64,000 nucleotides of DNA from positions 62,001 through 126,000 of the forward strand of contig CAJWKU010000001.1 of NCBI GenBank assembly GCA_913043005.1, read 5' to 3'. Every line of letters begins with the position of its first letter. The first letter of the stretch is position 1. This DNA comes from an uncultured Cryomorphaceae bacterium (GTDB lineage Bacteria; Bacteroidota; Bacteroidia; Flavobacteriales; Schleiferiaceae). Below the pieces are notes generated by a model. The model was given only the letters and a program-made list of their open reading frames with translations. It was not told the origin of the DNA and ran no database searches. The position numbers were made by a program, and so were the translations under genes. Shown here one piece after another: positions 1-64,000 of this stretch.

Positions 1-1056
1 GATGCTTTCGGGTAAAAATATGTCTTGACGAATTTCAGATGTAATCATTTGCTCCAAGTTCTCCTTGTTACGTCGATACCCTGGTAAGAAAAACATCATG
101 GCATACCAATGGTTCATGACATAGTATATCCGTCCATAAAACCCCTTCACTAAATGGTCAAAAACTTTGGAATGAGCATCTATTTTGGCTTTTGAAACTC
201 CGCTTTTATTCAAGAGATCCCGATATACATAATTATATAGTCTCGCGGCAACACTCACAGTCATTGGACTAACAATACCGGTATAAGATTCTGCTATATT
301 CGAGTTATCAAATAGCCATACGTTTGGTAACCAATCGACTGTAACTGGACGAATTTGAAGAATATAAAGTTTGCCGTCGACAAAAGTCCATTCTAAGTCC
401 ATTGACTGGTTTTTAAATTCTTTTTGGATGCGATAATAAAGTTTAGAAAGTTGCTTTTTAAGTCGATTCGACCAGCATGATTGTGTATATGTTTTTTTTA
501 TTATTGTCTGAGATTCGTTGTCAAATACTTGTCCTGTTATTTGCTCCAAAGATTCGTGCATCCATTCTTTTCCACTTGGATGAAATCCTTTTTGCTCCGA
601 AGGAAGCCCCTGAACAATATGATTACAAAGTCCCGGAGCATAATTGACCATCCATCGGTCTGAGTGAGTAAACATGACTCCAGAAACAGCTTTTTTAGAA
701 TAAAGAAAAGGCTGAATAACAATACCGTTTTGAGGATCACCAATTTCTTGGATCGGCATACTTTGTGCAACCTTGACGCAGGCGTCAGATAATTCTTCTT
801 TGGAAACCCCCAATAATGTCTTGAATCGCCCCGCTGCTGAAGTTTCTTTTGTGTCCTCTGAAACAGATGAGCTGCGAACAGCAAATACGCTTGGGCTGTC
901 TAACTTTGAAATAAATAAATCTAACTCCAACAAGTTAACACCGTTTTTAATTAGATCTTGATCTGCTTTTATCGATAAACTGGGTAATACGCGAAATTTT
1001 TTTTCTTCAAGTTCATTTAACCATTTGGCTTTATTCCCAAAAATATTTAGAGACAT
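1..1056 (-). CDS. PEP/pyruvate-binding domain (PPDK_N-like) protein, partial
   Basis: The reading frame starts at ATG 1056 and stays open for 352 codons to the window edge, so the C-terminal part is missing. Residues 61-68 (RSSSVSED) and the AAGRF that follows match the ATP-grasp domain of PEP synthase, pyruvate phosphate dikinase and rifampin phosphotransferase. LEWTF (221-225) and LQIRPVT (233-239) match the end of that domain. NIAESYTGIVSPMT (253-266) resembles the linker of rifampin-phosphotransferase-like proteins. Whether a swivelling His domain and a PEP-binding domain follow cannot be seen. The start overlaps the end of the UbiA-like gene by 10 bp, so the two are probably co-translated. 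The substrate is unknown; a general phosphotransferase role is inferred from family only. Confidence 0.85.
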   Translation of the reverse strand, partial: MSLNIFGNKAKWLNELEEKKFRVLPSLSIKADQDLIKNGVNLLELDLFISKLDSPSVFAVRSSSVSEDTKETSAAGRFKTLLGVSKEELSDACVKVAQSMPIQEIGDPQNGIVIQPFLYSKKAVSGVMFTHSDRWMVNYAPGLCNHIVQGLPSEQKGFHPSGKEWMHESLEQITGQVFDNESQTIIKKTYTQSCWSNRLKKQLSKLYYRIQKEFKNQSMDLEWTFVDGKLYILQIRPVTVDWLPNVWLFDNSNIAESYTGIVSPMTVSVAARLYNYVYRDLLNKSGVSKAKIDAHSKVFDHLVKGFYGRIYYVMNHWYAMMFFLPGYRRNKENLEQMITSEIRQDIFLPESI

Positions 1057-1925
1057 AACCAAACAATTAGATTTAAAGAAATATAACTCATTACAGCACC
1101 CAATTGAATAAGATTTCTTCCCATTTTATTAGGTTTAGCCGAAAACCTAATGCAACAAACGAAAAGAGGAATTAAAGAAATAGCTAGCCAAAGTGCATAA
1201 ATATTACCTATTAAAAAGAAACAATAAAATGAAAGACACCCTAATAAAAAGGTTACAAAAGCACTTCCATGAATTCCTAATCTTGACGAATAGCTATCTA
1301 AGTAAGCTGTCTCTTCATTTGGGGGAAGGCATTTTCTAGCTGCCTCTATTAAAGCACTAAGTATAAAAACTCCAAATGCATGCCACCAGATAGATGAATT
1401 CCAAATTAAAGTTTTTGTAATCGCTGCGTATGCAATTAACTGAAGCAAAAGCATCTGAAAAAGCATTATTACGTTGTAAAGCCAAAAACTGGGTTTTAAC
1501 CGTTTAATAAATCCAACTTCATAGCGCGCCAGTATAGAGTAAACAAGTAAACCGGCCGAAAGCATTCCGGATAGAGGATCAAGTAAAAGGTGGATTGTTA
1601 CAAAAACTCCCCCATTCAGATAACCCAAATTCAAAATTTCTTTGGAAGATATCAAACCGCGCTGCAGAGGTCTATTTGGGTGATATATATCATCTATTTC
1701 TTTGTCTCGTAATTCGTCAATTACTCGGGTATGTAATAAAAAAGAAATTCCAGCAATGGCTAATAGTCCATACTTCCACCAGGCTTCATCAAATCCATTG
1801 AATGAAAGAACAGCATGAGTTGAAAGTATGATACTGAATGTTGTCGGTATCAAAAAAACTAATGGAAACCGCTCGGATTGATAAATTTTTAGTCTCCTAA
1901 TTAAAGATTGACCGCTTTTTTCCAT
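1047..1925 (-). CDS. UbiA-like membrane prenyltransferase
   Basis: A 292-residue, strongly hydrophobic protein with about eight membrane segments. D70-ELRDKEI-D78 is the first Asp-rich motif of the UbiA superfamily, which binds the prenyl diphosphate through Mg2+, and NRPLQRG (84-90) follows as in UbiA relatives. The second Asp-rich region appears as YLDSYSSRLG near residue 210 and is less canonical. UbiA enzymes move a prenyl chain to an aromatic ring, a sugar or a glycerol phosphate; the acceptor here is not deducible. The start lies inside the last 25 bp of the DUF3419 gene, and the end overlaps the PEP-binding-domain gene, giving a tight three-gene operon. Its linkage to a lipid-type enzyme makes a lipid acceptor plausible, but that is inference. 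Confidence 0.8.
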   Translation of the reverse strand: MEKSGQSLIRRLKIYQSERFPLVFLIPTTFSIILSTHAVLSFNGFDEAWWKYGLLAIAGISFLLHTRVIDELRDKEIDDIYHPNRPLQRGLISSKEILNLGYLNGGVFVTIHLLLDPLSGMLSAGLLVYSILARYEVGFIKRLKPSFWLYNVIMLFQMLLLQLIAYAAITKTLIWNSSIWWHAFGVFILSALIEAARKCLPPNEETAYLDSYSSRLGIHGSAFVTFLLGCLSFYCFFLIGNIYALWLAISLIPLFVCCIRFSAKPNKMGRNLIQLGAVMSYISLNLIVWLCL

Positions 1926-2845
1926 AAAAAGTAATTGTTATAAAAAGGGACCCGATCTTGAATATTCATATCGATTAAAGTCCATCTCTTTTGAAAAAAT
2001 TTCGGCACATCTATTTCATAGCGATGCTCCCAATATAAAAATGTTGAATCTGGGTCACATACTTCGTCAATAGTGAGAAAAAATTGATCATTTAATTTAG
2101 AGGAAGTCGCCTCCATTATGTCAGAGGCATGAATAAAATGAATCGCATTTTTTAGTTTTTTGACATAAGTGAAAAAATCTTGGTGAACCAGAGTTAAAGA
2201 ATTTGTTTTTGGAGTCCATGATTTTTTTAGGTAATCTAATGTTGAATTCTTGTGATAACCATGAACGATATAATCTAAAAATGGGTTTTCTTGAATCGGA
2301 TATTTTATTGCTACTGATTTAAAATTTTCAAGATAATTGATGTCAGAAGGTGATTTTGAAATGTCGGAGCTCAGTCCAGGGTGGCGTGCTTTCGAGTTTA
2401 TCTTTTTCTTAGAGAAAAAAAGAGAGGAAACGAAATTAAGTCTTCGAGATTCCCATTTTTCACTAATTATGAGTTTTCTTGCTTCCTTTGAATCACTGTT
2501 AATAAGCGAATAACGTGCACCTGTATTTACAATAAAAGGTAATATAAAAGTGAATTTCCCCAAGTATGATTCAAGCTTTCCACAGTGTAATAACCCATTG
2601 TTTCGTTTATTCATTCCAAATAATATTTCTTTTTTGGAGTGATCTAGAGCTTTTATTTTTGACTTGATATGTTGTAATTGACTTACTTCAGTATCTACCA
2701 AATTGATATGTTCAATGCCAAAGTTCACCAAACTCAATGCATGATCTCCACCGCTACCGACCATATGATTATACTGAGCAGGATGCTTTTCCGTTATTTT
2801 CTTTAGCAGATAGGTATCTTCCCATGATTGAGCGTAGTATAGCAT
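1901..2845 (-). CDS. DUF3419 / BtaA-like 3-amino-3-carboxypropyl transferase
   Basis: A 314-residue soluble protein. YAQSWED (4-10) and GSGGDHAL (about 30-37), followed by an acidic strand end NLVDTE and the helix after it, match the start of DUF3419 proteins, a SAM-binding family. BtaA of this family moves the aminocarboxypropyl group of SAM to diacylglycerol in betaine-lipid synthesis. No btaB-type N-methyltransferase is visible beside it, so a betaine lipid is not implied. It is the first gene of the operon with the UbiA-like and PEP-binding-domain genes and overlaps the UbiA-like gene by 25 bp. Family membership is fairly sure; the acceptor is unknown. Confidence 0.75.
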   Translation of the reverse strand: MLYYAQSWEDTYLLKKITEKHPAQYNHMVGSGGDHALSLVNFGIEHINLVDTEVSQLQHIKSKIKALDHSKKEILFGMNKRNNGLLHCGKLESYLGKFTFILPFIVNTGARYSLINSDSKEARKLIISEKWESRRLNFVSSLFFSKKKINSKARHPGLSSDISKSPSDINYLENFKSVAIKYPIQENPFLDYIVHGYHKNSTLDYLKKSWTPKTNSLTLVHQDFFTYVKKLKNAIHFIHASDIMEATSSKLNDQFFLTIDEVCDPDSTFLYWEHRYEIDVPKFFQKRWTLIDMNIQDRVPFYNNYFLWKKAVNL

Positions 2846-3139
2846 CAGTATTTTGCCAATTATGAATTATGAATCTTTGGAATTTTTTAGTAAAAATTCT
2901 ATATTTTCTACCCCTCTAATTTATACATAGAATTTTTTTTAAAAGTTGCATAATTTGCAAGAATGAACTTATTTATTCTCAAATAAGGCTAAATTATTTT
3001 GGATGAATTCATCCACTCAGTATCCTGATTTAATACACCGTTCTAAAAAGTAGTTATTCTATGAAAAAAGTTGATACTCAAGGTCACTTAAGATCAATGA
3101 TCATAGTTTTCTCTATAGTAAAACGGACTTTAAATTAAC
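2846..3139. other. AT-rich spacer between DUF3419 operon and desaturase
   Basis: This 294-bp gap contains no convincing gene. It should hold the promoter of the minus-strand DUF3419 operon and the end of the desaturase transcript, but I see neither an exact TAnnTTTG box in a sensible place nor a strong hairpin with a T run. A 25-codon plus-strand frame from 3061 has nothing to support it. Confidence 0.5.
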
Positions 3140-3898
3140 TTAAGTTATAATTGAGTTGGCATTATTATTAAGTGGCTTTTTTAATTGAATGCAACCTACT
3201 GCATTTAATAATCGTATGATTAGGTATGTAATATCTACCTCATGCCATTTGACACCAAAATTAGCATTGCTTGAGTTTTTATGATGGTTGTTATGATATC
3301 CCTCTCCCATCATTAAAAAATCAAAATGAAAAAGGTTTTTACTTGTGTTTTTCATGGTGTAATTTTCATAGCCATAAATATGGCCAAACCAATTAATAAT
3401 AACACCATGTATCGGCGCCATTAACAAGACTACTGGCAATAATAGCCATTGCAACCAGCTTGTTGCAAAAACGACAAAGAATATTATATACGCGGAAATC
3501 CAAAGTATTCTGGAAAAATTAGAACTTGCAAACTGATCAAAGCTTTTCCATTGCGGAATATTTTTCATAAAACGCTGGTCAATGGCTATTCGTTGTAAAT
3601 TAATCTCTTGATAGATTGTTTTTGTTTTCCACATCATCGCAAATAAATTTGTATCAAAAGAAGGGGAGTGGGGATCTTTTTCAGTATCTGTATATGCATG
3701 GTGCATTCTATGCATAATTCCGTACCCATATGCACTTAAATAACTAGATCCTTGAAAAATCCAAGTTAAAACAAACGTAATACGTTCCATTATTTTAGAC
3801 ATGGTAAATGTTTGATGTGCAGCATAACGGTGTAAAAAAAAAGATTGAAAAAATAACCCACCATACCATAGTACCAAGACAAAAATAAGAATCAACAT
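3140..3898 (-). CDS. acyl-CoA / fatty acid desaturase
   Basis: A 252-residue membrane protein with the three histidine clusters of the membrane fatty acid desaturases: HRYAAH (23-28), HRMHH (63-67) and HNNHH (202-206). These bind the di-iron centre that removes two hydrogens from an acyl chain, usually at delta-9. Hydrophobic stretches lie before the first cluster, at about 40-60 and at 130-170. The protein is short, near the lower end of the family, and has no fused cytochrome b5. It lies alone between the DUF3419 operon and the initiator tRNA, behind the tRNA's terminator hairpin. A role in keeping membranes fluid is expected; chain-length and position specificity cannot be read. Confidence 0.93.
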   Translation of the reverse strand: MLILIFVLVLWYGGLFFQSFFLHRYAAHQTFTMSKIMERITFVLTWIFQGSSYLSAYGYGIMHRMHHAYTDTEKDPHSPSFDTNLFAMMWKTKTIYQEINLQRIAIDQRFMKNIPQWKSFDQFASSNFSRILWISAYIIFFVVFATSWLQWLLLPVVLLMAPIHGVIINWFGHIYGYENYTMKNTSKNLFHFDFLMMGEGYHNNHHKNSSNANFGVKWHEVDITYLIIRLLNAVGCIQLKKPLNNNANSIIT

Positions 3899-3911
3899 GT
3901 TTTTTTAATTA

Positions 3912-3946
3912 AAAACGGTTACACTTTATAAAAGTATAACCGTTTT
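3912..3946 (-). terminator. hairpin terminator after initiator tRNA
   Basis: A 16-bp stem (3912-3927 with 3931-3946, one mismatch) closes a 3-nt loop. On the minus strand it is followed by a T-rich run, so it should end the tRNA transcript just before the desaturase start at 3898. The stem is also flanked by T residues on the plus strand, but no plus-strand gene needs it. Confidence 0.8.
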
Positions 3947-3956
3947 ATTGTTTTAG

Positions 3957-4029
<73 letters not shown>

Positions 4030-4037
4030 ATGAATGG

Positions 4038-4045
4038 CAAATGTA
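4038..4045 (-). promoter_or_regulatory. -7 box of the initiator tRNA promoter
   Basis: On the minus strand this is TACATTTG, an exact match to the Bacteroidota -7 consensus TAnnTTTG, eight bases before the tRNA 5' end. The same eight bases precede the tRNA-Leu gene at 56359. No clear -33 element was recognised. Confidence 0.65.
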
Positions 4046-4163
4046 CAAAAGAAAAGTTCTAACATTTTGTAAATGTTTGCTTATTCTCGATCAATTTATT
4101 TGCATTAAACTGGTTCAAGACAATCTTTGATTGAACACATAGCATAAGCTAATTAAACTTCAC

Positions 4164-4171
4164 GACCTTTG
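4164..4171 (+). promoter_or_regulatory. probable -7 box of era
   Basis: GACCTTTG matches TAnnTTTG at seven of eight positions counting the two free ones, and ends four bases before the era ATG at 4176. If used, transcription would begin at or next to the start codon, giving a leaderless message. No good -33 element lies at the usual distance, so the call is moderate. Confidence 0.45.
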
Positions 4172-4175
4172 CAAA

Positions 4176-5072
4176 ATGGAAAGAGCTCATAAATCAGGAT
4201 TTGTTAATATAATTGGGCACCCCAACGTTGGTAAGTCTACATTAACAAATGCTCTGCTTGGGGAAAGATTAAATATTATTACCCCAAAAGCTCAAACAAC
4301 ACGTCACAGGATTTTTGGAATTCTAAATGGGGAAAGTCAAGATTTTGATTATCAATTGGTTTTCAGTGATACACCTGGGGTTTTAGAGCCTGCATATGCC
4401 CTTCAGGATAGTATGCTAAGTGCTGTAAAGTCAGCTTTAGAAGATGCAGATGTTTTCTTATATGTTGTTGAACTGGGAGAGGGGTCATTGAAAAATGAAT
4501 CTTTTTTAAAAGCTCTACAGGATACGGATAAACCGGTGATTTTACTTTTAAATAAAGTTGATCTTCATGATCAGGAAAAATTAGAAAAAGAGACAGATTT
4601 ATGGATTGATAGAATGCCTAATGCGGAGATAATTCCGATAAGTGCTTTGACAAAATTTAATCTGGACTATGTAATGAAGCGATTATTGGATTTAACTCCT
4701 GTTTGTAAGCCTTATTTTGGAAAGGAACAATTGACAGATCGTTCAGAGCGTTTTGTGACTTCGGAAATAATTCGTGAGCAAGTATTAATGAATTACAACA
4801 AAGAGATTCCTTATTCCGTTGAAGTCGGTATTGATACTTTTGTGGAAGACGATGATATCATTAGGATAAGAGCTATTTTATTTGTCTCTCGGGAGTCTCA
4901 AAAAGGTATAATTATTGGCCATAAAGGAGCGGCCTTGAAACGGGTTGGTATTGGTTCAAGAAAAAGAATGCAAAACTTTTTCAAGAAACATGTTCATTTG
5001 GAACTTTTTGTAAAAGTTCAGGCAGATTGGCGGAACGATAGAAATAAACTAAAACGATTTGGATACGAATGA
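4176..5072 (+). CDS. era: GTPase Era
   Basis: A 298-residue Ras-like GTPase with a C-terminal KH domain, close to the family's usual length. G1 is GHPNVGKS (14-21), the switch region holds TTRHR, G3 is DTPG, and G4 is NKVD. The C-terminal KH domain shows the GHKGAALKRVG loop at about 250. Era binds the 3' end of 16S rRNA and helps mature the 30S subunit, at the membrane or in the cytoplasm. Its stop overlaps the start of der by 4 bp (ATGA), so the two GTPases are co-translated. Confidence 0.98.
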   Translation: MERAHKSGFVNIIGHPNVGKSTLTNALLGERLNIITPKAQTTRHRIFGILNGESQDFDYQLVFSDTPGVLEPAYALQDSMLSAVKSALEDADVFLYVVELGEGSLKNESFLKALQDTDKPVILLLNKVDLHDQEKLEKETDLWIDRMPNAEIIPISALTKFNLDYVMKRLLDLTPVCKPYFGKEQLTDRSERFVTSEIIREQVLMNYNKEIPYSVEVGIDTFVEDDDIIRIRAILFVSRESQKGIIIGHKGAALKRVGIGSRKRMQNFFKKHVHLELFVKVQADWRNDRNKLKRFGYE

Positions 5073-6388
5073 AGTCTTTAATTGCTATTGTTGGACGTCC
5101 TAATGTAGGAAAATCAACATTTTTTAATCGTCTAGTTCAACGAAGAGATGCCATAGTTGATGCGATCGCGGGAGTGACGCGAGATCGTCATTATGGCCAT
5201 ACAGAGTGGGTAGGGAAACGATTTAACATAGTCGATACTGGAGGCTATGTAGAAGGTTCAGATGACATTTTTGAAGGCCAGATAAGAAGGCAAGTTGAGG
5301 CTGCGATGGATGAATGCGAAGTAATAGTATTTCTAGTTGATGTTCAAGAAGGGATAACACATGATGATAAAGAAATAGCTGCTTTGCTTCGTCGTCAAAG
5401 TAAACCCGTAATTCTTGTGGCTAATAAAGTAGATAATCATCAAAGAGCTGCTGATGCTGCTGAATTTTATTCACTTGGAGTGGGCGAGCCTCTTTGTATG
5501 TCAGGGATAAACGGTAGTGGAACAGGTGAGGTTTTAGATTCAATTGTAAATGTTATTCCGGATCAAGATGCAAAACTCTCCACAGATGATCCGTTAGAGC
5601 ATTTACCGAAATTGGCAATTGTAGGTAGACCCAATGTTGGAAAATCTTCATTGACAAATTCATTATTCGAACAGGAGAAAAGTATAGTTACAGATATTCC
5701 TGGAACGACCAGAGACACAGTGAATGCTCATTTTAATAAATTTGGTTTTGATTTTGTTTTATTGGATACAGCTGGTCTACGTAAAAAGGGAAAGGTTAAT
5801 GAAGACATAGAGTTTTACAGCAATATGCGTAGCATTCGGACAATTGAAGAGTCAGATGTGTGCTTACTTGTGATAGATGCCACTCAGGGCTTTGAGTCTC
5901 AAGATTTATCTATTCTTAATGTAATTGAGAAGAACCATAAAGGCTTAGTCATTGTTGTGAACAAATGGGATTTACTCGAAAAAGAGACTAATTCAACAGA
6001 AGAGTTTAAAGCAAAAATTTTAGCAAAAACACGTCCTTTTGTTGATGTTCCCGTAGTATTTACATCTGCATTAACAAAGCAGCGGGTTCTGAAGTCAATT
6101 GAAGAGGCAATGGCTGTGTATGCAAGAAGATCTGGCAGGATTAGCACTAGTAAGCTTAATGATGAAATATTGCCAATAGTCAAGCATATGCCGCCTCCAA
6201 TTTATAAAGGGAAAGAGGTTAAGGTAAAATACATCACTCAACTTCCCACACATTATCCTCAATTTGTTTTCTTCTGCAATCTGCCTCAATATGTAAAAGA
6301 GCCTTATTATCGGTATGTTGAAAATAAAATGAGAACCAGATATGATTTTTCAGGAGTTCCGATCGAGATTTATTTTCGAAAGAAATAA
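5069..6388 (+). CDS. der: GTPase Der (EngA), tandem GTPase domains
   Basis: A 439-residue protein with two complete GTPase domains in a row, the hallmark of Der. The first G1 is GRPNVGKST at residues 9-17 with DTGG and NKVD after it; the second is GRPNVGKSS near 187 with DTAG and NKWD. A KH-like C-terminal domain follows. Der acts late in 50S ribosomal subunit assembly. It overlaps era by 4 bp and converges with the gldA-like gene, whose stop is only 4 bp from its own, with no room for a separate terminator. Confidence 0.98.
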   Translation: MKSLIAIVGRPNVGKSTFFNRLVQRRDAIVDAIAGVTRDRHYGHTEWVGKRFNIVDTGGYVEGSDDIFEGQIRRQVEAAMDECEVIVFLVDVQEGITHDDKEIAALLRRQSKPVILVANKVDNHQRAADAAEFYSLGVGEPLCMSGINGSGTGEVLDSIVNVIPDQDAKLSTDDPLEHLPKLAIVGRPNVGKSSLTNSLFEQEKSIVTDIPGTTRDTVNAHFNKFGFDFVLLDTAGLRKKGKVNEDIEFYSNMRSIRTIEESDVCLLVIDATQGFESQDLSILNVIEKNHKGLVIVVNKWDLLEKETNSTEEFKAKILAKTRPFVDVPVVFTSALTKQRVLKSIEEAMAVYARRSGRISTSKLNDEILPIVKHMPPPIYKGKEVKVKYITQLPTHYPQFVFFCNLPQYVKEPYYRYVENKMRTRYDFSGVPIEIYFRKK

Positions 6389-6392
6389 AATT

Positions 6393-7088
6393 TTATTTAG
6401 TTGCTTTTTGAAAGGCTTCTTCTAGTTTTCCTGTTTTTCCATCAAATTCTTCGATTGCTGCTTGGCGAACTATTTTGCCTTTTTTTATAAAAATAACCTC
6501 ATCGCATATTGCTTCAGCTTCTTGCATTATGTGGGTTGAAAGAAGAACAGTTTTGTCTTTGCCTATCTCTCTAATTAGCTTTCTTATTTCAACTAGTTGA
6601 TTCGGATCAAGTCCAGTGGTCGGTTCATCAAGAATAAGGACATCTGGATCATGAATTAATGCTGACGCTAATCCCACGCGCTGCTTGAATCCCTTTGATA
6701 ATTGTTTAATTTTCTTATGAGATTCCTCAATCAATCCTAATTGCTTCAATCGTTTTTCAATTTGATCATGGGACGTCTTGTATAAGTCCGCTACGAATTT
6801 CAAAAACTCAATCACATACATTTCGTTATACAGTGGGTTATTTTCAGGAAGATAACCTACTATTTTTTTTACCTCAAGGCTTTGTTTGTAACAATCGAAA
6901 TTAGAAATTTTTGCCTGCCCACTATCTGCTGGAATATAACCCGTCAGTATTTTCATCAAAGTACTTTTCCCAGCTCCATTAGGCCCAAGAAGGCCAATTA
7001 TCCGACCTTTTTTTAGATCAATACTAACGTTATCTAAAGCAACCTGCCCACCGTAATTTTTTGATATTTTTTGCGTAAAAATTGCCAT
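6393..7088 (-). CDS. gldA: ABC transporter ATPase, GldA-like
   Basis: A 231-residue single ABC ATPase domain. Walker A is GPNGAGKST near 36-44, the signature is LSKGFKQRVG, and Walker B is VLILDEPTTGLDP. The sequence reads like GldA, the ATPase that works with membrane proteins GldF and GldG in flavobacterial gliding. GldA proteins are usually near 300 residues; this one ends right after the ATPase core, and since the der stop is 4 bp away there is no sign of a frameshifted tail. No gldF or gldG is nearby. A generic CcmA-type ABC ATPase is the alternative. Confidence 0.65.
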   Translation of the reverse strand: MAIFTQKISKNYGGQVALDNVSIDLKKGRIIGLLGPNGAGKSTLMKILTGYIPADSGQAKISNFDCYKQSLEVKKIVGYLPENNPLYNEMYVIEFLKFVADLYKTSHDQIEKRLKQLGLIEESHKKIKQLSKGFKQRVGLASALIHDPDVLILDEPTTGLDPNQLVEIRKLIREIGKDKTVLLSTHIMQEAEAICDEVIFIKKGKIVRQAAIEEFDGKTGKLEEAFQKATK

Positions 7089-7205
7089 TGTAATGTTAGA
7101 TATATTAAATTCAAAATATTGAAGGTGTTCAGTGGAGGATTATGAAACTGATTTTTTTTCATTTAAAATGCCATGTCGAATTTAAGGCAGATATCTTTGA
7201 TGTTA

Positions 7206-8153
7206 ATGAAAGGAATGATTACAAAATCAACCGGCAGCTGGTACAAGGTTCAATTAGGGGACAAAACATACGTAGATGCACGGCTTAAAGGAGCAATGCG
7301 CCTTGGGGGGTCTAAAAGCACCAACCCGGTAGCGGTAGGAGATTTTGTTGATTTATACCCGGAGTCTGAAGGCCGATTCGTAATAAATAATGTTCAAGAA
7401 AGAAGAAATTATATTGTTCGACGCTCAGTTAATTTAAGTAAAAGAACCCAAGTTATTGCTGCTAATTTAGATCAGGCAATCTTAGTTTGTACAATTGCCG
7501 AACCAAAAACGCTTTATGGTTTTATGGACCGATTCTTAGCAACGACTGAAGCTTATGATATTCCTGCAGTTATCGTATTTAACAAAATAGATAATTATTC
7601 TAGAGAGGCCATTATTGAACTTGAGTATCGAGAGGCTGCTTATGGGAAGGCAGGATATAGAACTCTGCGTACTTCTGCTCTTTCTGGAGAAGGAATAACT
7701 GAATTGAAGACAATCTTAAAGGATAAGATATCTCTATTCAGTGGCCACTCAGGTGTAGGGAAGAGTACATTAGCGAATGAGCTTCAACCTGGATTAAACC
7801 TTCAAACGGGTAGTGTTTCTGAATCTCATGGGCAGGGAAAGCATACTACTACATTTGCAGAGATGCATTTTATGAAATTTGGAGCCCATATTATTGATAC
7901 TCCTGGTATCCGTGGTTTTGGATTAGTGGATATGGAAAATGTTGAAATAAGTCATTTTTTTCCGGAAATATTTAAACTTCAGCCTAAATGCAAATTTGGT
8001 AATTGTAAACATATTGATGAGCCTGGATGCGAGGTTGTTCGCTCGGTTGAAAATAATGAGATAGCTCCTACACGATATTCATCTTACCTAAGTATGTTAA
8101 ATGGTGATGAGGAAAACGATTCATTTCGTCAAGATATTTATAAAAAAGAGTGA
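7206..8153 (+). CDS. rsgA: ribosome small-subunit GTPase RsgA
   Basis: A circularly permuted GTPase: G4 (NKID) comes before G1 (GHSGVGKST) and G3 (DTPG). An N-terminal OB-fold precedes it and a zinc finger follows, with CKFGNCKHIDEPGC carrying the Cys and His ligands. RsgA binds the decoding centre of the 30S subunit and helps late maturation. I chose ATG 7206, giving MKGMITKSTGSWY, because relatives begin this way; an upstream in-frame ATG at 7173 would add eleven residues. The dtd ATG at 8155 starts one base after its stop. Confidence 0.95.
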   Translation: MKGMITKSTGSWYKVQLGDKTYVDARLKGAMRLGGSKSTNPVAVGDFVDLYPESEGRFVINNVQERRNYIVRRSVNLSKRTQVIAANLDQAILVCTIAEPKTLYGFMDRFLATTEAYDIPAVIVFNKIDNYSREAIIELEYREAAYGKAGYRTLRTSALSGEGITELKTILKDKISLFSGHSGVGKSTLANELQPGLNLQTGSVSESHGQGKHTTTFAEMHFMKFGAHIIDTPGIRGFGLVDMENVEISHFFPEIFKLQPKCKFGNCKHIDEPGCEVVRSVENNEIAPTRYSSYLSMLNGDEENDSFRQDIYKKE

Positions 8154-8154
8154 G

Positions 8155-8607
8155 ATGAGGGCAATTATTCAAAGAGTTTCCGAAGCATCAGTATTTATCG
8201 CAAATAAGAAACATTCTTCAATCGATCAAGGGTTATTAGTTTTTGCAGGTTGGGGACACGACGACATTACAAAAGATTCAGATTGGATGATAAGAAAAAT
8301 ATTAAATATGCGGATTTTTAAGGATCACGAAGATGTCATGAACAGATCAATTATTGAGATTCAAGGACAGATTCTAGTCGTTTCGCAATTCACATTACAT
8401 GCGTCCATTAAAAAGGGAAATCGTCCAAGCTATATTCGTTCTGCAAATACTGAAACTGCAAAACCCTTGTATGACGATTTCCTTGAAAAATTATGGAGGA
8501 TTTCAAATCTTCCAATCAAATCTGGAGTTTTTGGCGCGGACATGGAAATAAAATTAATAAATGATGGACCAATTACTATTAATATCGACTCAAAAAATAA
8601 AGAATGA
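8155..8607 (+). CDS. dtd: D-aminoacyl-tRNA deacylase
   Basis: A 150-residue protein of the DTD family, exactly the usual size. It begins MRAIIQRVSEASV, carries the SQFTL motif near residue 79 and the GPITI motif near 138, the two halves of the active site. DTD cuts D-amino acids (and glycine from tRNA-Ala) off tRNA and so guards translation. The frame is open upstream, but only ATG 8155 gives the conserved N-terminus; it follows the rsgA stop directly. The end overlaps the MazG-like gene by 4 bp. Confidence 0.96.
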   Translation: MRAIIQRVSEASVFIANKKHSSIDQGLLVFAGWGHDDITKDSDWMIRKILNMRIFKDHEDVMNRSIIEIQGQILVVSQFTLHASIKKGNRPSYIRSANTETAKPLYDDFLEKLWRISNLPIKSGVFGADMEIKLINDGPITINIDSKNKE

Positions 8608-8951
8608 AGGGAAAACAGGATTTACTACCTCTGAAATTATTACAAACTCAGGTAGATCAATGGATACAAAATTTCGGTGTCCGATATTTCAATGAATTAA
8701 CAAATATGGCTCAGCTAACCGAGGAAGTCGGCGAAGTAGCAAGAATAATTTCACGCAAATATGGTGAACAATCTGAAAAAGATTCGGATAAGAAATTTGA
8801 CTTGGGCGAAGAGCTTGCTGATGTTCTTTTCGTGACACTATGTCTTGCTAATCAGACTGGAGTTGACCTCCAAGGTTCTTTTGATCGTAGAATGATAATG
8901 AAAGGATCACGGGATAAGGCTCGTCATGAAGGGAACTCAAAACTTAGTTAG
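8604..8951 (+). CDS. MazG-like nucleotide pyrophosphohydrolase
   Basis: A 115-residue all-helical protein. LTEEVGEVAR (about 38-47) and DLGEELADVLF (about 72-82) are the paired acidic motifs (EExxE and ExxD) that hold Mg2+ in the MazG / all-alpha NTP pyrophosphatase family. Such small single-domain forms hydrolyse NTPs or dNTPs to monophosphates and diphosphate and are thought to clean nucleotide pools. It overlaps dtd by 4 bp and closes the rsgA-dtd unit. The exact substrate is unknown. Confidence 0.85.
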   Translation: MKGKQDLLPLKLLQTQVDQWIQNFGVRYFNELTNMAQLTEEVGEVARIISRKYGEQSEKDSDKKFDLGEELADVLFVTLCLANQTGVDLQGSFDRRMIMKGSRDKARHEGNSKLS

Positions 8952-8981
8952 ATAATAGATCCTATTAGAAAATTCAGAACT

Positions 8982-8989
8982 TATCTTTG
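8982..8989 (+). promoter_or_regulatory. -7 box of gcdH promoter
   Basis: TATCTTTG matches TAnnTTTG exactly, 24 bp before the gcdH ATG, so a short untranslated leader is expected. It separates gcdH from the rsgA-dtd-mazG unit. A -33 element is not obvious. Confidence 0.55.
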
Positions 8990-9013
8990 TGCTAACATTA
9001 TTAAAATTAGAAC

Positions 9014-10192
9014 ATGCGTCCAGACCTTTTTGAGCATTCAGATTATTACTTAATGGATGAACTTCTTAGTGAAGAACATAAACTTGTGAGAGATGCCACC
9101 CGCGATTGGGTTAAGCGTGATATTAGCCCAATTATTGAGGAGTACGCTCAAAATGCAAAATTTCCAAAGCAAACAGTAAAGGGTCTTGCGGATATTGGTG
9201 CTTTCGGACCATATATACCCAGTGAATACGGCGGTGCGGGACTTGATCAGATATCTTATGGATTAATGATGCAGGAAATTGAACGCGGAGATAGTGGTGT
9301 TAGATCAACTTGCTCAGTCCAATCTTCCTTGGTTATGTATCCTATTTTCGCCTACGGAAATGAAGATCAAAGAAAAAAATACTTGCCAAAACTTGCGAGT
9401 GGAAAACTTCTTGGATGTTTTGGGTTGACGGAACCAAACCATGGATCTAACCCTGGAGGTATGGTTACCAATTTTAAAGATATGGGTGATCATTACCTAT
9501 TAAATGGAGCAAAAATGTGGATATCTAATTCTCCTTTTTGCGATTTAGCTGTCGTTTGGGCTAAAAATGAAAAGGGTAGGATTCATGGTTTAATTGTCGA
9601 GAGAGAAATGGAAGGTTTCAGCACTCCTGAAACACATAATAAATGGTCACTGAGGGCATCATCAACAGGTGAATTAGTTTTTGATAATGTTAAAATTCCT
9701 AAAGAAAACCTACTACCCAACAAGTCAGGTCTGGGAGCACCGCTTGGCTGTCTAGACTCGGCTCGTTATGGCATTGCATGGGGTGTTGTAGGCGCTGCCA
9801 TGGATTGCTATGACACGGCTCTGCGATACTCCAAAGAAAGGATTCAATTCGATAAACCTATTGGAGGATTTCAATTGCAACAAAAAAAGTTAGCGGAGAT
9901 GGTTACAGAAATAACGAAAGCGCAGTTATTAACTTTTAGATTGGGTCAATTAAAAAATGAAGGAAGAGCAACGACTGCGCAAATTTCTATGGCAAAAAGA
10001 AATAATGTTGATATGGCGCTAAAAATTGCTCGGGACGCTCGACAAATGCTTGGTGGTATGGGAATAACAGGTGATTATCCAATAATGCGGCACATGATGA
10101 ACTTGGAATCTGTAGTGACCTATGAAGGAACTCATGATATTCATTTGCTTATAACCGGCATGGATATAACAGGAATTCCCGCTTTTTCGTGA
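9014..10192 (+). CDS. gcdH: glutaryl-CoA dehydrogenase-like acyl-CoA dehydrogenase
   Basis: A 392-residue flavoprotein of the acyl-CoA dehydrogenase family with all three regions: the helical N-terminal part, the beta-domain (GLTEPNHGSNP near 137-147, substrate and FAD contacts) and the C-terminal helices (QMLGGMGITGDYP). The catalytic base is E371 in TYEGTHDIH. The C-terminal ITGIPAF and overall wording match GcdH rather than short-chain dehydrogenases. It oxidises and decarboxylates glutaryl-CoA to crotonyl-CoA in lysine and tryptophan breakdown. It stands alone and converges with hflX, 21 bp away. Confidence 0.9.
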   Translation: MRPDLFEHSDYYLMDELLSEEHKLVRDATRDWVKRDISPIIEEYAQNAKFPKQTVKGLADIGAFGPYIPSEYGGAGLDQISYGLMMQEIERGDSGVRSTCSVQSSLVMYPIFAYGNEDQRKKYLPKLASGKLLGCFGLTEPNHGSNPGGMVTNFKDMGDHYLLNGAKMWISNSPFCDLAVVWAKNEKGRIHGLIVEREMEGFSTPETHNKWSLRASSTGELVFDNVKIPKENLLPNKSGLGAPLGCLDSARYGIAWGVVGAAMDCYDTALRYSKERIQFDKPIGGFQLQQKKLAEMVTEITKAQLLTFRLGQLKNEGRATTAQISMAKRNNVDMALKIARDARQMLGGMGITGDYPIMRHMMNLESVVTYEGTHDIHLLITGMDITGIPAFS

Positions 10193-10213
10193 TAGATTTA
10201 TTTCAATTAAATT

Positions 10214-11386
10214 TTAATATAAAAAACTGTTGAAGGGGTATCTAATTGAGTGAATTTCTGCGGCCATTTTATATACTGTTTTTTTTAAGAAATCAAAATT
10301 TGATTTTTCTGTGGCAGAAATAAATACGCAGTTTCCCTTTAGTGCTTCATTAATCTCTTTTTGAATTTCATCAACTCTATCTGCCTCTTCCACGCCAAAT
10401 GATTTTTGAAAGGCATCTAGCTTATTAAATATAACTAATTCAGGTTTTTCATGTGCCCCAATGTCCTTTAAAATCTGATCTACTGATGACATGTGATCTT
10501 TATATGAAGAGTGAGATAAATCAACAACGTGAAGTAAGAGATCAGCTTCACGCACCTCATCTAAAGTAGACTTAAAGGATTCTATAAGCTGAGTTGGTAG
10601 TTTTCTTATAAAACCTACAGTGTCAGCTATTAAAAAAGGAAGATTATCAATTACAATTTTTCTAACAGTAGTATCTAGGGTGGCAAATAATTTATTTTCC
10701 GCAAGTATATCAGACTTGCTTAAGGCATTCATTAGGGTTGATTTACCCACGTTTGTGTAACCGATTAAAGCGACTCTAACTAATTTTCCACGATTCCCCC
10801 TTTGAGAGGCCATTTGTCGGTCAATTTTTTGAAGTTTTTTCTTTAAATCAGAAATTTTATCTTTTATAATTCTTCTATCTGTCTCAATTTGAGTTTCTCC
10901 GGGACCACGCATCCCTATTCCTCCTTTTTGCCTTTCTAGATGGGTCCAAAGTCTTGTGAGTCTTGGTAATAGGTATTCATACTGAGCTAATAATACTTGG
11001 GTTCTCGCATATGAGGTTTGTGCTCTTGAAGCAAAAATATCAAGAATTAAATTTGTTCGATCCAATATTTTGACATTGAACAGTTTTTCTATGTTTTTTA
11101 ATTGAGATGGTGAAAGTTCGTCATCAAAAATGGCCAGATCAATTTTTTTTTCTTTAATGTAACGTTCTATTTCTTCCATTTTACCGGATCCTAGAAAGGT
11201 ATTTGAGTCTGGTTTATCAAGTTTTTGTTGAAATATATCAATTGTTTTTGCTCCAGCTGTCAGGGCTAAAAATTCCAATTCTTCAAGGTATTCTCGGCTT
11301 TTTATTTCATTTTGCTCTCGAGTAATTGCCCCTATTAGAATACATCGCTCTAGCCCCCTTTTTTTATTTATTTTTCTCTCTAACAT
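10214..11386 (-). CDS. hflX: ribosome-associated GTPase HflX
   Basis: A 390-residue protein with the HflX N-terminal domain, the glycine-rich linker GMRGPGETQIETDRR (about 157-171), a coiled-coil stretch, and then a GTPase domain with GYTNVGKST, DTVGF and NKLD. HflX splits stalled or heat-damaged 70S ribosomes. It is the fourth ribosome GTPase within 7.3 kb. It is read alone on the minus strand, divergent from maeB. Confidence 0.96.
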   Translation of the reverse strand: MLERKINKKRGLERCILIGAITREQNEIKSREYLEELEFLALTAGAKTIDIFQQKLDKPDSNTFLGSGKMEEIERYIKEKKIDLAIFDDELSPSQLKNIEKLFNVKILDRTNLILDIFASRAQTSYARTQVLLAQYEYLLPRLTRLWTHLERQKGGIGMRGPGETQIETDRRIIKDKISDLKKKLQKIDRQMASQRGNRGKLVRVALIGYTNVGKSTLMNALSKSDILAENKLFATLDTTVRKIVIDNLPFLIADTVGFIRKLPTQLIESFKSTLDEVREADLLLHVVDLSHSSYKDHMSSVDQILKDIGAHEKPELVIFNKLDAFQKSFGVEEADRVDEIQKEINEALKGNCVFISATEKSNFDFLKKTVYKMAAEIHSIRYPFNSFLY

Positions 11387-11666
11387 GTATATGCATTAAA
11401 TATTTTTCCATGAAATTCTTAACGTGCTGAACAGTATGATTCGGTCAACATAAAAATATAACATAGAATAGGATGTTTGATAGATTGGAATGTGTTTAGG
11501 TTTGTTTATAAAAAACTACAAATAGTATATCGAGCGAGTAAAAAACAAATAAATTTTCTGCGGGGAACAAGAAATCATGAATTCATAATGATAAAATGGA
11601 AATTTCTCAAAGATAGCTCAATTTAAAAATGGGCCCCACCTTTGTAGTTAAGTTAAAGTCATTGAT
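11387..11666. other. divergent intergenic region hflX / maeB
   Basis: This 280-bp AT-rich gap must carry the promoters of two divergent genes. CACCTTTG at 11637-11644 is one base off TAnnTTTG and would place a maeB start about 20 bp before its ATG. No gene or strong hairpin was seen. Confidence 0.4.
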
Positions 11667-13952
11667 ATGTCCAAGAAAAATAGACTCATACGAAATAAAG
11701 ATATTCTAGATTATCATGAAGGGAGACGCCCAGGTAAAATAGAAGTCGTTCCCACAAAGCCCTCAAACTCGCAGCGTGATTTGAGCATAGCCTATTCTCC
11801 AGGTGTTGCGGAACCTTGTCTGAAGATTGCTGAAAACAATAGCGATGCATACAGATACACAGCCAAAGGAAATCTTGTTGCAGTTATTTCAAATGGAACA
11901 GCGGTACTAGGCCTTGGTGATATTGGGGCATTAGCATCAAAACCTGTAATGGAGGGTAAAGGAGTTTTATTTAAGATTTTTGCTGATATTGATGTTTTTG
12001 ATCTGGAATTAGATACTAAGGATACTGAAAAATTTATAGAAACTGTAAAAATACTATCTCCAACATTCGGGGGAATTAATTTAGAGGATATATCAGCGCC
12101 AGAATGTTTTGAAATAGAGCAGAGATTGAGACAAGAATTGGACATTCCAATTATGCATGATGATCAACATGGTACTGCTATAATTACTGGTGCTGCATTA
12201 TTAAATTCTCTTGAGGTAATTGATAAAGACATTAAAAAAATTAAAGTTGTTTTTAATGGAGCGGGAGCAAGTGCTATTTCGTGTGCTTCTTTGTATTTAT
12301 CGCTAGGAGTTAGTCCTAAAAACCTTATCATGTGTGATTCCAAAGGAGTAATACATTCCGAGCGTAAAGGTTTAACATATGAAAAATTAAAGTTTGCTCA
12401 AAAAACGGAATTGAGAAATTTAGATGATGCTATTTGTAATGCTGATGTTTTTGTTGGCTTATCAAAAGGAGACATTTTAAGTCCTGAAATGATAAAAAAC
12501 ATGTCTAAAAATGCTATTGTTTTTGCTCTAGCAAACCCTGATCCTGAAATATCATATGATCTTGCTAAGTCAACTCGCGAAGATTTAATAATGGCGACAG
12601 GTAGAAGTGATAATCCCAATCAAGTTAATAATGTTTTGGGTTTTCCATATATATTTCGAGGTGCATTGGATGTTCGTTCCACAGAAATTAATGAAGAAAT
12701 GAAATTAGCGGCGGTATATGCTATCGCACAATTAGCAAAAGAACCAGTTCCGGAAATTGTAAATCTTGTATACGGTAGCCGGAATCTTACTTTTGGTCCC
12801 GATTATATTATTCCAAAGCCATTTGACCCAAGGCTTATTTATACAGTGGCTCCGGCTGTCGCAAAAGCAGCAATGGCATCAGGGGTAGCTCAAACATCTA
12901 TATCGGACTGGGATGCATATGAAGAGAATCTAAGAAATAGACTCGGTCTTGATGATAAATTCATCCGATTAGTAATGGAAAAAGCTAAAACCAGCCCTAA
13001 AAGAGTTGTATTTAATGAAGCCGATAATTATAGGGTTCTAAAAGCTGCTCAGATTGTCTTAGATGAGGGAATAGCTATACCAATTTTGCTAGGTAATTCC
13101 AGAAAGATAGAGTCATTGAATGAAGAATATTCGTTGGGATTAGAGGATGTTGAGATTATCGATACAAAGTCTAATAGTGTTCCAAGATTATTAGAATATG
13201 CTGATTCTTATTATAAATCCCGTCAGCGTAAGGGTGTTGGGTATAATGAGGCACGCAGACTTTTATCAAATAGAGATTATTATGGACCCATGATGGTTAA
13301 AATGGGTGATGCAGATGCATATATTACAGGTGCTATGGTAAAGTACCCCAGGGCGGTTAAACCAGTAATCGAAATTTTAGGTCCGAAAGATAATGCGCGC
13401 ACCGTTGCAGGGGTATATGTTATGCTCACAAAAAAGGGTCCAAGATTTTTCACGGACACTACTATGAATCAGGATCCAAGCGCGGAGCGTATTGCGCAAA
13501 TCGCATGCGAAACAGCAGAATTGGTGCGGAAGATGAATATTGAACCAAGAATTGCATTACTTAGTTATTCAAATTTTGGTTCTTCAACTGGAAAGACATC
13601 AATAAAGATGAGTAAGGCAATAAATATAATTCGGAAGTTAGATCCAAGTTTAGTGGTTGATGGCGAGATGCAGGCAAATTTTGCTGTTGATAATGATCTT
13701 TTAAAAGAACAATTTCCTTTTAGTGACTTGGTTGGAAAAGGGGCGAATATTTTTGTTTTCCCCGGATTGAGTTCCGCTAATATTTCATATAAACTTCTTC
13801 AGTCTATGGGTGGAGTCGAGGCTGTGGGTCCATTATTAGTAGGTCTGACTTATCCCGCACATGTGCTGCAATTAGGTTCTAGCGTTCGCGAAATTGTTAA
13901 TACTGTCGCTATGTCTGTAATTGATGCTCAGTCTAAAGAGGGCATTGAATAA
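11667..13952 (+). CDS. maeB: NADP-dependent malic enzyme with phosphotransacetylase-like domain
   Basis: A 761-residue two-part protein, the usual size for MaeB. Residues about 1-420 are the malic enzyme: YSPGVAEPC, the Mg2+-binding [13 protein letters not shown], and HDDQHGTA, then a Rossmann site [12 protein letters not shown]. Residues about 430-761 are a phosphate acetyltransferase-like domain, which in this family is regulatory (acetyl-CoA sensing) rather than catalytic. It decarboxylates malate to pyruvate and supplies NADPH. The gene is followed 14 bp later by a small secreted protein, possibly on the same transcript. Confidence 0.96.
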
Positions 13953-13966
13953 TTAACATACAAAAG

Positions 13967-14530
13967 ATGAAAAATTTCTTACTTCTTATTTTTATAATCA
14001 TCTCAATGTCCATGTCTGCCCAGGATAAATATGAATTCTTACACGGTTTAGGATATGATTTTTCCTTCGGACTTCCCCAAGCAGTTGGTGGAATAGCATT
14101 TCAGGGCAATGGATTGAATTATGTTCCTAGAATAGTTTCTCCTATTAATTCAGACCTATCCATCGGCATAAGCCTTCCTGTTGGCGCATCGCTGGTTACT
14201 AGTAATTATAGTTCTCCTTTAGGAATTAATTATGCTGCAGCAATTGATATCCATTCTGGATTCTTAGGTACTCAAACCTCTAAAAATAGATTTGGTGCTT
14301 TTTTTGGACTAGGTTTTGGATCATATGATCTTTATTATCTAACGAATGATATTACAGGTTTAAGGATAGATCGTAACGCTAGTTATGGCCCGTATGCTCA
14401 TTTTGGCTTTCGTATCCCGTATTATGGTCAAAACGTTTCTTTAGCATTGAGCAATTGGAGAGGAATCAATGCGAGTAATGGGAAAACACAAGTGTTTTCG
14501 CTTAAACTAATTTATGAATTCAATGATTGA
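13967..14530 (+). CDS. small secreted protein, possible outer-membrane barrel
   Basis: The 187-residue product begins with a clear signal peptide (MKNFLLLIFIIISMSMSAQ) and probable cleavage after SAQ. The rest is rich in Gly, Tyr, Ser and aromatic residues in alternating pattern (for example FGAFFGLGFGSYDLYY) and ends in a strand with a C-terminal aromatic, LIYEFND. This fits a small outer-membrane beta-barrel or surface protein. I do not recognise the family. It follows maeB by 14 bp and its last 11 bp overlap the convergent yqeY-like gene. Confidence 0.7.
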   Translation: MKNFLLLIFIIISMSMSAQDKYEFLHGLGYDFSFGLPQAVGGIAFQGNGLNYVPRIVSPINSDLSIGISLPVGASLVTSNYSSPLGINYAAAIDIHSGFLGTQTSKNRFGAFFGLGFGSYDLYYLTNDITGLRIDRNASYGPYAHFGFRIPYYGQNVSLALSNWRGINASNGKTQVFSLKLIYEFND

Positions 14531-14987
14531 GTAATTTCTTTAGAGTTTGGGCGATAGTCTTTCCTTCAGCTTTGCCTGCTAAAGATTTAGTTGAATGGGC
14601 CATTAATCTTCCAAAATCATTTTGATTATTTGCTCCAAGCTCAATTATAAAATTTTTAAGTAATTTTTCTAGTTTATCTCCTTCGAGCATGGGAGGTAAA
14701 TAGCTACATATAACCTCTAGTTGCTCTTTTTCTATATTGGCTAAATCATTTCGATCTTGCTTTTTAAATATATCAAGACTTTCTGCCCTTTGTTTCTTGA
14801 GTCTTTGAAGAACAGAGATCTCTTGGATAGGTGTAATTTCTCCATTCTGCCCTGGTGATGATCTTTCGGTTTTCAATGCTGTAAGAATAGCACGAATTGT
14901 ATCTAGTCTAACTTTGTCTTTAGACCTCAAAGATTCTTTAAGGTCATAACTGAGTTGTTCATTTAAGGGTTTAATCGACATTGTCAT
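14520..14987 (-). CDS. YqeY-like (GatB/YqeY domain) protein
   Basis: A 155-residue helical protein resembling the YqeY family, which shares its fold with the C-terminal tRNA-binding tail of GatB. The first part (RLDTIRAILTALK) and the acidic helical middle are characteristic, as is the short length near 150. The family's function is not settled; a link to tRNA-dependent amidation is assumed from the fold only. ATG 14987 or 14981 could be the start; both lie inside the end of ftsZ, so it is the last gene of the dcw operon. Confidence 0.85.
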   Translation of the reverse strand: MTMSIKPLNEQLSYDLKESLRSKDKVRLDTIRAILTALKTERSSPGQNGEITPIQEISVLQRLKKQRAESLDIFKKQDRNDLANIEKEQLEVICSYLPPMLEGDKLEKLLKNFIIELGANNQNDFGRLMAHSTKSLAGKAEGKTIAQTLKKLLNH

Positions 14988-17310
14988 GTAAGAATGAATT
15001 GTGAGTCAGGAATTCGATATCATCATCTTCGCCACTTAGTCCAAGATTGCTTTTTTTATTTTCTTGAGAATGAGGAGCGTTACCTTCTGGAAGATCGACA
15101 CCATTTCTTTCAAAACTTGGTTTCTGCAACTCTTCTTCAGCCATGGCTACTAACTTGACGTTTTTGCCAAATTGATGATTAAAGTTTTGTAAATAAGCCC
15201 TTCTCTGATTTGCAAGCCGTTGCATGCTATCATCAATGCTGTCTTGATCAGGATTAATTGGGGTTAAAGATTCTTGATTGAGATTTTCTTCATTTCTCAG
15301 AGTGAAAGGGGAATCTAAGTCTTGTTCTTTTTCAGCCTTTTCTCTAATTGATGTAGTATTTGAATCTATATCATCATCTAATTGCTCCATGGGACTATCA
15401 GCGATTTCACTTTTGGTCAACTCATCTTTAGAGGTGGTTTCTATGAACCCTTGCGATTTTTCATTCGGATCAAGAAGTTCATTTTCTAAAGCTCTTAAAT
15501 CGTTCAACGAAAATTGTTGGATGACTTTTTCTTCTGCCTCGGTATCTTTTGCCTCTATGTTAGATTGATTTTTAAGGTTTTCATCCGTTTGATTTTTATC
15601 GAGGAATTTAGAATGAGCATCATTAATTATTGAGGATTCATGATCATCTGCAATTTTATTAATTTCGGGATGGATAGTAGTTATCTTTTCAAAGGGTTCT
15701 TCGATACTCTTCTCTAGCTCAAATTCTATGTTTTCTTCTTTTGATTCTGGTGATGTTTCAGGAATTAATTCGTTAACAGGGGCATCCATGCTAAACGCAT
15801 CAAAAACTCTTGGCGAATTTTCATTCTGTGTTAAAGGCTCTTCAAAGGCTTCTTCATTGATCGCAGTACTAGTATTGATGTCAATTTCCATTAAGTCATA
15901 ATTATTGACATTTGAAATTGGATCTTCAGCGTTTAGTATGTTGTTTTCCTCCGGGATTTCTTCAATAGTATCATTATTCAGTTTGTCTTCCTCGTTGTCA
16001 AATCTGATTTTTATTTTACTCTCCTCATCTTCTAATTGATAAATAATTTGCTCATCATCATTTATTTGAGAAGGTTCTGATCCTAGAGGATCTTCTGCTG
16101 GATCAATATTGTCAACTTGATCAGTATTTAATTCATCATTAATTCGTTGACCTTGAGGGGAACCAAATAAATCAAATTGAGCAGATGTATCTTCATTCTT
16201 CGTGATATTTATATTTATTTGTGAATCATCAATATCCGATTTTTCACTTATACTATCGAGTTCATGAACAATTAATTCCTGTTCGGCTGGCTTTATCGTC
16301 CCAACTGGATTTGATGCATTGAATCCTGTAGCAACAATGGTTACTTGAATCGCATCATTTAATTGTTCATCTTCACCAATTCCCATTATGATATCAACTT
16401 GCTTCCCTGCCTGGCTTTGGATATAATCATTTATCTCTCCAATCTCATCAAAAGTAATTTCATGCTCTCTGTTTCCCGAAACAATTAAAAGAAGAACATG
16501 ACGTGCTCCTTGTATATGATTATCATTTAATAATGGCGAGTCCAGGGCTCCTTGAACAGATTTTATAGCACGTTGCGATCCACTAGCTTTTGATGAACCC
16601 ATAATTGCAGTTCCAGAGTCTTTCAAAACGGTTTTCGCATCTCGTAAATCTATATTGACATTGTAGTGATGTGTTATTACTTCTGCTATGCCTTTTGCTG
16701 CCGTAGCAAGTACTTCGTCTGCTTTATTAAAGCCTGTTTTAAATCCGAGATTCCCATAAACTTCGCGAAGTTTATTATTATTTATTACAATTAATGAATC
16801 AACATGCTCTTTTAACTTTTCTATTCCTGTTTCGGCTTGTCTTAAACGAAGTCCCCCTTCAAAGTGAAATGGAACTGTAACAATACCAATTGTTAAAACT
16901 CCCATTTCTCGGGCAGCTTTAGCAATTATGGGAGCTGCTCCAGTGCCTGTTCCTCCTCCCATACCTGCGGTTATAAAAACCATTTTGGTAGTTGTTCCAA
17001 GGATTGACTGAATGCTACTGTAGCTCTCTATGGCTGCTTTCTCCCCAACTTTAGGATTAGCCCCAGCGCCAAGTCCTTCTGTTAAGTTTACGCCAAGTTG
17101 GACCTTGTTTTCAACTGAACTATATTCTAGAGCTTGAACGTCAGTATTACATATAATAAAATCAACTCCTCGAATGCCTTGAGATTTCATATAGTTCACA
17201 GCATTGGAACCACCACCGCCAACACCAATAACTTTAATCACTGATGATCTATGTTTAGGCATATCAAAATCTAATGTGTTCACTTCTTCCATAGTGTTTT
17301 TATCAATCAT
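14971..17310 (-). CDS. ftsZ: cell division GTPase FtsZ with very long C-terminal linker
   Basis: The tubulin-like core covers about residues 10-335: GVGGGGSNAVNYM, the nucleotide loop GGGTGTG, NNNKLREVYG, and the T7 synergy loop GFNKADEVL. A very long acidic, low-complexity stretch of about 420 residues follows, ending in a short tail with NSFLHDNVD. FtsZ polymerises into the division ring. At 779 residues it is roughly twice the length of E. coli FtsZ. I start at ATG 17310, overlapping ftsA by 8 bp; a TTG at 17313 and an ATG at 17292 are alternatives. Confidence 0.97.
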   Translation of the reverse strand: MIDKNTMEEVNTLDFDMPKHRSSVIKVIGVGGGGSNAVNYMKSQGIRGVDFIICNTDVQALEYSSVENKVQLGVNLTEGLGAGANPKVGEKAAIESYSSIQSILGTTTKMVFITAGMGGGTGTGAAPIIAKAAREMGVLTIGIVTVPFHFEGGLRLRQAETGIEKLKEHVDSLIVINNNKLREVYGNLGFKTGFNKADEVLATAAKGIAEVITHHYNVNIDLRDAKTVLKDSGTAIMGSSKASGSQRAIKSVQGALDSPLLNDNHIQGARHVLLLIVSGNREHEITFDEIGEINDYIQSQAGKQVDIIMGIGEDEQLNDAIQVTIVATGFNASNPVGTIKPAEQELIVHELDSISEKSDIDDSQININITKNEDTSAQFDLFGSPQGQRINDELNTDQVDNIDPAEDPLGSEPSQINDDEQIIYQLEDEESKIKIRFDNEEDKLNNDTIEEIPEENNILNAEDPISNVNNYDLMEIDINTSTAINEEAFEEPLTQNENSPRVFDAFSMDAPVNELIPETSPESKEENIEFELEKSIEEPFEKITTIHPEINKIADDHESSIINDAHSKFLDKNQTDENLKNQSNIEAKDTEAEEKVIQQFSLNDLRALENELLDPNEKSQGFIETTSKDELTKSEIADSPMEQLDDDIDSNTTSIREKAEKEQDLDSPFTLRNEENLNQESLTPINPDQDSIDDSMQRLANQRRAYLQNFNHQFGKNVKLVAMAEEELQKPSFERNGVDLPEGNAPHSQENKKSNLGLSGEDDDIEFLTHNSFLHDNVD

Positions 17311-18721
17311 CAATTAGTTCAATAAATTTGTCTACCCATCTTTTAAACCAGTCAGCTTGCTTTGGAGTTCTTGCAACTGGGTCAACCTCTGATTTTTGTT
17401 GGATTTCTACATTTTCAAGAGCATTTTCTGTAGGATCTTTGGTTTCAATTTGGTTTATTTTATCAATTTTCTCTTGACTGGATCTCTGATTTTCATCAAT
17501 TCCCGAATTGCTAAACTCCTCATTTTCAAGCGGATCTACAAAATGGATTTCTTTTCTGCTGGACAAGCCCTGCATTAGCAGTCCGACAGCTGTTGAGTAA
17601 ATAGGTGAATTCAATTCTTTATCTACAGCTTCTTTTGAGGCAAGATGTTCATTTGGATAACCAATTCTTGTATCCATTCCTGTTAGATATTCAACCAATT
17701 GTTTTATATGTTTAAGTTGACTACCTCCTCCTGTAATAACAACACCAGCAATTAATTTTTTTGAAGTTTGATCATGACCATAATTTTTAATCTCAGTAAA
17801 TACCGCATTTATTATTTCTGTGCATCTAGCATGAATGATCCTGCTCAGGTTTTTCAGACTTATTTCTTTTGGATCTCTTCCTCTCAATCCCGGAATCGAA
17901 ACGATTTCAGTCTCTTTATTTTCCCCGGGCCAAGCTGAGCCAAATTTTATTTTCAATAGCTCAGCTTGTTTTTCAATTATGCTACACCCTTCTTTAATGT
18001 CATTAGTAATAATATTGCCTCCATGAGGCACAACTGCTGTATGTCTGATTATACCGTCTTTAAAAATTGCGACATCAGTTGTACCGCCGCCTATATCAAC
18101 TAAAATAACTCCAGCTTCTTTTTCTTCTTGGCTTAAAACAGCATCTGCACTAGCTAAGGGTTCGAGGTTAACTGTATGTAATTCTAAATTAGAGCTTTTT
18201 ACGCATCTGGCTATGTTCCTGATGCTTGTAATTTGACCAACTACGATATGAAATGTTGCTTCAAGTCTGCCGCCAAACATACCTCTTGGCTCTTTTATTT
18301 CTCCTTGTCCATCAACTTTATATTCCTGCGGTAAAACATGTATGATTTCTTCACCTGGCATCATTACTAGTTTGTGGACGTTATCAGTTAAACGATCCAG
18401 GTCATTATCATTAATAACTGATTCTGGATCTTCACGGGTAACATAGTCACTGTGCTGCAGGCTTCTAATATGTTGTCCTGCTATACCTACTGCAACAGAG
18501 TTAATTTTTATTCCTGAGCTGGACTGAGCTGCTTGAATTGCTTTTTGAATTGAATCTATAGTTTGAGTAATATTCACAACTACTCCTCTTTGTACTCCAA
18601 GACTTAATGCAGAGCCATGACCGATTACTTCGATTTTTCCTAAATCGTTTCTCCTACCAATTAGTGCTACTATTTTTGTAGTTCCAATGTCAAGTCCAAC
18701 GGCGATCCTATTCATTTCCAT
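17303..18721 (-). CDS. ftsA: cell division actin-like protein FtsA
   Basis: A 472-residue actin-fold ATPase: GLDIGTTKIVALIG (about 9-22) is the phosphate-1 loop, VDIGGGTTDVAIF the phosphate-2 loop, and ITGGGSQLKHI the adenosine site. The segment from about 400 to 455 is polar and likely disordered. The last residues (DWFKRWVDKFIEL) form an amphipathic helix of the type that ties FtsA to the membrane. FtsA anchors FtsZ filaments. It is 3 bp downstream of ftsQ and overlaps ftsZ. Confidence 0.96.
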   Translation of the reverse strand: MEMNRIAVGLDIGTTKIVALIGRRNDLGKIEVIGHGSALSLGVQRGVVVNITQTIDSIQKAIQAAQSSSGIKINSVAVGIAGQHIRSLQHSDYVTREDPESVINDNDLDRLTDNVHKLVMMPGEEIIHVLPQEYKVDGQGEIKEPRGMFGGRLEATFHIVVGQITSIRNIARCVKSSNLELHTVNLEPLASADAVLSQEEKEAGVILVDIGGGTTDVAIFKDGIIRHTAVVPHGGNIITNDIKEGCSIIEKQAELLKIKFGSAWPGENKETEIVSIPGLRGRDPKEISLKNLSRIIHARCTEIINAVFTEIKNYGHDQTSKKLIAGVVITGGGSQLKHIKQLVEYLTGMDTRIGYPNEHLASKEAVDKELNSPIYSTAVGLLMQGLSSRKEIHFVDPLENEEFSNSGIDENQRSSQEKIDKINQIETKDPTENALENVEIQQKSEVDPVARTPKQADWFKRWVDKFIELIDD

Positions 18722-18724
18722 ATC

Positions 18725-19462
18725 TTAATTCTTGAGTTTATAAACAACTTGTCCTTTGAATCGCAAGTCTAATTTTGATAATTTATCGATTATATCATTT
18801 TGAAGTAAAAAAGCATAAGTAGCATGTGCTTTATGTGCTTTATCATCGAAAAGTCCGGGTTTCCCCCATAATATTTGATGATTATGCCACTCAGGATTTA
18901 AAGTGTAGCATCCATTTTTATCTCTATGAATAGAGGTGACTCCATTTGGAAATGCTTCATGTTTAATTGCGTTTTCTAAAAGATTCAGTGCTTCTAGTCT
19001 TGAACTTAAATCTTCAAATCCTGTTAAAACGGGTAGCTTATCTGAAGAGTGATCAGAGAGTGGAAATAAATCACCATTCTTATCGAGATAGTTCATTTTC
19101 TTATTGTTGATTATTCTTGCTATTGCTAACTTTTGAATAAGATTTATTTTAAGCGTTCCTTCCCATGTTGAAAATACTTCTGCATCCTCTATGTGACGGT
19201 GTTTACGCAATATTTCTTCCAACAATCTAATGTTGATTTCTTCTAGTAATACGCTATCATCAAAAAGGTTAAATGAATCTAGAGTACTATATAGGTCTGA
19301 AGGAATTATAAAAATCTGATTTTTAGGTTGATGAATGGATATTTGATGCCCGTTCAATAATCGATTTGTTCTTAAATCGGTACTTTTTCCAAATGCCCAT
19401 ATCATTCCTAATGAAACTAAGAGCCAGGTTAATAATGTTATAAGTAGTTTACTAGCCCTCAT
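18725..19462 (-). CDS. ftsQ: FtsQ-like divisome protein
   Basis: A 245-residue protein with one N-terminal membrane segment (about residues 7-24) and a periplasmic part. The region after it is compatible with a POTRA fold (LEEILRKHRHIEDAEVF) and a beta domain that reads LVIARIINN-like strands and DKNGDLFPLS. Sequence identity in this family is low, so the call leans on position between murC and ftsA, topology and length. FtsQ links FtsB/FtsL to the other divisome proteins. It overlaps murC by 11 bp. Confidence 0.85.
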   Translation of the reverse strand: MRASKLLITLLTWLLVSLGMIWAFGKSTDLRTNRLLNGHQISIHQPKNQIFIIPSDLYSTLDSFNLFDDSVLLEEINIRLLEEILRKHRHIEDAEVFSTWEGTLKINLIQKLAIARIINNKKMNYLDKNGDLFPLSDHSSDKLPVLTGFEDLSSRLEALNLLENAIKHEAFPNGVTSIHRDKNGCYTLNPEWHNHQILWGKPGLFDDKAHKAHATYAFLLQNDIIDKLSKLDLRFKGQVVYKLKN

Positions 19463-20786
19463 TTTTTAACTTTTTTAAATAATGAACTATATCGGGAACG
19501 AGACGATCGATATCACCAGCACCGGCAGTTACCTTAATGTGGCCTCTTTGATTACACAACCATTTAGTCCCATTTTCAAATGATACCATATTTGATTTTG
19601 GTATGAGATGTACTAGTTTTTCAGAATTTATTCCAGGGATCGGATTTTCTCTAGCTGCATATATTGGTAAAATGCCAAGCATATCTATTTCAGAAAGTAT
19701 CTCTTTAAAGTTTTCGATAAAATCTTGAGTACGAGAAAATAAATGAGGTTGAAATAACATGGCTATTGGTTTGCCTGGGAATATTTTCTTAATAGAATTA
19801 ATTAACTTTTTTATTTCTGTGGGGTGATGTGCATAATCATCAATGTAAATATTATCTCGATTGCTTACTAATATTTCGAATCGACGTTTTACTCCTTTAA
19901 AGGATTCGATGCCTTTTATTATATTTTTAACGGATACCCCTATTTCTTTGGCTAGGACTGAAGCAGCAATAGCATTCTCAATATTGTGTTCACCAGCCAT
20001 TCCCGCATGAACATTTTTGTATTTTTCCCCATCCAGAATAAGATCAAAAAATTGAGATCCTTGATTAGATAAAACATTATCTGCCCCAAATTTTTGATCG
20101 CCTAATCCGTATGATTCACCCGATATGGTTTTAACATCTTTATGGACAAAACACTTCTTAGATTTTTTTGCAAAATCTTTAAATGCTCTTTCTAATTGAT
20201 TTTGAGTTTTATAATAATCTAAATGATCAGGGTCGGTTGAAGTTATTACTGATGCGCTTGGTTCTAAATGTAAAAAAGATCTATCAAATTCATCAGCTTC
20301 TACTATTGTGATGCCTGGCTCTCCTTCAATATAATTAGTTTCAAAGTTTTTACTAATTCCTCCAAAAAAACCTTGAACTGGTATTCCTGAATTATGAATT
20401 ATCCATGCCAATAAGCAGGATGTTGTTGTCTTTCCATGTGTCCCTGCAACTGCAAGGCATATTCCTTGCTTAGTAATGTAACCTAATAGCTCAGCTCTTT
20501 TAATGATTTTTAGTTTTTTTTCTAAAGCATCAACAATCTGCGGATGATTTTTTGAAATTGCAGGTGTGTAAACCACTAACTTTTCTGAATTATTTATAAA
20601 GTTTATAGATTCTTTCTCATAATGAATAGTTGCACCTTCTGCTTCTAAAGATTTTGTGAGATCACTTTCGATTGCATCATATCCGCTTACATCCATCTTC
20701 TTGCTAAGGGCCCATCGGGCTAGTGCAGACATTCCTATTCCTCCGATACCAATGAAATGGATGGATGAGAATTTCAATTTTTCCAT
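19452..20786 (-). CDS. murC: UDP-N-acetylmuramate-L-alanine ligase
   Basis: A 444-residue Mur ligase. It begins with the Rossmann motif HFIGIGGIGMSALA, has the ATP-binding loop GTHGKTTTS near 117-125, the substrate region EADEFDRSFLHL, and the late motif DDYAHHPTEI. It adds L-alanine to UDP-MurNAc in the cytoplasm. The frame could begin at a TTG two codons upstream, but ATG 20786 gives the standard N-terminus and overlaps murG by 13 bp. Confidence 0.97.
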   Translation of the reverse strand: MEKLKFSSIHFIGIGGIGMSALARWALSKKMDVSGYDAIESDLTKSLEAEGATIHYEKESINFINNSEKLVVYTPAISKNHPQIVDALEKKLKIIKRAELLGYITKQGICLAVAGTHGKTTTSCLLAWIIHNSGIPVQGFFGGISKNFETNYIEGEPGITIVEADEFDRSFLHLEPSASVITSTDPDHLDYYKTQNQLERAFKDFAKKSKKCFVHKDVKTISGESYGLGDQKFGADNVLSNQGSQFFDLILDGEKYKNVHAGMAGEHNIENAIAASVLAKEIGVSVKNIIKGIESFKGVKRRFEILVSNRDNIYIDDYAHHPTEIKKLINSIKKIFPGKPIAMLFQPHLFSRTQDFIENFKEILSEIDMLGILPIYAARENPIPGINSEKLVHLIPKSNMVSFENGTKWLCNQRGHIKVTAGAGDIDRLVPDIVHYLKKLKNEG

Positions 20787-21898
20787 AACCAATGATTTTC
20801 AAGTTGATTAAGAATTTCTGCTGCCGCGTTTGGCTTCGATATATTTAAGGCATTGGATCTTAGGTATTTAAGTTTATCAGGATTAATCATTAGCTCACTT
20901 ATAATTAATCCTAAGTCACTTTCTGATTTTTTTTCATCAATGAAAATAGCTGCCTTCTGGTCAACTAAACTTTTAGCATTTTGTGTCTGATGATCCTCTG
21001 CGACATTTGGAGAGGGGATAAGAATAGCAGCGCATCCTGCACAACAGATTTCACTAATTGTTCCAGCTCCAGCGCGAGAGACTACTATATCTGCAGCGAC
21101 ATATGCTTTATCCATATTTTTTATAAATGGTTCAATCTTTAAGTATTTGGAGTTGGATATTTCCCCCTTTAATTCATCGATATAATAGGCACCACATTGC
21201 CATAAAATTTGAATTTTTTTATTCTTCCAAAGTTTTAAATTATTCTGAACACTTTTATTTATAGCCTTTGCGCCTTGACTGCCTCCAAGTACTAATATTA
21301 ATGGTAGCTCAGGATTAAAACCTAGAAGAGATTTTGCCTTGGCAGAATTATGTTTGTGCAAACCATTTGACTCAATTTTAGCGATATTTTCTCTAACAGG
21401 ATTTCCGGTTAAGCATATTTTTTTTTCTAAAAAAAACCTTTCCATTTTTGGATATGCAACACATATTATTTTAGCTTTTCGACTTAAAATTCTATTGGTC
21501 CAGCCCGCAAGACTATTTTGCTCTTGTATCATTGTCGGTATTCCTAATAATTGAGCAACAAATAAACTGGGCCCACTTACATAACCTCCGGTCCCGATTA
21601 CGGCATCTGGTTTTGTTTTTTTTAAAAACTTAAAAACTGCGAAAAGGCTGGAAATTAATTTTGCTGGAAGACCAATATTTTTGAAAAGAGATTTTCTTTG
21701 AAAACCCGCAATATTTATTCCGTGTATAGGAAAACCAGCTTCTGGAATTCTTTCCATCTCCATTCTGCCGTTCGCTCCGATGAATTGAATTAAAGCGTCG
21801 GGATATTTTTTAATAATTTCTTTTGCAATACTTACGGCGGGAAAAATATGTCCACCTGTTCCCCCTCCAGAAATTACTATTTTTGGACCCCTAGCCAT
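20774..21898 (-). CDS. murG: UDP-GlcNAc:lipid I N-acetylglucosaminyltransferase
   Basis: A 374-residue GT-B glycosyltransferase. ISGGGTGGHIFPA at residues 9-21 is the family's N-terminal loop, GTGGYVSGP and QEQNSLAGWTNR follow, and the C-terminal donor site shows VLGGSQGAKAIN and SRAGAGTISE. It transfers GlcNAc from UDP-GlcNAc to lipid I to make lipid II on the inner face of the membrane. It overlaps ftsW by 8 bp and murC by 13 bp. Confidence 0.97.
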   Translation of the reverse strand: MARGPKIVISGGGTGGHIFPAVSIAKEIIKKYPDALIQFIGANGRMEMERIPEAGFPIHGINIAGFQRKSLFKNIGLPAKLISSLFAVFKFLKKTKPDAVIGTGGYVSGPSLFVAQLLGIPTMIQEQNSLAGWTNRILSRKAKIICVAYPKMERFFLEKKICLTGNPVRENIAKIESNGLHKHNSAKAKSLLGFNPELPLILVLGGSQGAKAINKSVQNNLKLWKNKKIQILWQCGAYYIDELKGEISNSKYLKIEPFIKNMDKAYVAADIVVSRAGAGTISEICCAGCAAILIPSPNVAEDHQTQNAKSLVDQKAAIFIDEKKSESDLGLIISELMINPDKLKYLRSNALNISKPNAAAEILNQLENHWLWKN

Positions 21899-23057
21899 TG
21901 CTTTGAGTATTTAAAGATTCTATTTCTATGTCTTGAAATATTTTAACATCTGGATCTACGTTGTCCCCATCACCTCTACCTCTGCTAACCGAGAGTATAA
22001 TGCCAATTGAAATGCATGTCATCCAAATAGAGGATCCTCCTGCACTTACCAATGGAAGTGTTTGGCCTGTGACAGGCAATAGGCTCGTTGCCACAGCCAT
22101 ATTTATCATCGCTTGTAGTAAAATCGAAAAACTTAGACTAATAACAATTAGTCGTCCAAATAAATCTTTTGCTCGTCGTGTAACTCTAACACATGCTAGC
22201 ATGAACCACAAATACATTAACAAGATAGTAGAGCCGCCTATTAAACCGTATTCTTCGACAATTGTGGCATAAATGAAATCGGAATTATTTTGTGGTAGAA
22301 AGTGCTTATGAAGTCCTCTTCCTGGACCCATACCCGTAATTTTCCCCTCTGCAATGGCCGTCATTGCTATATTCATTTGATAGTTTTCATTATCCTCAAC
22401 AGGTGATGCGAATGTCTCTAATCGACTTATCCAGGTGTCTACTCTATTTGGCATGATGTCTGGTATTGTCTTGGCGGTAAGAACGAAACCTAAAAGCAGT
22501 ATTACGCCTAATCCAAGTATTTTGGCTAGATGTTTAAAATGATATCCACCAATGAATAATAGAATCATGGAATTTGCGAATATTAGAATAGCGGTTGATA
22601 GATTAGCCGGAAGAACAAGTCCAGATATTATAAAAATTGGCCACAATAAAGTTTTAAACGAATCTTTAAATTTCCAATCTCCTTCTTCTTTGGATAATGT
22701 TCTCGAAAGAAAGATTAGAAGGGCAACATTAGCTAGTGCGCTAGTTTGAAAGCTCATTCCAAACACATATATCCAACGGCTTGAATTCGCTCCGCCTATC
22801 GTAGATCCCTTTGCGATTGTAAAAACGAGTAATACAATACTTATCCAGAGAATTAGAGGTGAAAGTGGTCCTCTCCAAAATCGGTAAGGTATTCTATGAG
22901 TCAGTACAGCTAGTAAAAGCCCGAAAAAAACGTGAATCATATGCATCCCCAGACTTGTGCTGGCGCTGAAGACTGGTAAAAAAGAGAAAATCGCCAATAG
23001 CATAGTTATGACCCATATTTGAGTGCTACCTTGAAAAAGACGATTAAAGATTTCCAT
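21891..23057 (-). CDS. ftsW: lipid II polymerase FtsW (SEDS family)
   Basis: A 388-residue integral membrane protein with about ten hydrophobic helices. SEDS signatures include GANSSRWIY (about 90-98), the loop NENYQMNIAMTAIAEGKITGMGPGRG in which the catalytic acidic residue region lies, DFIYATIVEEYGLIG, and the C-terminal TGQTLPLVSAGGSS. FtsW polymerises glycan strands at the septum together with FtsI, encoded four genes upstream in this operon. A polar cytoplasmic tail of about 30 residues closes it. RodA is excluded by the dcw position, though the fold is shared. Confidence 0.95.
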   Translation of the reverse strand: MEIFNRLFQGSTQIWVITMLLAIFSFLPVFSASTSLGMHMIHVFFGLLLAVLTHRIPYRFWRGPLSPLILWISIVLLVFTIAKGSTIGGANSSRWIYVFGMSFQTSALANVALLIFLSRTLSKEEGDWKFKDSFKTLLWPIFIISGLVLPANLSTAILIFANSMILLFIGGYHFKHLAKILGLGVILLLGFVLTAKTIPDIMPNRVDTWISRLETFASPVEDNENYQMNIAMTAIAEGKITGMGPGRGLHKHFLPQNNSDFIYATIVEEYGLIGGSTILLMYLWFMLACVRVTRRAKDLFGRLIVISLSFSILLQAMINMAVATSLLPVTGQTLPLVSAGGSSIWMTCISIGIILSVSRGRGDGDNVDPDVKIFQDIEIESLNTQSNG

Positions 23058-23071
23058 TCAGATAAAAAGTA

Positions 23072-24418
23072 TTATAATTTGCGAACTGCTGATTTAAATT
23101 GATTTCCTCGGTCTTGATAGTTTTCAAACAGGTCAAAGCTTGCACAGCAGGGAGATAGAATAACAGTTTCTCCCTTTGATGCAATCTGATAGCTGGTTTT
23201 TACAGCATCATCCATATTTTCTACTTCGGCAAAATGTTCAACACTTTCCGCAAAGGCATTTCGAATTTTTGAAATATCAGTTCCAATTGCAACAATAGCT
23301 TTTACTCCCTTCTCTACCAATCCAAATAGTTCAGAATAGTCATTTCCTTTATCTACGCCGCCAACAATCCAGATTGATTTCCCAATAATACTTTCCAGAG
23401 CATAGTATGTCGAGTTGACATTTGTGGCTTTGCTATCATTTATAAATTGGATTCCATGTATGGTGCCAATGTTTTCCATTCTATGTTCAAGTCCTTCGAA
23501 ATTTGCTAATGATTCTCGAACCATTTCACTTCGAACATTAAGAAGTCTGGCAGACAAGCCTGCAGCAAGTGCATTATATTTATTGTGTTTGCCTTGTAAA
23601 GCAAGATCTTCAATTGTCATGATATCATTATTTTTTGTGATCATTATTAAATTTGAGCTTTCAATAAATGCTCCTTGATTTGGAGTGTCAGCTGGTGTAG
23701 ATGTATAAATAGGGTAAAGGGATGCATTTACTTTGTTTAGTCTTGATTTTATGATTTCATCTTCAGCATAGAAAAGGAAACTGTCATCTTTATTTTGATT
23801 TGCAGTGATTTTAAATTTTGTTTCTGCATAGTCTTGAATTGATTTGTAGCGATCGAGATGGTCATTTCTAATATTGGTCATTACAGCAATATTGGGTCTG
23901 AAAGTTGGGCAATCCTCTAACTGGAAACTAGACACTTCTAGTACATAAAAATCCACTGGATTTAAAAGGAGTAGCCTTCCAGCGCCGATACCAATATTTC
24001 CACCTAAATGAAAATTTGTTTTATTTCTCGATAGAATTTTACCAATTAATGTTACTATTGAGGTTTTCCCATTTGTCCCTGTGATGGCAATGATTTTTGA
24101 TTTTTCCGGTTTATTTCTAAAAAACCATTCGATATCTGACCAGATGGGGATTCCGGCTTTTCTAATATTTTGTATTATCGGAATATTTGAACTAATACCG
24201 GGACTTTTAATTATCGCATCAGAACTAAGTAATTTATCAAGACTGTGCTGGCCTTCTTCAAAAGAAATTCCAGCTTCTATTAATTCTTTTCGATTGGAGC
24301 GTTCAATTTTCCCCTTTTCAGAAAGAAAAACTTTGATTTTTTTTTCTTTGCCAAGTAGAGCTGCCGAAACACCACTTTCTCCACCTCCGAGAATACCAAG
24401 CTGAAACTCTTCATTCAT
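23072..24418 (-). CDS. murD: UDP-N-acetylmuramoylalanine-D-glutamate ligase
   Basis: A 448-residue Mur ligase. The N-terminal Rossmann part reads LGILGGGESGVSAALLG, the ATP loop is TGTNGKTSIV, and HRME plus FINDSKATN are the late conserved motifs. It adds D-glutamate to UDP-MurNAc-L-Ala. The frame is open twenty codons upstream to 24478, but that would sit inside mraY; ATG 24418 begins MNEEFQLGIL, 2 bp after the mraY stop, and is preferred. Confidence 0.96.
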   Translation of the reverse strand: MNEEFQLGILGGGESGVSAALLGKEKKIKVFLSEKGKIERSNRKELIEAGISFEEGQHSLDKLLSSDAIIKSPGISSNIPIIQNIRKAGIPIWSDIEWFFRNKPEKSKIIAITGTNGKTSIVTLIGKILSRNKTNFHLGGNIGIGAGRLLLLNPVDFYVLEVSSFQLEDCPTFRPNIAVMTNIRNDHLDRYKSIQDYAETKFKITANQNKDDSFLFYAEDEIIKSRLNKVNASLYPIYTSTPADTPNQGAFIESSNLIMITKNNDIMTIEDLALQGKHNKYNALAAGLSARLLNVRSEMVRESLANFEGLEHRMENIGTIHGIQFINDSKATNVNSTYYALESIIGKSIWIVGGVDKGNDYSELFGLVEKGVKAIVAIGTDISKIRNAFAESVEHFAEVENMDDAVKTSYQIASKGETVILSPCCASFDLFENYQDRGNQFKSAVRKL

Positions 24419-24420
24419 TA

Positions 24421-25647
24421 TCAGCGAAGTTTTAAGATTATTAGGGTGAAAATGGCGAGAAAAATACCTAGAATCCAAAATCTAGTAGCAATTTTAGATT
24501 CATGAAGACCTTTTTTCTGAAAATGATGATGAAGAGGTGACATGAGGAATACTCGTTTGCCAATTCCTGACTGTTTTTTAGTGTACTTAAAGTAGCCAAC
24601 TTGAATAATAACACTCAAGTTTTCGATAAGAAACACTCCGGCTAGTATGGGTATTAAAAGCTCTTTTCTTATTGCAATTGCAAATACAGCGATTATCGCC
24701 CCTATTGAAAGGCTACCTGTGTCTCCCATAAATACTTGTGCAGGGTAGGTGTTATACCATAGAAAGCCTATACATGCACCAATAAAGGCAGCGGCAAAAA
24801 CCACTAATTCTCCAGAATTTGGTATGTACATTATATCTAAGTAGCTCGCAAAAACAACAGAGCCACTTACATAGGCTAGAATTGCAAGTGTAAATGCTAT
24901 TATAGCGGATGTACCACCCGCTAACCCGTCAAGTCCGTCGGTTAAATTCGCTCCATTGCTAACAGCGGTAATTATAAAGATCACTACAACAATAAATATT
25001 AGCCAACTATATTTGTAAAGACCTAGCCAATCTAAAAGTTTCACATAATCGAATGTTGCGTCTTTTAAAAATGGTATAGTGGTTTTTAGTGACTGTTCGG
25101 CATGGCCAAAAACTGGCGCACTTTTAGCACTTTCTCCGTATAATTTTATCTGTGAATCGATAGGTACTTCCTCCTTCATTGTGACATCGGGGTGAAACGC
25201 CAGAACACATCCAACTATAATTCCAAGTGTAATTTGGCCGATTATTTTAAAATAGCTTCTTAGGCCCTTTTTATTCTTTTTGAAAACCTTTATGTAGTCA
25301 TCGGCAAAACCTATTGCTCCCATCCAAACAGTGGTTAGTAGAAGTAGTTTAATATAAATGTTACTTAGATCTGCAAATAATAATACCGGGATTACTATGG
25401 CTGATAGAATTATTAATCCTCCCATAGTTGGAGTTCCTGCTTTTTCTAATTGACCATCTAATCCAAGATCTCTGACACTTTCGCCTATTTGTTTTCTTTT
25501 TAAAATTTCGATAAGTCTTTTCCCAAGAATTAGACTTATTGTTAAGGCTCCAAGGATTGCTAATGCTGCCCTGAAAGTGAGAAATTGGAATAGTCCAGCA
25601 CCAGGAAAATCAAGCTTATCAAGAAATATAAATATATCGTAAAGCAT
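24421..25647 (-). CDS. mraY: phospho-MurNAc-pentapeptide translocase
   Basis: A 408-residue membrane enzyme with about ten helices. TPTMGGL (near 73), the aspartates in [17 protein letters not shown] (about 112-128), [12 protein letters not shown], and the histidine cluster MSPLHHHF near 369 are the MraY signature. It joins phospho-MurNAc-pentapeptide to undecaprenyl phosphate, forming lipid I. An insertion of about 60 residues around 155-215 (with [12 protein letters not shown]) is of a kind seen in Bacteroidota MraY. It follows murE by 4 bp. Confidence 0.97.
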
Positions 25648-25651
25648 AATT

Positions 25652-27115
25652 TTAAGTTTGAACTTCTGTTAGTACAGTTTTTAAAATGAGTAAATCATCA
25701 AATGGCATTTTTTCTCCATTAATTTCTTGGAATTTCTCATGTCCTTTTCCTGCTAATAGTATTATGTCATTTGGATTTGCATTTTGGCAGGCGAGCCGAA
25801 TTCCTTGACTTCTATCTACAATTGAAATGCAATATTTCATGTCTGGCTTTTTAAGGCCACACTCCATGTCTCTAAGAATTGCTTCAGGGGATTCTGATCT
25901 TGGATTATCAGATGTTAAAATGACATAGTCACTTAATCTAGATGCAATGGAAGCCATTTCTGGTCTTTTGCCTTTATCTCGATCTCCACCGCAACCAATT
26001 ATAGTTATTATTCTTTGTGGAGGCTTTCGGAATTTTTGCAGGGAGGAAAGAATCTTTTTTAAGGCATCTGGGGTATGAGCATAGTCTATTATTCCAGTAA
26101 TCCCTTTTGGCCCTTCTATTTTTTGGAAACGACCATTTATCGGATTTAAATTGCTTATTCCCTGTAATGCCTCATCTGCAGTCATGCCCAATTCGATTGC
26201 AGCTCCATAAACTGCAGATACGTTATAAACATTGAAATTTCCAATTAATTTCATCCAACATTCTCGCTGGTTTATGCTAATTAGAGTTCCGCCAATATGA
26301 CTTTCAAGTACCCTAGCTTTGATATCGGAATCTCTTGTTATTCCATAGGATATTTTCTTTGCTTTGCTACCCGAAATCATTGTATCACCGTATTTATCAT
26401 CTCGATTTACTAATGCAAATGCCGAGGAGCTGAGATTGTCAAAAAGTAATTTTTTTGCAATGACATAATTATCAAGGGTTTTATGATAATCAAGATGATC
26501 TCTACTGATATTTGTGAAAATTCCACCTCTAAAACGAATTCCTTCGACACGGTTTTGAACCAGTCCGTGCGAGCTAACTTCAATGAAGACAAGTTTGCAC
26601 CCAGCTTTAACCATATCTGACAAATGTTTTTGAATTTGCCAAGCGTCAGGTGTGGTATGGGTTGCGGGATAATTTTTGTTGTGAATTGATATTTTCACAG
26701 TTGATATTAATCCACTTTTTATGAGATTATTTTCAAAAAGCTGATGCAGTAAACTTGCTGTTGTTGTTTTCCCATTAGTCCCGGTTATACCGATAATATT
26801 GAGATTTTCGGAAGGTCGATCAAACCAATTCCCAGCAATTATAGAATAAGCTTTCGAAGCTGATTTGACTTGTATGTATGTAATTTCTGAATTTGTTTCT
26901 TTTGGGAATTTCTCGCAGAGAATAGCTATCGATCCTTTTGTTATGGACTCTTTAATAAATAGATTTCCATCTTTTTTGGTTCCTTGGATTGCTATGAATA
27001 GGCTGTCTTTTTTTACGGATTGAGAATGACACGTGACAGTATTAATAGCTACTAAAGTTGACCCCAGTAAATCAACAATGGAAACGCCAAAAAGTATGTC
27101 TTTTAATAGCTTCAT
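25652..27115 (-). CDS. murE: UDP-MurNAc-tripeptide synthetase MurE
   Basis: A 487-residue Mur ligase. The ATP loop is [13 protein letters not shown] (about 107-119), HTTPD and EVSSHGL mark the second motif, and DNPRSE near 408-413 is the amino-acid specificity motif, whose DNPR form indicates meso-diaminopimelate as substrate. It would thus add meso-DAP to UDP-MurNAc-L-Ala-D-Glu. Its ATG overlaps the ftsI stop by 4 bp. Confidence 0.96.
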
Positions 27116-29106
27116 CCTAGTCTAATATGAATTTTTTTATTCTTAAATTCGGAATCATAACTTAGTACAGTCCCATTCCCTTGAAGTGTTATCTGCCATC
27201 CATTTTCTTCGTAGAGTTGAATCGCATCAGACACTTTCCATCCTTTGATGTTAGGTATTTCTCCCAATTCAAGTTTTTGAACCGCGATATTGTAATTAGA
27301 AATTCTTCTTTTTTTGTTGTTTTTGGCCATATGATCTATGGCGTCACCCCAATATCCCTTGGGCGGTATTTCAGTTTGAGGTGTCATTTTGTGTATTGCC
27401 AAAGCGATATCACGAAAAACAGGTGCAGCAACGATATTTGCATAATATCCCGCTGCGATTTCAGGACGATTGATAACTACAATGCAGGAATACTTTGGCG
27501 ACTTTGCTGGGAAATATCCGGCAAAAGATGCTTGGTAACCTAAGGTTTCGGGATCCCAATAGTCAGTTTGACAAGTGCCCGTTTTCCCTGCCATATCTAA
27601 TGAATCAGTATATATGTTTTTCGCAGTACCTCTTTTCACAGCTTTTTCGAGTAAATCTTGAATTTGAAGTATATTTCGCTCTGAAGCTATTGAAGGGTGC
27701 ATGACCTGTGTTTGATTGTTTTTAACCATTACTCCGTGATCTCTAGTTCCTTCCCAAAGTGTTGGTCTCACCATTCTTCCATTATTTGCTATTGCATTGT
27801 AAAATGTTAATATTTGAAGAGGTGTACTCTCAATCCCATAACCGAAAATCATCCATGGTAATGTTAATCCATTCCATCTTTTATCATCAGGGTGTGGGAT
27901 ATAGGGTGCGCTTTCACCAGGGATTCTAATTTCTGTCATATCTGCCAAACCAATCTGGTACATTCGATCTATAAAATCTTCAGGTCTTTTCAAGTATTTT
28001 GAATAAATAGCCTTAACGATACCTGTATTTGAAGACAACTCTAACGCTCTTCCAATTGATATTATTCCGTAACCTCCTCGCTTTGAATCTCTCACTTTTT
28101 TACCGTAGATAACATATTCACCACCTCTGGTATCTATTTTTTGTGCAGTATCAACCTTTCCATCTTCTAATGCTACAAGAAGTGAGGCAACTTTAAATGT
28201 GGATCCCGGTTCGGACTTCTCCCAAACTGCATAATTTCTTAATTCTCGATAATTTGAATTTGTTTTTGTCTTTCCAAGATTTGAAATTGCCCGTATTTTT
28301 CCAGTAGCAACCTCCATAACTACGGCACATCCATGATCCGCACCATATTTTTTTAATTGCTGAATAAGTGCTTTATGTGCAATGTCTTGAATTCTTGAAT
28401 TTATTGTAGTTACAATATCTTGGCCGTTTATAGGCTGATTTGAAAATTCGCTATCTATTGGTTTCCATTGATTTCCACCTAGGTTTTGCATCCATCGTTT
28501 ACCATTATGACCCTTTAATGTTTCGTTAAATGAAGACTCTAAGCCGACTCTGGACCCACGGTCATAGCCAATGGTTCTTTCAGCAAGCAATCCTAAAGGA
28601 ATTAATCTTGTATGGTTCTCAAGTGTAATTAGGCCTGTTTTGTACTTATTTCCTTTAAAAAGAGGCATTTGGCTTACTTGCCGATAATCAGAATAACTTA
28701 GGTCTTTAGCGAGAAGAGCATATCTATTTTTTGTAGAAAAAGTTTTTCTTAGATATTTTTCCCAGCTTTTATTTGAGCGAGATCTTGGAAGTAAACCAGA
28801 TAAGGCTATGCTAGTTTTGGTTATTTGAGAATTAAACTTTTGCGGGTCTACAATTGCCGCGTCCCATCGCAATTCATAAACGGGCATAGATGTTGCTAAG
28901 AGTTGACCATCATTTGAATATATATTACCTCTACTCGCTGTTACTTCTCGTTCTTGAATTACTTTTTGCCTAGCTGATGCGATTAGTTCTGGCCCGAGTG
29001 ATAGTGATATAAAAAAGAGTCTGCACAGTATGGTGAGCGTGAAGACTGCAGCAAAAATAACTAGCCAAGCCATCCTACGAATACTAGGTTCGTATTGGTT
29101 ATTCAT
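27112..29106 (-). CDS. ftsI: septal penicillin-binding protein FtsI with PASTA domain
   Basis: A 664-residue class B PBP: one N-terminal membrane helix (about 10-34), a dimerisation domain, and a transpeptidase with STFK (active Ser), SSN and KTGT motifs in the right order. The C-terminal 45 residues (IPNIKGWKVSDAIQLYEENGW) form one PASTA domain. It crosslinks septal peptidoglycan with FtsW. A TTG at 29121 would extend it by five codons; ATG 29106 is preferred and overlaps ftsL by 8 bp. Confidence 0.96.
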   Translation of the reverse strand: MNNQYEPSIRRMAWLVIFAAVFTLTILCRLFFISLSLGPELIASARQKVIQEREVTASRGNIYSNDGQLLATSMPVYELRWDAAIVDPQKFNSQITKTSIALSGLLPRSRSNKSWEKYLRKTFSTKNRYALLAKDLSYSDYRQVSQMPLFKGNKYKTGLITLENHTRLIPLGLLAERTIGYDRGSRVGLESSFNETLKGHNGKRWMQNLGGNQWKPIDSEFSNQPINGQDIVTTINSRIQDIAHKALIQQLKKYGADHGCAVVMEVATGKIRAISNLGKTKTNSNYRELRNYAVWEKSEPGSTFKVASLLVALEDGKVDTAQKIDTRGGEYVIYGKKVRDSKRGGYGIISIGRALELSSNTGIVKAIYSKYLKRPEDFIDRMYQIGLADMTEIRIPGESAPYIPHPDDKRWNGLTLPWMIFGYGIESTPLQILTFYNAIANNGRMVRPTLWEGTRDHGVMVKNNQTQVMHPSIASERNILQIQDLLEKAVKRGTAKNIYTDSLDMAGKTGTCQTDYWDPETLGYQASFAGYFPAKSPKYSCIVVINRPEIAAGYYANIVAAPVFRDIALAIHKMTPQTEIPPKGYWGDAIDHMAKNNKKRRISNYNIAVQKLELGEIPNIKGWKVSDAIQLYEENGWQITLQGNGTVLSYDSEFKNKKIHIRLG

Positions 29107-29437
29107 TATTAGGCTTTTCAATTGAAATTGGAGCTTGACTCATCGCTATTAGGCCAAGTTCCTCGGCACGCAATTGAACTGATGATTCTTGTCCCATTTT
29201 CATAAGTTTAGATTTAGAATCTAAATATTGACTTTCTAACTCATTTATCTCAACTGTCATTTTAGATATGATTCGAACATTTGATTCAGCCCTATGAGCT
29301 GCCCAGATTTGGATAAGAGCGAGTGCAGTTATGTAAAGAACAAAAGGTAAATTTTTCAATATTATCGGATGGCCAAAGAAGCTGCCCCTTAGTATTTCCT
29401 TTAAGGCTCCAATATTTCTTTGGTTAAGCAATTTCAT
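29099..29437 (-). CDS. ftsL: FtsL-like divisome protein
   Basis: A 112-residue bitopic protein: a short cytoplasmic start, one membrane helix at about 28-46 (LPFVLYITALALIQIW), then a periplasmic coiled coil (VRIISKMTVEINELESQYLDSKSKLMKMG is its span at about 53-81, partly quoted). Such proteins have little sequence conservation; the place between rsmH and ftsI and the topology identify it. FtsL works with FtsB and FtsQ to switch on FtsW-FtsI. Its ATG overlaps rsmH by 4 bp. Confidence 0.85.
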   Translation of the reverse strand: MKLLNQRNIGALKEILRGSFFGHPIILKNLPFVLYITALALIQIWAAHRAESNVRIISKMTVEINELESQYLDSKSKLMKMGQESSVQLRAEELGLIAMSQAPISIEKPNNE

Positions 29438-30339
29438 GTTGTTAATTCCTTTTTTTCCGCAGCGCGTAATTTTGCTGATCTAGAGCGCGGATTGGCCAAT
29501 ATCTCGTCAATCCCTGGAACTAGTGCTTTTCTTGTGACGAGTTTAAATGGAGTCAGTCGGTTGCCAAATTCGTCTCTTTCAGCCTCTCCTTTAAGTTTGC
29601 CTTCTCGAAAATATAATTTAACTCTTCTGTCTTCAAGACTATGATAAGAAATCATGACAAATCGACCTCCAATAGAAAGCAGCTCTTTACCTTCTTCAAG
29701 TAATTTCTCCAAAACTTCGAGCTCTCTATTCACAGCTATTCGTATCGCTTGAAAAACTTTAGCAAAAATCTTTTCGCCTTTTCTTCCATGCGGCTCTATG
29801 ATATTTAATAACTCTCTGGTGGTTAGAATAGGTGATTGAATTTGAGCGCTCAAGATAATTTGTGCCAATTTTTTTGGTCGACTCACTTCTCCGTAAGTAG
29901 CAAGGGCATGTATTAATGAGTACTCGTCTATTTCAGATAGCCATTCTGCTGCCGATTGCCCTGTTCTTGTGTTCATTCTCATATCTAATGGCCCATTGCC
30001 ACGAATAGAAAATCCACGCTGTACAATATCAAATTGATGAGAGCTAACCCCAAGGTCTGCTAATATGCCATCTGTTTTGTTGACATTATGTAGCTTTAAA
30101 AATCGTCTAAGGTGTTCGAAATTATGAGGGATTAAAGTAAATCTTTTGTCTTTTAAATTATTCTCTAGTGCATCTGGATCTTGGTCAAATCCAAAAAGTT
30201 TACCTTTTGAACTTAATTGCTTTAGAATGGATTTACTATGGCCACCTCCGCCAAATGTAGCGTCGACATAAATCCCGTCTGGATTAATGGAAAGAAGGTC
30301 TATGGACTCTTTTAATAGGACCGGGTTATGATATGACAT
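29434..30339 (-). CDS. rsmH: 16S rRNA (cytosine1402-N4)-methyltransferase
   Basis: A 301-residue SAM-dependent methyltransferase. YHNPVLLKESIDLL opens it, DATFGGGGHSKSIL (about 27-40) is the SAM loop, and DLGVSSHQFD and SYHSLEDRRVK are RsmH motifs. It methylates C1402 in the ribosomal P site. It is the second gene of the dcw operon and overlaps mraZ by 14 bp. Confidence 0.97.
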   Translation of the reverse strand: MSYHNPVLLKESIDLLSINPDGIYVDATFGGGGHSKSILKQLSSKGKLFGFDQDPDALENNLKDKRFTLIPHNFEHLRRFLKLHNVNKTDGILADLGVSSHQFDIVQRGFSIRGNGPLDMRMNTRTGQSAAEWLSEIDEYSLIHALATYGEVSRPKKLAQIILSAQIQSPILTTRELLNIIEPHGRKGEKIFAKVFQAIRIAVNRELEVLEKLLEEGKELLSIGGRFVMISYHSLEDRRVKLYFREGKLKGEAERDEFGNRLTPFKLVTRKALVPGIDEILANPRSRSAKLRAAEKKELTT

Positions 30340-30790
30340 TAGAGTTTGGTTCTCCCATTACTTCTTCTGTTAACTTTGCGAAATCAGTATTTTCCACGCT
30401 CACAGCTTTTTCATAATCTGATTGATTCCATATTTCAAGTCCGAAAGGAGTCGCACTGAAAACAATGGTATTTTTAAGATTCGCAAAACCTATTAAATCT
30501 TTTGAAATTAAAATGCGCCCCGCAGAATCCATTTCGACTTGTTTTATACCAGCATGAAATATTCGAATAAACTCATTATTTTTTTGAACGAATCTATTTA
30601 ATTTTTTTATCGAGTTGGTTAAATCAATCCACTCTTTCTGAGTATGAAGTTCTAAGCATTTACTAAAGACACTTCTTTTTAAAACAAAACCAGCAGTGCC
30701 AATAGATATTAACTGTTTTTTCAGGCTAGACGGAACAGAGACACGCCCTTTAGCATCCATTTTGCATTCATATACACCCAGTAATTCCAT
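30326..30790 (-). CDS. mraZ: transcriptional regulator MraZ
   Basis: A 154-residue protein with two SpoVT-AbrB-like halves, DAKGRVSVPSSLKKQL (about 12-27) and DSAGRILISKDL (about 90-101), the expected MraZ layout. MraZ forms a ring-shaped oligomer and in E. coli represses the dcw operon it heads. Three GTGGG repeats lie 40 bp before its ATG, so self-control is very likely here too. It leads the whole 15.8-kb minus-strand cluster. Confidence 0.97.
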   Translation of the reverse strand: MELLGVYECKMDAKGRVSVPSSLKKQLISIGTAGFVLKRSVFSKCLELHTQKEWIDLTNSIKKLNRFVQKNNEFIRIFHAGIKQVEMDSAGRILISKDLIGFANLKNTIVFSATPFGLEIWNQSDYEKAVSVENTDFAKLTEEVMGEPNSNVIS

Positions 30791-30812
30791 TATCTATTGT
30801 TATGTCTTATGT

Positions 30813-30820
30813 CAAAAATA
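30813..30820 (-). promoter_or_regulatory. -7 box of the dcw (mraZ) promoter
   Basis: On the minus strand the sequence is TATTTTTG, an exact TAnnTTTG match. It lies 22 bp before the mraZ ATG. The nearest TTTG that could serve as -33 is 23 bp further up, inside the GTGGG repeat block, slightly wider than usual. Confidence 0.6.
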
Positions 30821-30829
30821 CCTATTTTC

Positions 30830-30854
30830 CCCACTATTTCCCACAAATACCCAC
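30830..30854 (-). promoter_or_regulatory. MraZ operator: three GTGGG direct repeats
   Basis: On the minus strand GTGGG occurs at 30850-30854, 30840-30844 and 30830-30834, each exactly 10 bp apart. In E. coli MraZ binds TGGGN repeats separated by 5-nt spacers, which is the same arrangement. The block lies just upstream of the -7 box, so bound MraZ would cover the core promoter. Confidence 0.85.
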
Positions 30855-30977
30855 AAAAGTTGATAACTTTTAGTAATGAGTATAATTATCACTATATCAG
30901 ATAGATATAAAACAAGATGGCTATGGTCTTTGGAATGCTTATCTTCGTTCCCAATTAAGTTTTAAAATTTAATTAAA

Positions 30978-31742
30978 ATGCCAGAATTAAGAAAAGAAGG
31001 AAAATTCGAATTCAAAATTTCCGGAGAGGGTACTCCGATTATTTTTCTTCATGGGTTGATGGGTACTTTGGGAAATTTTGATGCACAAGTTGATCATTTT
31101 GCAAAGGCTGGATATCAAGCCACGGTACCGGCATTACCTCTTTATAGTATGCCTTTAGCAACAACCAACGTAAAAAACTTGACACGATTCGTAAAATCTT
31201 TTATGGATCATATGGGATATGAGAAGGCTTTTCTCGTCGGTAACTCTCTTGGGGGACACATTGCGCTTATGATGCAAAAATTATATCCTAATAATGTTCA
31301 TGGCCTTATTCTTGCCGGAAGCTCTGGGTTGTATGAGTCTGCAATGGGGAATTCTTACCCAAGACGCGGTGATCGTGATTATATAGCAGAGCGTATTAAG
31401 GATGTGTTTTATGTGAAAGAAGTTGCCACTGAAGAGTTAATTGATGAGGTCTTTGCCACAGTTAATGATAGGAATAAGGCAATTAAAACTTTGGCTATTT
31501 CTAAAAGTGCAATTAGACATAATATGTCGAATGATATCAAAGAATTCGACGTTCCTACATGTATAGTTTGGGGTAGACAAGATGATGTAACACCACCGGA
31601 GGTTGCTGATAAATTTAAGGACCTTATGCCAAATTCAGAACTACATTGGATTGATGAATGTGGTCATGCAGCTATGATGGAGCGACCAGAAGAATTCAAT
31701 ACAATAATTCAAAAATGGCTAGACAAACTACTGTCAAACTAG
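30978..31742 (+). CDS. alpha/beta-hydrolase
   Basis: A 254-residue alpha/beta-hydrolase. The oxyanion region is FLHGLMGTLGNF (about 24-35), the nucleophile elbow GNSLGGH (about 92-98), the acid is in WGRQDDVTPP and the histidine in DECGHAAMMERPEEF. No signal peptide is seen, so it is cytoplasmic. The substrate is not deducible; relatives include esterases and 2-succinyl-6-hydroxy-cyclohexadiene carboxylate synthase-like proteins. Its last 28 bp contain the start of engB, so they share a transcript. Confidence 0.88.
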   Translation: MPELRKEGKFEFKISGEGTPIIFLHGLMGTLGNFDAQVDHFAKAGYQATVPALPLYSMPLATTNVKNLTRFVKSFMDHMGYEKAFLVGNSLGGHIALMMQKLYPNNVHGLILAGSSGLYESAMGNSYPRRGDRDYIAERIKDVFYVKEVATEELIDEVFATVNDRNKAIKTLAISKSAIRHNMSNDIKEFDVPTCIVWGRQDDVTPPEVADKFKDLMPNSELHWIDECGHAAMMERPEEFNTIIQKWLDKLLSN

Positions 31743-32389
31743 TTCCCCCAATTAAGGCAGAATTTGTCAAATCTGCTTCTCGGACTTCTGAATGTCCTAA
31801 AATTTCAGTTCCTGAATTTGCTTTTATCGGGCGATCAAATGTTGGTAAATCTTCTTTAATAAATTGCTTGGCTAATAATTCGGGCTTAGCAAAAATTTCA
31901 GGTAAACCTGGTAAAACTCAGCTCATTAATCATTTTACAATGGATGCTGGATTATGGTCATTGGTTGATCTTCCCGGTTATGGTTATGCAAAGGTTAGCA
32001 AAGTCCAACGAGAGATTTTTTCTAAAATGATTAGTCATTATTTAAAAAACAGAAGGAACCTAGTTAATATTTTTGTTTTAATTGATGGTCGGCTTGCGCC
32101 TCAAAAAAAAGACTTAGATTTTATTAGAAATTTGGGAGAGTGGGGGATACCGTTTTCTCTTGTTTTTACAAAACTAGATAAATTATCAAGTAGTGCATTT
32201 GGAAAAAATCAGGCGGCATTTAAGAAAAAAATGCTTCAAGAGTGGGAGAATATCCCTCCTATGCATTTAACAAGCGCAGAAACAGCTTTGGGTCGAGTTG
32301 AATTGATTGAATCAATAAGGAAATTGACATTAGAATTATCTCCTCTTTTACTGGAAGAAATCAATAATTCTGAAAGAAGTAAAGAATGA
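31715..32389 (+). CDS. engB: ribosome biogenesis GTPase EngB (YsxC/YihA)
   Basis: A 224-residue single GTPase domain. G1 is GRSNVGKSS (about 37-45), G2 region GKPGKTQ, G3 DLPGYGYAKVS, and G4 TKLDK. EngB helps assemble the 50S subunit. The frame is open to 31658, but ATG 31715 gives the usual N-terminus MARQTTVKLV and overlaps the hydrolase by 28 bp. It converges on gldC with a 12-bp gap. Confidence 0.96.
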   Translation: MARQTTVKLVPPIKAEFVKSASRTSECPKISVPEFAFIGRSNVGKSSLINCLANNSGLAKISGKPGKTQLINHFTMDAGLWSLVDLPGYGYAKVSKVQREIFSKMISHYLKNRRNLVNIFVLIDGRLAPQKKDLDFIRNLGEWGIPFSLVFTKLDKLSSSAFGKNQAAFKKKMLQEWENIPPMHLTSAETALGRVELIESIRKLTLELSPLLLEEINNSERSKE

Positions 32390-32401
32390 CTGAAAAATTA
32401 G

Positions 32402-32725
32402 TTACCCAATAAGTTTTAATTTCTCTGCAAAATATTTGGCAAAATCTCTTATGTCCTCAGACATCTCGTCTTCATTGGTTGATCTTTTAAATCCGTCAGC
32501 CATCGAGAGTAAGGTTTGATGATAGAATTTCTTCATGTCATCCACCATCATATTTTTAGTCCAGAGATCAATTTTTAAAGTGTCTTTAGTTTCGCCATCC
32601 CAAACGGATAGAATAAATGCATCTGCTTTTGATTTTTTCACACCTCCATCTGGAGCAGACCATTCTATTTTTGTTGGGATTTTATTGACATCAAGTTCAA
32701 TGTCAAGATTGATTTTTGAATTCAT
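32402..32725 (-). CDS. gldC: gliding motility protein GldC
   Basis: A 107-residue acidic cytoplasmic protein. IEWSAPDGG (about 20-28), LSVWDGETKDTLKIDLWTKNM in its middle (SVWD and DLWTK are the conserved parts), FYHQTLLSMAD and the C-terminal FAKYFAEKLKL match GldC of Flavobacterium. Its molecular role is not known, but it aids gliding in F. johnsoniae, where it is encoded beside gldB, as here (10-bp gap). Confidence 0.88.
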   Translation of the reverse strand: MNSKINLDIELDVNKIPTKIEWSAPDGGVKKSKADAFILSVWDGETKDTLKIDLWTKNMMVDDMKKFYHQTLLSMADGFKRSTNEDEMSEDIRDFAKYFAEKLKLIG

Positions 32726-32735
32726 AAAAAGATAT

Positions 32736-33734
32736 TTAAGGCCGGTAACCAGATTTTTGAAGGATCAAATTTACGTTTTCGTCATCCATAATTTCCGATA
32801 AAGCTAGTTCGGGATTTTGGGACCAATAGTTTTGAAGGATTCTCCAACCAAACCAAGCTCCTGCTTGTCCAGGTATTATTTGATCATTGGAAGTCGTAAA
32901 TGCACTAAATGGCGCAGCTTCAATGAGTTTTCTTTTTAAATCAAAAGAGTTATCAAAAAGCCATTTCTTTTTTAATAATACTTTCCATAGAGCCGATTCA
33001 TTATTAATCATAAATTGATTTTCGATAACATCCATGTTTAGTGCTTTCTGAGCCTGGGAATCACCTAAAATAGTTTGAAGAAATAAAATACTTTTCCCTG
33101 AATTGATCATTGCAGATAGCAATGATGAATTTTTTTGAACTTTGGGTATGTGACCTTTACTTAATGAACGAAAGAGTTCAATGATAACTTGATCGGAATC
33201 ATGTCTTGTAAGCTGATACTTTGCCTCTCGCGCATAAAGGGGATGATCACTTCCCAGATACCTGTCCCACGGAATAAAAAAATGCTTTGGACCTTCAAGT
33301 ATCCAAAATTTTTCATTTCGACTTACGTATGTATATATATCAAATTCTTTTGCTTTCTCTTGGAATCTCAATTTATATTGATATACTCCAGAATTTATAT
33401 CATTTGTAAAGTCATTAAGAGGCATACGAGACTTTAAAGCATCTTTATAAAGTGCTTGCACTTCTGGATCTAATAAATAAGGGGGGAGGTCTTTTTTCCA
33501 GTTATAGGAGCTATCAGAATCAAAGAAAATTATAGGATGTCGATATTGCATTTGCTCAAGCTTATCGAACATACTAATCGAATCTAAACCTAAAATAGAA
33601 TCTGAAAAATGAATAATATTTACTTGATTTTCAGTATTAGATTTAGGAAGTTGTTCCCAAGGATTCTCTTGGCATGAATTTAGTAAGACATGTATGCCAA
33701 TTAAGAGTATTAATTTTGAAAATATTTTAAACAT
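32736..33734 (-). CDS. gldB: gliding motility lipoprotein GldB
   Basis: A 332-residue protein from ATG 33734. The signal peptide ends in the lipobox LLNSC, so the mature protein starts at Cys with a lipid anchor. PIIFFDSDSSY, YLGSDHPLY and the C-terminal IPGQAGAWFGWRI are GldB-like. In Flavobacterium it is needed for gliding. A start at 33785 is possible but would lie over the nadE start and lose the signal peptide's N-terminal position. A TACTTTTG box lies five bases before ATG 33734. It runs into gldC. Confidence 0.85.
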   Translation of the reverse strand: MFKIFSKLILLIGIHVLLNSCQENPWEQLPKSNTENQVNIIHFSDSILGLDSISMFDKLEQMQYRHPIIFFDSDSSYNWKKDLPPYLLDPEVQALYKDALKSRMPLNDFTNDINSGVYQYKLRFQEKAKEFDIYTYVSRNEKFWILEGPKHFFIPWDRYLGSDHPLYAREAKYQLTRHDSDQVIIELFRSLSKGHIPKVQKNSSLLSAMINSGKSILFLQTILGDSQAQKALNMDVIENQFMINNESALWKVLLKKKWLFDNSFDLKRKLIEAAPFSAFTTSNDQIIPGQAGAWFGWRILQNYWSQNPELALSEIMDDENVNLILQKSGYRP

Positions 33735-33739
33735 TATGC

Positions 33740-33747
33740 CAAAAGTA
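33740..33747 (-). promoter_or_regulatory. -7 box of gldB-gldC promoter
   Basis: On the minus strand this reads TACTTTTG, an exact TAnnTTTG match, ending five bases before the gldB ATG at 33734. Transcription would begin at or within a base or two of the start codon. It supports the shorter gldB start over the one at 33785. Confidence 0.6.
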
Positions 33748-33758
33748 CTTATCCAAAA

Positions 33759-34592
33759 ATGAACCTTAGTCAAATTGATAAACATATAGTAGGTTGGCTA
33801 TCTGATTATGCCATGTCTTCTAGAGTAAATGGATTTGTCGTTGGAGTATCTGGAGGTGTCGATTCAGCATTGACATCTTCTTTGTGTGCCTCAACTCAGC
33901 TTGAAACTCATTTATTAGAACTGCCTATTCATCAGCCTCAGAATCAGTCTAAAAGAGCATATATCCATATGAAAAGCTTAAAAGAAACATATGGTAATGT
34001 ATATATGGAGCAACGAGATTTGACTTTAGTTTTTGATTCACTGGTTTCTACATTAAATCTTAGTAAAAATCATAATACTGAACTATCACTTGCAAATGCT
34101 CGGGCAAGAGTCCGTATGACGACTTTATATGCATATGCTCAAAACCATAATTTACTGGTTATTGGAACTGGAAATAAAATTGAAGATTTTGGCGTTGGTT
34201 TTTACACAAAATATGGGGATGGAGGTGTCGATATTAGTCCAATTGCTGATTTATTTAAATCTGAAGTATTTGAATTAGCAAAATATAAAGGAGTTTCTCA
34301 AACTATTTTGGATGCAGCTCCTACAGATGGTTTGTGGAAAGATGAAAGAAATGATGAAGATCAAATTGGAGCAACTTACCCAGAACTTGAAGTGGCTATG
34401 AAATGGGTAATCGAGAAAAATTGGAATCCGTTAAAGGATGATATAAATAATATTTTAGAAAGTAATCTGAAAAAGAGAGAAAAAGAGGTTTTGCTTCTTT
34501 TTATTCAATTCCACAGATCAAATAGCCATAAGATGCTACCTATTCCTGTCTGTGAAATTCCTAAATCGTACAAAAGAGGGAAAGAGAATTAA
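33759..34592 (+). CDS. nadE: NAD+ synthase (ammonia-dependent form)
   Basis: A 277-residue N-type ATP pyrophosphatase. GVSGGVDSALTSS (about 29-41) is the PP-loop, GTGNKIEDFGVGFYTKYGDGG (central part at about 143-163) and ISPIADLFKSEV mark the NaAD and metal sites, and PTDGLWKDERNDEDQIG is the late lid motif. It makes NAD from deamido-NAD. It lacks the glutaminase domain, so ammonia is the nitrogen source. It diverges from gldB and converges on the phosphatase gene with a 4-bp overlap of stops. Confidence 0.95.
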   Translation: MNLSQIDKHIVGWLSDYAMSSRVNGFVVGVSGGVDSALTSSLCASTQLETHLLELPIHQPQNQSKRAYIHMKSLKETYGNVYMEQRDLTLVFDSLVSTLNLSKNHNTELSLANARARVRMTTLYAYAQNHNLLVIGTGNKIEDFGVGFYTKYGDGGVDISPIADLFKSEVFELAKYKGVSQTILDAAPTDGLWKDERNDEDQIGATYPELEVAMKWVIEKNWNPLKDDINNILESNLKKREKEVLLLFIQFHRSNSHKMLPIPVCEIPKSYKRGKEN

Positions 34593-36184
34593 TTGAATTT
34601 TAAAGATAAAATATCACCATTACAAGCACTAGGCTGAGCAATTTTCAGAATATGACTAAGGGTTGGAGCTATGTCTTTTATGTTAATTCTTTCACTATGT
34701 TTTTCAGGGGAGTGAAAAATATTTCCATAAAAAATAACAGGCACATGTGTGTCATATGTGTATCCGGAACCATGAGTGGTACCTGTTTTGTAATAAGCTA
34801 TGGAACCAGGATAAAGAGAGTAAAATACTTGTCCACTTCTTTTATCAGATCCATTTTTACGCATTAGTGCAAAAGGTTCTGAGGCTCCTCGTATTTCATC
34901 TTTTGTCCACGATTCAGCGATTGCAGGATGTTTTAATAGTGCATTACGAACAATTTCTTGAATCCTTTCAAGACTATCATTTTCTTCAATATAAACTTGT
35001 TCATTTGAAAAATTTAATATTAATTCGGGAGGTACTCCAGCAGCTACAATCAATTCTCTAAACTCTGATTCTAAGTCTGCAGGTGCCATCCAATCGACTG
35101 GCATACCATCCATTTTAGCTTGACTTGGATTGTCCGCAGCGCCATGATCTGCAGTTAGAACAATGATAAAATTATCTTTACCGACGTGTTTATTTAGGTA
35201 TTCAAATAATGTGTCAAGCTGACGATCTAGTCGTAAATACATATCCATTGTCTCATGAGACCTAATACCTGTGCCATGTCCAATATAATCTGTAGCAGAA
35301 AAGCTAATTGCCAATACATCTGGGAAGCGATTATTGTGTATTCCTAATTCTTCTTTTTTCAGGGCCTCTATAGCAACATCTACTAATATTTGATTCCCCT
35401 TGGGAGTAGTTTTAAATGCTTCAATACCGGTAGTATCAAAATCAAAAAGCCGGGATAAATCATAAGGGAAATCTGCTTTTCTGGCCCCTTTAGGAATACG
35501 TTCAAACTCTGTAGACTGTATCTCAGGATATTGATTCTTATCTATTAAGTAATCCCATTTGCCATTCATGTATGATTTAACACTATTTTTTCGATTAAAA
35601 TTGATAAGCCATTTGGGCAATGATGACATATAATAGCTACTTGATATAAATCCTGATTTATCCAACCAGAAAGCAGCATCTCCAAAATGTCCTGCAGCAC
35701 AAATTGCACCACGATCTTTTAAAGAAAATGCAAATATTTTAGATTTTTTATTACTAGCCCACTCTAATTCATCTGTCCAAGTTGTACTATGAATATTTTT
35801 TGGACTTCTTTTGGCATATTTTGATGAAGTTCCAATTGGCGATACATCGGAATCTTCTAAACAATAAGTTGTCTTCCCAATACTTGGAACATACCAATCA
35901 TTTCCAATAACGCCATGAAAACGAGGATCTGTACCCGTGTAAATACTTGCGTGGCCTGGAGCTGTATAAGTTGGAGCATGAGTATAATGCGCATTCCAAA
36001 AGACTTCACCATCTTCAAGTAGCGTTTTAAATCCTCCTTCATAAAGGTGAGAGTACCTAGTTAAATAATCGGCTCGCATTTGATCCACCACAATAGAAAC
36101 AACGAGTTTTGTCTCTGATGCCGTCTGGGACATAATTGACAACGAAGTAAAAAATGTTAAAACAAGTTGAAACAGTTTTTTCAT
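34589..36184 (-). CDS. PafA-type alkaline phosphatase (secreted)
   Basis: A 531-residue protein with a signal peptide ending near MSQ. SIVVDQMRADYL supplies the first metal-binding Asp, APTYTAPGHASIYTG the nucleophilic Thr region, KDRGAICAAGH the Lys/Arg pair near the phosphate, and TADHGAADNP a metal site. These fit the Flavobacterium/Elizabethkingia PafA group of broad phosphomonoesterases, which free phosphate in the periplasm. No T9SS tail is seen. It starts 9 bp after the ABC-F gene ends and may share its transcript. Confidence 0.88.
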   Translation of the reverse strand: MKKLFQLVLTFFTSLSIMSQTASETKLVVSIVVDQMRADYLTRYSHLYEGGFKTLLEDGEVFWNAHYTHAPTYTAPGHASIYTGTDPRFHGVIGNDWYVPSIGKTTYCLEDSDVSPIGTSSKYAKRSPKNIHSTTWTDELEWASNKKSKIFAFSLKDRGAICAAGHFGDAAFWLDKSGFISSSYYMSSLPKWLINFNRKNSVKSYMNGKWDYLIDKNQYPEIQSTEFERIPKGARKADFPYDLSRLFDFDTTGIEAFKTTPKGNQILVDVAIEALKKEELGIHNNRFPDVLAISFSATDYIGHGTGIRSHETMDMYLRLDRQLDTLFEYLNKHVGKDNFIIVLTADHGAADNPSQAKMDGMPVDWMAPADLESEFRELIVAAGVPPELILNFSNEQVYIEENDSLERIQEIVRNALLKHPAIAESWTKDEIRGASEPFALMRKNGSDKRSGQVFYSLYPGSIAYYKTGTTHGSGYTYDTHVPVIFYGNIFHSPEKHSERINIKDIAPTLSHILKIAQPSACNGDILSLKFN

Positions 36185-36193
36185 ATCGACAAG

Positions 36194-38158
36194 TTACGCT
36201 TCTATTTCCCCCAACTCCTTTTGAAGGGAAGAACTTTTTTCGACTGCTTCCTCCCAAGCATTAAAAGAATCATCTAATTTCTTTTTGAGCTGTTCATAGT
36301 TTATATAAAAATCTGGATCTTCAGACATCTTTTTGAATTCAATAGGGTTTGATAAAATATTTTCTAAAGCATCTAATTCTTTTTGAAAATTTTCATATTT
36401 ATTTTGAGCGTTTTTTTCAAATTTTTCAGCATTCTTTAAATTTTTTTCAATTTTCTTGAGTTCATTTTTTGATACTCGTTTATTTTTTGCTTTTTGCTCT
36501 AATTTTGAAACTGGCTTTTCCTTCAGTCCTAATTCAACTTGTCGCATATTCTGCATTTTTTTCTGATCAAGGAAATATTCTATACCACCTAAATGCTGTC
36601 TAATTTTACCATCTTTAAATTCATAAGTTATATCAGCTAAATCAGATAAAAACTCTCTGTCGTGAGAGACTACAATTAGTGTTCCGTCATAGTTTGCTAA
36701 AGATTGTTTCAAGACATCTTTAGCTTGCATATCTAGGTGATTGGTTGGCTCATCGAGAATTAAAAAATTAATTGGATTTAGCATCAATTGACATAACGCA
36801 AGTCGACCTCTTTCCCCACCAGAGAGGACAGATACCTTCTTACCAACATTATCTCCGGTAAACATAAAATTTCCTAACATTTTTCGGGCAAAGCCGCGCA
36901 TTTCCTCAGGGGCAGAATCTTCAATAGTCTCTAGAACAGTTTTCGATCCATCTAAAACTTCAGCTTGATTTTGGGCATAATAACCAAGTGATATTTGGTG
37001 TCCTAGATCAATGGAGCCCGTGAAGTCTAAATTTTCCGCAAGAACTTTGACAAGTGTTGATTTACCTTGACCATTTTGTCCCACAAAAGCTATTTTTTGA
37101 CCTCTAACAATTTCCATGTCAAAACCTTTGAGAACATGCTTTGGTCCATAATGCTTATGAATGTCAACGAGTTTCGCGACAACTTTTCCAGAACGAGGAG
37201 CTGGCGGGAACTTAAATCTCATATTACGTGTATCTTCTTCATCTACAGCAATACGGTCTATTTTGTCTAATTTTTTTATTAAACTCTGAGCAAATGATGC
37301 TTTGGAAGCTTTATATCGAAATCGTTCTATTAGTTCTTCAGTCTGTTTTATTTCTTTTTCTTGGTTGGCTTTTGCTTGTCTTTGTTTTTCTCTAATCTCT
37401 TCTCGGAGACTTAAATATTTATAATAGGGACATGGGAAATCATAACTTTTACCCAGAACAATTTCTAAGGTTCTAGTCGTTGCATTATTGAGAAATGTTC
37501 TATCGTGTGAAACGAGAATAATCGCTTGCGGGCTATCTGCAAGAAATTGCTCTAGCCACATTATAGACTCGATATCTAAATGGTTTGTGGGCTCATCTAA
37601 TAACAGAACATCATTATTCTGCATTAATATTTTAGCTAACTCAACTCTCATTTGCCATCCCCCAGAAAATGAGGTAAGTGATTTATGGAAATCATTGGAT
37701 AAAAAACCAAGACCAATAAGGACTTTTTCCATTTCTGCTTGGTACGTATAACCACCAAGCATTTGATAAGTTTCTTGATTATTAGATAGTTCATTAATTA
37801 GATTCATATAGGAAGGACTTTCATAGTCCGTTCTCGTCTCGAGTTGCTTAGTCTGCTCTTCCATTTTAGACTCGAGAGCTTGAATCTCCTTAAAGCTAGA
37901 TGCGGCCTCTTCCCAAACGGTATTATCTCCCGATGGCGGAATATCTTGAGTTAAGAAACCAATTTTAAAATCATTCGGGAGGGATATCTTACCAGAATCA
38001 ACAGACATTTTACCTGCAATAAGGCTTAATAGAGTAGATTTACCGGCTCCGTTTCGACCGACTAGACCAATCCGTTCTCCAGGGTTTATTTGAAATGATA
38101 TGTCCTTGAAAAGATCTGTTCCTCCGAAGGCCAGACCAACTTGATTTACACTTAACAT
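36194..38158 (-). CDS. ABC-F family ATPase
   Basis: A 654-residue soluble protein with two ABC domains and no membrane part. Walker A motifs are GRNGAGKST (about 35-43) and GQNGQGKST; signatures are FSGGW and LSGGERGR; both Walker B regions read LLDEPTNHLD-like. A charged linker joins them and a coiled coil (about 560-650) ends the protein. ABC-F proteins act at the ribosomal E site to relieve stalls, or give antibiotic protection; this housekeeping-like form resembles Uup/YdiF. It has its own TAnnTTTG box. Confidence 0.93.
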   Translation of the reverse strand: MLSVNQVGLAFGGTDLFKDISFQINPGERIGLVGRNGAGKSTLLSLIAGKMSVDSGKISLPNDFKIGFLTQDIPPSGDNTVWEEAASSFKEIQALESKMEEQTKQLETRTDYESPSYMNLINELSNNQETYQMLGGYTYQAEMEKVLIGLGFLSNDFHKSLTSFSGGWQMRVELAKILMQNNDVLLLDEPTNHLDIESIMWLEQFLADSPQAIILVSHDRTFLNNATTRTLEIVLGKSYDFPCPYYKYLSLREEIREKQRQAKANQEKEIKQTEELIERFRYKASKASFAQSLIKKLDKIDRIAVDEEDTRNMRFKFPPAPRSGKVVAKLVDIHKHYGPKHVLKGFDMEIVRGQKIAFVGQNGQGKSTLVKVLAENLDFTGSIDLGHQISLGYYAQNQAEVLDGSKTVLETIEDSAPEEMRGFARKMLGNFMFTGDNVGKKVSVLSGGERGRLALCQLMLNPINFLILDEPTNHLDMQAKDVLKQSLANYDGTLIVVSHDREFLSDLADITYEFKDGKIRQHLGGIEYFLDQKKMQNMRQVELGLKEKPVSKLEQKAKNKRVSKNELKKIEKNLKNAEKFEKNAQNKYENFQKELDALENILSNPIEFKKMSEDPDFYINYEQLKKKLDDSFNAWEEAVEKSSSLQKELGEIEA

Positions 38159-38166
38159 CTGGAGGA

Positions 38167-38174
38167 CAAAAGTA
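38167..38174 (-). promoter_or_regulatory. -7 box of the ABC-F gene
   Basis: On the minus strand TACTTTTG matches TAnnTTTG exactly, eight bases before the ATG at 38158. A TTTG lies too close (four bases upstream) to be the -33 element, and no better one is seen. Confidence 0.55.
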
Positions 38175-38247
38175 ACAAAGGGAATTCATCCGAATGCTAA
38201 CTTTATTTAAATTGTTTTTTGACTTGTATCACATCTAATTTCATCTC

Positions 38248-39231
38248 TTAAGATTTATGCTGTGCCAAAAGCAGAGAGCTATAGTAAGGAGATGTCATCG
38301 CACCTCTAGATCCAAGACCATTTAGAAACCCTACATTGGGAAACTCTTTATGCCATCCAAAACAAATTTTTCTATCTTTCATCGTAGGTCTTAATCCAGA
38401 CCAGTGATGGACAATTTTAAAGTCATCTTGAAACCAATATGATAATTCCTGAATTAAGGAGTCTTTTCCAGCTTGGGAGGGGCCTGTTTGAAGATACTTT
38501 CGGTTGAATGTAGCACCAACAGTATATCTATTCTCATTCTCTTTTATAAGAAAAGTATTTCTATGAACCGGAAAATCAATATGAGTATTTGTGGTTTCAA
38601 TTACCAAACCCTCTCCTTTTGTTGGACTAAATTGAAGAGGTCGAAATATCTTCTGTGTCCACTTTGCTATTAGGCCTTCAGCTAAGAGTAGTCCATCAAA
38701 TTTTTGGCCATTTACAATTACCTCATTTTTTGATACGAATACATTCTTAACATCTTCTTCCTGCAGACGATGTTTTTCGCTAAGCCAAGTCCTTATTACT
38801 TGAAGATAATTTTTAACATCAAGTCTTAAGCTATTTTTTACACAACCTAGACCTAAAGCGCTTAATGATTTATGGGTAGTTTCGATTGATCCAATATATT
38901 TTTCAAGACTTGATTCTTTGGATAAAGAGTTCCAATTTGAAACTTCGCTAGGATTAAACAAGACTTCTCGAATATGGTTTTTTGATAATAATGATTTTTG
39001 AAATGTTTTTTCTATCCTATTATAATAGGATAGACAATTACTCAACAACATTTCACTTTTATCAAAGAGTGTTCGGTTTTTTAGAACTAATGGATTAATT
39101 ATTCCGATTGCTACCCTGGAGGCGGAATTTTCATTGCTTAGGTCAAAGCATGTGATATCATGACCTTTTTTATCAGCTTCTATTGCGAGAGAAGAACCCG
39201 CAAGACCTTGACCTATTATTGCAAAATGCAT
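38248..39231 (-). CDS. FAD-dependent oxidoreductase (DAO family)
   Basis: A 327-residue flavoprotein. IIGQGLAGSSLAIEADKKGH (residues about 5-24) is the dinucleotide-binding fold, SASRVAIGIINPLV the FAD contact region, and GLRPTMKDRKICFG followed by GFLNGLGSRGAMTSPY the C-terminal FAD-binding end. This places it with D-amino-acid / glycine oxidases and MnmC-like domains. The substrate is unknown and no partner gene suggests one. It lies downstream of the T9SS operon, behind a terminator. Confidence 0.85.
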   Translation of the reverse strand: MHFAIIGQGLAGSSLAIEADKKGHDITCFDLSNENSASRVAIGIINPLVLKNRTLFDKSEMLLSNCLSYYNRIEKTFQKSLLSKNHIREVLFNPSEVSNWNSLSKESSLEKYIGSIETTHKSLSALGLGCVKNSLRLDVKNYLQVIRTWLSEKHRLQEEDVKNVFVSKNEVIVNGQKFDGLLLAEGLIAKWTQKIFRPLQFSPTKGEGLVIETTNTHIDFPVHRNTFLIKENENRYTVGATFNRKYLQTGPSQAGKDSLIQELSYWFQDDFKIVHHWSGLRPTMKDRKICFGWHKEFPNVGFLNGLGSRGAMTSPYYSSLLLAQHKS

Positions 39232-39242
39232 ATTTAAAAATG

Positions 39243-39267
39243 AAAAGGCCGCAAATAGCGGCCTTTT
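39243..39267 (-). terminator. terminator of the gldK-N operon
   Basis: A perfect 10-bp stem, AAAAGGCCGC with GCGGCCTTTT, closes a 5-nt loop. On the minus strand it ends in TTTT and more T residues, 25 bp after the gldN stop. It separates the T9SS operon from the FAD oxidoreductase gene, and is symmetrical enough to work in both directions. Confidence 0.88.
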
Positions 39268-39291
39268 GAAATAACAAAATAATTTAGACGA

Positions 39292-40116
39292 TTAAAATTG
39301 CCAAAGGTCGTGTTCGTAATTCCTTAGATTTTCTCGAATTCGTTTAGACTCTAATAGCTGCTCCATTGGTCTATTTTGTTTATAATCATCAATAGTCCGG
39401 TCGTAAACATTGTCTTCTTTAAAGACTACTGAATTAAAATATCTCATTTGCATGATCTGATCAAATGTCAATCTTCTAGTATTGTTATCCGGATTGTAGG
39501 CAATATTTGTGGAAAGAGCCTGACGCGCGTCCGGAAACCATATCCAAAAAATATTATATATTTCGGATGTAGAAGGATCTTTTACTACAGGGGAAATGCC
39601 TAAAATTCTATTTTTCATCTCACCTCTTTGCTTGTCAAAATACCAATCAGATTTTAACTCCCATGCTACGACATTGGGCGCTTTTAGCTCTATTGAGTCA
39701 ATTGCAAGAAGGATACTTGGATCATCAGGGTCAGTAAGAGAGTCTACTCTAAAAATAATATCAGCAACTTCTTGATTGCTTAATGGTAGTTCAAATAAAT
39801 CATCTCTGAAAACTTCTACAATACTGCCTTCAACAAGGATAGCATCTTTAAGAACATCAAACATTGATTTTCGATCAGGGAGAGGAACTACTGGGTAATA
39901 AAGTGGATGATTTAACTTTTCTTGAACTTGTATTCTTTCCCAATGGCGAGTAGCCCACATCATATCATCTTGTCGAAGAAAAGGGTAGGGGACGACTCTA
40001 GTATTGGAATAATGTATATCGCCTTTCGGCACTAAGCCATCATCTTCCGGTGATATGACTTGACTCCAAACCGCACTCGAAGCCATAAAGAAAAAAACAA
40101 TGAGAAAATTTTTCAT
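39292..40116 (-). CDS. gldN: T9SS component GldN/PorN
   Basis: A 274-residue periplasmic protein with a signal peptide cut near VWS-Q. DDMMWATRHWERIQVQEKLN (about 51-70) and the later VAWELKSDWYFDKQRGEM region match GldN/PorN. It binds the outer-membrane lipoprotein GldK/PorK in the large ring of the type IX secretion system. Its start is 2 bp after the gldM stop and it is the last gene of the operon before the hairpin at 39243. Confidence 0.95.
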   Translation of the reverse strand: MKNFLIVFFFMASSAVWSQVISPEDDGLVPKGDIHYSNTRVVPYPFLRQDDMMWATRHWERIQVQEKLNHPLYYPVVPLPDRKSMFDVLKDAILVEGSIVEVFRDDLFELPLSNQEVADIIFRVDSLTDPDDPSILLAIDSIELKAPNVVAWELKSDWYFDKQRGEMKNRILGISPVVKDPSTSEIYNIFWIWFPDARQALSTNIAYNPDNNTRRLTFDQIMQMRYFNSVVFKEDNVYDRTIDDYKQNRPMEQLLESKRIRENLRNYEHDLWQF

Positions 40117-40118
40117 AA

Positions 40119-41654
40119 TTATTGAACGTCAATTGAAACAATACCTACTCTAGAAATTCTAGCGCCTTTTTGAGTTTTCGCAATTATTTTACGAATTTGA
40201 ACGCTGCTTCCAGGGCGTAATTTTTGAATAAGTGGCTTAGCCTTGGAGGGTATCTTGTCACCTTTAACTTGCATAGGTGGTTGTCCATCCATTTTTAGTT
40301 CAAATGAAACCACTGTTAATGGCAAGTCGAAAGGAAAATCTTGGTACTCTGCTTCGACTTTTCCTTTACTTAGTAAGCTAGATGACATTACCCCTTGGGT
40401 CTTTTTAAATACAGAACCTACAGCTTGGGGCAATCCTTTTATTCTAAATATTTTTGATCCAGCTCGACGTAATTTACCATTTTTCTCTTTTACTGATACA
40501 GAAATTTTGATTTCCTTACCCTTTATTTTAGTTATTTCAGCATTGTATTTCCCATTACTTCCTCTTACTCCAGGCCCGTTGACGACTATGTTAGATGGAG
40601 CTACTCCTGGCACAGATATTTCTAAAGGATTAATTACATTTCGATAAAGAACATTCATTTTGGAAGGAGAAATCACAACGCTAGGTGGCGCGACAGTATA
40701 AACTACATCATATGTGTAAACGCGATCATCTCCGGGCAGAGTCATGCTTCCTGTTAAAGTCTTAGAACCTATTCCCTTCGCCGGAATACGGATCTTACCC
40801 ACACCATCAATTATTTCTTCTGGAATGATATCCGTAAACTCTGGCTGATTTCCACTGTTGTATGCTGCTAAGAAAACATCAGCTTCATAAATCTCTCCCT
40901 GAGTTATGTAAGTGCTTTTTGGCATAACAACAGCTCTCACACCGTCAAATTTAAGTGCAGAGGCATCAATTTGGCTGTAAAAATACTCAGCAACTCTAGC
41001 CTCCATTCGCCTCACTTTAGACTGGAGGTCCGTAATAAATGGTATGACGCCCGCAAGAGGTAGATCTGCGAAAGTAGCTGTTTCCCATGTTTCTTTCTTT
41101 TTACCAGTTCTGACATCACTAAAGTCAAAGGCTTGATTTATTTCTCCAATAAGTTCTTCTGTAACTGGAGATGGATTTGCTTCAACTTCAGCAATTAGAT
41201 ATGAACGATATTCTGTAAGTCTCTCTTTAATTTCTTTTGCAGCTCCCTGACCACCTACACTTTTATCGTTGAGCATGTAGTTATTAGATACACTTCTGTT
41301 ATCTTCTCCTTTCATTCGATTGTCGCGAAGGGTATCTATACCACCAGTTTCTTCGATCATGTCTTCCCTTGCTTTTACCAGCAATGATTCAACTGAATTG
41401 GATTTCGTTCGAAGAACTTTAGCTCTTTCATTAAAAGGAACTGCTCGTTCATTTTCGGATATTTGAGCTTCAATCGCATCGTAAATGGTCTTAGTTCCCT
41501 CTTCAACGGTTTTCACAGTTGCAGACATTCCAACATCAAGTTTATGTAAAACCTTGAGAATATCTTTAGAGACATTCAATGCCAACATAGCTGTCAACAC
41601 CAAATACATCATGTTGATCATTTTTTGACGGGGAGAAAGAGATCCTGAAGCCAT
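40119..41654 (-). CDS. gldM: T9SS motor component GldM/PorM
   Basis: A 511-residue protein beginning SPRQKMINMMYLVLTAMLAL, one membrane helix close to the N-terminus, then a long periplasmic part. The first 200 residues are helical and the rest is made of four beta domains, as known for GldM. With GldL it forms the proton-driven rotary motor of the T9SS and gliding, and reaches up to the GldK/N ring. It lies 62 bp after gldL and 2 bp before gldN. Confidence 0.96.
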   Translation of the reverse strand: MASGSLSPRQKMINMMYLVLTAMLALNVSKDILKVLHKLDVGMSATVKTVEEGTKTIYDAIEAQISENERAVPFNERAKVLRTKSNSVESLLVKAREDMIEETGGIDTLRDNRMKGEDNRSVSNNYMLNDKSVGGQGAAKEIKERLTEYRSYLIAEVEANPSPVTEELIGEINQAFDFSDVRTGKKKETWETATFADLPLAGVIPFITDLQSKVRRMEARVAEYFYSQIDASALKFDGVRAVVMPKSTYITQGEIYEADVFLAAYNSGNQPEFTDIIPEEIIDGVGKIRIPAKGIGSKTLTGSMTLPGDDRVYTYDVVYTVAPPSVVISPSKMNVLYRNVINPLEISVPGVAPSNIVVNGPGVRGSNGKYNAEITKIKGKEIKISVSVKEKNGKLRRAGSKIFRIKGLPQAVGSVFKKTQGVMSSSLLSKGKVEAEYQDFPFDLPLTVVSFELKMDGQPPMQVKGDKIPSKAKPLIQKLRPGSSVQIRKIIAKTQKGARISRVGIVSIDVQ

Positions 41655-41716
41655 TTTGTATTATTCTAAGAGATAATTAAGTTGTTATATTTTGAATATC
41701 AGAAAGTTAGTGATTA

Positions 41717-42370
41717 TTAGCTTTTGCCACTCATTGCTGAAAGCATATTACCATAAACATTATTTAGCTGAGATAAATTTCCTGAGAGTTTTCCAACTTC
41801 TTGAGCTAGAGCTTCGGACTCATTCATTGAAGACCCGAGTTTTTCCATTAAGCTATTTTGAATTTCAACTTGGCTCGTAGTATTCTCGAGCTGAACGGCA
41901 TAAAGAGCATTCAAAGCTTCCATATTTTTTGCCGCGCTGTTCAATTGATCGCTATAAGCAGAAGTTGCTCCAGCTGCGTCTGTAGCGGAATTTAAGGATG
42001 ATGCCGTATCGCTTAATTGGCGCATTCCATCACCTAAACTAGTCAATAGTTCTGGGCCAATTTTGGCTTCTTCCATCATTTTATCTAACTCTTGGGTTAC
42101 AGTTCCACGACGACCTTTTCCTTCATTTAGATCTAATGTTGATAATTCTGGGTAAACAATTGACCAGTCAAAATCTTTCGCTGGTGACTCAAAAGCTGAG
42201 ATGAAAAATATTACAGCTTCGGTTGTTAAACCAATAATTAGCATAAAGTCAGCTCCTGGAAGGTGAATGATTTTGAAAAGCGCACCCATGATTACAACTG
42301 CTGCTCCCCAACCATATAATTTGGACATGAAGTTTTTAAATCGCTTGCCATCTACATCTATTAAGGCCAT
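41717..42370 (-). CDS. gldL: T9SS motor component GldL/PorL
   Basis: A 217-residue protein with two membrane helices in the first 60 residues (around WGAAVVIMGALFKIIHL and DFMLIIGLTTEAVIFFISAF). The Glu in TTEAVIFF is the conserved acidic residue proposed to carry protons. A long cytoplasmic coiled-coil tail follows. GldL pentamers surround a GldM dimer. It sits 58 bp after gldK. Confidence 0.95.
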   Translation of the reverse strand: MALIDVDGKRFKNFMSKLYGWGAAVVIMGALFKIIHLPGADFMLIIGLTTEAVIFFISAFESPAKDFDWSIVYPELSTLDLNEGKGRRGTVTQELDKMMEEAKIGPELLTSLGDGMRQLSDTASSLNSATDAAGATSAYSDQLNSAAKNMEALNALYAVQLENTTSQVEIQNSLMEKLGSSMNESEALAQEVGKLSGNLSQLNNVYGNMLSAMSGKS

Positions 42371-42428
42371 CTTATTTCGGTTTAATTAATTATTAATGAA
42401 TTTGATTAAATATTGGGATATTTTTAAA

Positions 42429-43859
42429 TTAAAAGTCTCGAGCGTCTCGACCCAAGAAACTTTGGACTGTACGAAATCCAATGTAGGATTTATTAGTGTC
42501 TTGATATTCATATTCTCTGGAACTTACTTGAAGGTATGCTGCAATGTCTTTCCAAGATCCACCGCGGATAACTTTTCTTTTCATGGTTTCGGGGTCATTC
42601 TCGTCAGCATTGTATTTAAAGTCTGGGTTGAAATCTCCAACGTAATAATAACTAGCTTCATCCCATGCTGTACTTGTCCATTCTGCGACATTCCCCGCCA
42701 TGCAGTATAGACCATATCCATTGGGTTCATAAGAAGTGGCCTTTACAGGATGGAAGCCCCCGTCAGAGGTTAAATTCCCCCTAGAAGGCTTGAAATTTGC
42801 TAAGAAGCAGCCTGCGCTATTGGTTGTGTATGGTCCACCCCAAGGATAAGTAGTTAATTCAAATCCGCCTCTAGCTGCATATTCCCATTCTGATTCAGTT
42901 GGTAATCTGAACTCACTTTCTTGAAAATCATTATTTTCTTTCAGATAATCGTTTCTATATCTTGTGCGCCAGTTACAAAAAGCCATGGCTTGTTTCCAGT
43001 TTATTCCAACTACCGGGTAATTATCATAAGCAGGATGCCAAAAATAGCTGTCATGCATTTGTTCATTGAAAGAATAAGTGAAATCTGAAAGCCATACCAG
43101 TGTATCGGGATAAACATTTATCGTTTCACTTTCAAAAAAACTTGATCGGTCAGATATGCTTTGACCGTCCTTAATGTAGTCTTTATAATTATATGTCATA
43201 CCATCAGCGTCAGAATCAGTGAAATCCATATTTGCTCGGTTAGATTTTTTAGCAGCTTTTTGCTTATCGATCCAGAAGTATAAATAGTTCAATTGGCGTG
43301 AATCTAACATTCTACCACCCAGATATCTTTCCTCAGGCGCCAAATACATTGTTTCAAGTACTTCTGTATATTCAATGGAAGGAAATTTCTTTGTGTCCCA
43401 AGTTAGTTTTCGACTCCAATCTAAATGAGATTGCATCGAGTCAGGGTACTCTATTCCAACATATTCCTCAAAATATGTTGGGTTTTGTAGATCGGCATAG
43501 GAAATATATTCATATTCTTCCACTAACCCCTCAGCTAATCTGTATCGCAAAATAGAATCTCTTACCCAATGAACAAATTGACGGTACTCATTATTTGTTA
43601 TCTCGGTTTCATCCATGTAAAAAGAAGAAACACTTACAGTTTTTGTAGGTGCTGTCAGGGTTGCAGGAATATCAACATCCGCATTTCCCGCATTAAATGA
43701 TCCTTGTGGAATGTAAACCATTCCATATGGATCTGATGGATAAAAATCTGCTCGATTCTGGACTCCAACCAATTCACCATGGTTTGAGCCAGAGCAAGAA
43801 ATTAAAAGACTAATGATCCCAAAGGATATAAATCTATAACTGTTAACGAATTTTTTCAT
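42429..43859 (-). CDS. gldK: T9SS lipoprotein GldK/PorK
   Basis: A 476-residue lipoprotein: the signal peptide ends in LLISC. The mature part is a formylglycine-generating-enzyme (FGE-sulfatase) fold, with GSFNAGNAD near the start and LPTESEWEYAARGG, GNVAEWTSTAWDE and RGGSWKD later. In the T9SS this fold is structural: GldK makes the periplasmic ring with GldN. It starts the block gldK-L-M-N, 34 bp after the porP/sprF-like gene. Confidence 0.96.
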   Translation of the reverse strand: MKKFVNSYRFISFGIISLLISCSGSNHGELVGVQNRADFYPSDPYGMVYIPQGSFNAGNADVDIPATLTAPTKTVSVSSFYMDETEITNNEYRQFVHWVRDSILRYRLAEGLVEEYEYISYADLQNPTYFEEYVGIEYPDSMQSHLDWSRKLTWDTKKFPSIEYTEVLETMYLAPEERYLGGRMLDSRQLNYLYFWIDKQKAAKKSNRANMDFTDSDADGMTYNYKDYIKDGQSISDRSSFFESETINVYPDTLVWLSDFTYSFNEQMHDSYFWHPAYDNYPVVGINWKQAMAFCNWRTRYRNDYLKENNDFQESEFRLPTESEWEYAARGGFELTTYPWGGPYTTNSAGCFLANFKPSRGNLTSDGGFHPVKATSYEPNGYGLYCMAGNVAEWTSTAWDEASYYYVGDFNPDFKYNADENDPETMKRKVIRGGSWKDIAAYLQVSSREYEYQDTNKSYIGFRTVQSFLGRDARDF

Positions 43860-43893
43860 AGGAATAATATCTTATCACAAAAAGTTTGCCAAT

Positions 43894-44838
43894 TTACAAA
43901 AATCTAATGTTTCTATAGCTTCCTTGAATGCGAGGTGGCACTTCGATGTTAAAACTATAGTTGAGAAATATCTCATGGCTCCCTCCACTGTAAGCGGAAA
44001 GAGATGATGTTGTTATATCGTAGGAGTAGGCTAGTCTTAGGGATGGGAGAATTTGATAACCCGCCATCACGCTCAAGGCATCTTGATTTCTATAACCTAG
44101 CCCACCGTATATTTTTTCTTGAATTAGAGCATTTATGTTAATATCTAGAGAAATATTCGAGTTAAGATCTGATTTCATTAAAACATTGGGGGAAAGCACT
44201 AGCTCTAGATCTCTAAATGGAATATTAATTCCTCCAGTTAAATAGTAGTGTAATTTACTTTTGTAAGCCGCTGTGGCTCCTAAATTAGCTTCACTTTGTA
44301 ATAATCGACTCGTTGACAATCCACCATACCAGAGATCTGTAGAATAATATGCGCCGAAATTCATTTCAGGAGTCATTGCAGTGGCGTTGGGAGCAAAAAT
44401 AGATGGATCGCTAGAGCCACTAGTACCATCAGGATAAATCCATTGGGCAGCTTTTACATTTTTATTTTTAAAGTCAACAGAGAGTCCTATTCCTAGCTTT
44501 CCTGGACCTAATTCCAATTGATATGCGTAGCCTACTGCGGCAGCGATATCTTGGAAGAATCCTATTTGATCATTAACGATATTAACTAATAATCCACCAT
44601 GCAAAATCGCTAATGGAATGTCAGCGTTAATATTTTGACTCGTTGGTGCATTTTCAAATCCAACCCATTGAGATCGGTGCCCAACATTAAGATTAATAGA
44701 ACCCGAACTGCCTGCGACTCCAGGATTGAAACCAACTTGATTATGGTAATACTGGGTGTATTGCACATCTTGTTGAGCTGCAACTGTCCCAGTGAAAACA
44801 ATGTATAAGGTTGCGAAAAAAAGTTTACGGACTATCAT
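43894..44838 (-). CDS. PorP/SprF-family outer-membrane protein
   Basis: A 314-residue protein with a signal peptide cut near VAA-Q, then QDVQYTQYYHNQVGFNPGVAGSSG, partly the hallmark of PorP/SprF proteins (QYTQYY and NPG). The rest is an alternating beta-strand pattern ending in a strand motif, consistent with an outer-membrane barrel. Family members help deliver T9SS cargo or surface adhesins such as SprB. It heads the gldK-L-M-N operon, which is the position of PorP in Porphyromonas. Confidence 0.9.
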   Translation of the reverse strand: MIVRKLFFATLYIVFTGTVAAQQDVQYTQYYHNQVGFNPGVAGSSGSINLNVGHRSQWVGFENAPTSQNINADIPLAILHGGLLVNIVNDQIGFFQDIAAAVGYAYQLELGPGKLGIGLSVDFKNKNVKAAQWIYPDGTSGSSDPSIFAPNATAMTPEMNFGAYYSTDLWYGGLSTSRLLQSEANLGATAAYKSKLHYYLTGGINIPFRDLELVLSPNVLMKSDLNSNISLDININALIQEKIYGGLGYRNQDALSVMAGYQILPSLRLAYSYDITTSSLSAYSGGSHEIFLNYSFNIEVPPRIQGSYRNIRFL

Positions 44839-44936
44839 TCAATGCTGATTGAGGGCTAAAAATAGGAAATTAAATGCCACCATAAAGGGAATTTGATAAA
44901 CAAAATGAATTATTCTCACGGATATTGGTAACATAT

Positions 44937-46091
44937 TTAGATAGATTTTTGAATGGCTTTCCAATATCTATCGGGTATTTCACCTTTCCGTGCAGCATTG
45001 TAATCATCAATAGAACAGGAAATTAGACTATTTTTTGCATCCCGTCCGGGATGAGCTGGGATTTCCATCCACCATCTTTCTGACCATGATGATTTATAAA
45101 AAATAATTTCTTCATCTTGGCCATCTGTTAGCACTGTAAACTTTGTATACTCAGTTTTTGATCGGAAAGGATAGTCTCCTTTCCTCCAATCAACCCCATC
45201 AAAAAAGTACCAAATGCTTTGGGCCAGCAGTTGGGCGTTTTGAGTACTGCTCTCCAACCTCGGATTAAAATCAAATAATCCAGTTGCTGAAAGTTTATCA
45301 CTCATTCCTGCGTAACGCATAGCTGCACAAAATTCTTCTCCCGTTAAACCATTTGGCGTTGGGTCGGATTGACCTGGTGCATCTGCCATTCTAATCACAT
45401 GATTATTAAAAAAAATAACATCGGCATCTCTCATGAGGGGTTCAATGAGGTGAATCTTGCCTCTTATTTCGCCAAGTCTATAGGTGCTAAAATGCATGCG
45501 TTCGAGTAGGCTGATAATTTGTGGAGGAACATAGTAAGTTTGATGACCGATGTGCGATAAATTATAGAGCCTGTATGGTTTAGAGGTTAGAATATGACTT
45601 AAATAATTATCTGAATTCAACTCTTTTTCATCTGATTCAAGAGAAATTCTACTATCTAAAATTGTGGCGTTAATGGTTTGTTCTAGCCTTACGAATGCCC
45701 GATAAATTGCGAAGCCTAAATCTGAACTTCCTCCGATTATAAAGGGTATTGAGTTATGTTTTATAACCTCTACGCAAACTTCCTCAAGAGCAGCTATGGT
45801 ATCTATTACGTCTCTTCCTGGAATTATATTTCCTATATCTGCAATATTGATCTCCCATGAGCCTGGATAAAGAGAGTAAAGTTGTTTTCTAATGGCATTG
45901 CTCGCATCACTGGTTCCTTTGTGTTTAAGATTTGTTCGATCCTCCGGGACTCCTATTATGGTTACTCTGTTGTTTCTTAAGTCTGGAAAGTTTGATTCTT
46001 CTGAGTAAATATTCAAGTTCTCTCCAAGCGATCCAGGTTTGAATTCGCTAATTAATTCTTTTGATATTGGACTGAGAACTTCTTGCCACAT
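44937..46091 (-). CDS. arginase-fold protein lacking metal ligands (often called formimidoylglutamase)
   Basis: A 384-residue protein of the arginase/ureohydrolase fold. The three places that hold the two Mn ions in active members are changed: GGxH reads GGSS (120-123), the DxHxD motif reads LDSRIS (145-150), and the late DxD reads NNHVI (229-233) ahead of a normal-looking SDPTPNGLTGEEF. It is therefore unlikely to hydrolyse formiminoglutamate or arginine. It lies 3 bp after topA and upstream of the T9SS operon. A structural or binding role is inferred. Confidence 0.85.
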   Translation of the reverse strand: MWQEVLSPISKELISEFKPGSLGENLNIYSEESNFPDLRNNRVTIIGVPEDRTNLKHKGTSDASNAIRKQLYSLYPGSWEINIADIGNIIPGRDVIDTIAALEEVCVEVIKHNSIPFIIGGSSDLGFAIYRAFVRLEQTINATILDSRISLESDEKELNSDNYLSHILTSKPYRLYNLSHIGHQTYYVPPQIISLLERMHFSTYRLGEIRGKIHLIEPLMRDADVIFFNNHVIRMADAPGQSDPTPNGLTGEEFCAAMRYAGMSDKLSATGLFDFNPRLESSTQNAQLLAQSIWYFFDGVDWRKGDYPFRSKTEYTKFTVLTDGQDEEIIFYKSSWSERWWMEIPAHPGRDAKNSLISCSIDDYNAARKGEIPDRYWKAIQKSI

Positions 46092-46094
46092 GCT

Positions 46095-48392
46095 CTAAGA
46101 TTTTTTCGAGGATTTTTTTGTTGATCTCTTCGATTTCTTAGCAGGGGCTTCCTCAATTATTTTCATCGAAGATTCTAGGGTCAGCAACTCTGGGTCAATA
46201 TCTTTTGGAATTTTAAAATTGCTTTTATTGAATTTGATGTAAGGGCCAAAACGACCTTTTCGCACTTCGATAATTCCATCTGGACTTTCAAAAACAGCTA
46301 ATTGCGCTGCTGCATCTGCGGCAGCTTTAGCAACAATAAGTTCAATAGCTTGATCTTCAGAAACATTAAATGGAGTAATCTCTGGGGGTAGGCTAACAAA
46401 ACTACGTTTGACTTGAACATATGCTCCGAATCTGCCGTTATTAGCTATTATGTTCTCTCCGTTATAGGTTCCCACTATTCTAGGTAGAGCTAAAAGAGGC
46501 AGAGCGTCCTCAAGTGTTATGGTTTCCAATCCATATTCCTTTGGAAGTCCTACAAACTTCGGTTTATCTTCATCAGATGTTTCTCCTACTTGAATGACTG
46601 GACCAAACTTTGCAAGTCGGACATAAATATTTTTTCCTGAATCAGGATCAATTCCTAAAGTGCGTTGGCCGCTTTCTCTTTCTGCATCTCCAGCTTTACC
46701 AACCAAAGGACTAAAATCTGTATAAAAATCTGATAACACCTCTGTCCATGGTGCTGATCCTGTTGAGATTAAATCAAAATCACTTTCCATTTTTGCAGTA
46801 AACTGATAATCCATAACAGGAGCAAAATGCTGATTCAAAAAATCTGTTACTAAGTTTCCTAAATCTGTTGGAACCATTTTACCCTTATTAGATCCGGATT
46901 TCTCTTTTATTTGTTCCCAATTCCATTTGTGATCAGAAAAGCTTCCTTTGGAAAAAGTACGTTCTGTTCCTTCAGAATCCCCTTTTTGAACATATCCTCT
47001 TTTTTGAATTGTCGTTATCGTAGGGGCATAAGTTGAAGGTCGCCCAATCCCAAGTTCTTCCATTGATTTAACTAAAGTAGCTTCGGAAAAACGTCCCGGA
47101 GGTCTTGTGAATCTTTGGGTTGCTGTAGCGGAAATCAAGTTAGCGATTTCACCTTTTTCTAAATTCGGTAGTATACCAGAGTTATCTTCATTATTGTTTT
47201 CTCTATAGATTTTCAGAAAACCATCGAAAGAAATCATTTCACCCTTAGCTACAAATTTCAGACCGGAATCATTTTCTATTTCTGCAGTTGTTCTTTCAAG
47301 TTTGGCATCACTCATTTGAGATGCAACAGTCCTTTTCCAAATAAGGTCATAAAGCTTTTTCTGCTGGTCATCATTTCCTCCTGAAATTTTTGAAATATTA
47401 GTTGGTCTTATGGCTTCGTGTGCTTCTTGCGCCCCCTTAGCTTTTGTACTAAATTTCCTTACCTGAACATATTGTTGACCATAATTTTCTGAAATTACTG
47501 CTGTTGCCTCATTAATAGCTTCCTGTGATAGATTTAAAGAATCTGTTCGCATGTAAGTAATTAATCCAGATTCGTATAGTCCCTGAGCTAATGACATCGT
47601 TCTATTAACTTGATAACCTAGCTTTCTTGAAGCCTCTTGTTGAAGAGTACTAGTTGTAAATGGCGCCGATGGTTTTCTACTTGCAGATTTTTTTTCAAGA
47701 TAAGTAACCTTAAACATATTCGAGTTTAAGCTTTCAAGCATGGGCTCCACACTTTCTTCATTTGGAGCGCTTTTAGTTAATTCAGTAATAAATGATTCGC
47801 CTTTTGAGCTTGAAAAAGTCGCATTGATGCGAAAATCACTTGAGCTTTGAAAAGATAAAATTTCTCTTTCTCTTTCAACAATTAGTCTTACTGCCACTGA
47901 TTGAACTCGCCCTGCACTCAGTCCCGCTCGGACCTTTTTCCAAAGGACCGGGGATAAGTCAAACCCAACAATTCGATCCATGACTCTTCTAGCTTGCTGG
48001 GCATTAACAATTTCCATATCTATTTTACGAGGTTCTTCAATAGCTTTTGTTATTGCCTTTTTTGTTATTTCGTGGAAAACTATACGATTCGTTTTTAATG
48101 GGTCTAATTTTAACGTCTCTGCTAAATGCCATGCAATTGCTTCTCCCTCTCGGTCTTCATCAGAAGCAAGCCAAACGATCTCACTATCTCTTGCGAGCTT
48201 TTTTAATTTGCTAACAACTTCTTTTTTATCCTTGCTCACTACATATGATGGAGAAAATAGATTTTCTCTGTCCACTTTATCTAGATCACGAATATGACCA
48301 AAGCTTGATTCCACTTTAAAGTCTGGGCCAAGAAATTTCTCAATAGTTTTAGCTTTTGCAGGCGACTCGACGATTACTAGGTTTTTAGGCAT
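46095..48392 (-). CDS. topA: DNA topoisomerase I
   Basis: A 765-residue type IA topoisomerase. The TOPRIM domain begins LVIVESPAKAKTIEKFLG (5-22) and has the acidic triad in SDEDREGEAIAWH; the active-site Tyr is in GLITYMRTDS near 278. The C-terminal part has several repeat domains without obvious zinc-finger cysteines (GPYIKFNKSN, FGAYVQVKR), and a Lys/Ser-rich tail. It relaxes negative supercoils. TTACTTTG at 48413-48420 (minus strand) may be its -7 box. Confidence 0.97.
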   Translation of the reverse strand: MPKNLVIVESPAKAKTIEKFLGPDFKVESSFGHIRDLDKVDRENLFSPSYVVSKDKKEVVSKLKKLARDSEIVWLASDEDREGEAIAWHLAETLKLDPLKTNRIVFHEITKKAITKAIEEPRKIDMEIVNAQQARRVMDRIVGFDLSPVLWKKVRAGLSAGRVQSVAVRLIVEREREILSFQSSSDFRINATFSSSKGESFITELTKSAPNEESVEPMLESLNSNMFKVTYLEKKSASRKPSAPFTTSTLQQEASRKLGYQVNRTMSLAQGLYESGLITYMRTDSLNLSQEAINEATAVISENYGQQYVQVRKFSTKAKGAQEAHEAIRPTNISKISGGNDDQQKKLYDLIWKRTVASQMSDAKLERTTAEIENDSGLKFVAKGEMISFDGFLKIYRENNNEDNSGILPNLEKGEIANLISATATQRFTRPPGRFSEATLVKSMEELGIGRPSTYAPTITTIQKRGYVQKGDSEGTERTFSKGSFSDHKWNWEQIKEKSGSNKGKMVPTDLGNLVTDFLNQHFAPVMDYQFTAKMESDFDLISTGSAPWTEVLSDFYTDFSPLVGKAGDAERESGQRTLGIDPDSGKNIYVRLAKFGPVIQVGETSDEDKPKFVGLPKEYGLETITLEDALPLLALPRIVGTYNGENIIANNGRFGAYVQVKRSFVSLPPEITPFNVSEDQAIELIVAKAAADAAAQLAVFESPDGIIEVRKGRFGPYIKFNKSNFKIPKDIDPELLTLESSMKIIEEAPAKKSKRSTKKSSKKS

Positions 48393-48488
48393 AAGATATT
48401 TTTTTCTGAGCGCAAAGTAATGGAAGCATTTCCATAAAATTGTATAAAATCATTCGCTGACATTTTGTCACGTGTGCATTAAAGTACT

Positions 48489-48496
48489 TATTTTTG
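48489..48496 (+). promoter_or_regulatory. -7 box of the miaB promoter
   Basis: TATTTTTG matches TAnnTTTG exactly and ends four bases before the miaB ATG at 48501. A TTTG at 48464-48467 lies 21 bases upstream, close to the usual -33 spacing. The start of transcription would fall on or next to the start codon. Confidence 0.7.
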
Positions 48497-48500
48497 TAAG

Positions 48501-49943
48501 ATGAAGACAACAAAAAGCCAAGGAAAATTACTTGACGAAGTTAGACAAGGTGAGCCATTAATAATTGAAAGTTCGGGCACAGGTAAGAAACTCTATCTAG
48601 AATCATATGGTTGTCAGATGAATTTTTCGGATAGTGAAATCGTGGCTTCCATTTTAGTTAAAGATGGATATGAGACTACTACAAATGTTGAAGAGGCTGA
48701 TCTAGTTCTGCTGAATACATGCTCTATTCGCGACAAGGCGGAACAAACGGTAAGAAAACGTCTGAAAAAATTAAACAGCATCAAAAAAAGATCTCCAGAA
48801 ATGAAAATTGGTGTTCTTGGTTGCATGGCTGAAAGAGTAAGAGAGAAGTTTTTTGAAGAAGAGAAGCTTGTCGATTTGGTTGTTGGGCCTGATGCTTACA
48901 GGGATTTGCCAAATTTACTCGGGGAGCTAGACGATGGTAGAAATGCTGTAAATGTTTTACTATCAAAAGAAGAAACCTATCATAATATTGAGCCAGTAAG
49001 ACTTGGGGGTAACGGAGTTTCCGCTTTTGTATCAATAACTCGTGGTTGTGATAATATGTGCACTTTTTGTGTTGTTCCGTTTACAAGAGGGAGAGAGAGA
49101 AGTCGGGATCCTCAGACTATTGTGGATGAGATCATAAATCTTTCAAAAAATGGTTATCATGAGGTTACTCTTTTAGGTCAGAATGTTGATAGTTATTTGT
49201 GGTACGGTGGAGGATTGAAAAAAGACTTCCGGAAGTCAAGTTCAATGGCTCAAGCTACAGCTTTGAGATTTGCAGATTTGTTAACAATGGTAGCTAAAGC
49301 AGTACCAAAAATGCGAATTAGATTTTCAACTTCTAATCCCCAGGATATGGCTGATGAGGTTTTATATGCTATTGCTGAACACGATAATATCTGCAATTAT
49401 ATTCATCTTCCAGTCCAAAGTGGAAGTAGTCGAATACTTAAAGCGATGAATAGAGGACATAATCGCGAAGAATATATCGACTTAATTAAAAGGATAAAAA
49501 AAATAATTCCAAATTGCGGTATTTCGCATGATATGATAACAGGTTTCCCAGGGGAAACAGAGGAAGATCATGCTGAAACTTTGAGTTTGATGGAGTTAGT
49601 TAAGTATGATTTTGGCTACATGTTTTTTTACTCGGAAAGACCGAACACTTTTGCTGCCAGGAATTTAGACGACGACGTCCCTTTGGAAATAAAAAAACGA
49701 AGACTTTCTGAAATAATCGAATATCAACAAAGGCACAGTAGAGAAAATTTATCAAAATATTTGGGTCAAACTTTTCAAGTCTTAGTAGAGGGAAAATCAA
49801 AAAAATCTGAAGATGATTTATTTGGAAGGACCTCGCAAAATAATGTTGTTGTATTTCCTAAAAAGAATTTTCGTCCAGGAGACTTTGTAGATGTAAAAAT
49901 ACAGAGAGCTACATCTGCAACTTTAATCGGAATAGCCATTTAA
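48501..49943 (+). CDS. miaB: tRNA-2-methylthio-N6-isopentenyladenosine synthase MiaB
   Basis: A 480-residue radical-SAM methylthiotransferase. The N-terminal UPF0004 domain holds GCQMNFSDSE (Cys near 38), LLNTCSIRDKAEQ and LGCMAERV, three cysteines for the second Fe-S cluster. The radical-SAM motif is CDNMCTFC (about 184-191), and a TRAM domain ends the protein. It methylthiolates A37 in tRNAs reading UNN codons. It begins a plus-strand run that continues to groEL. Confidence 0.97.
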   Translation: MKTTKSQGKLLDEVRQGEPLIIESSGTGKKLYLESYGCQMNFSDSEIVASILVKDGYETTTNVEEADLVLLNTCSIRDKAEQTVRKRLKKLNSIKKRSPEMKIGVLGCMAERVREKFFEEEKLVDLVVGPDAYRDLPNLLGELDDGRNAVNVLLSKEETYHNIEPVRLGGNGVSAFVSITRGCDNMCTFCVVPFTRGRERSRDPQTIVDEIINLSKNGYHEVTLLGQNVDSYLWYGGGLKKDFRKSSSMAQATALRFADLLTMVAKAVPKMRIRFSTSNPQDMADEVLYAIAEHDNICNYIHLPVQSGSSRILKAMNRGHNREEYIDLIKRIKKIIPNCGISHDMITGFPGETEEDHAETLSLMELVKYDFGYMFFYSERPNTFAARNLDDDVPLEIKKRRLSEIIEYQQRHSRENLSKYLGQTFQVLVEGKSKKSEDDLFGRTSQNNVVVFPKKNFRPGDFVDVKIQRATSATLIGIAI

Positions 49944-49956
49944 AAAAATAAAAATC

Positions 49957-50355
49957 ATGATTAAGTTTTTCTTTTTGTTATTCTTATTTTTAGGATTGAG
50001 TCTGTTTTCTCAGACAAGACTTCAAGATGGGACATGGGAGGATAAGGAATTATCTTTTAGTATTATCCATGAAGAGATAAAAGAGAATGGGTTTTTAGAA
50101 TTATGTATATCCAAAAATGGAGTTTGTATTGAAAATCTAACTGTTGGATTTACAATCGTAATTTTTGATAAAATGGGTAAAGAAATATTAAATTCGCTGT
50201 GGACAGGAAAAAATATGAATCTATCCTTTAAAAGAGCATATCCCGAGGCCAAAGAGATTTTAATTAAAGCTGGGGCTCCTTTCGTTATTAATAAAATTTC
50301 GGGGACCAGAATTAGAACAGGTCATTCCTTAAAACTGCATAAAACTCTAAAGTGA
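49957..50355 (+). CDS. small secreted protein of unknown function
   Basis: The 132-residue product has a strong signal peptide (MIKFFFLLFLFLGLSLFSQ). The mature part of about 113 residues is beta-rich and contains two Cys (LCISKNGVCIENL) that could form a disulphide in the periplasm. I do not recognise a family. It lies 13 bp after miaB, and its stop shares bases with the start of the sigma-54 activator gene, so it belongs to the same transcript. Confidence 0.7.
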   Translation: MIKFFFLLFLFLGLSLFSQTRLQDGTWEDKELSFSIIHEEIKENGFLELCISKNGVCIENLTVGFTIVIFDKMGKEILNSLWTGKNMNLSFKRAYPEAKEILIKAGAPFVINKISGTRIRTGHSLKLHKTLK

Positions 50356-51584
50356 TGAATATTCAAGAAATCAAGCAGCGTTTCGGCATTATTGGAACTA
50401 ATGAAGTTCTTGATCGAGCAATTTTCAAGGCTATGCAAGTAGCTCCAACTGATATTTCAGTTTTAGTTACCGGAGAAAGTGGGGTTGGTAAAGAAGCTAT
50501 ACCAAAAATAATTCATCACTTATCCCATAGAAAACATTCACCGTTAATTGCGGTTAATTGCGGAGCTATCCCTGAAGGAACTATTGATAGTGAGCTTTTT
50601 GGTCATGAAAAAGGTTCTTTTACAGGTGCAACAGGGGCTAGGAAAGGGTACTTTGAGGAGGCAGATAATGGTACTATTTTTATGGATGAGGTTGGAGAAT
50701 TGCCCTTAGGGACTCAAGTGCGTTTGTTGCGTGTGCTGGAAAATGGAGAAATTATTCGAGTTGGTTCTTCGAAATCACAGAAAATAAATGTTAGAATTGT
50801 AGGAGCCACTAATTCAGATATGTTGCGAGGAATAGAAAAAAATGAATTTCGTGAAGATTTATATTATCGACTAAACACTGTGGAAATAAATCTACCCCCC
50901 TTGCGCGATAGGAAAGGTGATATTCATCTATTGTTTCGAAAGTTTGCTCAGGATTTTGCTCAAAAATATAGAGTTCCTGGAGTACGCTTAAGTCAAGAGG
51001 CTGTGAGAGTTTTAGAGGATTACAGATGGCCTGGGAATATTCGTCAACTTCGAAATCTTGTTGAGCAACTCTGTGTTATTGAAAATGATAAAGAGATTGA
51101 TGCAGAAGTTTTGAGAAATTATATACCTGAAATTGATCGTTCAAATCTTCCGGCAAGGATGGAAAATCCAGTTTCTCAGGGAGAATTTAAGACTGAAAGA
51201 GAGATTCTTTATAAAGTTCTTTTTGATATGCGTAGTGATATTAGTAATCTAAAAAATGCAGTTCAATCTATTTTGAAAGGAGGAAGGCTAAACGAGACTC
51301 AAGAGTCCCCGGAAGGAACGATAATTCATCATAATTCTTCAGCAGAGGCGGATTCACTGCCAACCTCAATAGAAAAGGATAATAAAACAATCGCAAACGA
51401 GGAAACGTTGGATGTTGAATCTGCGGAGGATCCGAATGGAAATTTATCACTTCAAGATTTAGAAGTGGAAATGATAAAAAGAGCAATTGATAAACACCGA
51501 GGTCGCCGGAAAGAGGCTGCAGAAGAATTAGGTATTTCAGAGCGAACATTGTATCGTAAAATCAAACAATATAATCTAGGTTAA
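50355..51584 (+). CDS. sigma-54-dependent transcriptional activator without receiver domain
   Basis: A 409-residue bacterial enhancer-binding protein. The AAA+ domain starts almost at residue 1: Walker A GESGVGKE (40-47), the sigma-54 contact loop GSFTGA (87-92, a form of GAFTGA), Walker B GTIFMDE (106-112) and the arginine-finger region. After a polar linker a Fis-type helix-turn-helix ends the protein (RRKEAAEELGISERTLYRKI). No receiver, PAS or GAF domain precedes the AAA+ part, so its activity must be set by partners or level. A -24/-12-like site lies before groES further down the same gene block. Confidence 0.92.
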   Translation: MNIQEIKQRFGIIGTNEVLDRAIFKAMQVAPTDISVLVTGESGVGKEAIPKIIHHLSHRKHSPLIAVNCGAIPEGTIDSELFGHEKGSFTGATGARKGYFEEADNGTIFMDEVGELPLGTQVRLLRVLENGEIIRVGSSKSQKINVRIVGATNSDMLRGIEKNEFREDLYYRLNTVEINLPPLRDRKGDIHLLFRKFAQDFAQKYRVPGVRLSQEAVRVLEDYRWPGNIRQLRNLVEQLCVIENDKEIDAEVLRNYIPEIDRSNLPARMENPVSQGEFKTEREILYKVLFDMRSDISNLKNAVQSILKGGRLNETQESPEGTIIHHNSSAEADSLPTSIEKDNKTIANEETLDVESAEDPNGNLSLQDLEVEMIKRAIDKHRGRRKEAAEELGISERTLYRKIKQYNLG

Positions 51585-52084
51585 TGATGTTAAGGTCAGC
51601 TCCAATATTGCTTTTGATATTTATTTTACAATCCTGTTCAGGTGGCTATTCTTTTACTGGTGGAGATGTAGGTGCTGCAAAAACTGTCAGTATTGATAGA
51701 TTTAATAATATTGCCCCTTTGGTGAATCCGAAACTATCACAACAGTTTACAGAATCATTACAAGAATTATTGGTTAGGCAAACTCCTTTGGCACTTACTA
51801 AAGTTAATGGCGACTTGAACTTTAGTGGTGAAATAGTTGGCTATGAAGTAAAGTCAGAAGCTCCTGGGGCGAATGACCAGATTGCGCAAAGTAGACTATC
51901 CATAACAGTAAAGGTCAGATTTAAAAATTTCCTGGATGTAGAAAAAGATTTTGAGCAAATTTTTTCGAGTTACAGAAATTTTCCTGCCAGTAGTGACTTA
52001 AGTTCTGTAGAGGATGTTCTTGTTGATGAAATAATCCAAGAAATGGTAGAAAAGATTTTTAATAGATCATTAGTCAATTGGTAA
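51584..52084 (+). CDS. LptE-like LPS-assembly lipoprotein
   Basis: A 166-residue protein with a short signal peptide and lipobox ILQSC followed by SGGYSFTGG. The small alpha/beta body with TVSIDRFNN, a C-terminal helix and RSRLSITVKV-like strands fits the LptE family, the plug in the LptD outer-membrane channel for lipopolysaccharide. Its start overlaps the activator's stop and its stop overlaps the next gene, so translation is coupled. Family call rests on size, lipobox and neighbourhood. Confidence 0.75.
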   Translation: MMLRSAPILLLIFILQSCSGGYSFTGGDVGAAKTVSIDRFNNIAPLVNPKLSQQFTESLQELLVRQTPLALTKVNGDLNFSGEIVGYEVKSEAPGANDQIAQSRLSITVKVRFKNFLDVEKDFEQIFSSYRNFPASSDLSSVEDVLVDEIIQEMVEKIFNRSLVNW

Positions 52085-53235
52085 TGGGGGAGCAAAAAAA
52101 TCATGTTAATTCACTACTCAAAAGGAAAGTTAGATTCGGAAAAGAATCCACGTCGAACTTAGGGCGATTAGTAGATCAATATCCTTATGCACCTATTTTT
52201 CATTTTTTATATTTACGGAGTTTACAAGAGGAAGACTCTTATAAATTCCCATCCCAATTAAATCGATCATCAGTTTCAACAATGAACCGTTCTGCTCTTT
52301 TTGACTGGGCTGAAGAACCATTGGTTCCAATTGAGGTCCAGATGGCAGCTGTCGAAAAGAGATTATCAGATCGAACCAAAAATCAGTCAGAAATAGAAAG
52401 TAAAAATGAGGTCCCAATTTCTGAAGAAGATTCAGATAAAAAGCATAATTCAGGCGATAAAGAATTTAAAAAAAATATTAAATCATCGACTTATAAAACA
52501 GAAACTGCGCAGGTAAAGAAGATATCCATGGAGTCGTTAGACTTATCTAATTTACCTGATAAAGTAAAGATTCAAATTTTAAGAAGTAGAGCTATTAAAG
52601 AACAGTTCAGCCGAAACAGGAACAGTAATGAAAAACCAAATGCAGCAAAGGATTTAGATCTAAAAGAAAATAAAACTGTTAAAAAGGGGAAAACAATAGT
52701 TCCCAAGGAGAATTTAGAAAAAAGAGATCTTTCGATATCAATAAAGAAAAAAACTCCGTTTAAGAGTAATAAAAAATCTGCGCAGATTAGCACTAATAAT
52801 TCTGATGAAGATTCAAATTTTGAATATAAAAATAGAAAACCTAAATTTTTTTTAAACTCCCCTGAGCTTTCAGAATCCAAGGATCTTTCTCCTTTCGCTC
52901 AATTTTTGCATGGATTGAAGAATGATGCCCCAAAAATTGTCAATGAATCCTCAAGAGACAGGTCAACTGAAAGAAAAATATTGCAGCAGTTTTTAGAATT
53001 AAATCCAAAAATATCTCCAGTTAGAGGTGATGAAAACATACTGGATTTAACTTTAAAAACCCCAAATGTAAGTGGTTTAGTTACAGAGACTTTAGCAAAT
53101 CACTATTATGATCAAGGAGCTTTTGTGAAGGCAATTCAGGCATATGAAATATTGAAATTGAAAGTTCCGCAGAAAAGTGGCATCTTTGCGGCCCGTATTT
53201 CTGAAATGCGTAACCTTCAATTTGACAAAAAATGA
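52084..53235 (+). CDS. TPR-like protein with long charged linker
   Basis: A 383-residue cytoplasmic protein without signal peptide. The first 75 residues are helical (SLLKRKVRFGKES, PYAPIFHFLYLRSL) and the last 60 contain one clear tetratricopeptide-type repeat (ALANHYYDQGAFVKAIQAYEIL spans about 340-361, partly quoted). Between them lies about 230 residues of charged, Lys/Glu/Ser-rich, likely disordered sequence. I do not know its function. ATG 52084 overlaps the lptE-like stop; a TTG at 52078 is less likely. Its stop overlaps secG by 4 bp. Confidence 0.75.
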   Translation: MGEQKNHVNSLLKRKVRFGKESTSNLGRLVDQYPYAPIFHFLYLRSLQEEDSYKFPSQLNRSSVSTMNRSALFDWAEEPLVPIEVQMAAVEKRLSDRTKNQSEIESKNEVPISEEDSDKKHNSGDKEFKKNIKSSTYKTETAQVKKISMESLDLSNLPDKVKIQILRSRAIKEQFSRNRNSNEKPNAAKDLDLKENKTVKKGKTIVPKENLEKRDLSISIKKKTPFKSNKKSAQISTNNSDEDSNFEYKNRKPKFFLNSPELSESKDLSPFAQFLHGLKNDAPKIVNESSRDRSTERKILQQFLELNPKISPVRGDENILDLTLKTPNVSGLVTETLANHYYDQGAFVKAIQAYEILKLKVPQKSGIFAARISEMRNLQFDKK

Positions 53236-53603
53236 CCACTTTGTTTATGTTGCTAATCATTGCGATTAGTGTTCTCTTAATGTTAGTTGTATTAGTGCAA
53301 AACCCGAAAGGGGGAGGGCTTAGTTCTGCTTTTGGCGGTGACTCGGGAAACATGCTTGGTGGAGTGAGACGAACCAATGATTTTTTAGAAAAATCTACAT
53401 GGACCCTAGCTCTTGCTTTACTAGTCTTGGTTCTTTTAGTAAATATTACTAATCCAAGTTCTGAAATTCAATCAAGCCCAGAGTCTCAAATAGATGAGGA
53501 AATTGATAATGCTGCTCCAACATTTCAATCCCCTATGGCACCAACATCGCAGCCTGCAATTTCTCAACCTTCTGATATAGATTTGCCCGAAAGCGCTGAA
53601 TGA
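53232..53603 (+). CDS. secG: preprotein translocase subunit SecG
   Basis: A 123-residue protein with two membrane helices (about 1-20 and 55-74) joined by the loop QNPKGGGLSSAFGGDSGNMLGG in part, the SecG signature. A polar C-terminal tail rich in Pro, Ser and Gln follows, longer than in E. coli. SecG assists SecYE in protein export. It overlaps the preceding gene by 4 bp and is followed by the 143-bp region before groES. Confidence 0.95.
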   Translation: MTTLFMLLIIAISVLLMLVVLVQNPKGGGLSSAFGGDSGNMLGGVRRTNDFLEKSTWTLALALLVLVLLVNITNPSSEIQSSPESQIDEEIDNAAPTFQSPMAPTSQPAISQPSDIDLPESAE

Positions 53604-53614
53604 AACTGAATTTT

Positions 53615-53643
53615 TGTCAGTTTGTTAATGTCAAGCTGACATT
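53615..53643 (+). promoter_or_regulatory. TGTCA repeat cluster and palindrome upstream of groES
   Basis: TGTCA occurs at 53615-53619 and 53629-53633, and its complement TGACA at 53637-53641. The last two form the perfect inverted repeat AATGTCA-N3-TGACATT (53627-53643). It lies 21 bp before the sigma-54-like element. It is not a CIRCE element, so HrcA is not the obvious binder. It could be an activator or repressor site. Confidence 0.55.
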
Positions 53644-53663
53644 AGAAACACCGATTGTGCGGA

Positions 53664-53680
53664 TTGGCATGAGTTGTGCA
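53664..53680 (+). promoter_or_regulatory. candidate sigma-54 promoter of groES-groEL
   Basis: The site reads TTGGCATGAGTTGTGCA. GG at 53666-53667 and GC at 53678-53679 are exactly 12 bp apart, the invariant -24/-12 layout, and the rest differs from YTGGCACG-N4-TTGCW at two positions. The start of transcription would be near 53691, some 56 bp before the groES ATG. No exact TAnnTTTG box was found in this region. Confidence 0.6.
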
Positions 53681-53746
53681 TAAACTTTAAAATCTTTATA
53701 ACCGGTCAATAAACTTAAAAAAAATTCAAAAATTAAAAATATCAAT

Positions 53747-54025
53747 ATGGCAAATTTGAATATAACTCCTCTCGCTGATAGAGTAATTGTTTCTCCCTCA
53801 GCTGCTGAGACGAAAACGGCTTCCGGTATAATTATTCCGGACACAGCTCAAGAAAAGCCCCAAAAGGGAAATATTGTAGCTGTAGGTAACGGTAAAAAAG
53901 ATGAGCCAATGACTGTGAAAGTAGGTGATGAAGTTTTGTATGGTAAATATTCCGGTACAGAATTTAGTTTTGAAGGAGAAGAGTACTTAATAATGAGAGA
54001 ATCTGATATTCTTGCCATTCTTTAA
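53747..54025 (+). CDS. groS: co-chaperonin GroES
   Basis: A 92-residue GroES with all landmarks: [10 protein letters not shown] at the start, the mobile loop around [17 protein letters not shown], which contacts GroEL, and [15 protein letters not shown]. It caps the GroEL ring for protein folding. It is 32 bp upstream of groEL and preceded by the TGTCA palindrome and the sigma-54-like site. Confidence 0.98.
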
Positions 54026-54036
54026 GAAATATTTAA

Positions 54037-55698
<1,662 letters not shown>

Positions 55699-55722
55699 GA
55701 CACTCTTTTTAATATGATTTTT

Positions 55723-55759
55723 AAAACCCCATTTCTGATTTTTCAGATTTGGGGTTTTT
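55723..55759 (+). terminator. terminator after groEL
   Basis: An imperfect 16-bp stem, 55723-55738 with 55743-55758 (two mismatches in the middle), has an AAAACCCC / GGGGTTTT base and ends in a T run. It lies 24 bp after the groEL stop. Confidence 0.88.
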
Positions 55760-55836
55760 AATTGGTGATAATAATTTAAAATATTTTGGTACTTTCATGT
55801 TTTAGTTATTATCACCTTAACCTTAAACACTTAAAT

Positions 55837-56259
55837 ATGAATAAATATATCTTACCCTTAATAGCTGGATATGTGTCTGTTGCTGCATTGGCAGGTATTG
55901 TTGTGGTGCCACTTTGGTTCAATCCTACAACAGCCGCTTTACATGAAGCTTTTCCCAACGCTTACTATGCTGAACCTGTCCTTTGGGCTGGATTCGCTGG
56001 TGGCTTTTTACAAACTGTATTACAGGTAATAATTTGGGATAAAATGGGATTTAGAACGATTAAAGATGGAGCACTTAACGGTATTTGGTTAGGAGCTTTA
56101 TTGGCTGGTATTCAAAATTTGAATGAGGCATCTCAATATTCGGTATTTAATGCAACTGATGCAGCATTTACTAATGTTGCAATTTATATCGGTTTTACTG
56201 CCATATCTGGAGCAGCGATAGCATGGGCATATTCAAGAGGTGAAAAGAGCAATGCTTAA
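55837..56259 (+). CDS. small four-helix membrane protein, unknown
   Basis: The 140-residue protein has four likely membrane helices, at about 3-27, 48-68, 80-97 and 112-130, with short loops. The first loop carries NPTTAALHEAFPNAYYAEPVLW (partly quoted); short runs such as GGFLQTVLQVIIWDKMG and NGIWLGALLAG are seen later. I do not recognise a family and no active-site motif is evident. ATG 55837 is preferred over upstream TTG-type starts because it places the first helix at the N-terminus. It is a single gene with its own terminator. Confidence 0.75.
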   Translation: MNKYILPLIAGYVSVAALAGIVVVPLWFNPTTAALHEAFPNAYYAEPVLWAGFAGGFLQTVLQVIIWDKMGFRTIKDGALNGIWLGALLAGIQNLNEASQYSVFNATDAAFTNVAIYIGFTAISGAAIAWAYSRGEKSNA

Positions 56260-56284
56260 GTAATATTTTCAAATATTGAATTAA

Positions 56285-56310
56285 TAGCCCCAATTTTGGG
56301 GCTATTTTTT
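56285..56310 (+). terminator. terminator after the small membrane protein
   Basis: A perfect 9-bp stem TAGCCCCAA / TTGGGGCTA (56285-56293 and 56296-56304) with a two-base gap is followed by a run of T residues. It lies 25 bp after the stop codon at 56259. Confidence 0.92.
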
Positions 56311-56358
56311 TGTCCTAAAAACATGCGGTGAATTCGGAAAAGATTGATACATGAGTTG

Positions 56359-56366
56359 TACATTTG
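56359..56366 (+). promoter_or_regulatory. -7 box of the tRNA-Leu promoter
   Basis: TACATTTG, an exact TAnnTTTG match, lies ten bases before the tRNA 5' end and is identical to the box at the initiator tRNA. Confidence 0.65.
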
Positions 56367-56376
56367 TACCCTTATT

Positions 56377-56462
56377 GTCCGAGTGGTGAAATAGGTAGAC
56401 ACGAGGGACTTAAAATCCCTTCTTCAGTGATGGAGGTGCGGGTTCGATTCCCGCCTCGGGCA
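56377..56462 (+). tRNA. tRNA-Leu (TAA)
   Basis: An 86-nt class II tRNA. The acceptor stem GTCCGAG/CTCGGGC has one G-T pair, the anticodon stem AGGGA/TCCCT carries loop CTTAAAA (anticodon TAA, reading UUA), a long variable arm follows, and the T arm holds GTTCGATTC. CCA is not encoded. A terminator hairpin begins at its last bases. Confidence 0.96.
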
Positions 56463-56500
56463 CAAAAAAGGTTGAAGGTTGCTTCAGCCTTTTTTTGTGC
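56460..56500 (+). terminator. terminator hairpin overlapping the tRNA-Leu 3' end
   Basis: An 18-19-bp near-perfect inverted repeat from GCACAAAAAAGG... to ...CCTTTTTTTGTGC, with a short loop near 56478-56480, ends in T residues. Its left arm includes the last three bases of the tRNA. Confidence 0.88.
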
Positions 56501-56522
56501 ATAAAAATCTATATTTGGGGAT

Positions 56523-57752
56523 ATGAAAATTCGACTTCACTATCTTCTATTTCTCCCTCTTTTTCTTTTTTCCTCTTGCAGCTCTGTTTTTTATACTCAA
56601 AATCAAAAGATTGATATAAAATCTAAAGATGAGAATAAGACTATATTTTCCCTTTATGACGAGGCTGGAAATTTTTATCCAATGCCCTTAAAAGTCACTC
56701 TTTCAAATTCCCCTGGAGGGATGAGTTTGCTTGTGCCAAAATTCTCAAGAGTTAAGTATCGAGGCAGATGGACTCCTAGAATAAATTATTTGTTAGCAGA
56801 AGACAATGGAAATTACAAAGCATATAAATTAACGTATCGAATGCGTTATGATGGAAGTAAATTTGAGCCTTATGCAACATTTGGAATAGTATCAACATCT
56901 TTCGCTGCTTTAACCGTCGCTATGATACCTATATCTATCGCCAGTAATGACTTTGGAGTCTCAATTTTGAACTTATTATTTGCTGCTGCAAGTGCGGCAG
57001 GCGTAATTTATGTTGATCTACCGACAGGTCTTTTATCACAGATTTATAGCTGGTCTCTTTCAAGAAAAGGCATATATCGTAAATGGAAATTTGTTTCTAT
57101 TGAGGAGTTAGATCAAATAGATTATCCGGAATTCTTGAGTGGGTATCGTTTCGATAAAAGTGGGGAGTCAAATCTTGATCCCAACCGGCCCTCTTCCAGA
57201 ATGAAAAGGTTAGTTTCTACATACAAAACAAAAGTAGAATCGAAAGTTTCACAGGATACACTGAAGTCTACAATTATTCCTGATTCAGATATTAAAATAA
57301 TAGATTCTGTTAATGAAAAGAGTCCGGAATTAGTGAAAAAAGATGATAATATTTCAGAAAATATCGACATAGATAATCTGGTGGATTCAACCAAGGTTCA
57401 AATGCCTGAGAAGACGGAGTTATTAGAACCAGTTATTGTTAAAGACAAAATAATCAGAAATGAAGGCGTTATTTCAGGCTATTATGAGGATAATTACGCT
57501 GAAAATGTAGTAGCAGGTTCTCCAGGATATTATATAGTCTCAGGTATATATCGATCGTCAAGCCTTTCATCTAGAATGAAAGATGCGATGCAAAAAAAAG
57601 GCATTAATACCGATGTATTCAGAGACAAGAAAAATAATATGTATTACATGTATATCTTAAAATTTGAGAATGCTGAGGAAGCAGAAAAAGCAAAAGCATC
57701 TGGTTTACAAAAGCAATACAAGGGTAAGCTTTGGATAAAAATTGTTGAATAA
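56523..57752 (+). CDS. lipoprotein with C-terminal SPOR domain
   Basis: A 409-residue protein. The signal peptide ends in the lipobox FLFSSC, so it is lipid-anchored. Residues about 30-205 form a globular part with a hydrophobic stretch at about 117-165 (ASTFAALTV-like and LLFAAASAAGVIYVDL). A long polar linker (about 210-330) is rich in Asp, Glu and Ser. The last 75 residues (SPGYYIVSGIYRSSS to LWIKIVE) look like a SPOR domain, which binds denuded peptidoglycan at division sites. A role in linking outer membrane and wall is inferred. Confidence 0.75.
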   Translation: MKIRLHYLLFLPLFLFSSCSSVFYTQNQKIDIKSKDENKTIFSLYDEAGNFYPMPLKVTLSNSPGGMSLLVPKFSRVKYRGRWTPRINYLLAEDNGNYKAYKLTYRMRYDGSKFEPYATFGIVSTSFAALTVAMIPISIASNDFGVSILNLLFAAASAAGVIYVDLPTGLLSQIYSWSLSRKGIYRKWKFVSIEELDQIDYPEFLSGYRFDKSGESNLDPNRPSSRMKRLVSTYKTKVESKVSQDTLKSTIIPDSDIKIIDSVNEKSPELVKKDDNISENIDIDNLVDSTKVQMPEKTELLEPVIVKDKIIRNEGVISGYYEDNYAENVVAGSPGYYIVSGIYRSSSLSSRMKDAMQKKGINTDVFRDKKNNMYYMYILKFENAEEAEKAKASGLQKQYKGKLWIKIVE

Positions 57753-57812
57753 ATTTCGTCTTGCTAGGACATTTATGAAGAGGCACTTGAATTCAAATTA
57801 TATAAAGTTTAA

Positions 57813-58982
57813 ATGGGGCTAAAAGAATTTCTCCTCGGATTTATTGTCTTATTCATTAATAATCTATCGTTACAGGCACAGGGGACTGCTTTAGCAGGGG
57901 TTGTGAAAATGCAGAAATATGGATATCAACGTGATCTTGATACTTTAAAAGGTATTGAAATTCGTGCTTTGGGATATTTTCGAAATACAGAATTCTTTCA
58001 CCCAATGGAGCTGGGAAGAAGTCAATTTGGACTGCAATTGAATGCTTTTTGGAAAAGTAATTTAAAAGATAATAGGCGTTTAGAAATTGGTACAGCTTTT
58101 AATCAGCAATTTGGGGGTAGATTGCTATTATTTCCTCATATTGCATTGGTCCAATTTTTAGGAAATCACTGTAAATTTGGTCAAATAAGATTTGGTTCTC
58201 TAAGTAATCCCGGTCATAGCCTTCCAGAGCCCATATACAATCCAGCAATTCCATATATCAACCCTTTTGAATATGGGATTCAATATATTTCACAAAAAAC
58301 AGATTTATGGATGAACTGGGATCAGGCCATAGTATTCGCAAGTCCGTTCAAAGAAACTTTTGTTTTGGGAATTAATCAAAACATAATCCTTTTAAAAAAT
58401 CGAGATTCATCAAAGTCTTTATTAAATAAAGAAACTGGCGATATTGATATCGCTTATAATTTTGATGCTAGATTTTATGCTTTGTATAGGCATGTTGGTG
58501 GTCAAATTGATATGGATGAATCCTCAGTTACCGGTAATAGAGGTCATAGTGCATTTCAAGCATCTGTAAGTCCTGTTATTTCAATTAAAAGGAGAGAGCA
58601 AAATATTTCACTAAAATTACCCAGATATAATTACTCTTGCATGCAGTATTTTGACCCTAAATCTATTTTTTCCGAGATTGCTTTTGGTTCGGGACATTTA
58701 CATTCTGTTTCCAAAAATTGGAATGATTGGCAATTTAATGTAAAGTCATGGGTTGGAAAAAATTGGATGGCACCTTTTGGTCAAGGTATTTATCAATCTT
58801 ATAACCCTGAAGATATTTCTGTGGAAAAAAGGGAAAGATCAAGATTTTTCATAATATCATCAAGTTTTGCAGGGTCGAGTTTTGGACTTAATGGCTTTTC
58901 CTTGGGGTATGATGCATACTATGATAGAGATTTAGAAAATTGGAATACCGCTTTTACTTTTAATTTTTTGATGAAAATTTGA
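57813..58982 (+). CDS. probable outer-membrane beta-barrel protein, unknown
   Basis: A 389-residue protein with a signal peptide cut near LQA-Q. The rest alternates hydrophobic and polar residues over many short strands, with many Phe, Tyr and Trp (HPMELGRSQFGLQL, YALYRHVGGQID) and ends in a Phe-rich strand, TAFTFNFLMKI, as outer-membrane barrels do. I do not recognise the family. It sits 60 bp after the SPOR lipoprotein and 71 bp before the GH13 gene. Confidence 0.7.
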   Translation: MGLKEFLLGFIVLFINNLSLQAQGTALAGVVKMQKYGYQRDLDTLKGIEIRALGYFRNTEFFHPMELGRSQFGLQLNAFWKSNLKDNRRLEIGTAFNQQFGGRLLLFPHIALVQFLGNHCKFGQIRFGSLSNPGHSLPEPIYNPAIPYINPFEYGIQYISQKTDLWMNWDQAIVFASPFKETFVLGINQNIILLKNRDSSKSLLNKETGDIDIAYNFDARFYALYRHVGGQIDMDESSVTGNRGHSAFQASVSPVISIKRREQNISLKLPRYNYSCMQYFDPKSIFSEIAFGSGHLHSVSKNWNDWQFNVKSWVGKNWMAPFGQGIYQSYNPEDISVEKRERSRFFIISSSFAGSSFGLNGFSLGYDAYYDRDLENWNTAFTFNFLMKI

Positions 58983-59053
58983 TAATTTCCATTTGTGTTA
59001 AAATAAATTTTGATGTATGGTTTAAACATTGCTCTAATTTTATCTAGATTCAC

Positions 59054-61858
59054 ATGAATTCATATATGAAAAAGCTCATTGTATCGATCTTAGTTTTATT
59101 AACTATTCAGTCAAAGGGACAAATACTTTCAATTGATCCACCTTTTCCAACAAGTCAGGATACAGTTAGTATAGTTTATGATGCGACAAAGGGGAATGGC
59201 GCACTTATAGGAATTTCTCCAATTTATGCTCATGCTGGACTTATTACCTCAACAAGTTCATCCCCAACTAACTGGAAATTTGTTCAGGGAATTTGGGGCC
59301 AACCAACGCCTTCAGTACTCATGACTGACCTTGGGAATAATAAACATCAGATTGATTATCACATACCTTCTTTTTATGGTTTTCCTTTATTGACCACCAA
59401 TGTTTTGCAGCTCGCATTTGTTTTTAGGGATGCAGCGGGAAATAATGTGGGAAGAGCTTCAGATGGATCAGATATTTATTATCCCGTTTATCCTTCTTCT
59501 GCAGGCTTATTAGGAAGGTTCATTACACCTGATGAATATTTAATTGCAGATCTAGGTGATACAATTGAAATACATGGTGCGGCTAATGAAAATGCTATGT
59601 TTATTCTCTATGATAATGGTGTTTTAATAGCTTCAGATTCAATGGGAAATTCTGATCATTTTTATCATGATTTAATTGTTTCTTCTGGAGGTAATCATAT
59701 GTTAGAGTTGCTGATTGATAATGGTGGGAGTCAAGCACCAGTGAGAGATAGTACTTTTTATTTTAGTAATCCACCGGTATCATATATTGATCCGCCTGCA
59801 GGTTTGAATGATGGCATCAATTATATAAATGATTCTACAGTCACTTTGATTTTGAATGCTCCAAATAAATCGTTTGTATATGTTTTGGGAGACTTCAATG
59901 ACTTTTTGCCCGATTCTCTCTGTTTTATGAATAAATCAATAAATGGTGAAAAGTTTTGGTTAACGCTAAATCTATCTCCAAATACTAGATATGCTTATCA
60001 ATATTGGATTGATGGTGAAATGAAATTGGCTGATCCGTATTCAGAGTTAATACTGGATCCAGCAAATGACCCCAACATCCCTAATTCAACTTATCCAAAT
60101 CCTCATCCATACCCAACAGGATTAACAACAGGTCATTGTACTCTTATTCACCCTGGAAAGCAAAAATATGCATGGAAGAACACTAATTTCCTAGCTCCAG
60201 ATAAATCTAATTTGATCATATATGAATTGTTAATAAGAGACTTTGCTAGCGGTTCTAACCGAAATTATCAAATGGTTATCGATACTTTGGACTATCTCGT
60301 GCGCCTAGGTATTAATGCTATTGAGTTGATGCCAAATAATGAATTTGAAAACAATGAGAGTTGGGGATACAATCCATCATATCATATGGCATTAGATAAA
60401 TATTATGGGACTCCAGAGAAATATAAAGAATTGATAGACTCATGCCATAGTAAAGGCATTGCGGTAATTATGGATTTTGTTTTCAATCATGCATTTGGTC
60501 AGAGTCCATTGGTAAAAATGTACTGGGATGCAGCAGCGAACCAACCATCAGCGGATAACCCTTGGTTTAATTCCAATTGTCCACACCCACCTTATTGCTG
60601 GGGATATGATTTTGATCACACGTCTATTTCAACCCAAGATTTCATGGACAGAGTAAATACTTATTGGATTCAAGAGTATAATATAGATGGAATCCGTTTT
60701 GACTTCACAAAGGGCTTCACCAACAACTCGAATTCAGGATGGGATATTCAGAGACAAGTTCTTTTAAAAAGAATGGCGGATACCATTTGGTCTGTGAATC
60801 CAGATTTATTTGTCATACTTGAGCATTGGGGAGATAATAATGAAGAAAAACTGCTTTCAGATTATGGAATGATGTTGTGGGGGAATACAACTTATAATTA
60901 CCGTCAAGCTGCAATGGGATATACGAGCACTTCGAATTTTTCAAATGCCGTTTATAAAAATAGAGGTTGGAATGCTCCACATTTAATTTCATACATTGAG
61001 AGCCATGACGAAGAGAGGCTCATGTATGATGTAAATACATTTGGGAATAATAGTCAGCCTAATCTCTACAATGTTAGAGATATCGATGTGGGATTAAAAC
61101 GTGCAGAGTTGGTCAGTGCTTTTAACTTTCTTATACCTGGTCCAAAAATGCTTTATATGTTTAGTGAATTAGGGTATGACATATCAATCAATAACCCTTG
61201 TCGTATTTGTAATAAGCCTGTATTGTGGAATTATCAGCAGGTTCCCAAGCGGAAAAGGCTTTATGATATAACATCTTCTCTTATTAATCTTAGGAAAAAT
61301 CACCCTTCTACTTTTAATACTAAGGATTTCTATTATAGCCTGACTTCTAGGACTAAGCGTTTAATACTGAATGACTCAATAATGAATGCTAACGTTATAG
61401 GTAATTTTGATATTTGGCATCGTAATGTTATTCCTAATTTTGCTCATTTGGGGATTTGGTATGATTATTTTAGTTCTGATTCTTTGATCGTGACAGACCA
61501 ATATATGTCATTGACTTTAGCACCGGGAGAATATAGAATATATACGGATTTGAAGTTAAATCAACCAAGTGTAACTCTTTCAGAAATAGAAAATCAAGAT
61601 AGAAATGAAGGAATAAATTTTTATCCAAATCCAGCTAACGATTTTGTTTTGATCGATTTTCAATCTTTAAACAATATTGGAGAGGCCAATTTTCAAATTA
61701 CCGATATGCTGGGTAGAGTTCTTATCCAAAGTGTAATCAACAACTACGAATTTGACCGAGTAAAAAAAATTGATGTTTCTCAGTTTGATCCTGGATTATA
61801 TCAAATGCAAATCAGCTCGGAGGGTAAAACATTTAACCGGAGTATAATAATTGAATAA
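59054..61858 (+). CDS. secreted GH13 alpha-amylase-family enzyme with T9SS type A tail
   Basis: A 934-residue protein. A signal peptide is followed by beta domains, then at about 272-350 a CBM48-like module (VYVLGDFNDF, YQYWIDG). The GH13 barrel starts near 388 (YELLIRDF) and has the four usual regions: VFNHAF, GIRFDFTKG (nucleophile Asp near 549), ILEHWGD (acid Glu near 587) and ESHDEERL (third Asp). The last 80 residues (FYPNPANDF to RSIIIE) are a T9SS type A sorting domain, so it should be exported by the gld/por system. It likely acts on alpha-glucans. ATG 59066 is an alternative start. Confidence 0.93.
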   Translation: MNSYMKKLIVSILVLLTIQSKGQILSIDPPFPTSQDTVSIVYDATKGNGALIGISPIYAHAGLITSTSSSPTNWKFVQGIWGQPTPSVLMTDLGNNKHQIDYHIPSFYGFPLLTTNVLQLAFVFRDAAGNNVGRASDGSDIYYPVYPSSAGLLGRFITPDEYLIADLGDTIEIHGAANENAMFILYDNGVLIASDSMGNSDHFYHDLIVSSGGNHMLELLIDNGGSQAPVRDSTFYFSNPPVSYIDPPAGLNDGINYINDSTVTLILNAPNKSFVYVLGDFNDFLPDSLCFMNKSINGEKFWLTLNLSPNTRYAYQYWIDGEMKLADPYSELILDPANDPNIPNSTYPNPHPYPTGLTTGHCTLIHPGKQKYAWKNTNFLAPDKSNLIIYELLIRDFASGSNRNYQMVIDTLDYLVRLGINAIELMPNNEFENNESWGYNPSYHMALDKYYGTPEKYKELIDSCHSKGIAVIMDFVFNHAFGQSPLVKMYWDAAANQPSADNPWFNSNCPHPPYCWGYDFDHTSISTQDFMDRVNTYWIQEYNIDGIRFDFTKGFTNNSNSGWDIQRQVLLKRMADTIWSVNPDLFVILEHWGDNNEEKLLSDYGMMLWGNTTYNYRQAAMGYTSTSNFSNAVYKNRGWNAPHLISYIESHDEERLMYDVNTFGNNSQPNLYNVRDIDVGLKRAELVSAFNFLIPGPKMLYMFSELGYDISINNPCRICNKPVLWNYQQVPKRKRLYDITSSLINLRKNHPSTFNTKDFYYSLTSRTKRLILNDSIMNANVIGNFDIWHRNVIPNFAHLGIWYDYFSSDSLIVTDQYMSLTLAPGEYRIYTDLKLNQPSVTLSEIENQDRNEGINFYPNPANDFVLIDFQSLNNIGEANFQITDMLGRVLIQSVINNYEFDRVKKIDVSQFDPGLYQMQISSEGKTFNRSIIIE

Positions 61859-61865
61859 TTTCAAT

Positions 61866-62600
61866 ATGATTAGATTAACAATAATTATTATTACGTTATT
61901 TTTAATTCAAATATCAAGTTCAGCTCAAAATATTTATAAGTTAAATTATAGTACGGAATCATTTATTGCCAATAGCTCCCTGGCTTTATTCGGTTTTAAT
62001 GAACCGATCAAGTCTAATTTACTAGGTTTTACTAAGGATGAATTAAATTCCTTATCTCAGGCTAAAATTCCTAATTATGATCGTTTTGTAATTGGTTTGT
62101 GGAATCCTGGTGCCTCTTCCCGAAGTGATGTTATCGTGTATTCATCCGCATTATTAGGCGCCTCTGCAGCACTAATCCCATCATTAATCTCGAAAAAATG
62201 GAACACTTCAATACCAACTGCGTCTATTTTAATTGAGGTGAATTTATTGACGTTATTGTCAACTGAAATAGTCAAGAATACTTTCTCGCGATCAAGACCT
62301 TATGCTTATAGCGATTTGGCTCCAATTTCACTGCGGACATCAAAGGATGCCAGGAAATCTTTTTTTTCAGGGCATACAAGTTTGTCCGCCGCAAATTCAT
62401 TTTATGCTGCCAAAGTATTCACAGACCATTATCCCAAATCAAGATTGAAGCCTCTGGCATGGGCAGTTGCTATTGTTATTCCAGCTATTACAGCATATAA
62501 CAGGGTTATTTCAGGTGAACATTTTCTGTCTGATGTTTTAGTGGGTTATTCTTTTGGAGCGCTAATTGGTTACACGATACCTTTAATACATACCGACTAA
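61866..62600 (+). CDS. PAP2-family membrane phosphatase
   Basis: A 244-residue protein with a hydrophobic N-terminus and several membrane helices. The three PAP2 motifs are present in order: KNTFSRSRP, FFSGHTSLSAAN with SGH, and RVISGEHFLSDV with the catalytic His and Asp. PAP2 enzymes remove phosphate from lipids such as phosphatidate or undecaprenyl diphosphate. ATG 61866 is preferred; a TTG at 61851 overlaps the GH13 stop. It starts 7 bp after the GH13 gene and so probably shares its transcript. Confidence 0.9.
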   Translation: MIRLTIIIITLFLIQISSSAQNIYKLNYSTESFIANSSLALFGFNEPIKSNLLGFTKDELNSLSQAKIPNYDRFVIGLWNPGASSRSDVIVYSSALLGASAALIPSLISKKWNTSIPTASILIEVNLLTLLSTEIVKNTFSRSRPYAYSDLAPISLRTSKDARKSFFSGHTSLSAANSFYAAKVFTDHYPKSRLKPLAWAVAIVIPAITAYNRVISGEHFLSDVLVGYSFGALIGYTIPLIHTD

Positions 62601-62614
62601 TTCGGTTAAATATT

Positions 62615-63385
62615 TTATGTTAAAATATTTGGATTTACTATATTTTGAACGTCGAGTGCACGCCTTAAATGCCAGGCATTAAATTTATAAAAATCTAACA
62701 TTCCACTATCAGCAGAATTAATTTTTCGAGGACTGCTTATCCTCATGTCAACAGTCACATTTTTATTTTTTAATGCTTGCCAAATATGACGAAATAAATG
62801 GTTCAAAAACCCTGAATTTAGATCATGGAAATATGGGAAATCTGTTGAATGATACCAAAAAGAATAGAATACAATTGGTATTTGATTGATGCTTGCATCA
62901 TGAAAGAGGCCAGGTTTGACTTCATGAATAAAATGAGAACCTGAAGTTCTTCCCTCAGGACAGACAAAAACGCACAAACCATTATTTATTGTTTCTACAA
63001 TATCTGACCTTACTTTTTTTCGAACATTTGGGTTTGTTCGATTCACCCAAATAGTATTTAGAGCCATTGCGAGCCAACCAATAAAAGGCCATTTCTTGAA
63101 TTGATGACCAACAACCATAACTGCTGGATGTTTGCCAATATTATAAAGAACGTCAAAATAACTTGGATGGTTACACATTATCATTGCAGGTTCAGTAGGA
63201 AGATTTCCAATAATATTCAAACGAATTCCCAAAATTTTATGTGTCAAAAGCATTCCTTGTCTATAGAGGGAAAAGGCCATTTTAGAGCTGAAAAAAAGTC
63301 TTACTAAAGGAACAAGCAGCGATAAGAATGTCATTAAAATCCCAAATGAAATAATTCGAAATAATGCTCTTAATCTACATTTCAT
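62615..63385 (-). CDS. PlsC-like 1-acylglycerol-3-phosphate acyltransferase
   Basis: A 256-residue protein with one or two N-terminal membrane helices (about 5-30). NHPSYFD near 73-79 is the NHx4D catalytic motif and PEGRTSG near 144-150 the glycerol-phosphate-binding EGTR-type motif. Such enzymes put the second acyl chain on lysophosphatidate or modify other lipids. It converges with the PAP2 gene, 14 bp apart, and lies 64 bp downstream of the ACP phosphodiesterase gene. Confidence 0.88.
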   Translation of the reverse strand: MKCRLRALFRIISFGILMTFLSLLVPLVRLFFSSKMAFSLYRQGMLLTHKILGIRLNIIGNLPTEPAMIMCNHPSYFDVLYNIGKHPAVMVVGHQFKKWPFIGWLAMALNTIWVNRTNPNVRKKVRSDIVETINNGLCVFVCPEGRTSGSHFIHEVKPGLFHDASINQIPIVFYSFWYHSTDFPYFHDLNSGFLNHLFRHIWQALKNKNVTVDMRISSPRKINSADSGMLDFYKFNAWHLRRALDVQNIVNPNILT

Positions 63386-63449
63386 TTTCTAATTTAAAGA
63401 AAAGAAATGATTAACTAGTAATTAAATTTTGGTATTGAGATTAATAGAT

Positions 63450-64000
63450 TCAACTATGAATTTTTTCGCTAAAAAATGGATGCATTCCAAATTTAGATTT
63501 TAAGTCGGGCCATAGAGTTTTAAAATCATTACCTAGTGCTAAATAGTTTTCTTTGAGACCATTGATTCCTTTATCAAGGGGGTTCTGATAACGAAATCGA
63601 TTTGACATTTGACACAAAATATTATCTATTCCATCAAGATGGGAATAATCATTTAGCCAATTTTGCTTTTCCATATGGATAATCATGTTTCTTGAGTTTA
63701 TATGGAATATGTCAGAATGTTTTTTCAGCACATTTAGAGAATAGGCTACAAATTCGTTACGATTTTTCCCGCAGTGATTGATGAAATTTTCCGCTAAAAA
63801 GTGATCCCAATAGATGTCAAGCAAGACACCTTTGAATTTACCAAAATTTGAGGAAAGTCGTTTTTTTGCATCTAATACTATTTCGTGACCATCAACATAG
63901 GAATCGATAGCCCTGTGTAAAATAACTCCTTTAGCGTAATTTTTAGAAAGTTTTTTCCAGCTATTTCCTTTTGCTTGGTTTGCAAAAAAATTCCCTGCCA
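63450..64000 (-). CDS. acyl carrier protein phosphodiesterase (AcpH-like), 5' end cut
   Basis: The frame is open from the window end to a stop at 63450, about 183 codons; its start is outside. KGVILHRAIDSYVDGHE and DIYWDHFLAENF, each with the conserved His and Asp residues, match the DUF479/AcpH family, as do the later MEKQNWLNDYSHLDGID and its Arg/Leu-rich end. AcpH cuts the 4'-phosphopantetheine off holo-ACP. A shorter start near 63824 (TTG) would cut away the conserved N-terminal half, so it is rejected. It precedes the PlsC-like gene. Confidence 0.88.
   Translation of the reverse strand, partial: AGNFFANQAKGNSWKKLSKNYAKGVILHRAIDSYVDGHEIVLDAKKRLSSNFGKFKGVLLDIYWDHFLAENFINHCGKNRNEFVAYSLNVLKKHSDIFHINSRNMIIHMEKQNWLNDYSHLDGIDNILCQMSNRFRYQNPLDKGINGLKENYLALGNDFKTLWPDLKSKFGMHPFFSEKIHS

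Follow-up and report, generated by a model that had tools for sequence, protein, structure and literature searches.

Sigma-54 promoters have been described for chaperone genes of several bacteria. In Flavobacterium psychrophilum, sigma-54 (SM4) transcription starts are listed for groES-groEL, lon, dnaK, grpE-dnaJ, htpG, skp and clpB, while a gene pair encoding an enhancer-binding protein (EBP) and LptE has a separate SM5 start (PMC9723704). A class-wide prediction found sigma-54 promoters of GroES/GroEL, GrpE and DnaK enriched in Flavobacteriia, Bacteroidia and Cytophagia, and gives GrpE of B. thetaiotaomicron and F. psychrophilum, and GroES of B. thetaiotaomicron, as sigma-54-dependent; according to it, EBP specificity is not known for every organism covered, and the terms UAS and upstream activat- are absent from its main text (PMC12316311). 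The groESL genes of Bradyrhizobium are under the control of NifA and sigma-54 (PMC7511792, citing Fischer 1993). EBPs of group 4, such as PspF, are controlled by proteins in trans (PMC7175178). Sigma-54 control of groESL is not new, having already been reported for the phylum; the activator assignment and the docking sites described below look new, the promoter type being known. A literature search that took in few subscription papers and no supplements returned no activator assignment, TGTCA-N3-TGACA site, phasing or miaB dyad of the kind reported here.

The 64-kb stretch of DNA analysed here (the window) comes from a genome that is 92.88% complete, so that a further EBP could be missing from it. 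The window carries an EBP gene within a run that begins with a miaB-type gene, which we take to be miaB, and continues through lptE and secG to groES and groEL (Table 1). Between lptE and secG (52084-53232) lies a gene for a charged 383-aa protein that has no Pfam or NCBIfam match and is often recognisable in relatives by its C-terminal part only. Among 57 fetched EBP loci, groES lies within the same stretch as the EBP in 41, and some of the remaining 16 stop at contig ends. The usual order is EBP-lptE-(TPR)-secG-groES-groEL, with additional genes in some loci. Locus L294, from a named Flavobacterium sp., has DNA identical to that of G053, which puts the window's order with that of Flavobacterium. 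In the 345-kb genome G051 the EBP is followed by a 76-aa secG-like ORF, groES and groEL, and lptE was not found in this locus (L088).

Table 1. Coding and regulatory features of the gene run in window coordinates
Feature	Position	Strand	Basis or remark
TGACA-N3-TGTCA dyad before miaB, proposed operator	48458..48470	.	conserved dyad
TAnnTTTG, -7 box of Bacteroidota sigma-A-type promoter	48489..48496	+	consensus of PMC9723704
miaB-type gene, first of the EBP gene run	48501..49943	+	Pfam UPF0004, Radical_SAM, TRAM
EBP, proposed activator	50355..51584	+	PF00158, AAA lid, HTH_8
lptE	51587..52084	+	PF04390
secG	53232..53603	+	PF03840
Third half-site TGTCA	53615..53619	+	50 nt before T of TGGCA
Dyad TAATGTCA-AGC-TGACATTA (TGTCA-N3-TGACA), proposed EBP binding site	53626..53644	.	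perfect dyad
Sigma-54 -24/-12 promoter of groES-groEL, TGGCATGAGTTGTGCA	53665..53680	+	consensus match and conservation
groES	53747..54025	+	PF00166
groEL	54058..55698	+	PF00118

Like the window's group, F. psychrophilum has -24/-12 elements at groES-groEL, lon, dnaK and grpE-dnaJ, and its EBP-lptE pair likewise lies close to groES, a few locus tags away; the available part of that account counts three PF00158 proteins and contains no activator assignment and no TGTCA site or spacing rule (PMC9723704). The class-wide prediction shares the groES, grpE and dnaK promoters with the present set and differs in its incomplete EBP specificity (PMC12316311). Bradyrhizobium groESL also combines sigma-54 with an EBP but belongs with NifA and the genes for nitrogen fixation rather than with a general chaperone regulon (PMC7511792).

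The promoter of groES has GG at 53666-53667 and GC at 53678-53679, 12 bp apart in a TGGCAC/TTGC-type context, and matches the sigma-54 consensus at 10 of 12 positions, in agreement with an earlier reading of this DNA made without database searches (the sequence-only reading). Transcription of groES is predicted to start at about 53690-53692. When the 130 nt before groES were dinucleotide-shuffled 5000 times, 25 shuffles equalled or bettered the promoter score. The motif TGGCAYGNNNNNTGCA, allowing at most one mismatch, occurs twice in the window (1.17 expected), a count reached by 32 of 100 shuffles, and its sole exact match in the 64 kb is the one before groES; as the motif alone is not rare over this length, it is conservation that makes the promoter convincing. 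The source genome has one copy of rpoN, and sigma-54 requires an EBP. Two other modes of groESL control were considered and rejected: HrcA/CIRCE, whose exact inverted-repeat core GCACTC-N9-GAGTGC occurs in none of 385 sequences (the window and the fetched loci), and a housekeeping promoter, the pattern TTG-N17-23-TAnnTTTG being present in none of 42 groES upstream stretches.

Conservation was assessed across 58 genomes of the order, which together gave 59 groES upstream regions (the window, 41 EBP-linked loci and 17 others), with G058 entering twice (L087, L138); L142, with masked N, was left out of the groES set, and L175, whose start was not parsed, out of the grpE set. On a scale with a maximum of 14.5, 56 groES regions score at least 11, 52 at least 12.5 and 41 at least 13.5, cut-offs reached by 6.8%, 1.6% and 0.5% of shuffles. 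The corresponding counts are 28, 23 and 19 of 29 regions for grpE and 29, 29 and 20 of 29 for dnaK; at 12.5 or above, shuffles account for 1.2-1.6% across groES, grpE and dnaK. For lon, scored without a shuffle control, 23 of 24 parsed regions reach at least 12.5 (5 of 29 loci lack a parsed start and were left out), and in the source genome the lon site falls within the upstream ORF. The promoter's retention in 56 of 59 regions supports the sigma-54 control of groESL proposed by the sequence-only reading, which had itself suggested a search for the site upstream of groES in genomes with the activator-lptE-secG-groESL order. Scores below 11 were found for groES of G026 and G058 and for grpE of G051; G058 has rpoN and a window-type EBP, yet its groES lacks the promoter. 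In many other families, the -12 GC is replaced by GA, GT or similar.

A broad scan with TGGCAYNNNNNNTGM was rejected as a definition of the regulon: it returned 45 matches in the source genome, against 8 with the reversed pattern, and 36 of these matches fall within ORFs of at least 90 aa. Outside ORFs, the source genome has sigma-54-like sites at L104, L109, L118 and L121, none with a TGTCA half-site within about 85 nt, and the first residues of the proteins that follow suggest secretion or a membrane location. Possibly, these sites are targets of the second EBP described below.

The TGTCA half-sites and perfect palindrome earlier noticed upstream of groES were located at 53615, 53629 and 53637; the two that form the dyad, TGTCA at 53629 and TGACA at 53637, lie 36 and 28 nt before the T of TGGCA. 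No other place in the 64 kb has three half-sites inside 60 bp. The pair TGWCA-N3-TGWCA occurs twice in the window against 0.21 expected, with 0 of 100 shuffles reaching two, and at five places in the source genome: upstream of groES, upstream of miaB, and three inside genes. With only five places, the pair pattern misses other spacings, such as those at grpE and dnaK. Within 200 nt, TGWCA occurs 135 times before groES (59 regions; 24.1 in shuffled sequence), 48 times before grpE (29 regions; 10.7) and 91 times before dnaK (29 regions; 15.2), with a background per 200 bp of 0.32 for the window and 0.32-0.41 for the fetched loci. At a distance of 9-70 nt before the T of TGGCA, half-sites are present in 53 of 56 groES, 27 of 28 grpE and 27 of 29 dnaK regions; for lon, 13 of 24 parsed regions have them at 9-100 nt. 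The groES promoters of G046, G054 and G031 have no half-site at 9-70 nt; in G051, the -24 box of grpE is degenerate although TGTCA-N3-TGACA is present, and dnaK lacks a near half-site. Between half-sites, a spacing of 8 is commonest (25 pairs), with other peaks at 11, 20-22 and 45. NorR sites follow GT-N7-AC, which TGTCA-N3-TGACA also fits; the NorR regulator and its targets differ.

Measured from the -24 box, half-sites cluster at about 17, 25-28, 36-38, 47-49, 57-60, 67-68 and 80-81, with a best period of 10.6-10.7 bp. This analysis omits regions scoring below 11 (L059, L087, L138, L173), and the distances for L044 are noise because its best-scoring site lies within its terminator. Rayleigh values are 62.6 for TGACA (null maximum 18.1) and 33.3 for TGTCA (null maximum 13.4); when each genus contributes a single region per gene, they are 29.9 and 23.3 against 10.3 and 9.6. 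At a fixed phase, the score is 35.0 for 59 half-sites in 26 groES regions of named genomes, against a null maximum of 21.1, L335 being omitted from the named test. Removal of L294 (Flavobacterium sp.), which duplicates G053 DNA, leaves 57 half-sites in 25 regions, scoring 33.0 against a region-shift null maximum of 28.2 (0 of 20,000 region-shift draws reach 33.0). The 20 lon half-sites score 13.1 at the fixed phase against a null maximum of 12.5, a result whose P-value is the floor of 20,000 draws and assumes independent sites, five of the eight lon TGTCA positions coming from one genus. Within the window's genus, the positions 28/36/50 shift by roughly a helical turn, to 28/49, 38/60, 36/58 and 47/67-68, and the 17-nt position recurs in named loci, e.g. 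of Gillisia, Lacinutrix, Tenacibaculum, Flavobacterium and Dyadobacter. At a classical distant enhancer, activator sites lie about 80-150 bp before the start and their distance is flexible. The half-sites here recur in phase from 17 nt upstream of the -24 box onwards, in a count that covers about 100 nt above the box, and others may lie farther out.

The EBP at 50355 consists of an AAA+ domain (PF00158, residues 12-178), an AAA lid and a Fis-type HTH (HTH_8, 366-406). No N-terminal sensor domain was detected, in agreement with the sequence-only reading; the AAA+ domain starts at residue 12. The AAA+ domain has a Walker motif and a GAFTGA-type loop, which reads GSFTGA in the window protein and GAFTGA in several orthologues, and HTH residues 391-402 are invariant among 14 orthologues. 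An AlphaFold2 model (mean pLDDT 82.2) resolves the AAA+ domain, lid and HTH, together with a lone, conserved helix (281-308) between low-confidence linkers (264-278 and 310-364). The absence of an N-terminal regulatory domain and the AAA+ and HTH composition are shared with PspF and group 4 (PMC7175178), whereas the lone helix and linkers before the HTH, the chaperone targets and the phased sites near the promoter set the window EBP apart from PspF.

This EBP is present in 60 of 60 genomes, the source genome included, at E <= 1e-60. It is orthologous to the single EBP of 6 of 17 scanned genomes, all six of which have rpoN and one of which is G051; five of the six have the groES promoter, and among their fetched regions half-sites lie at 9-70 nt in 4/5 for groES, 2/2 for scored grpE and 2/3 for dnaK. 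The source genome has six PF00158 matches, two of them strong (E below 1e-65) and four weaker (E 4e-8 to 9e-4). The second strong match has a receiver and an AAA+ domain, and Pfam shows no HTH; of 12 loci read for this type, 6 were parsed, and all 6 proteins end just after the AAA lid. This receiver-AAA+ architecture (L002, which is G000 C5; L187-L190, L198, L200) is group 5-like, and the source-genome protein fits that group, which includes FlgR and CtcC (PMC7175178). The local EBP, named as a possible activator by the sequence-only reading, stands as the sole HTH-bearing strong match in the source genome, and conservation, the single-EBP genomes and the phased half-sites point the same way; TGTCA is probably recognised by this protein. 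EBP homologues of 35-45% identity occur in Balneolales, KSB1, Gracilimonas and Gemmatimonadota (L350-L352, L355-L359), in stretches where groES was not found.

The sequence-only reading had suggested that groESL may be switched in one unit with LptE and SecG, as an envelope/protein-export stress response. A single activator-lptE-secG-groESL transcription unit is rejected, given the groES promoter itself, terminators in relatives and the separate starts in F. psychrophilum. A hairpin-plus-T terminator apart from the promoter is found in 19 of 42 groES upstream stretches (the window and 41 EBP-linked loci; 21 before overlap was checked, L083 and L089 overlapping the promoter). No terminator was found after secG in the window itself, so read-through from secG into groES is possible there. 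The envelope interpretation proved too narrow, since dnaK, grpE and lon are preceded by these elements as well, and the targets are general chaperones and Lon, not envelope-specific. Several secG-groES terminator loops carry TGTCA/TGACA (L042, L043, L046, L050, L053, L054, L061, L062, L066, L071, L074 and others), and in those intergenic regions the terminator and the proposed activator site overlap.

The dyad before miaB starts 43 bp before the gene, and the -7 box at 48489 begins 31 nt after the dyad start. Among 21 stretches (the window and 20 others), the dyad is exact in 10, has its last base changed (TGTCG) in 7 and is absent from 4. A TAnnTTTG-type box lies 29-34 nt after the dyad start in 15 of the 17 dyad-bearing stretches, and the dyad therefore overlies the place where the -33 region of a sigma-A-type promoter is expected. 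Conservation of a dyad at the promoter region of the EBP gene run suggests autoregulation, which would take the form of repression. Also just before miaB and close to the -7 box, an inverted repeat, CGGAC-GTA-GTCCG, is conserved among genus members L369-L378 and L381; it is absent from the window and L365-L368.

From the sequence elements, conservation, phasing and gene content observed here, we infer EBP binding to TGTCA, activation, its signal and autoregulation as follows. The EBP at 50355 would bind TGTCA-N3-TGACA dyads that lie near the -24 box and keep to one face of the helix, and would open the sigma-54 promoter with its AAA+ ring. The same protein would drive a regulon of at least groESL, grpE and dnaK, and probably lon. 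As the EBP has no sensor domain, it is probably controlled like PspF-type (group 4) EBPs, by a partner protein acting in trans, for which the lone conserved helix 281-308 may be the contact. The EBP may also autoregulate its own gene run via the miaB dyad. We regard this model as a whole, a sigma-54 groESL promoter driven by the site-bound EBP with a shared proteostasis regulon and autoregulation, as probable.

Activation from solution by the HTH-less second EBP, with TGTCA bound by another protein, is unlikely. That EBP is the other strong match in the source genome, and 10 of 30 genomes have a second EBP match no more than about 8 kb from grpE (its type checked for G042, L190, alone); however, the six genomes without it keep rpoN and, in the regions examined, mostly half-site-bearing promoters, and helical phasing relative to the -24 box is consistent with an activator bound at these sites. 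The terminator loops of several relatives, with a half-site upstream of groES, could instead indicate that TGTCA marks repressor or nucleoid-protein sites, or by-products of terminator hairpins after secG. We give this reading little credence, since the same half-sites recur with the same phasing before grpE, dnaK and groES copies away from secG. Least plausible, and in our judgement very improbable, is a fortuitous -24/-12 match with groES read from a housekeeping promoter or from upstream: a generic -35/-10-like match does overlap the -24/-12 site and the window has no terminator after secG, but one such match equals the shuffle mean (1.0), the housekeeping pattern is missing from all 42 stretches while the sigma-54 promoter is widely kept, and the F. 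psychrophilum groES start is listed as sigma-54 (PMC9723704).

In the literature searched, chaperone control in Bacteroidota had no named activator; the evidence now points to a gene, a site and a spacing rule, and in a large bacterial group heat-shock genes appear to be under this switch. That reduced flavobacterial insect symbionts retain RpoN has been considered unusual and linked to nitrogen (PMC3971599). The genome G051, from its size of 345 kb presumably that of a symbiont, keeps rpoN and one EBP, and a chaperone role is another possible reason for such retention. A bolder proposal, to which we give an even chance, is that the sensor-less EBP is the phylum's master heat-shock activator, acting from dyads at about 17 + n x 10.6 bp from the -24 box, closer in manner to a promoter-proximal activator than to a looping enhancer protein, and repressing its own gene run via the same dyad. 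If so, it would be the transcription of chaperone genes, and not nitrogen control, for which flavobacterial symbionts with highly reduced genomes keep rpoN.
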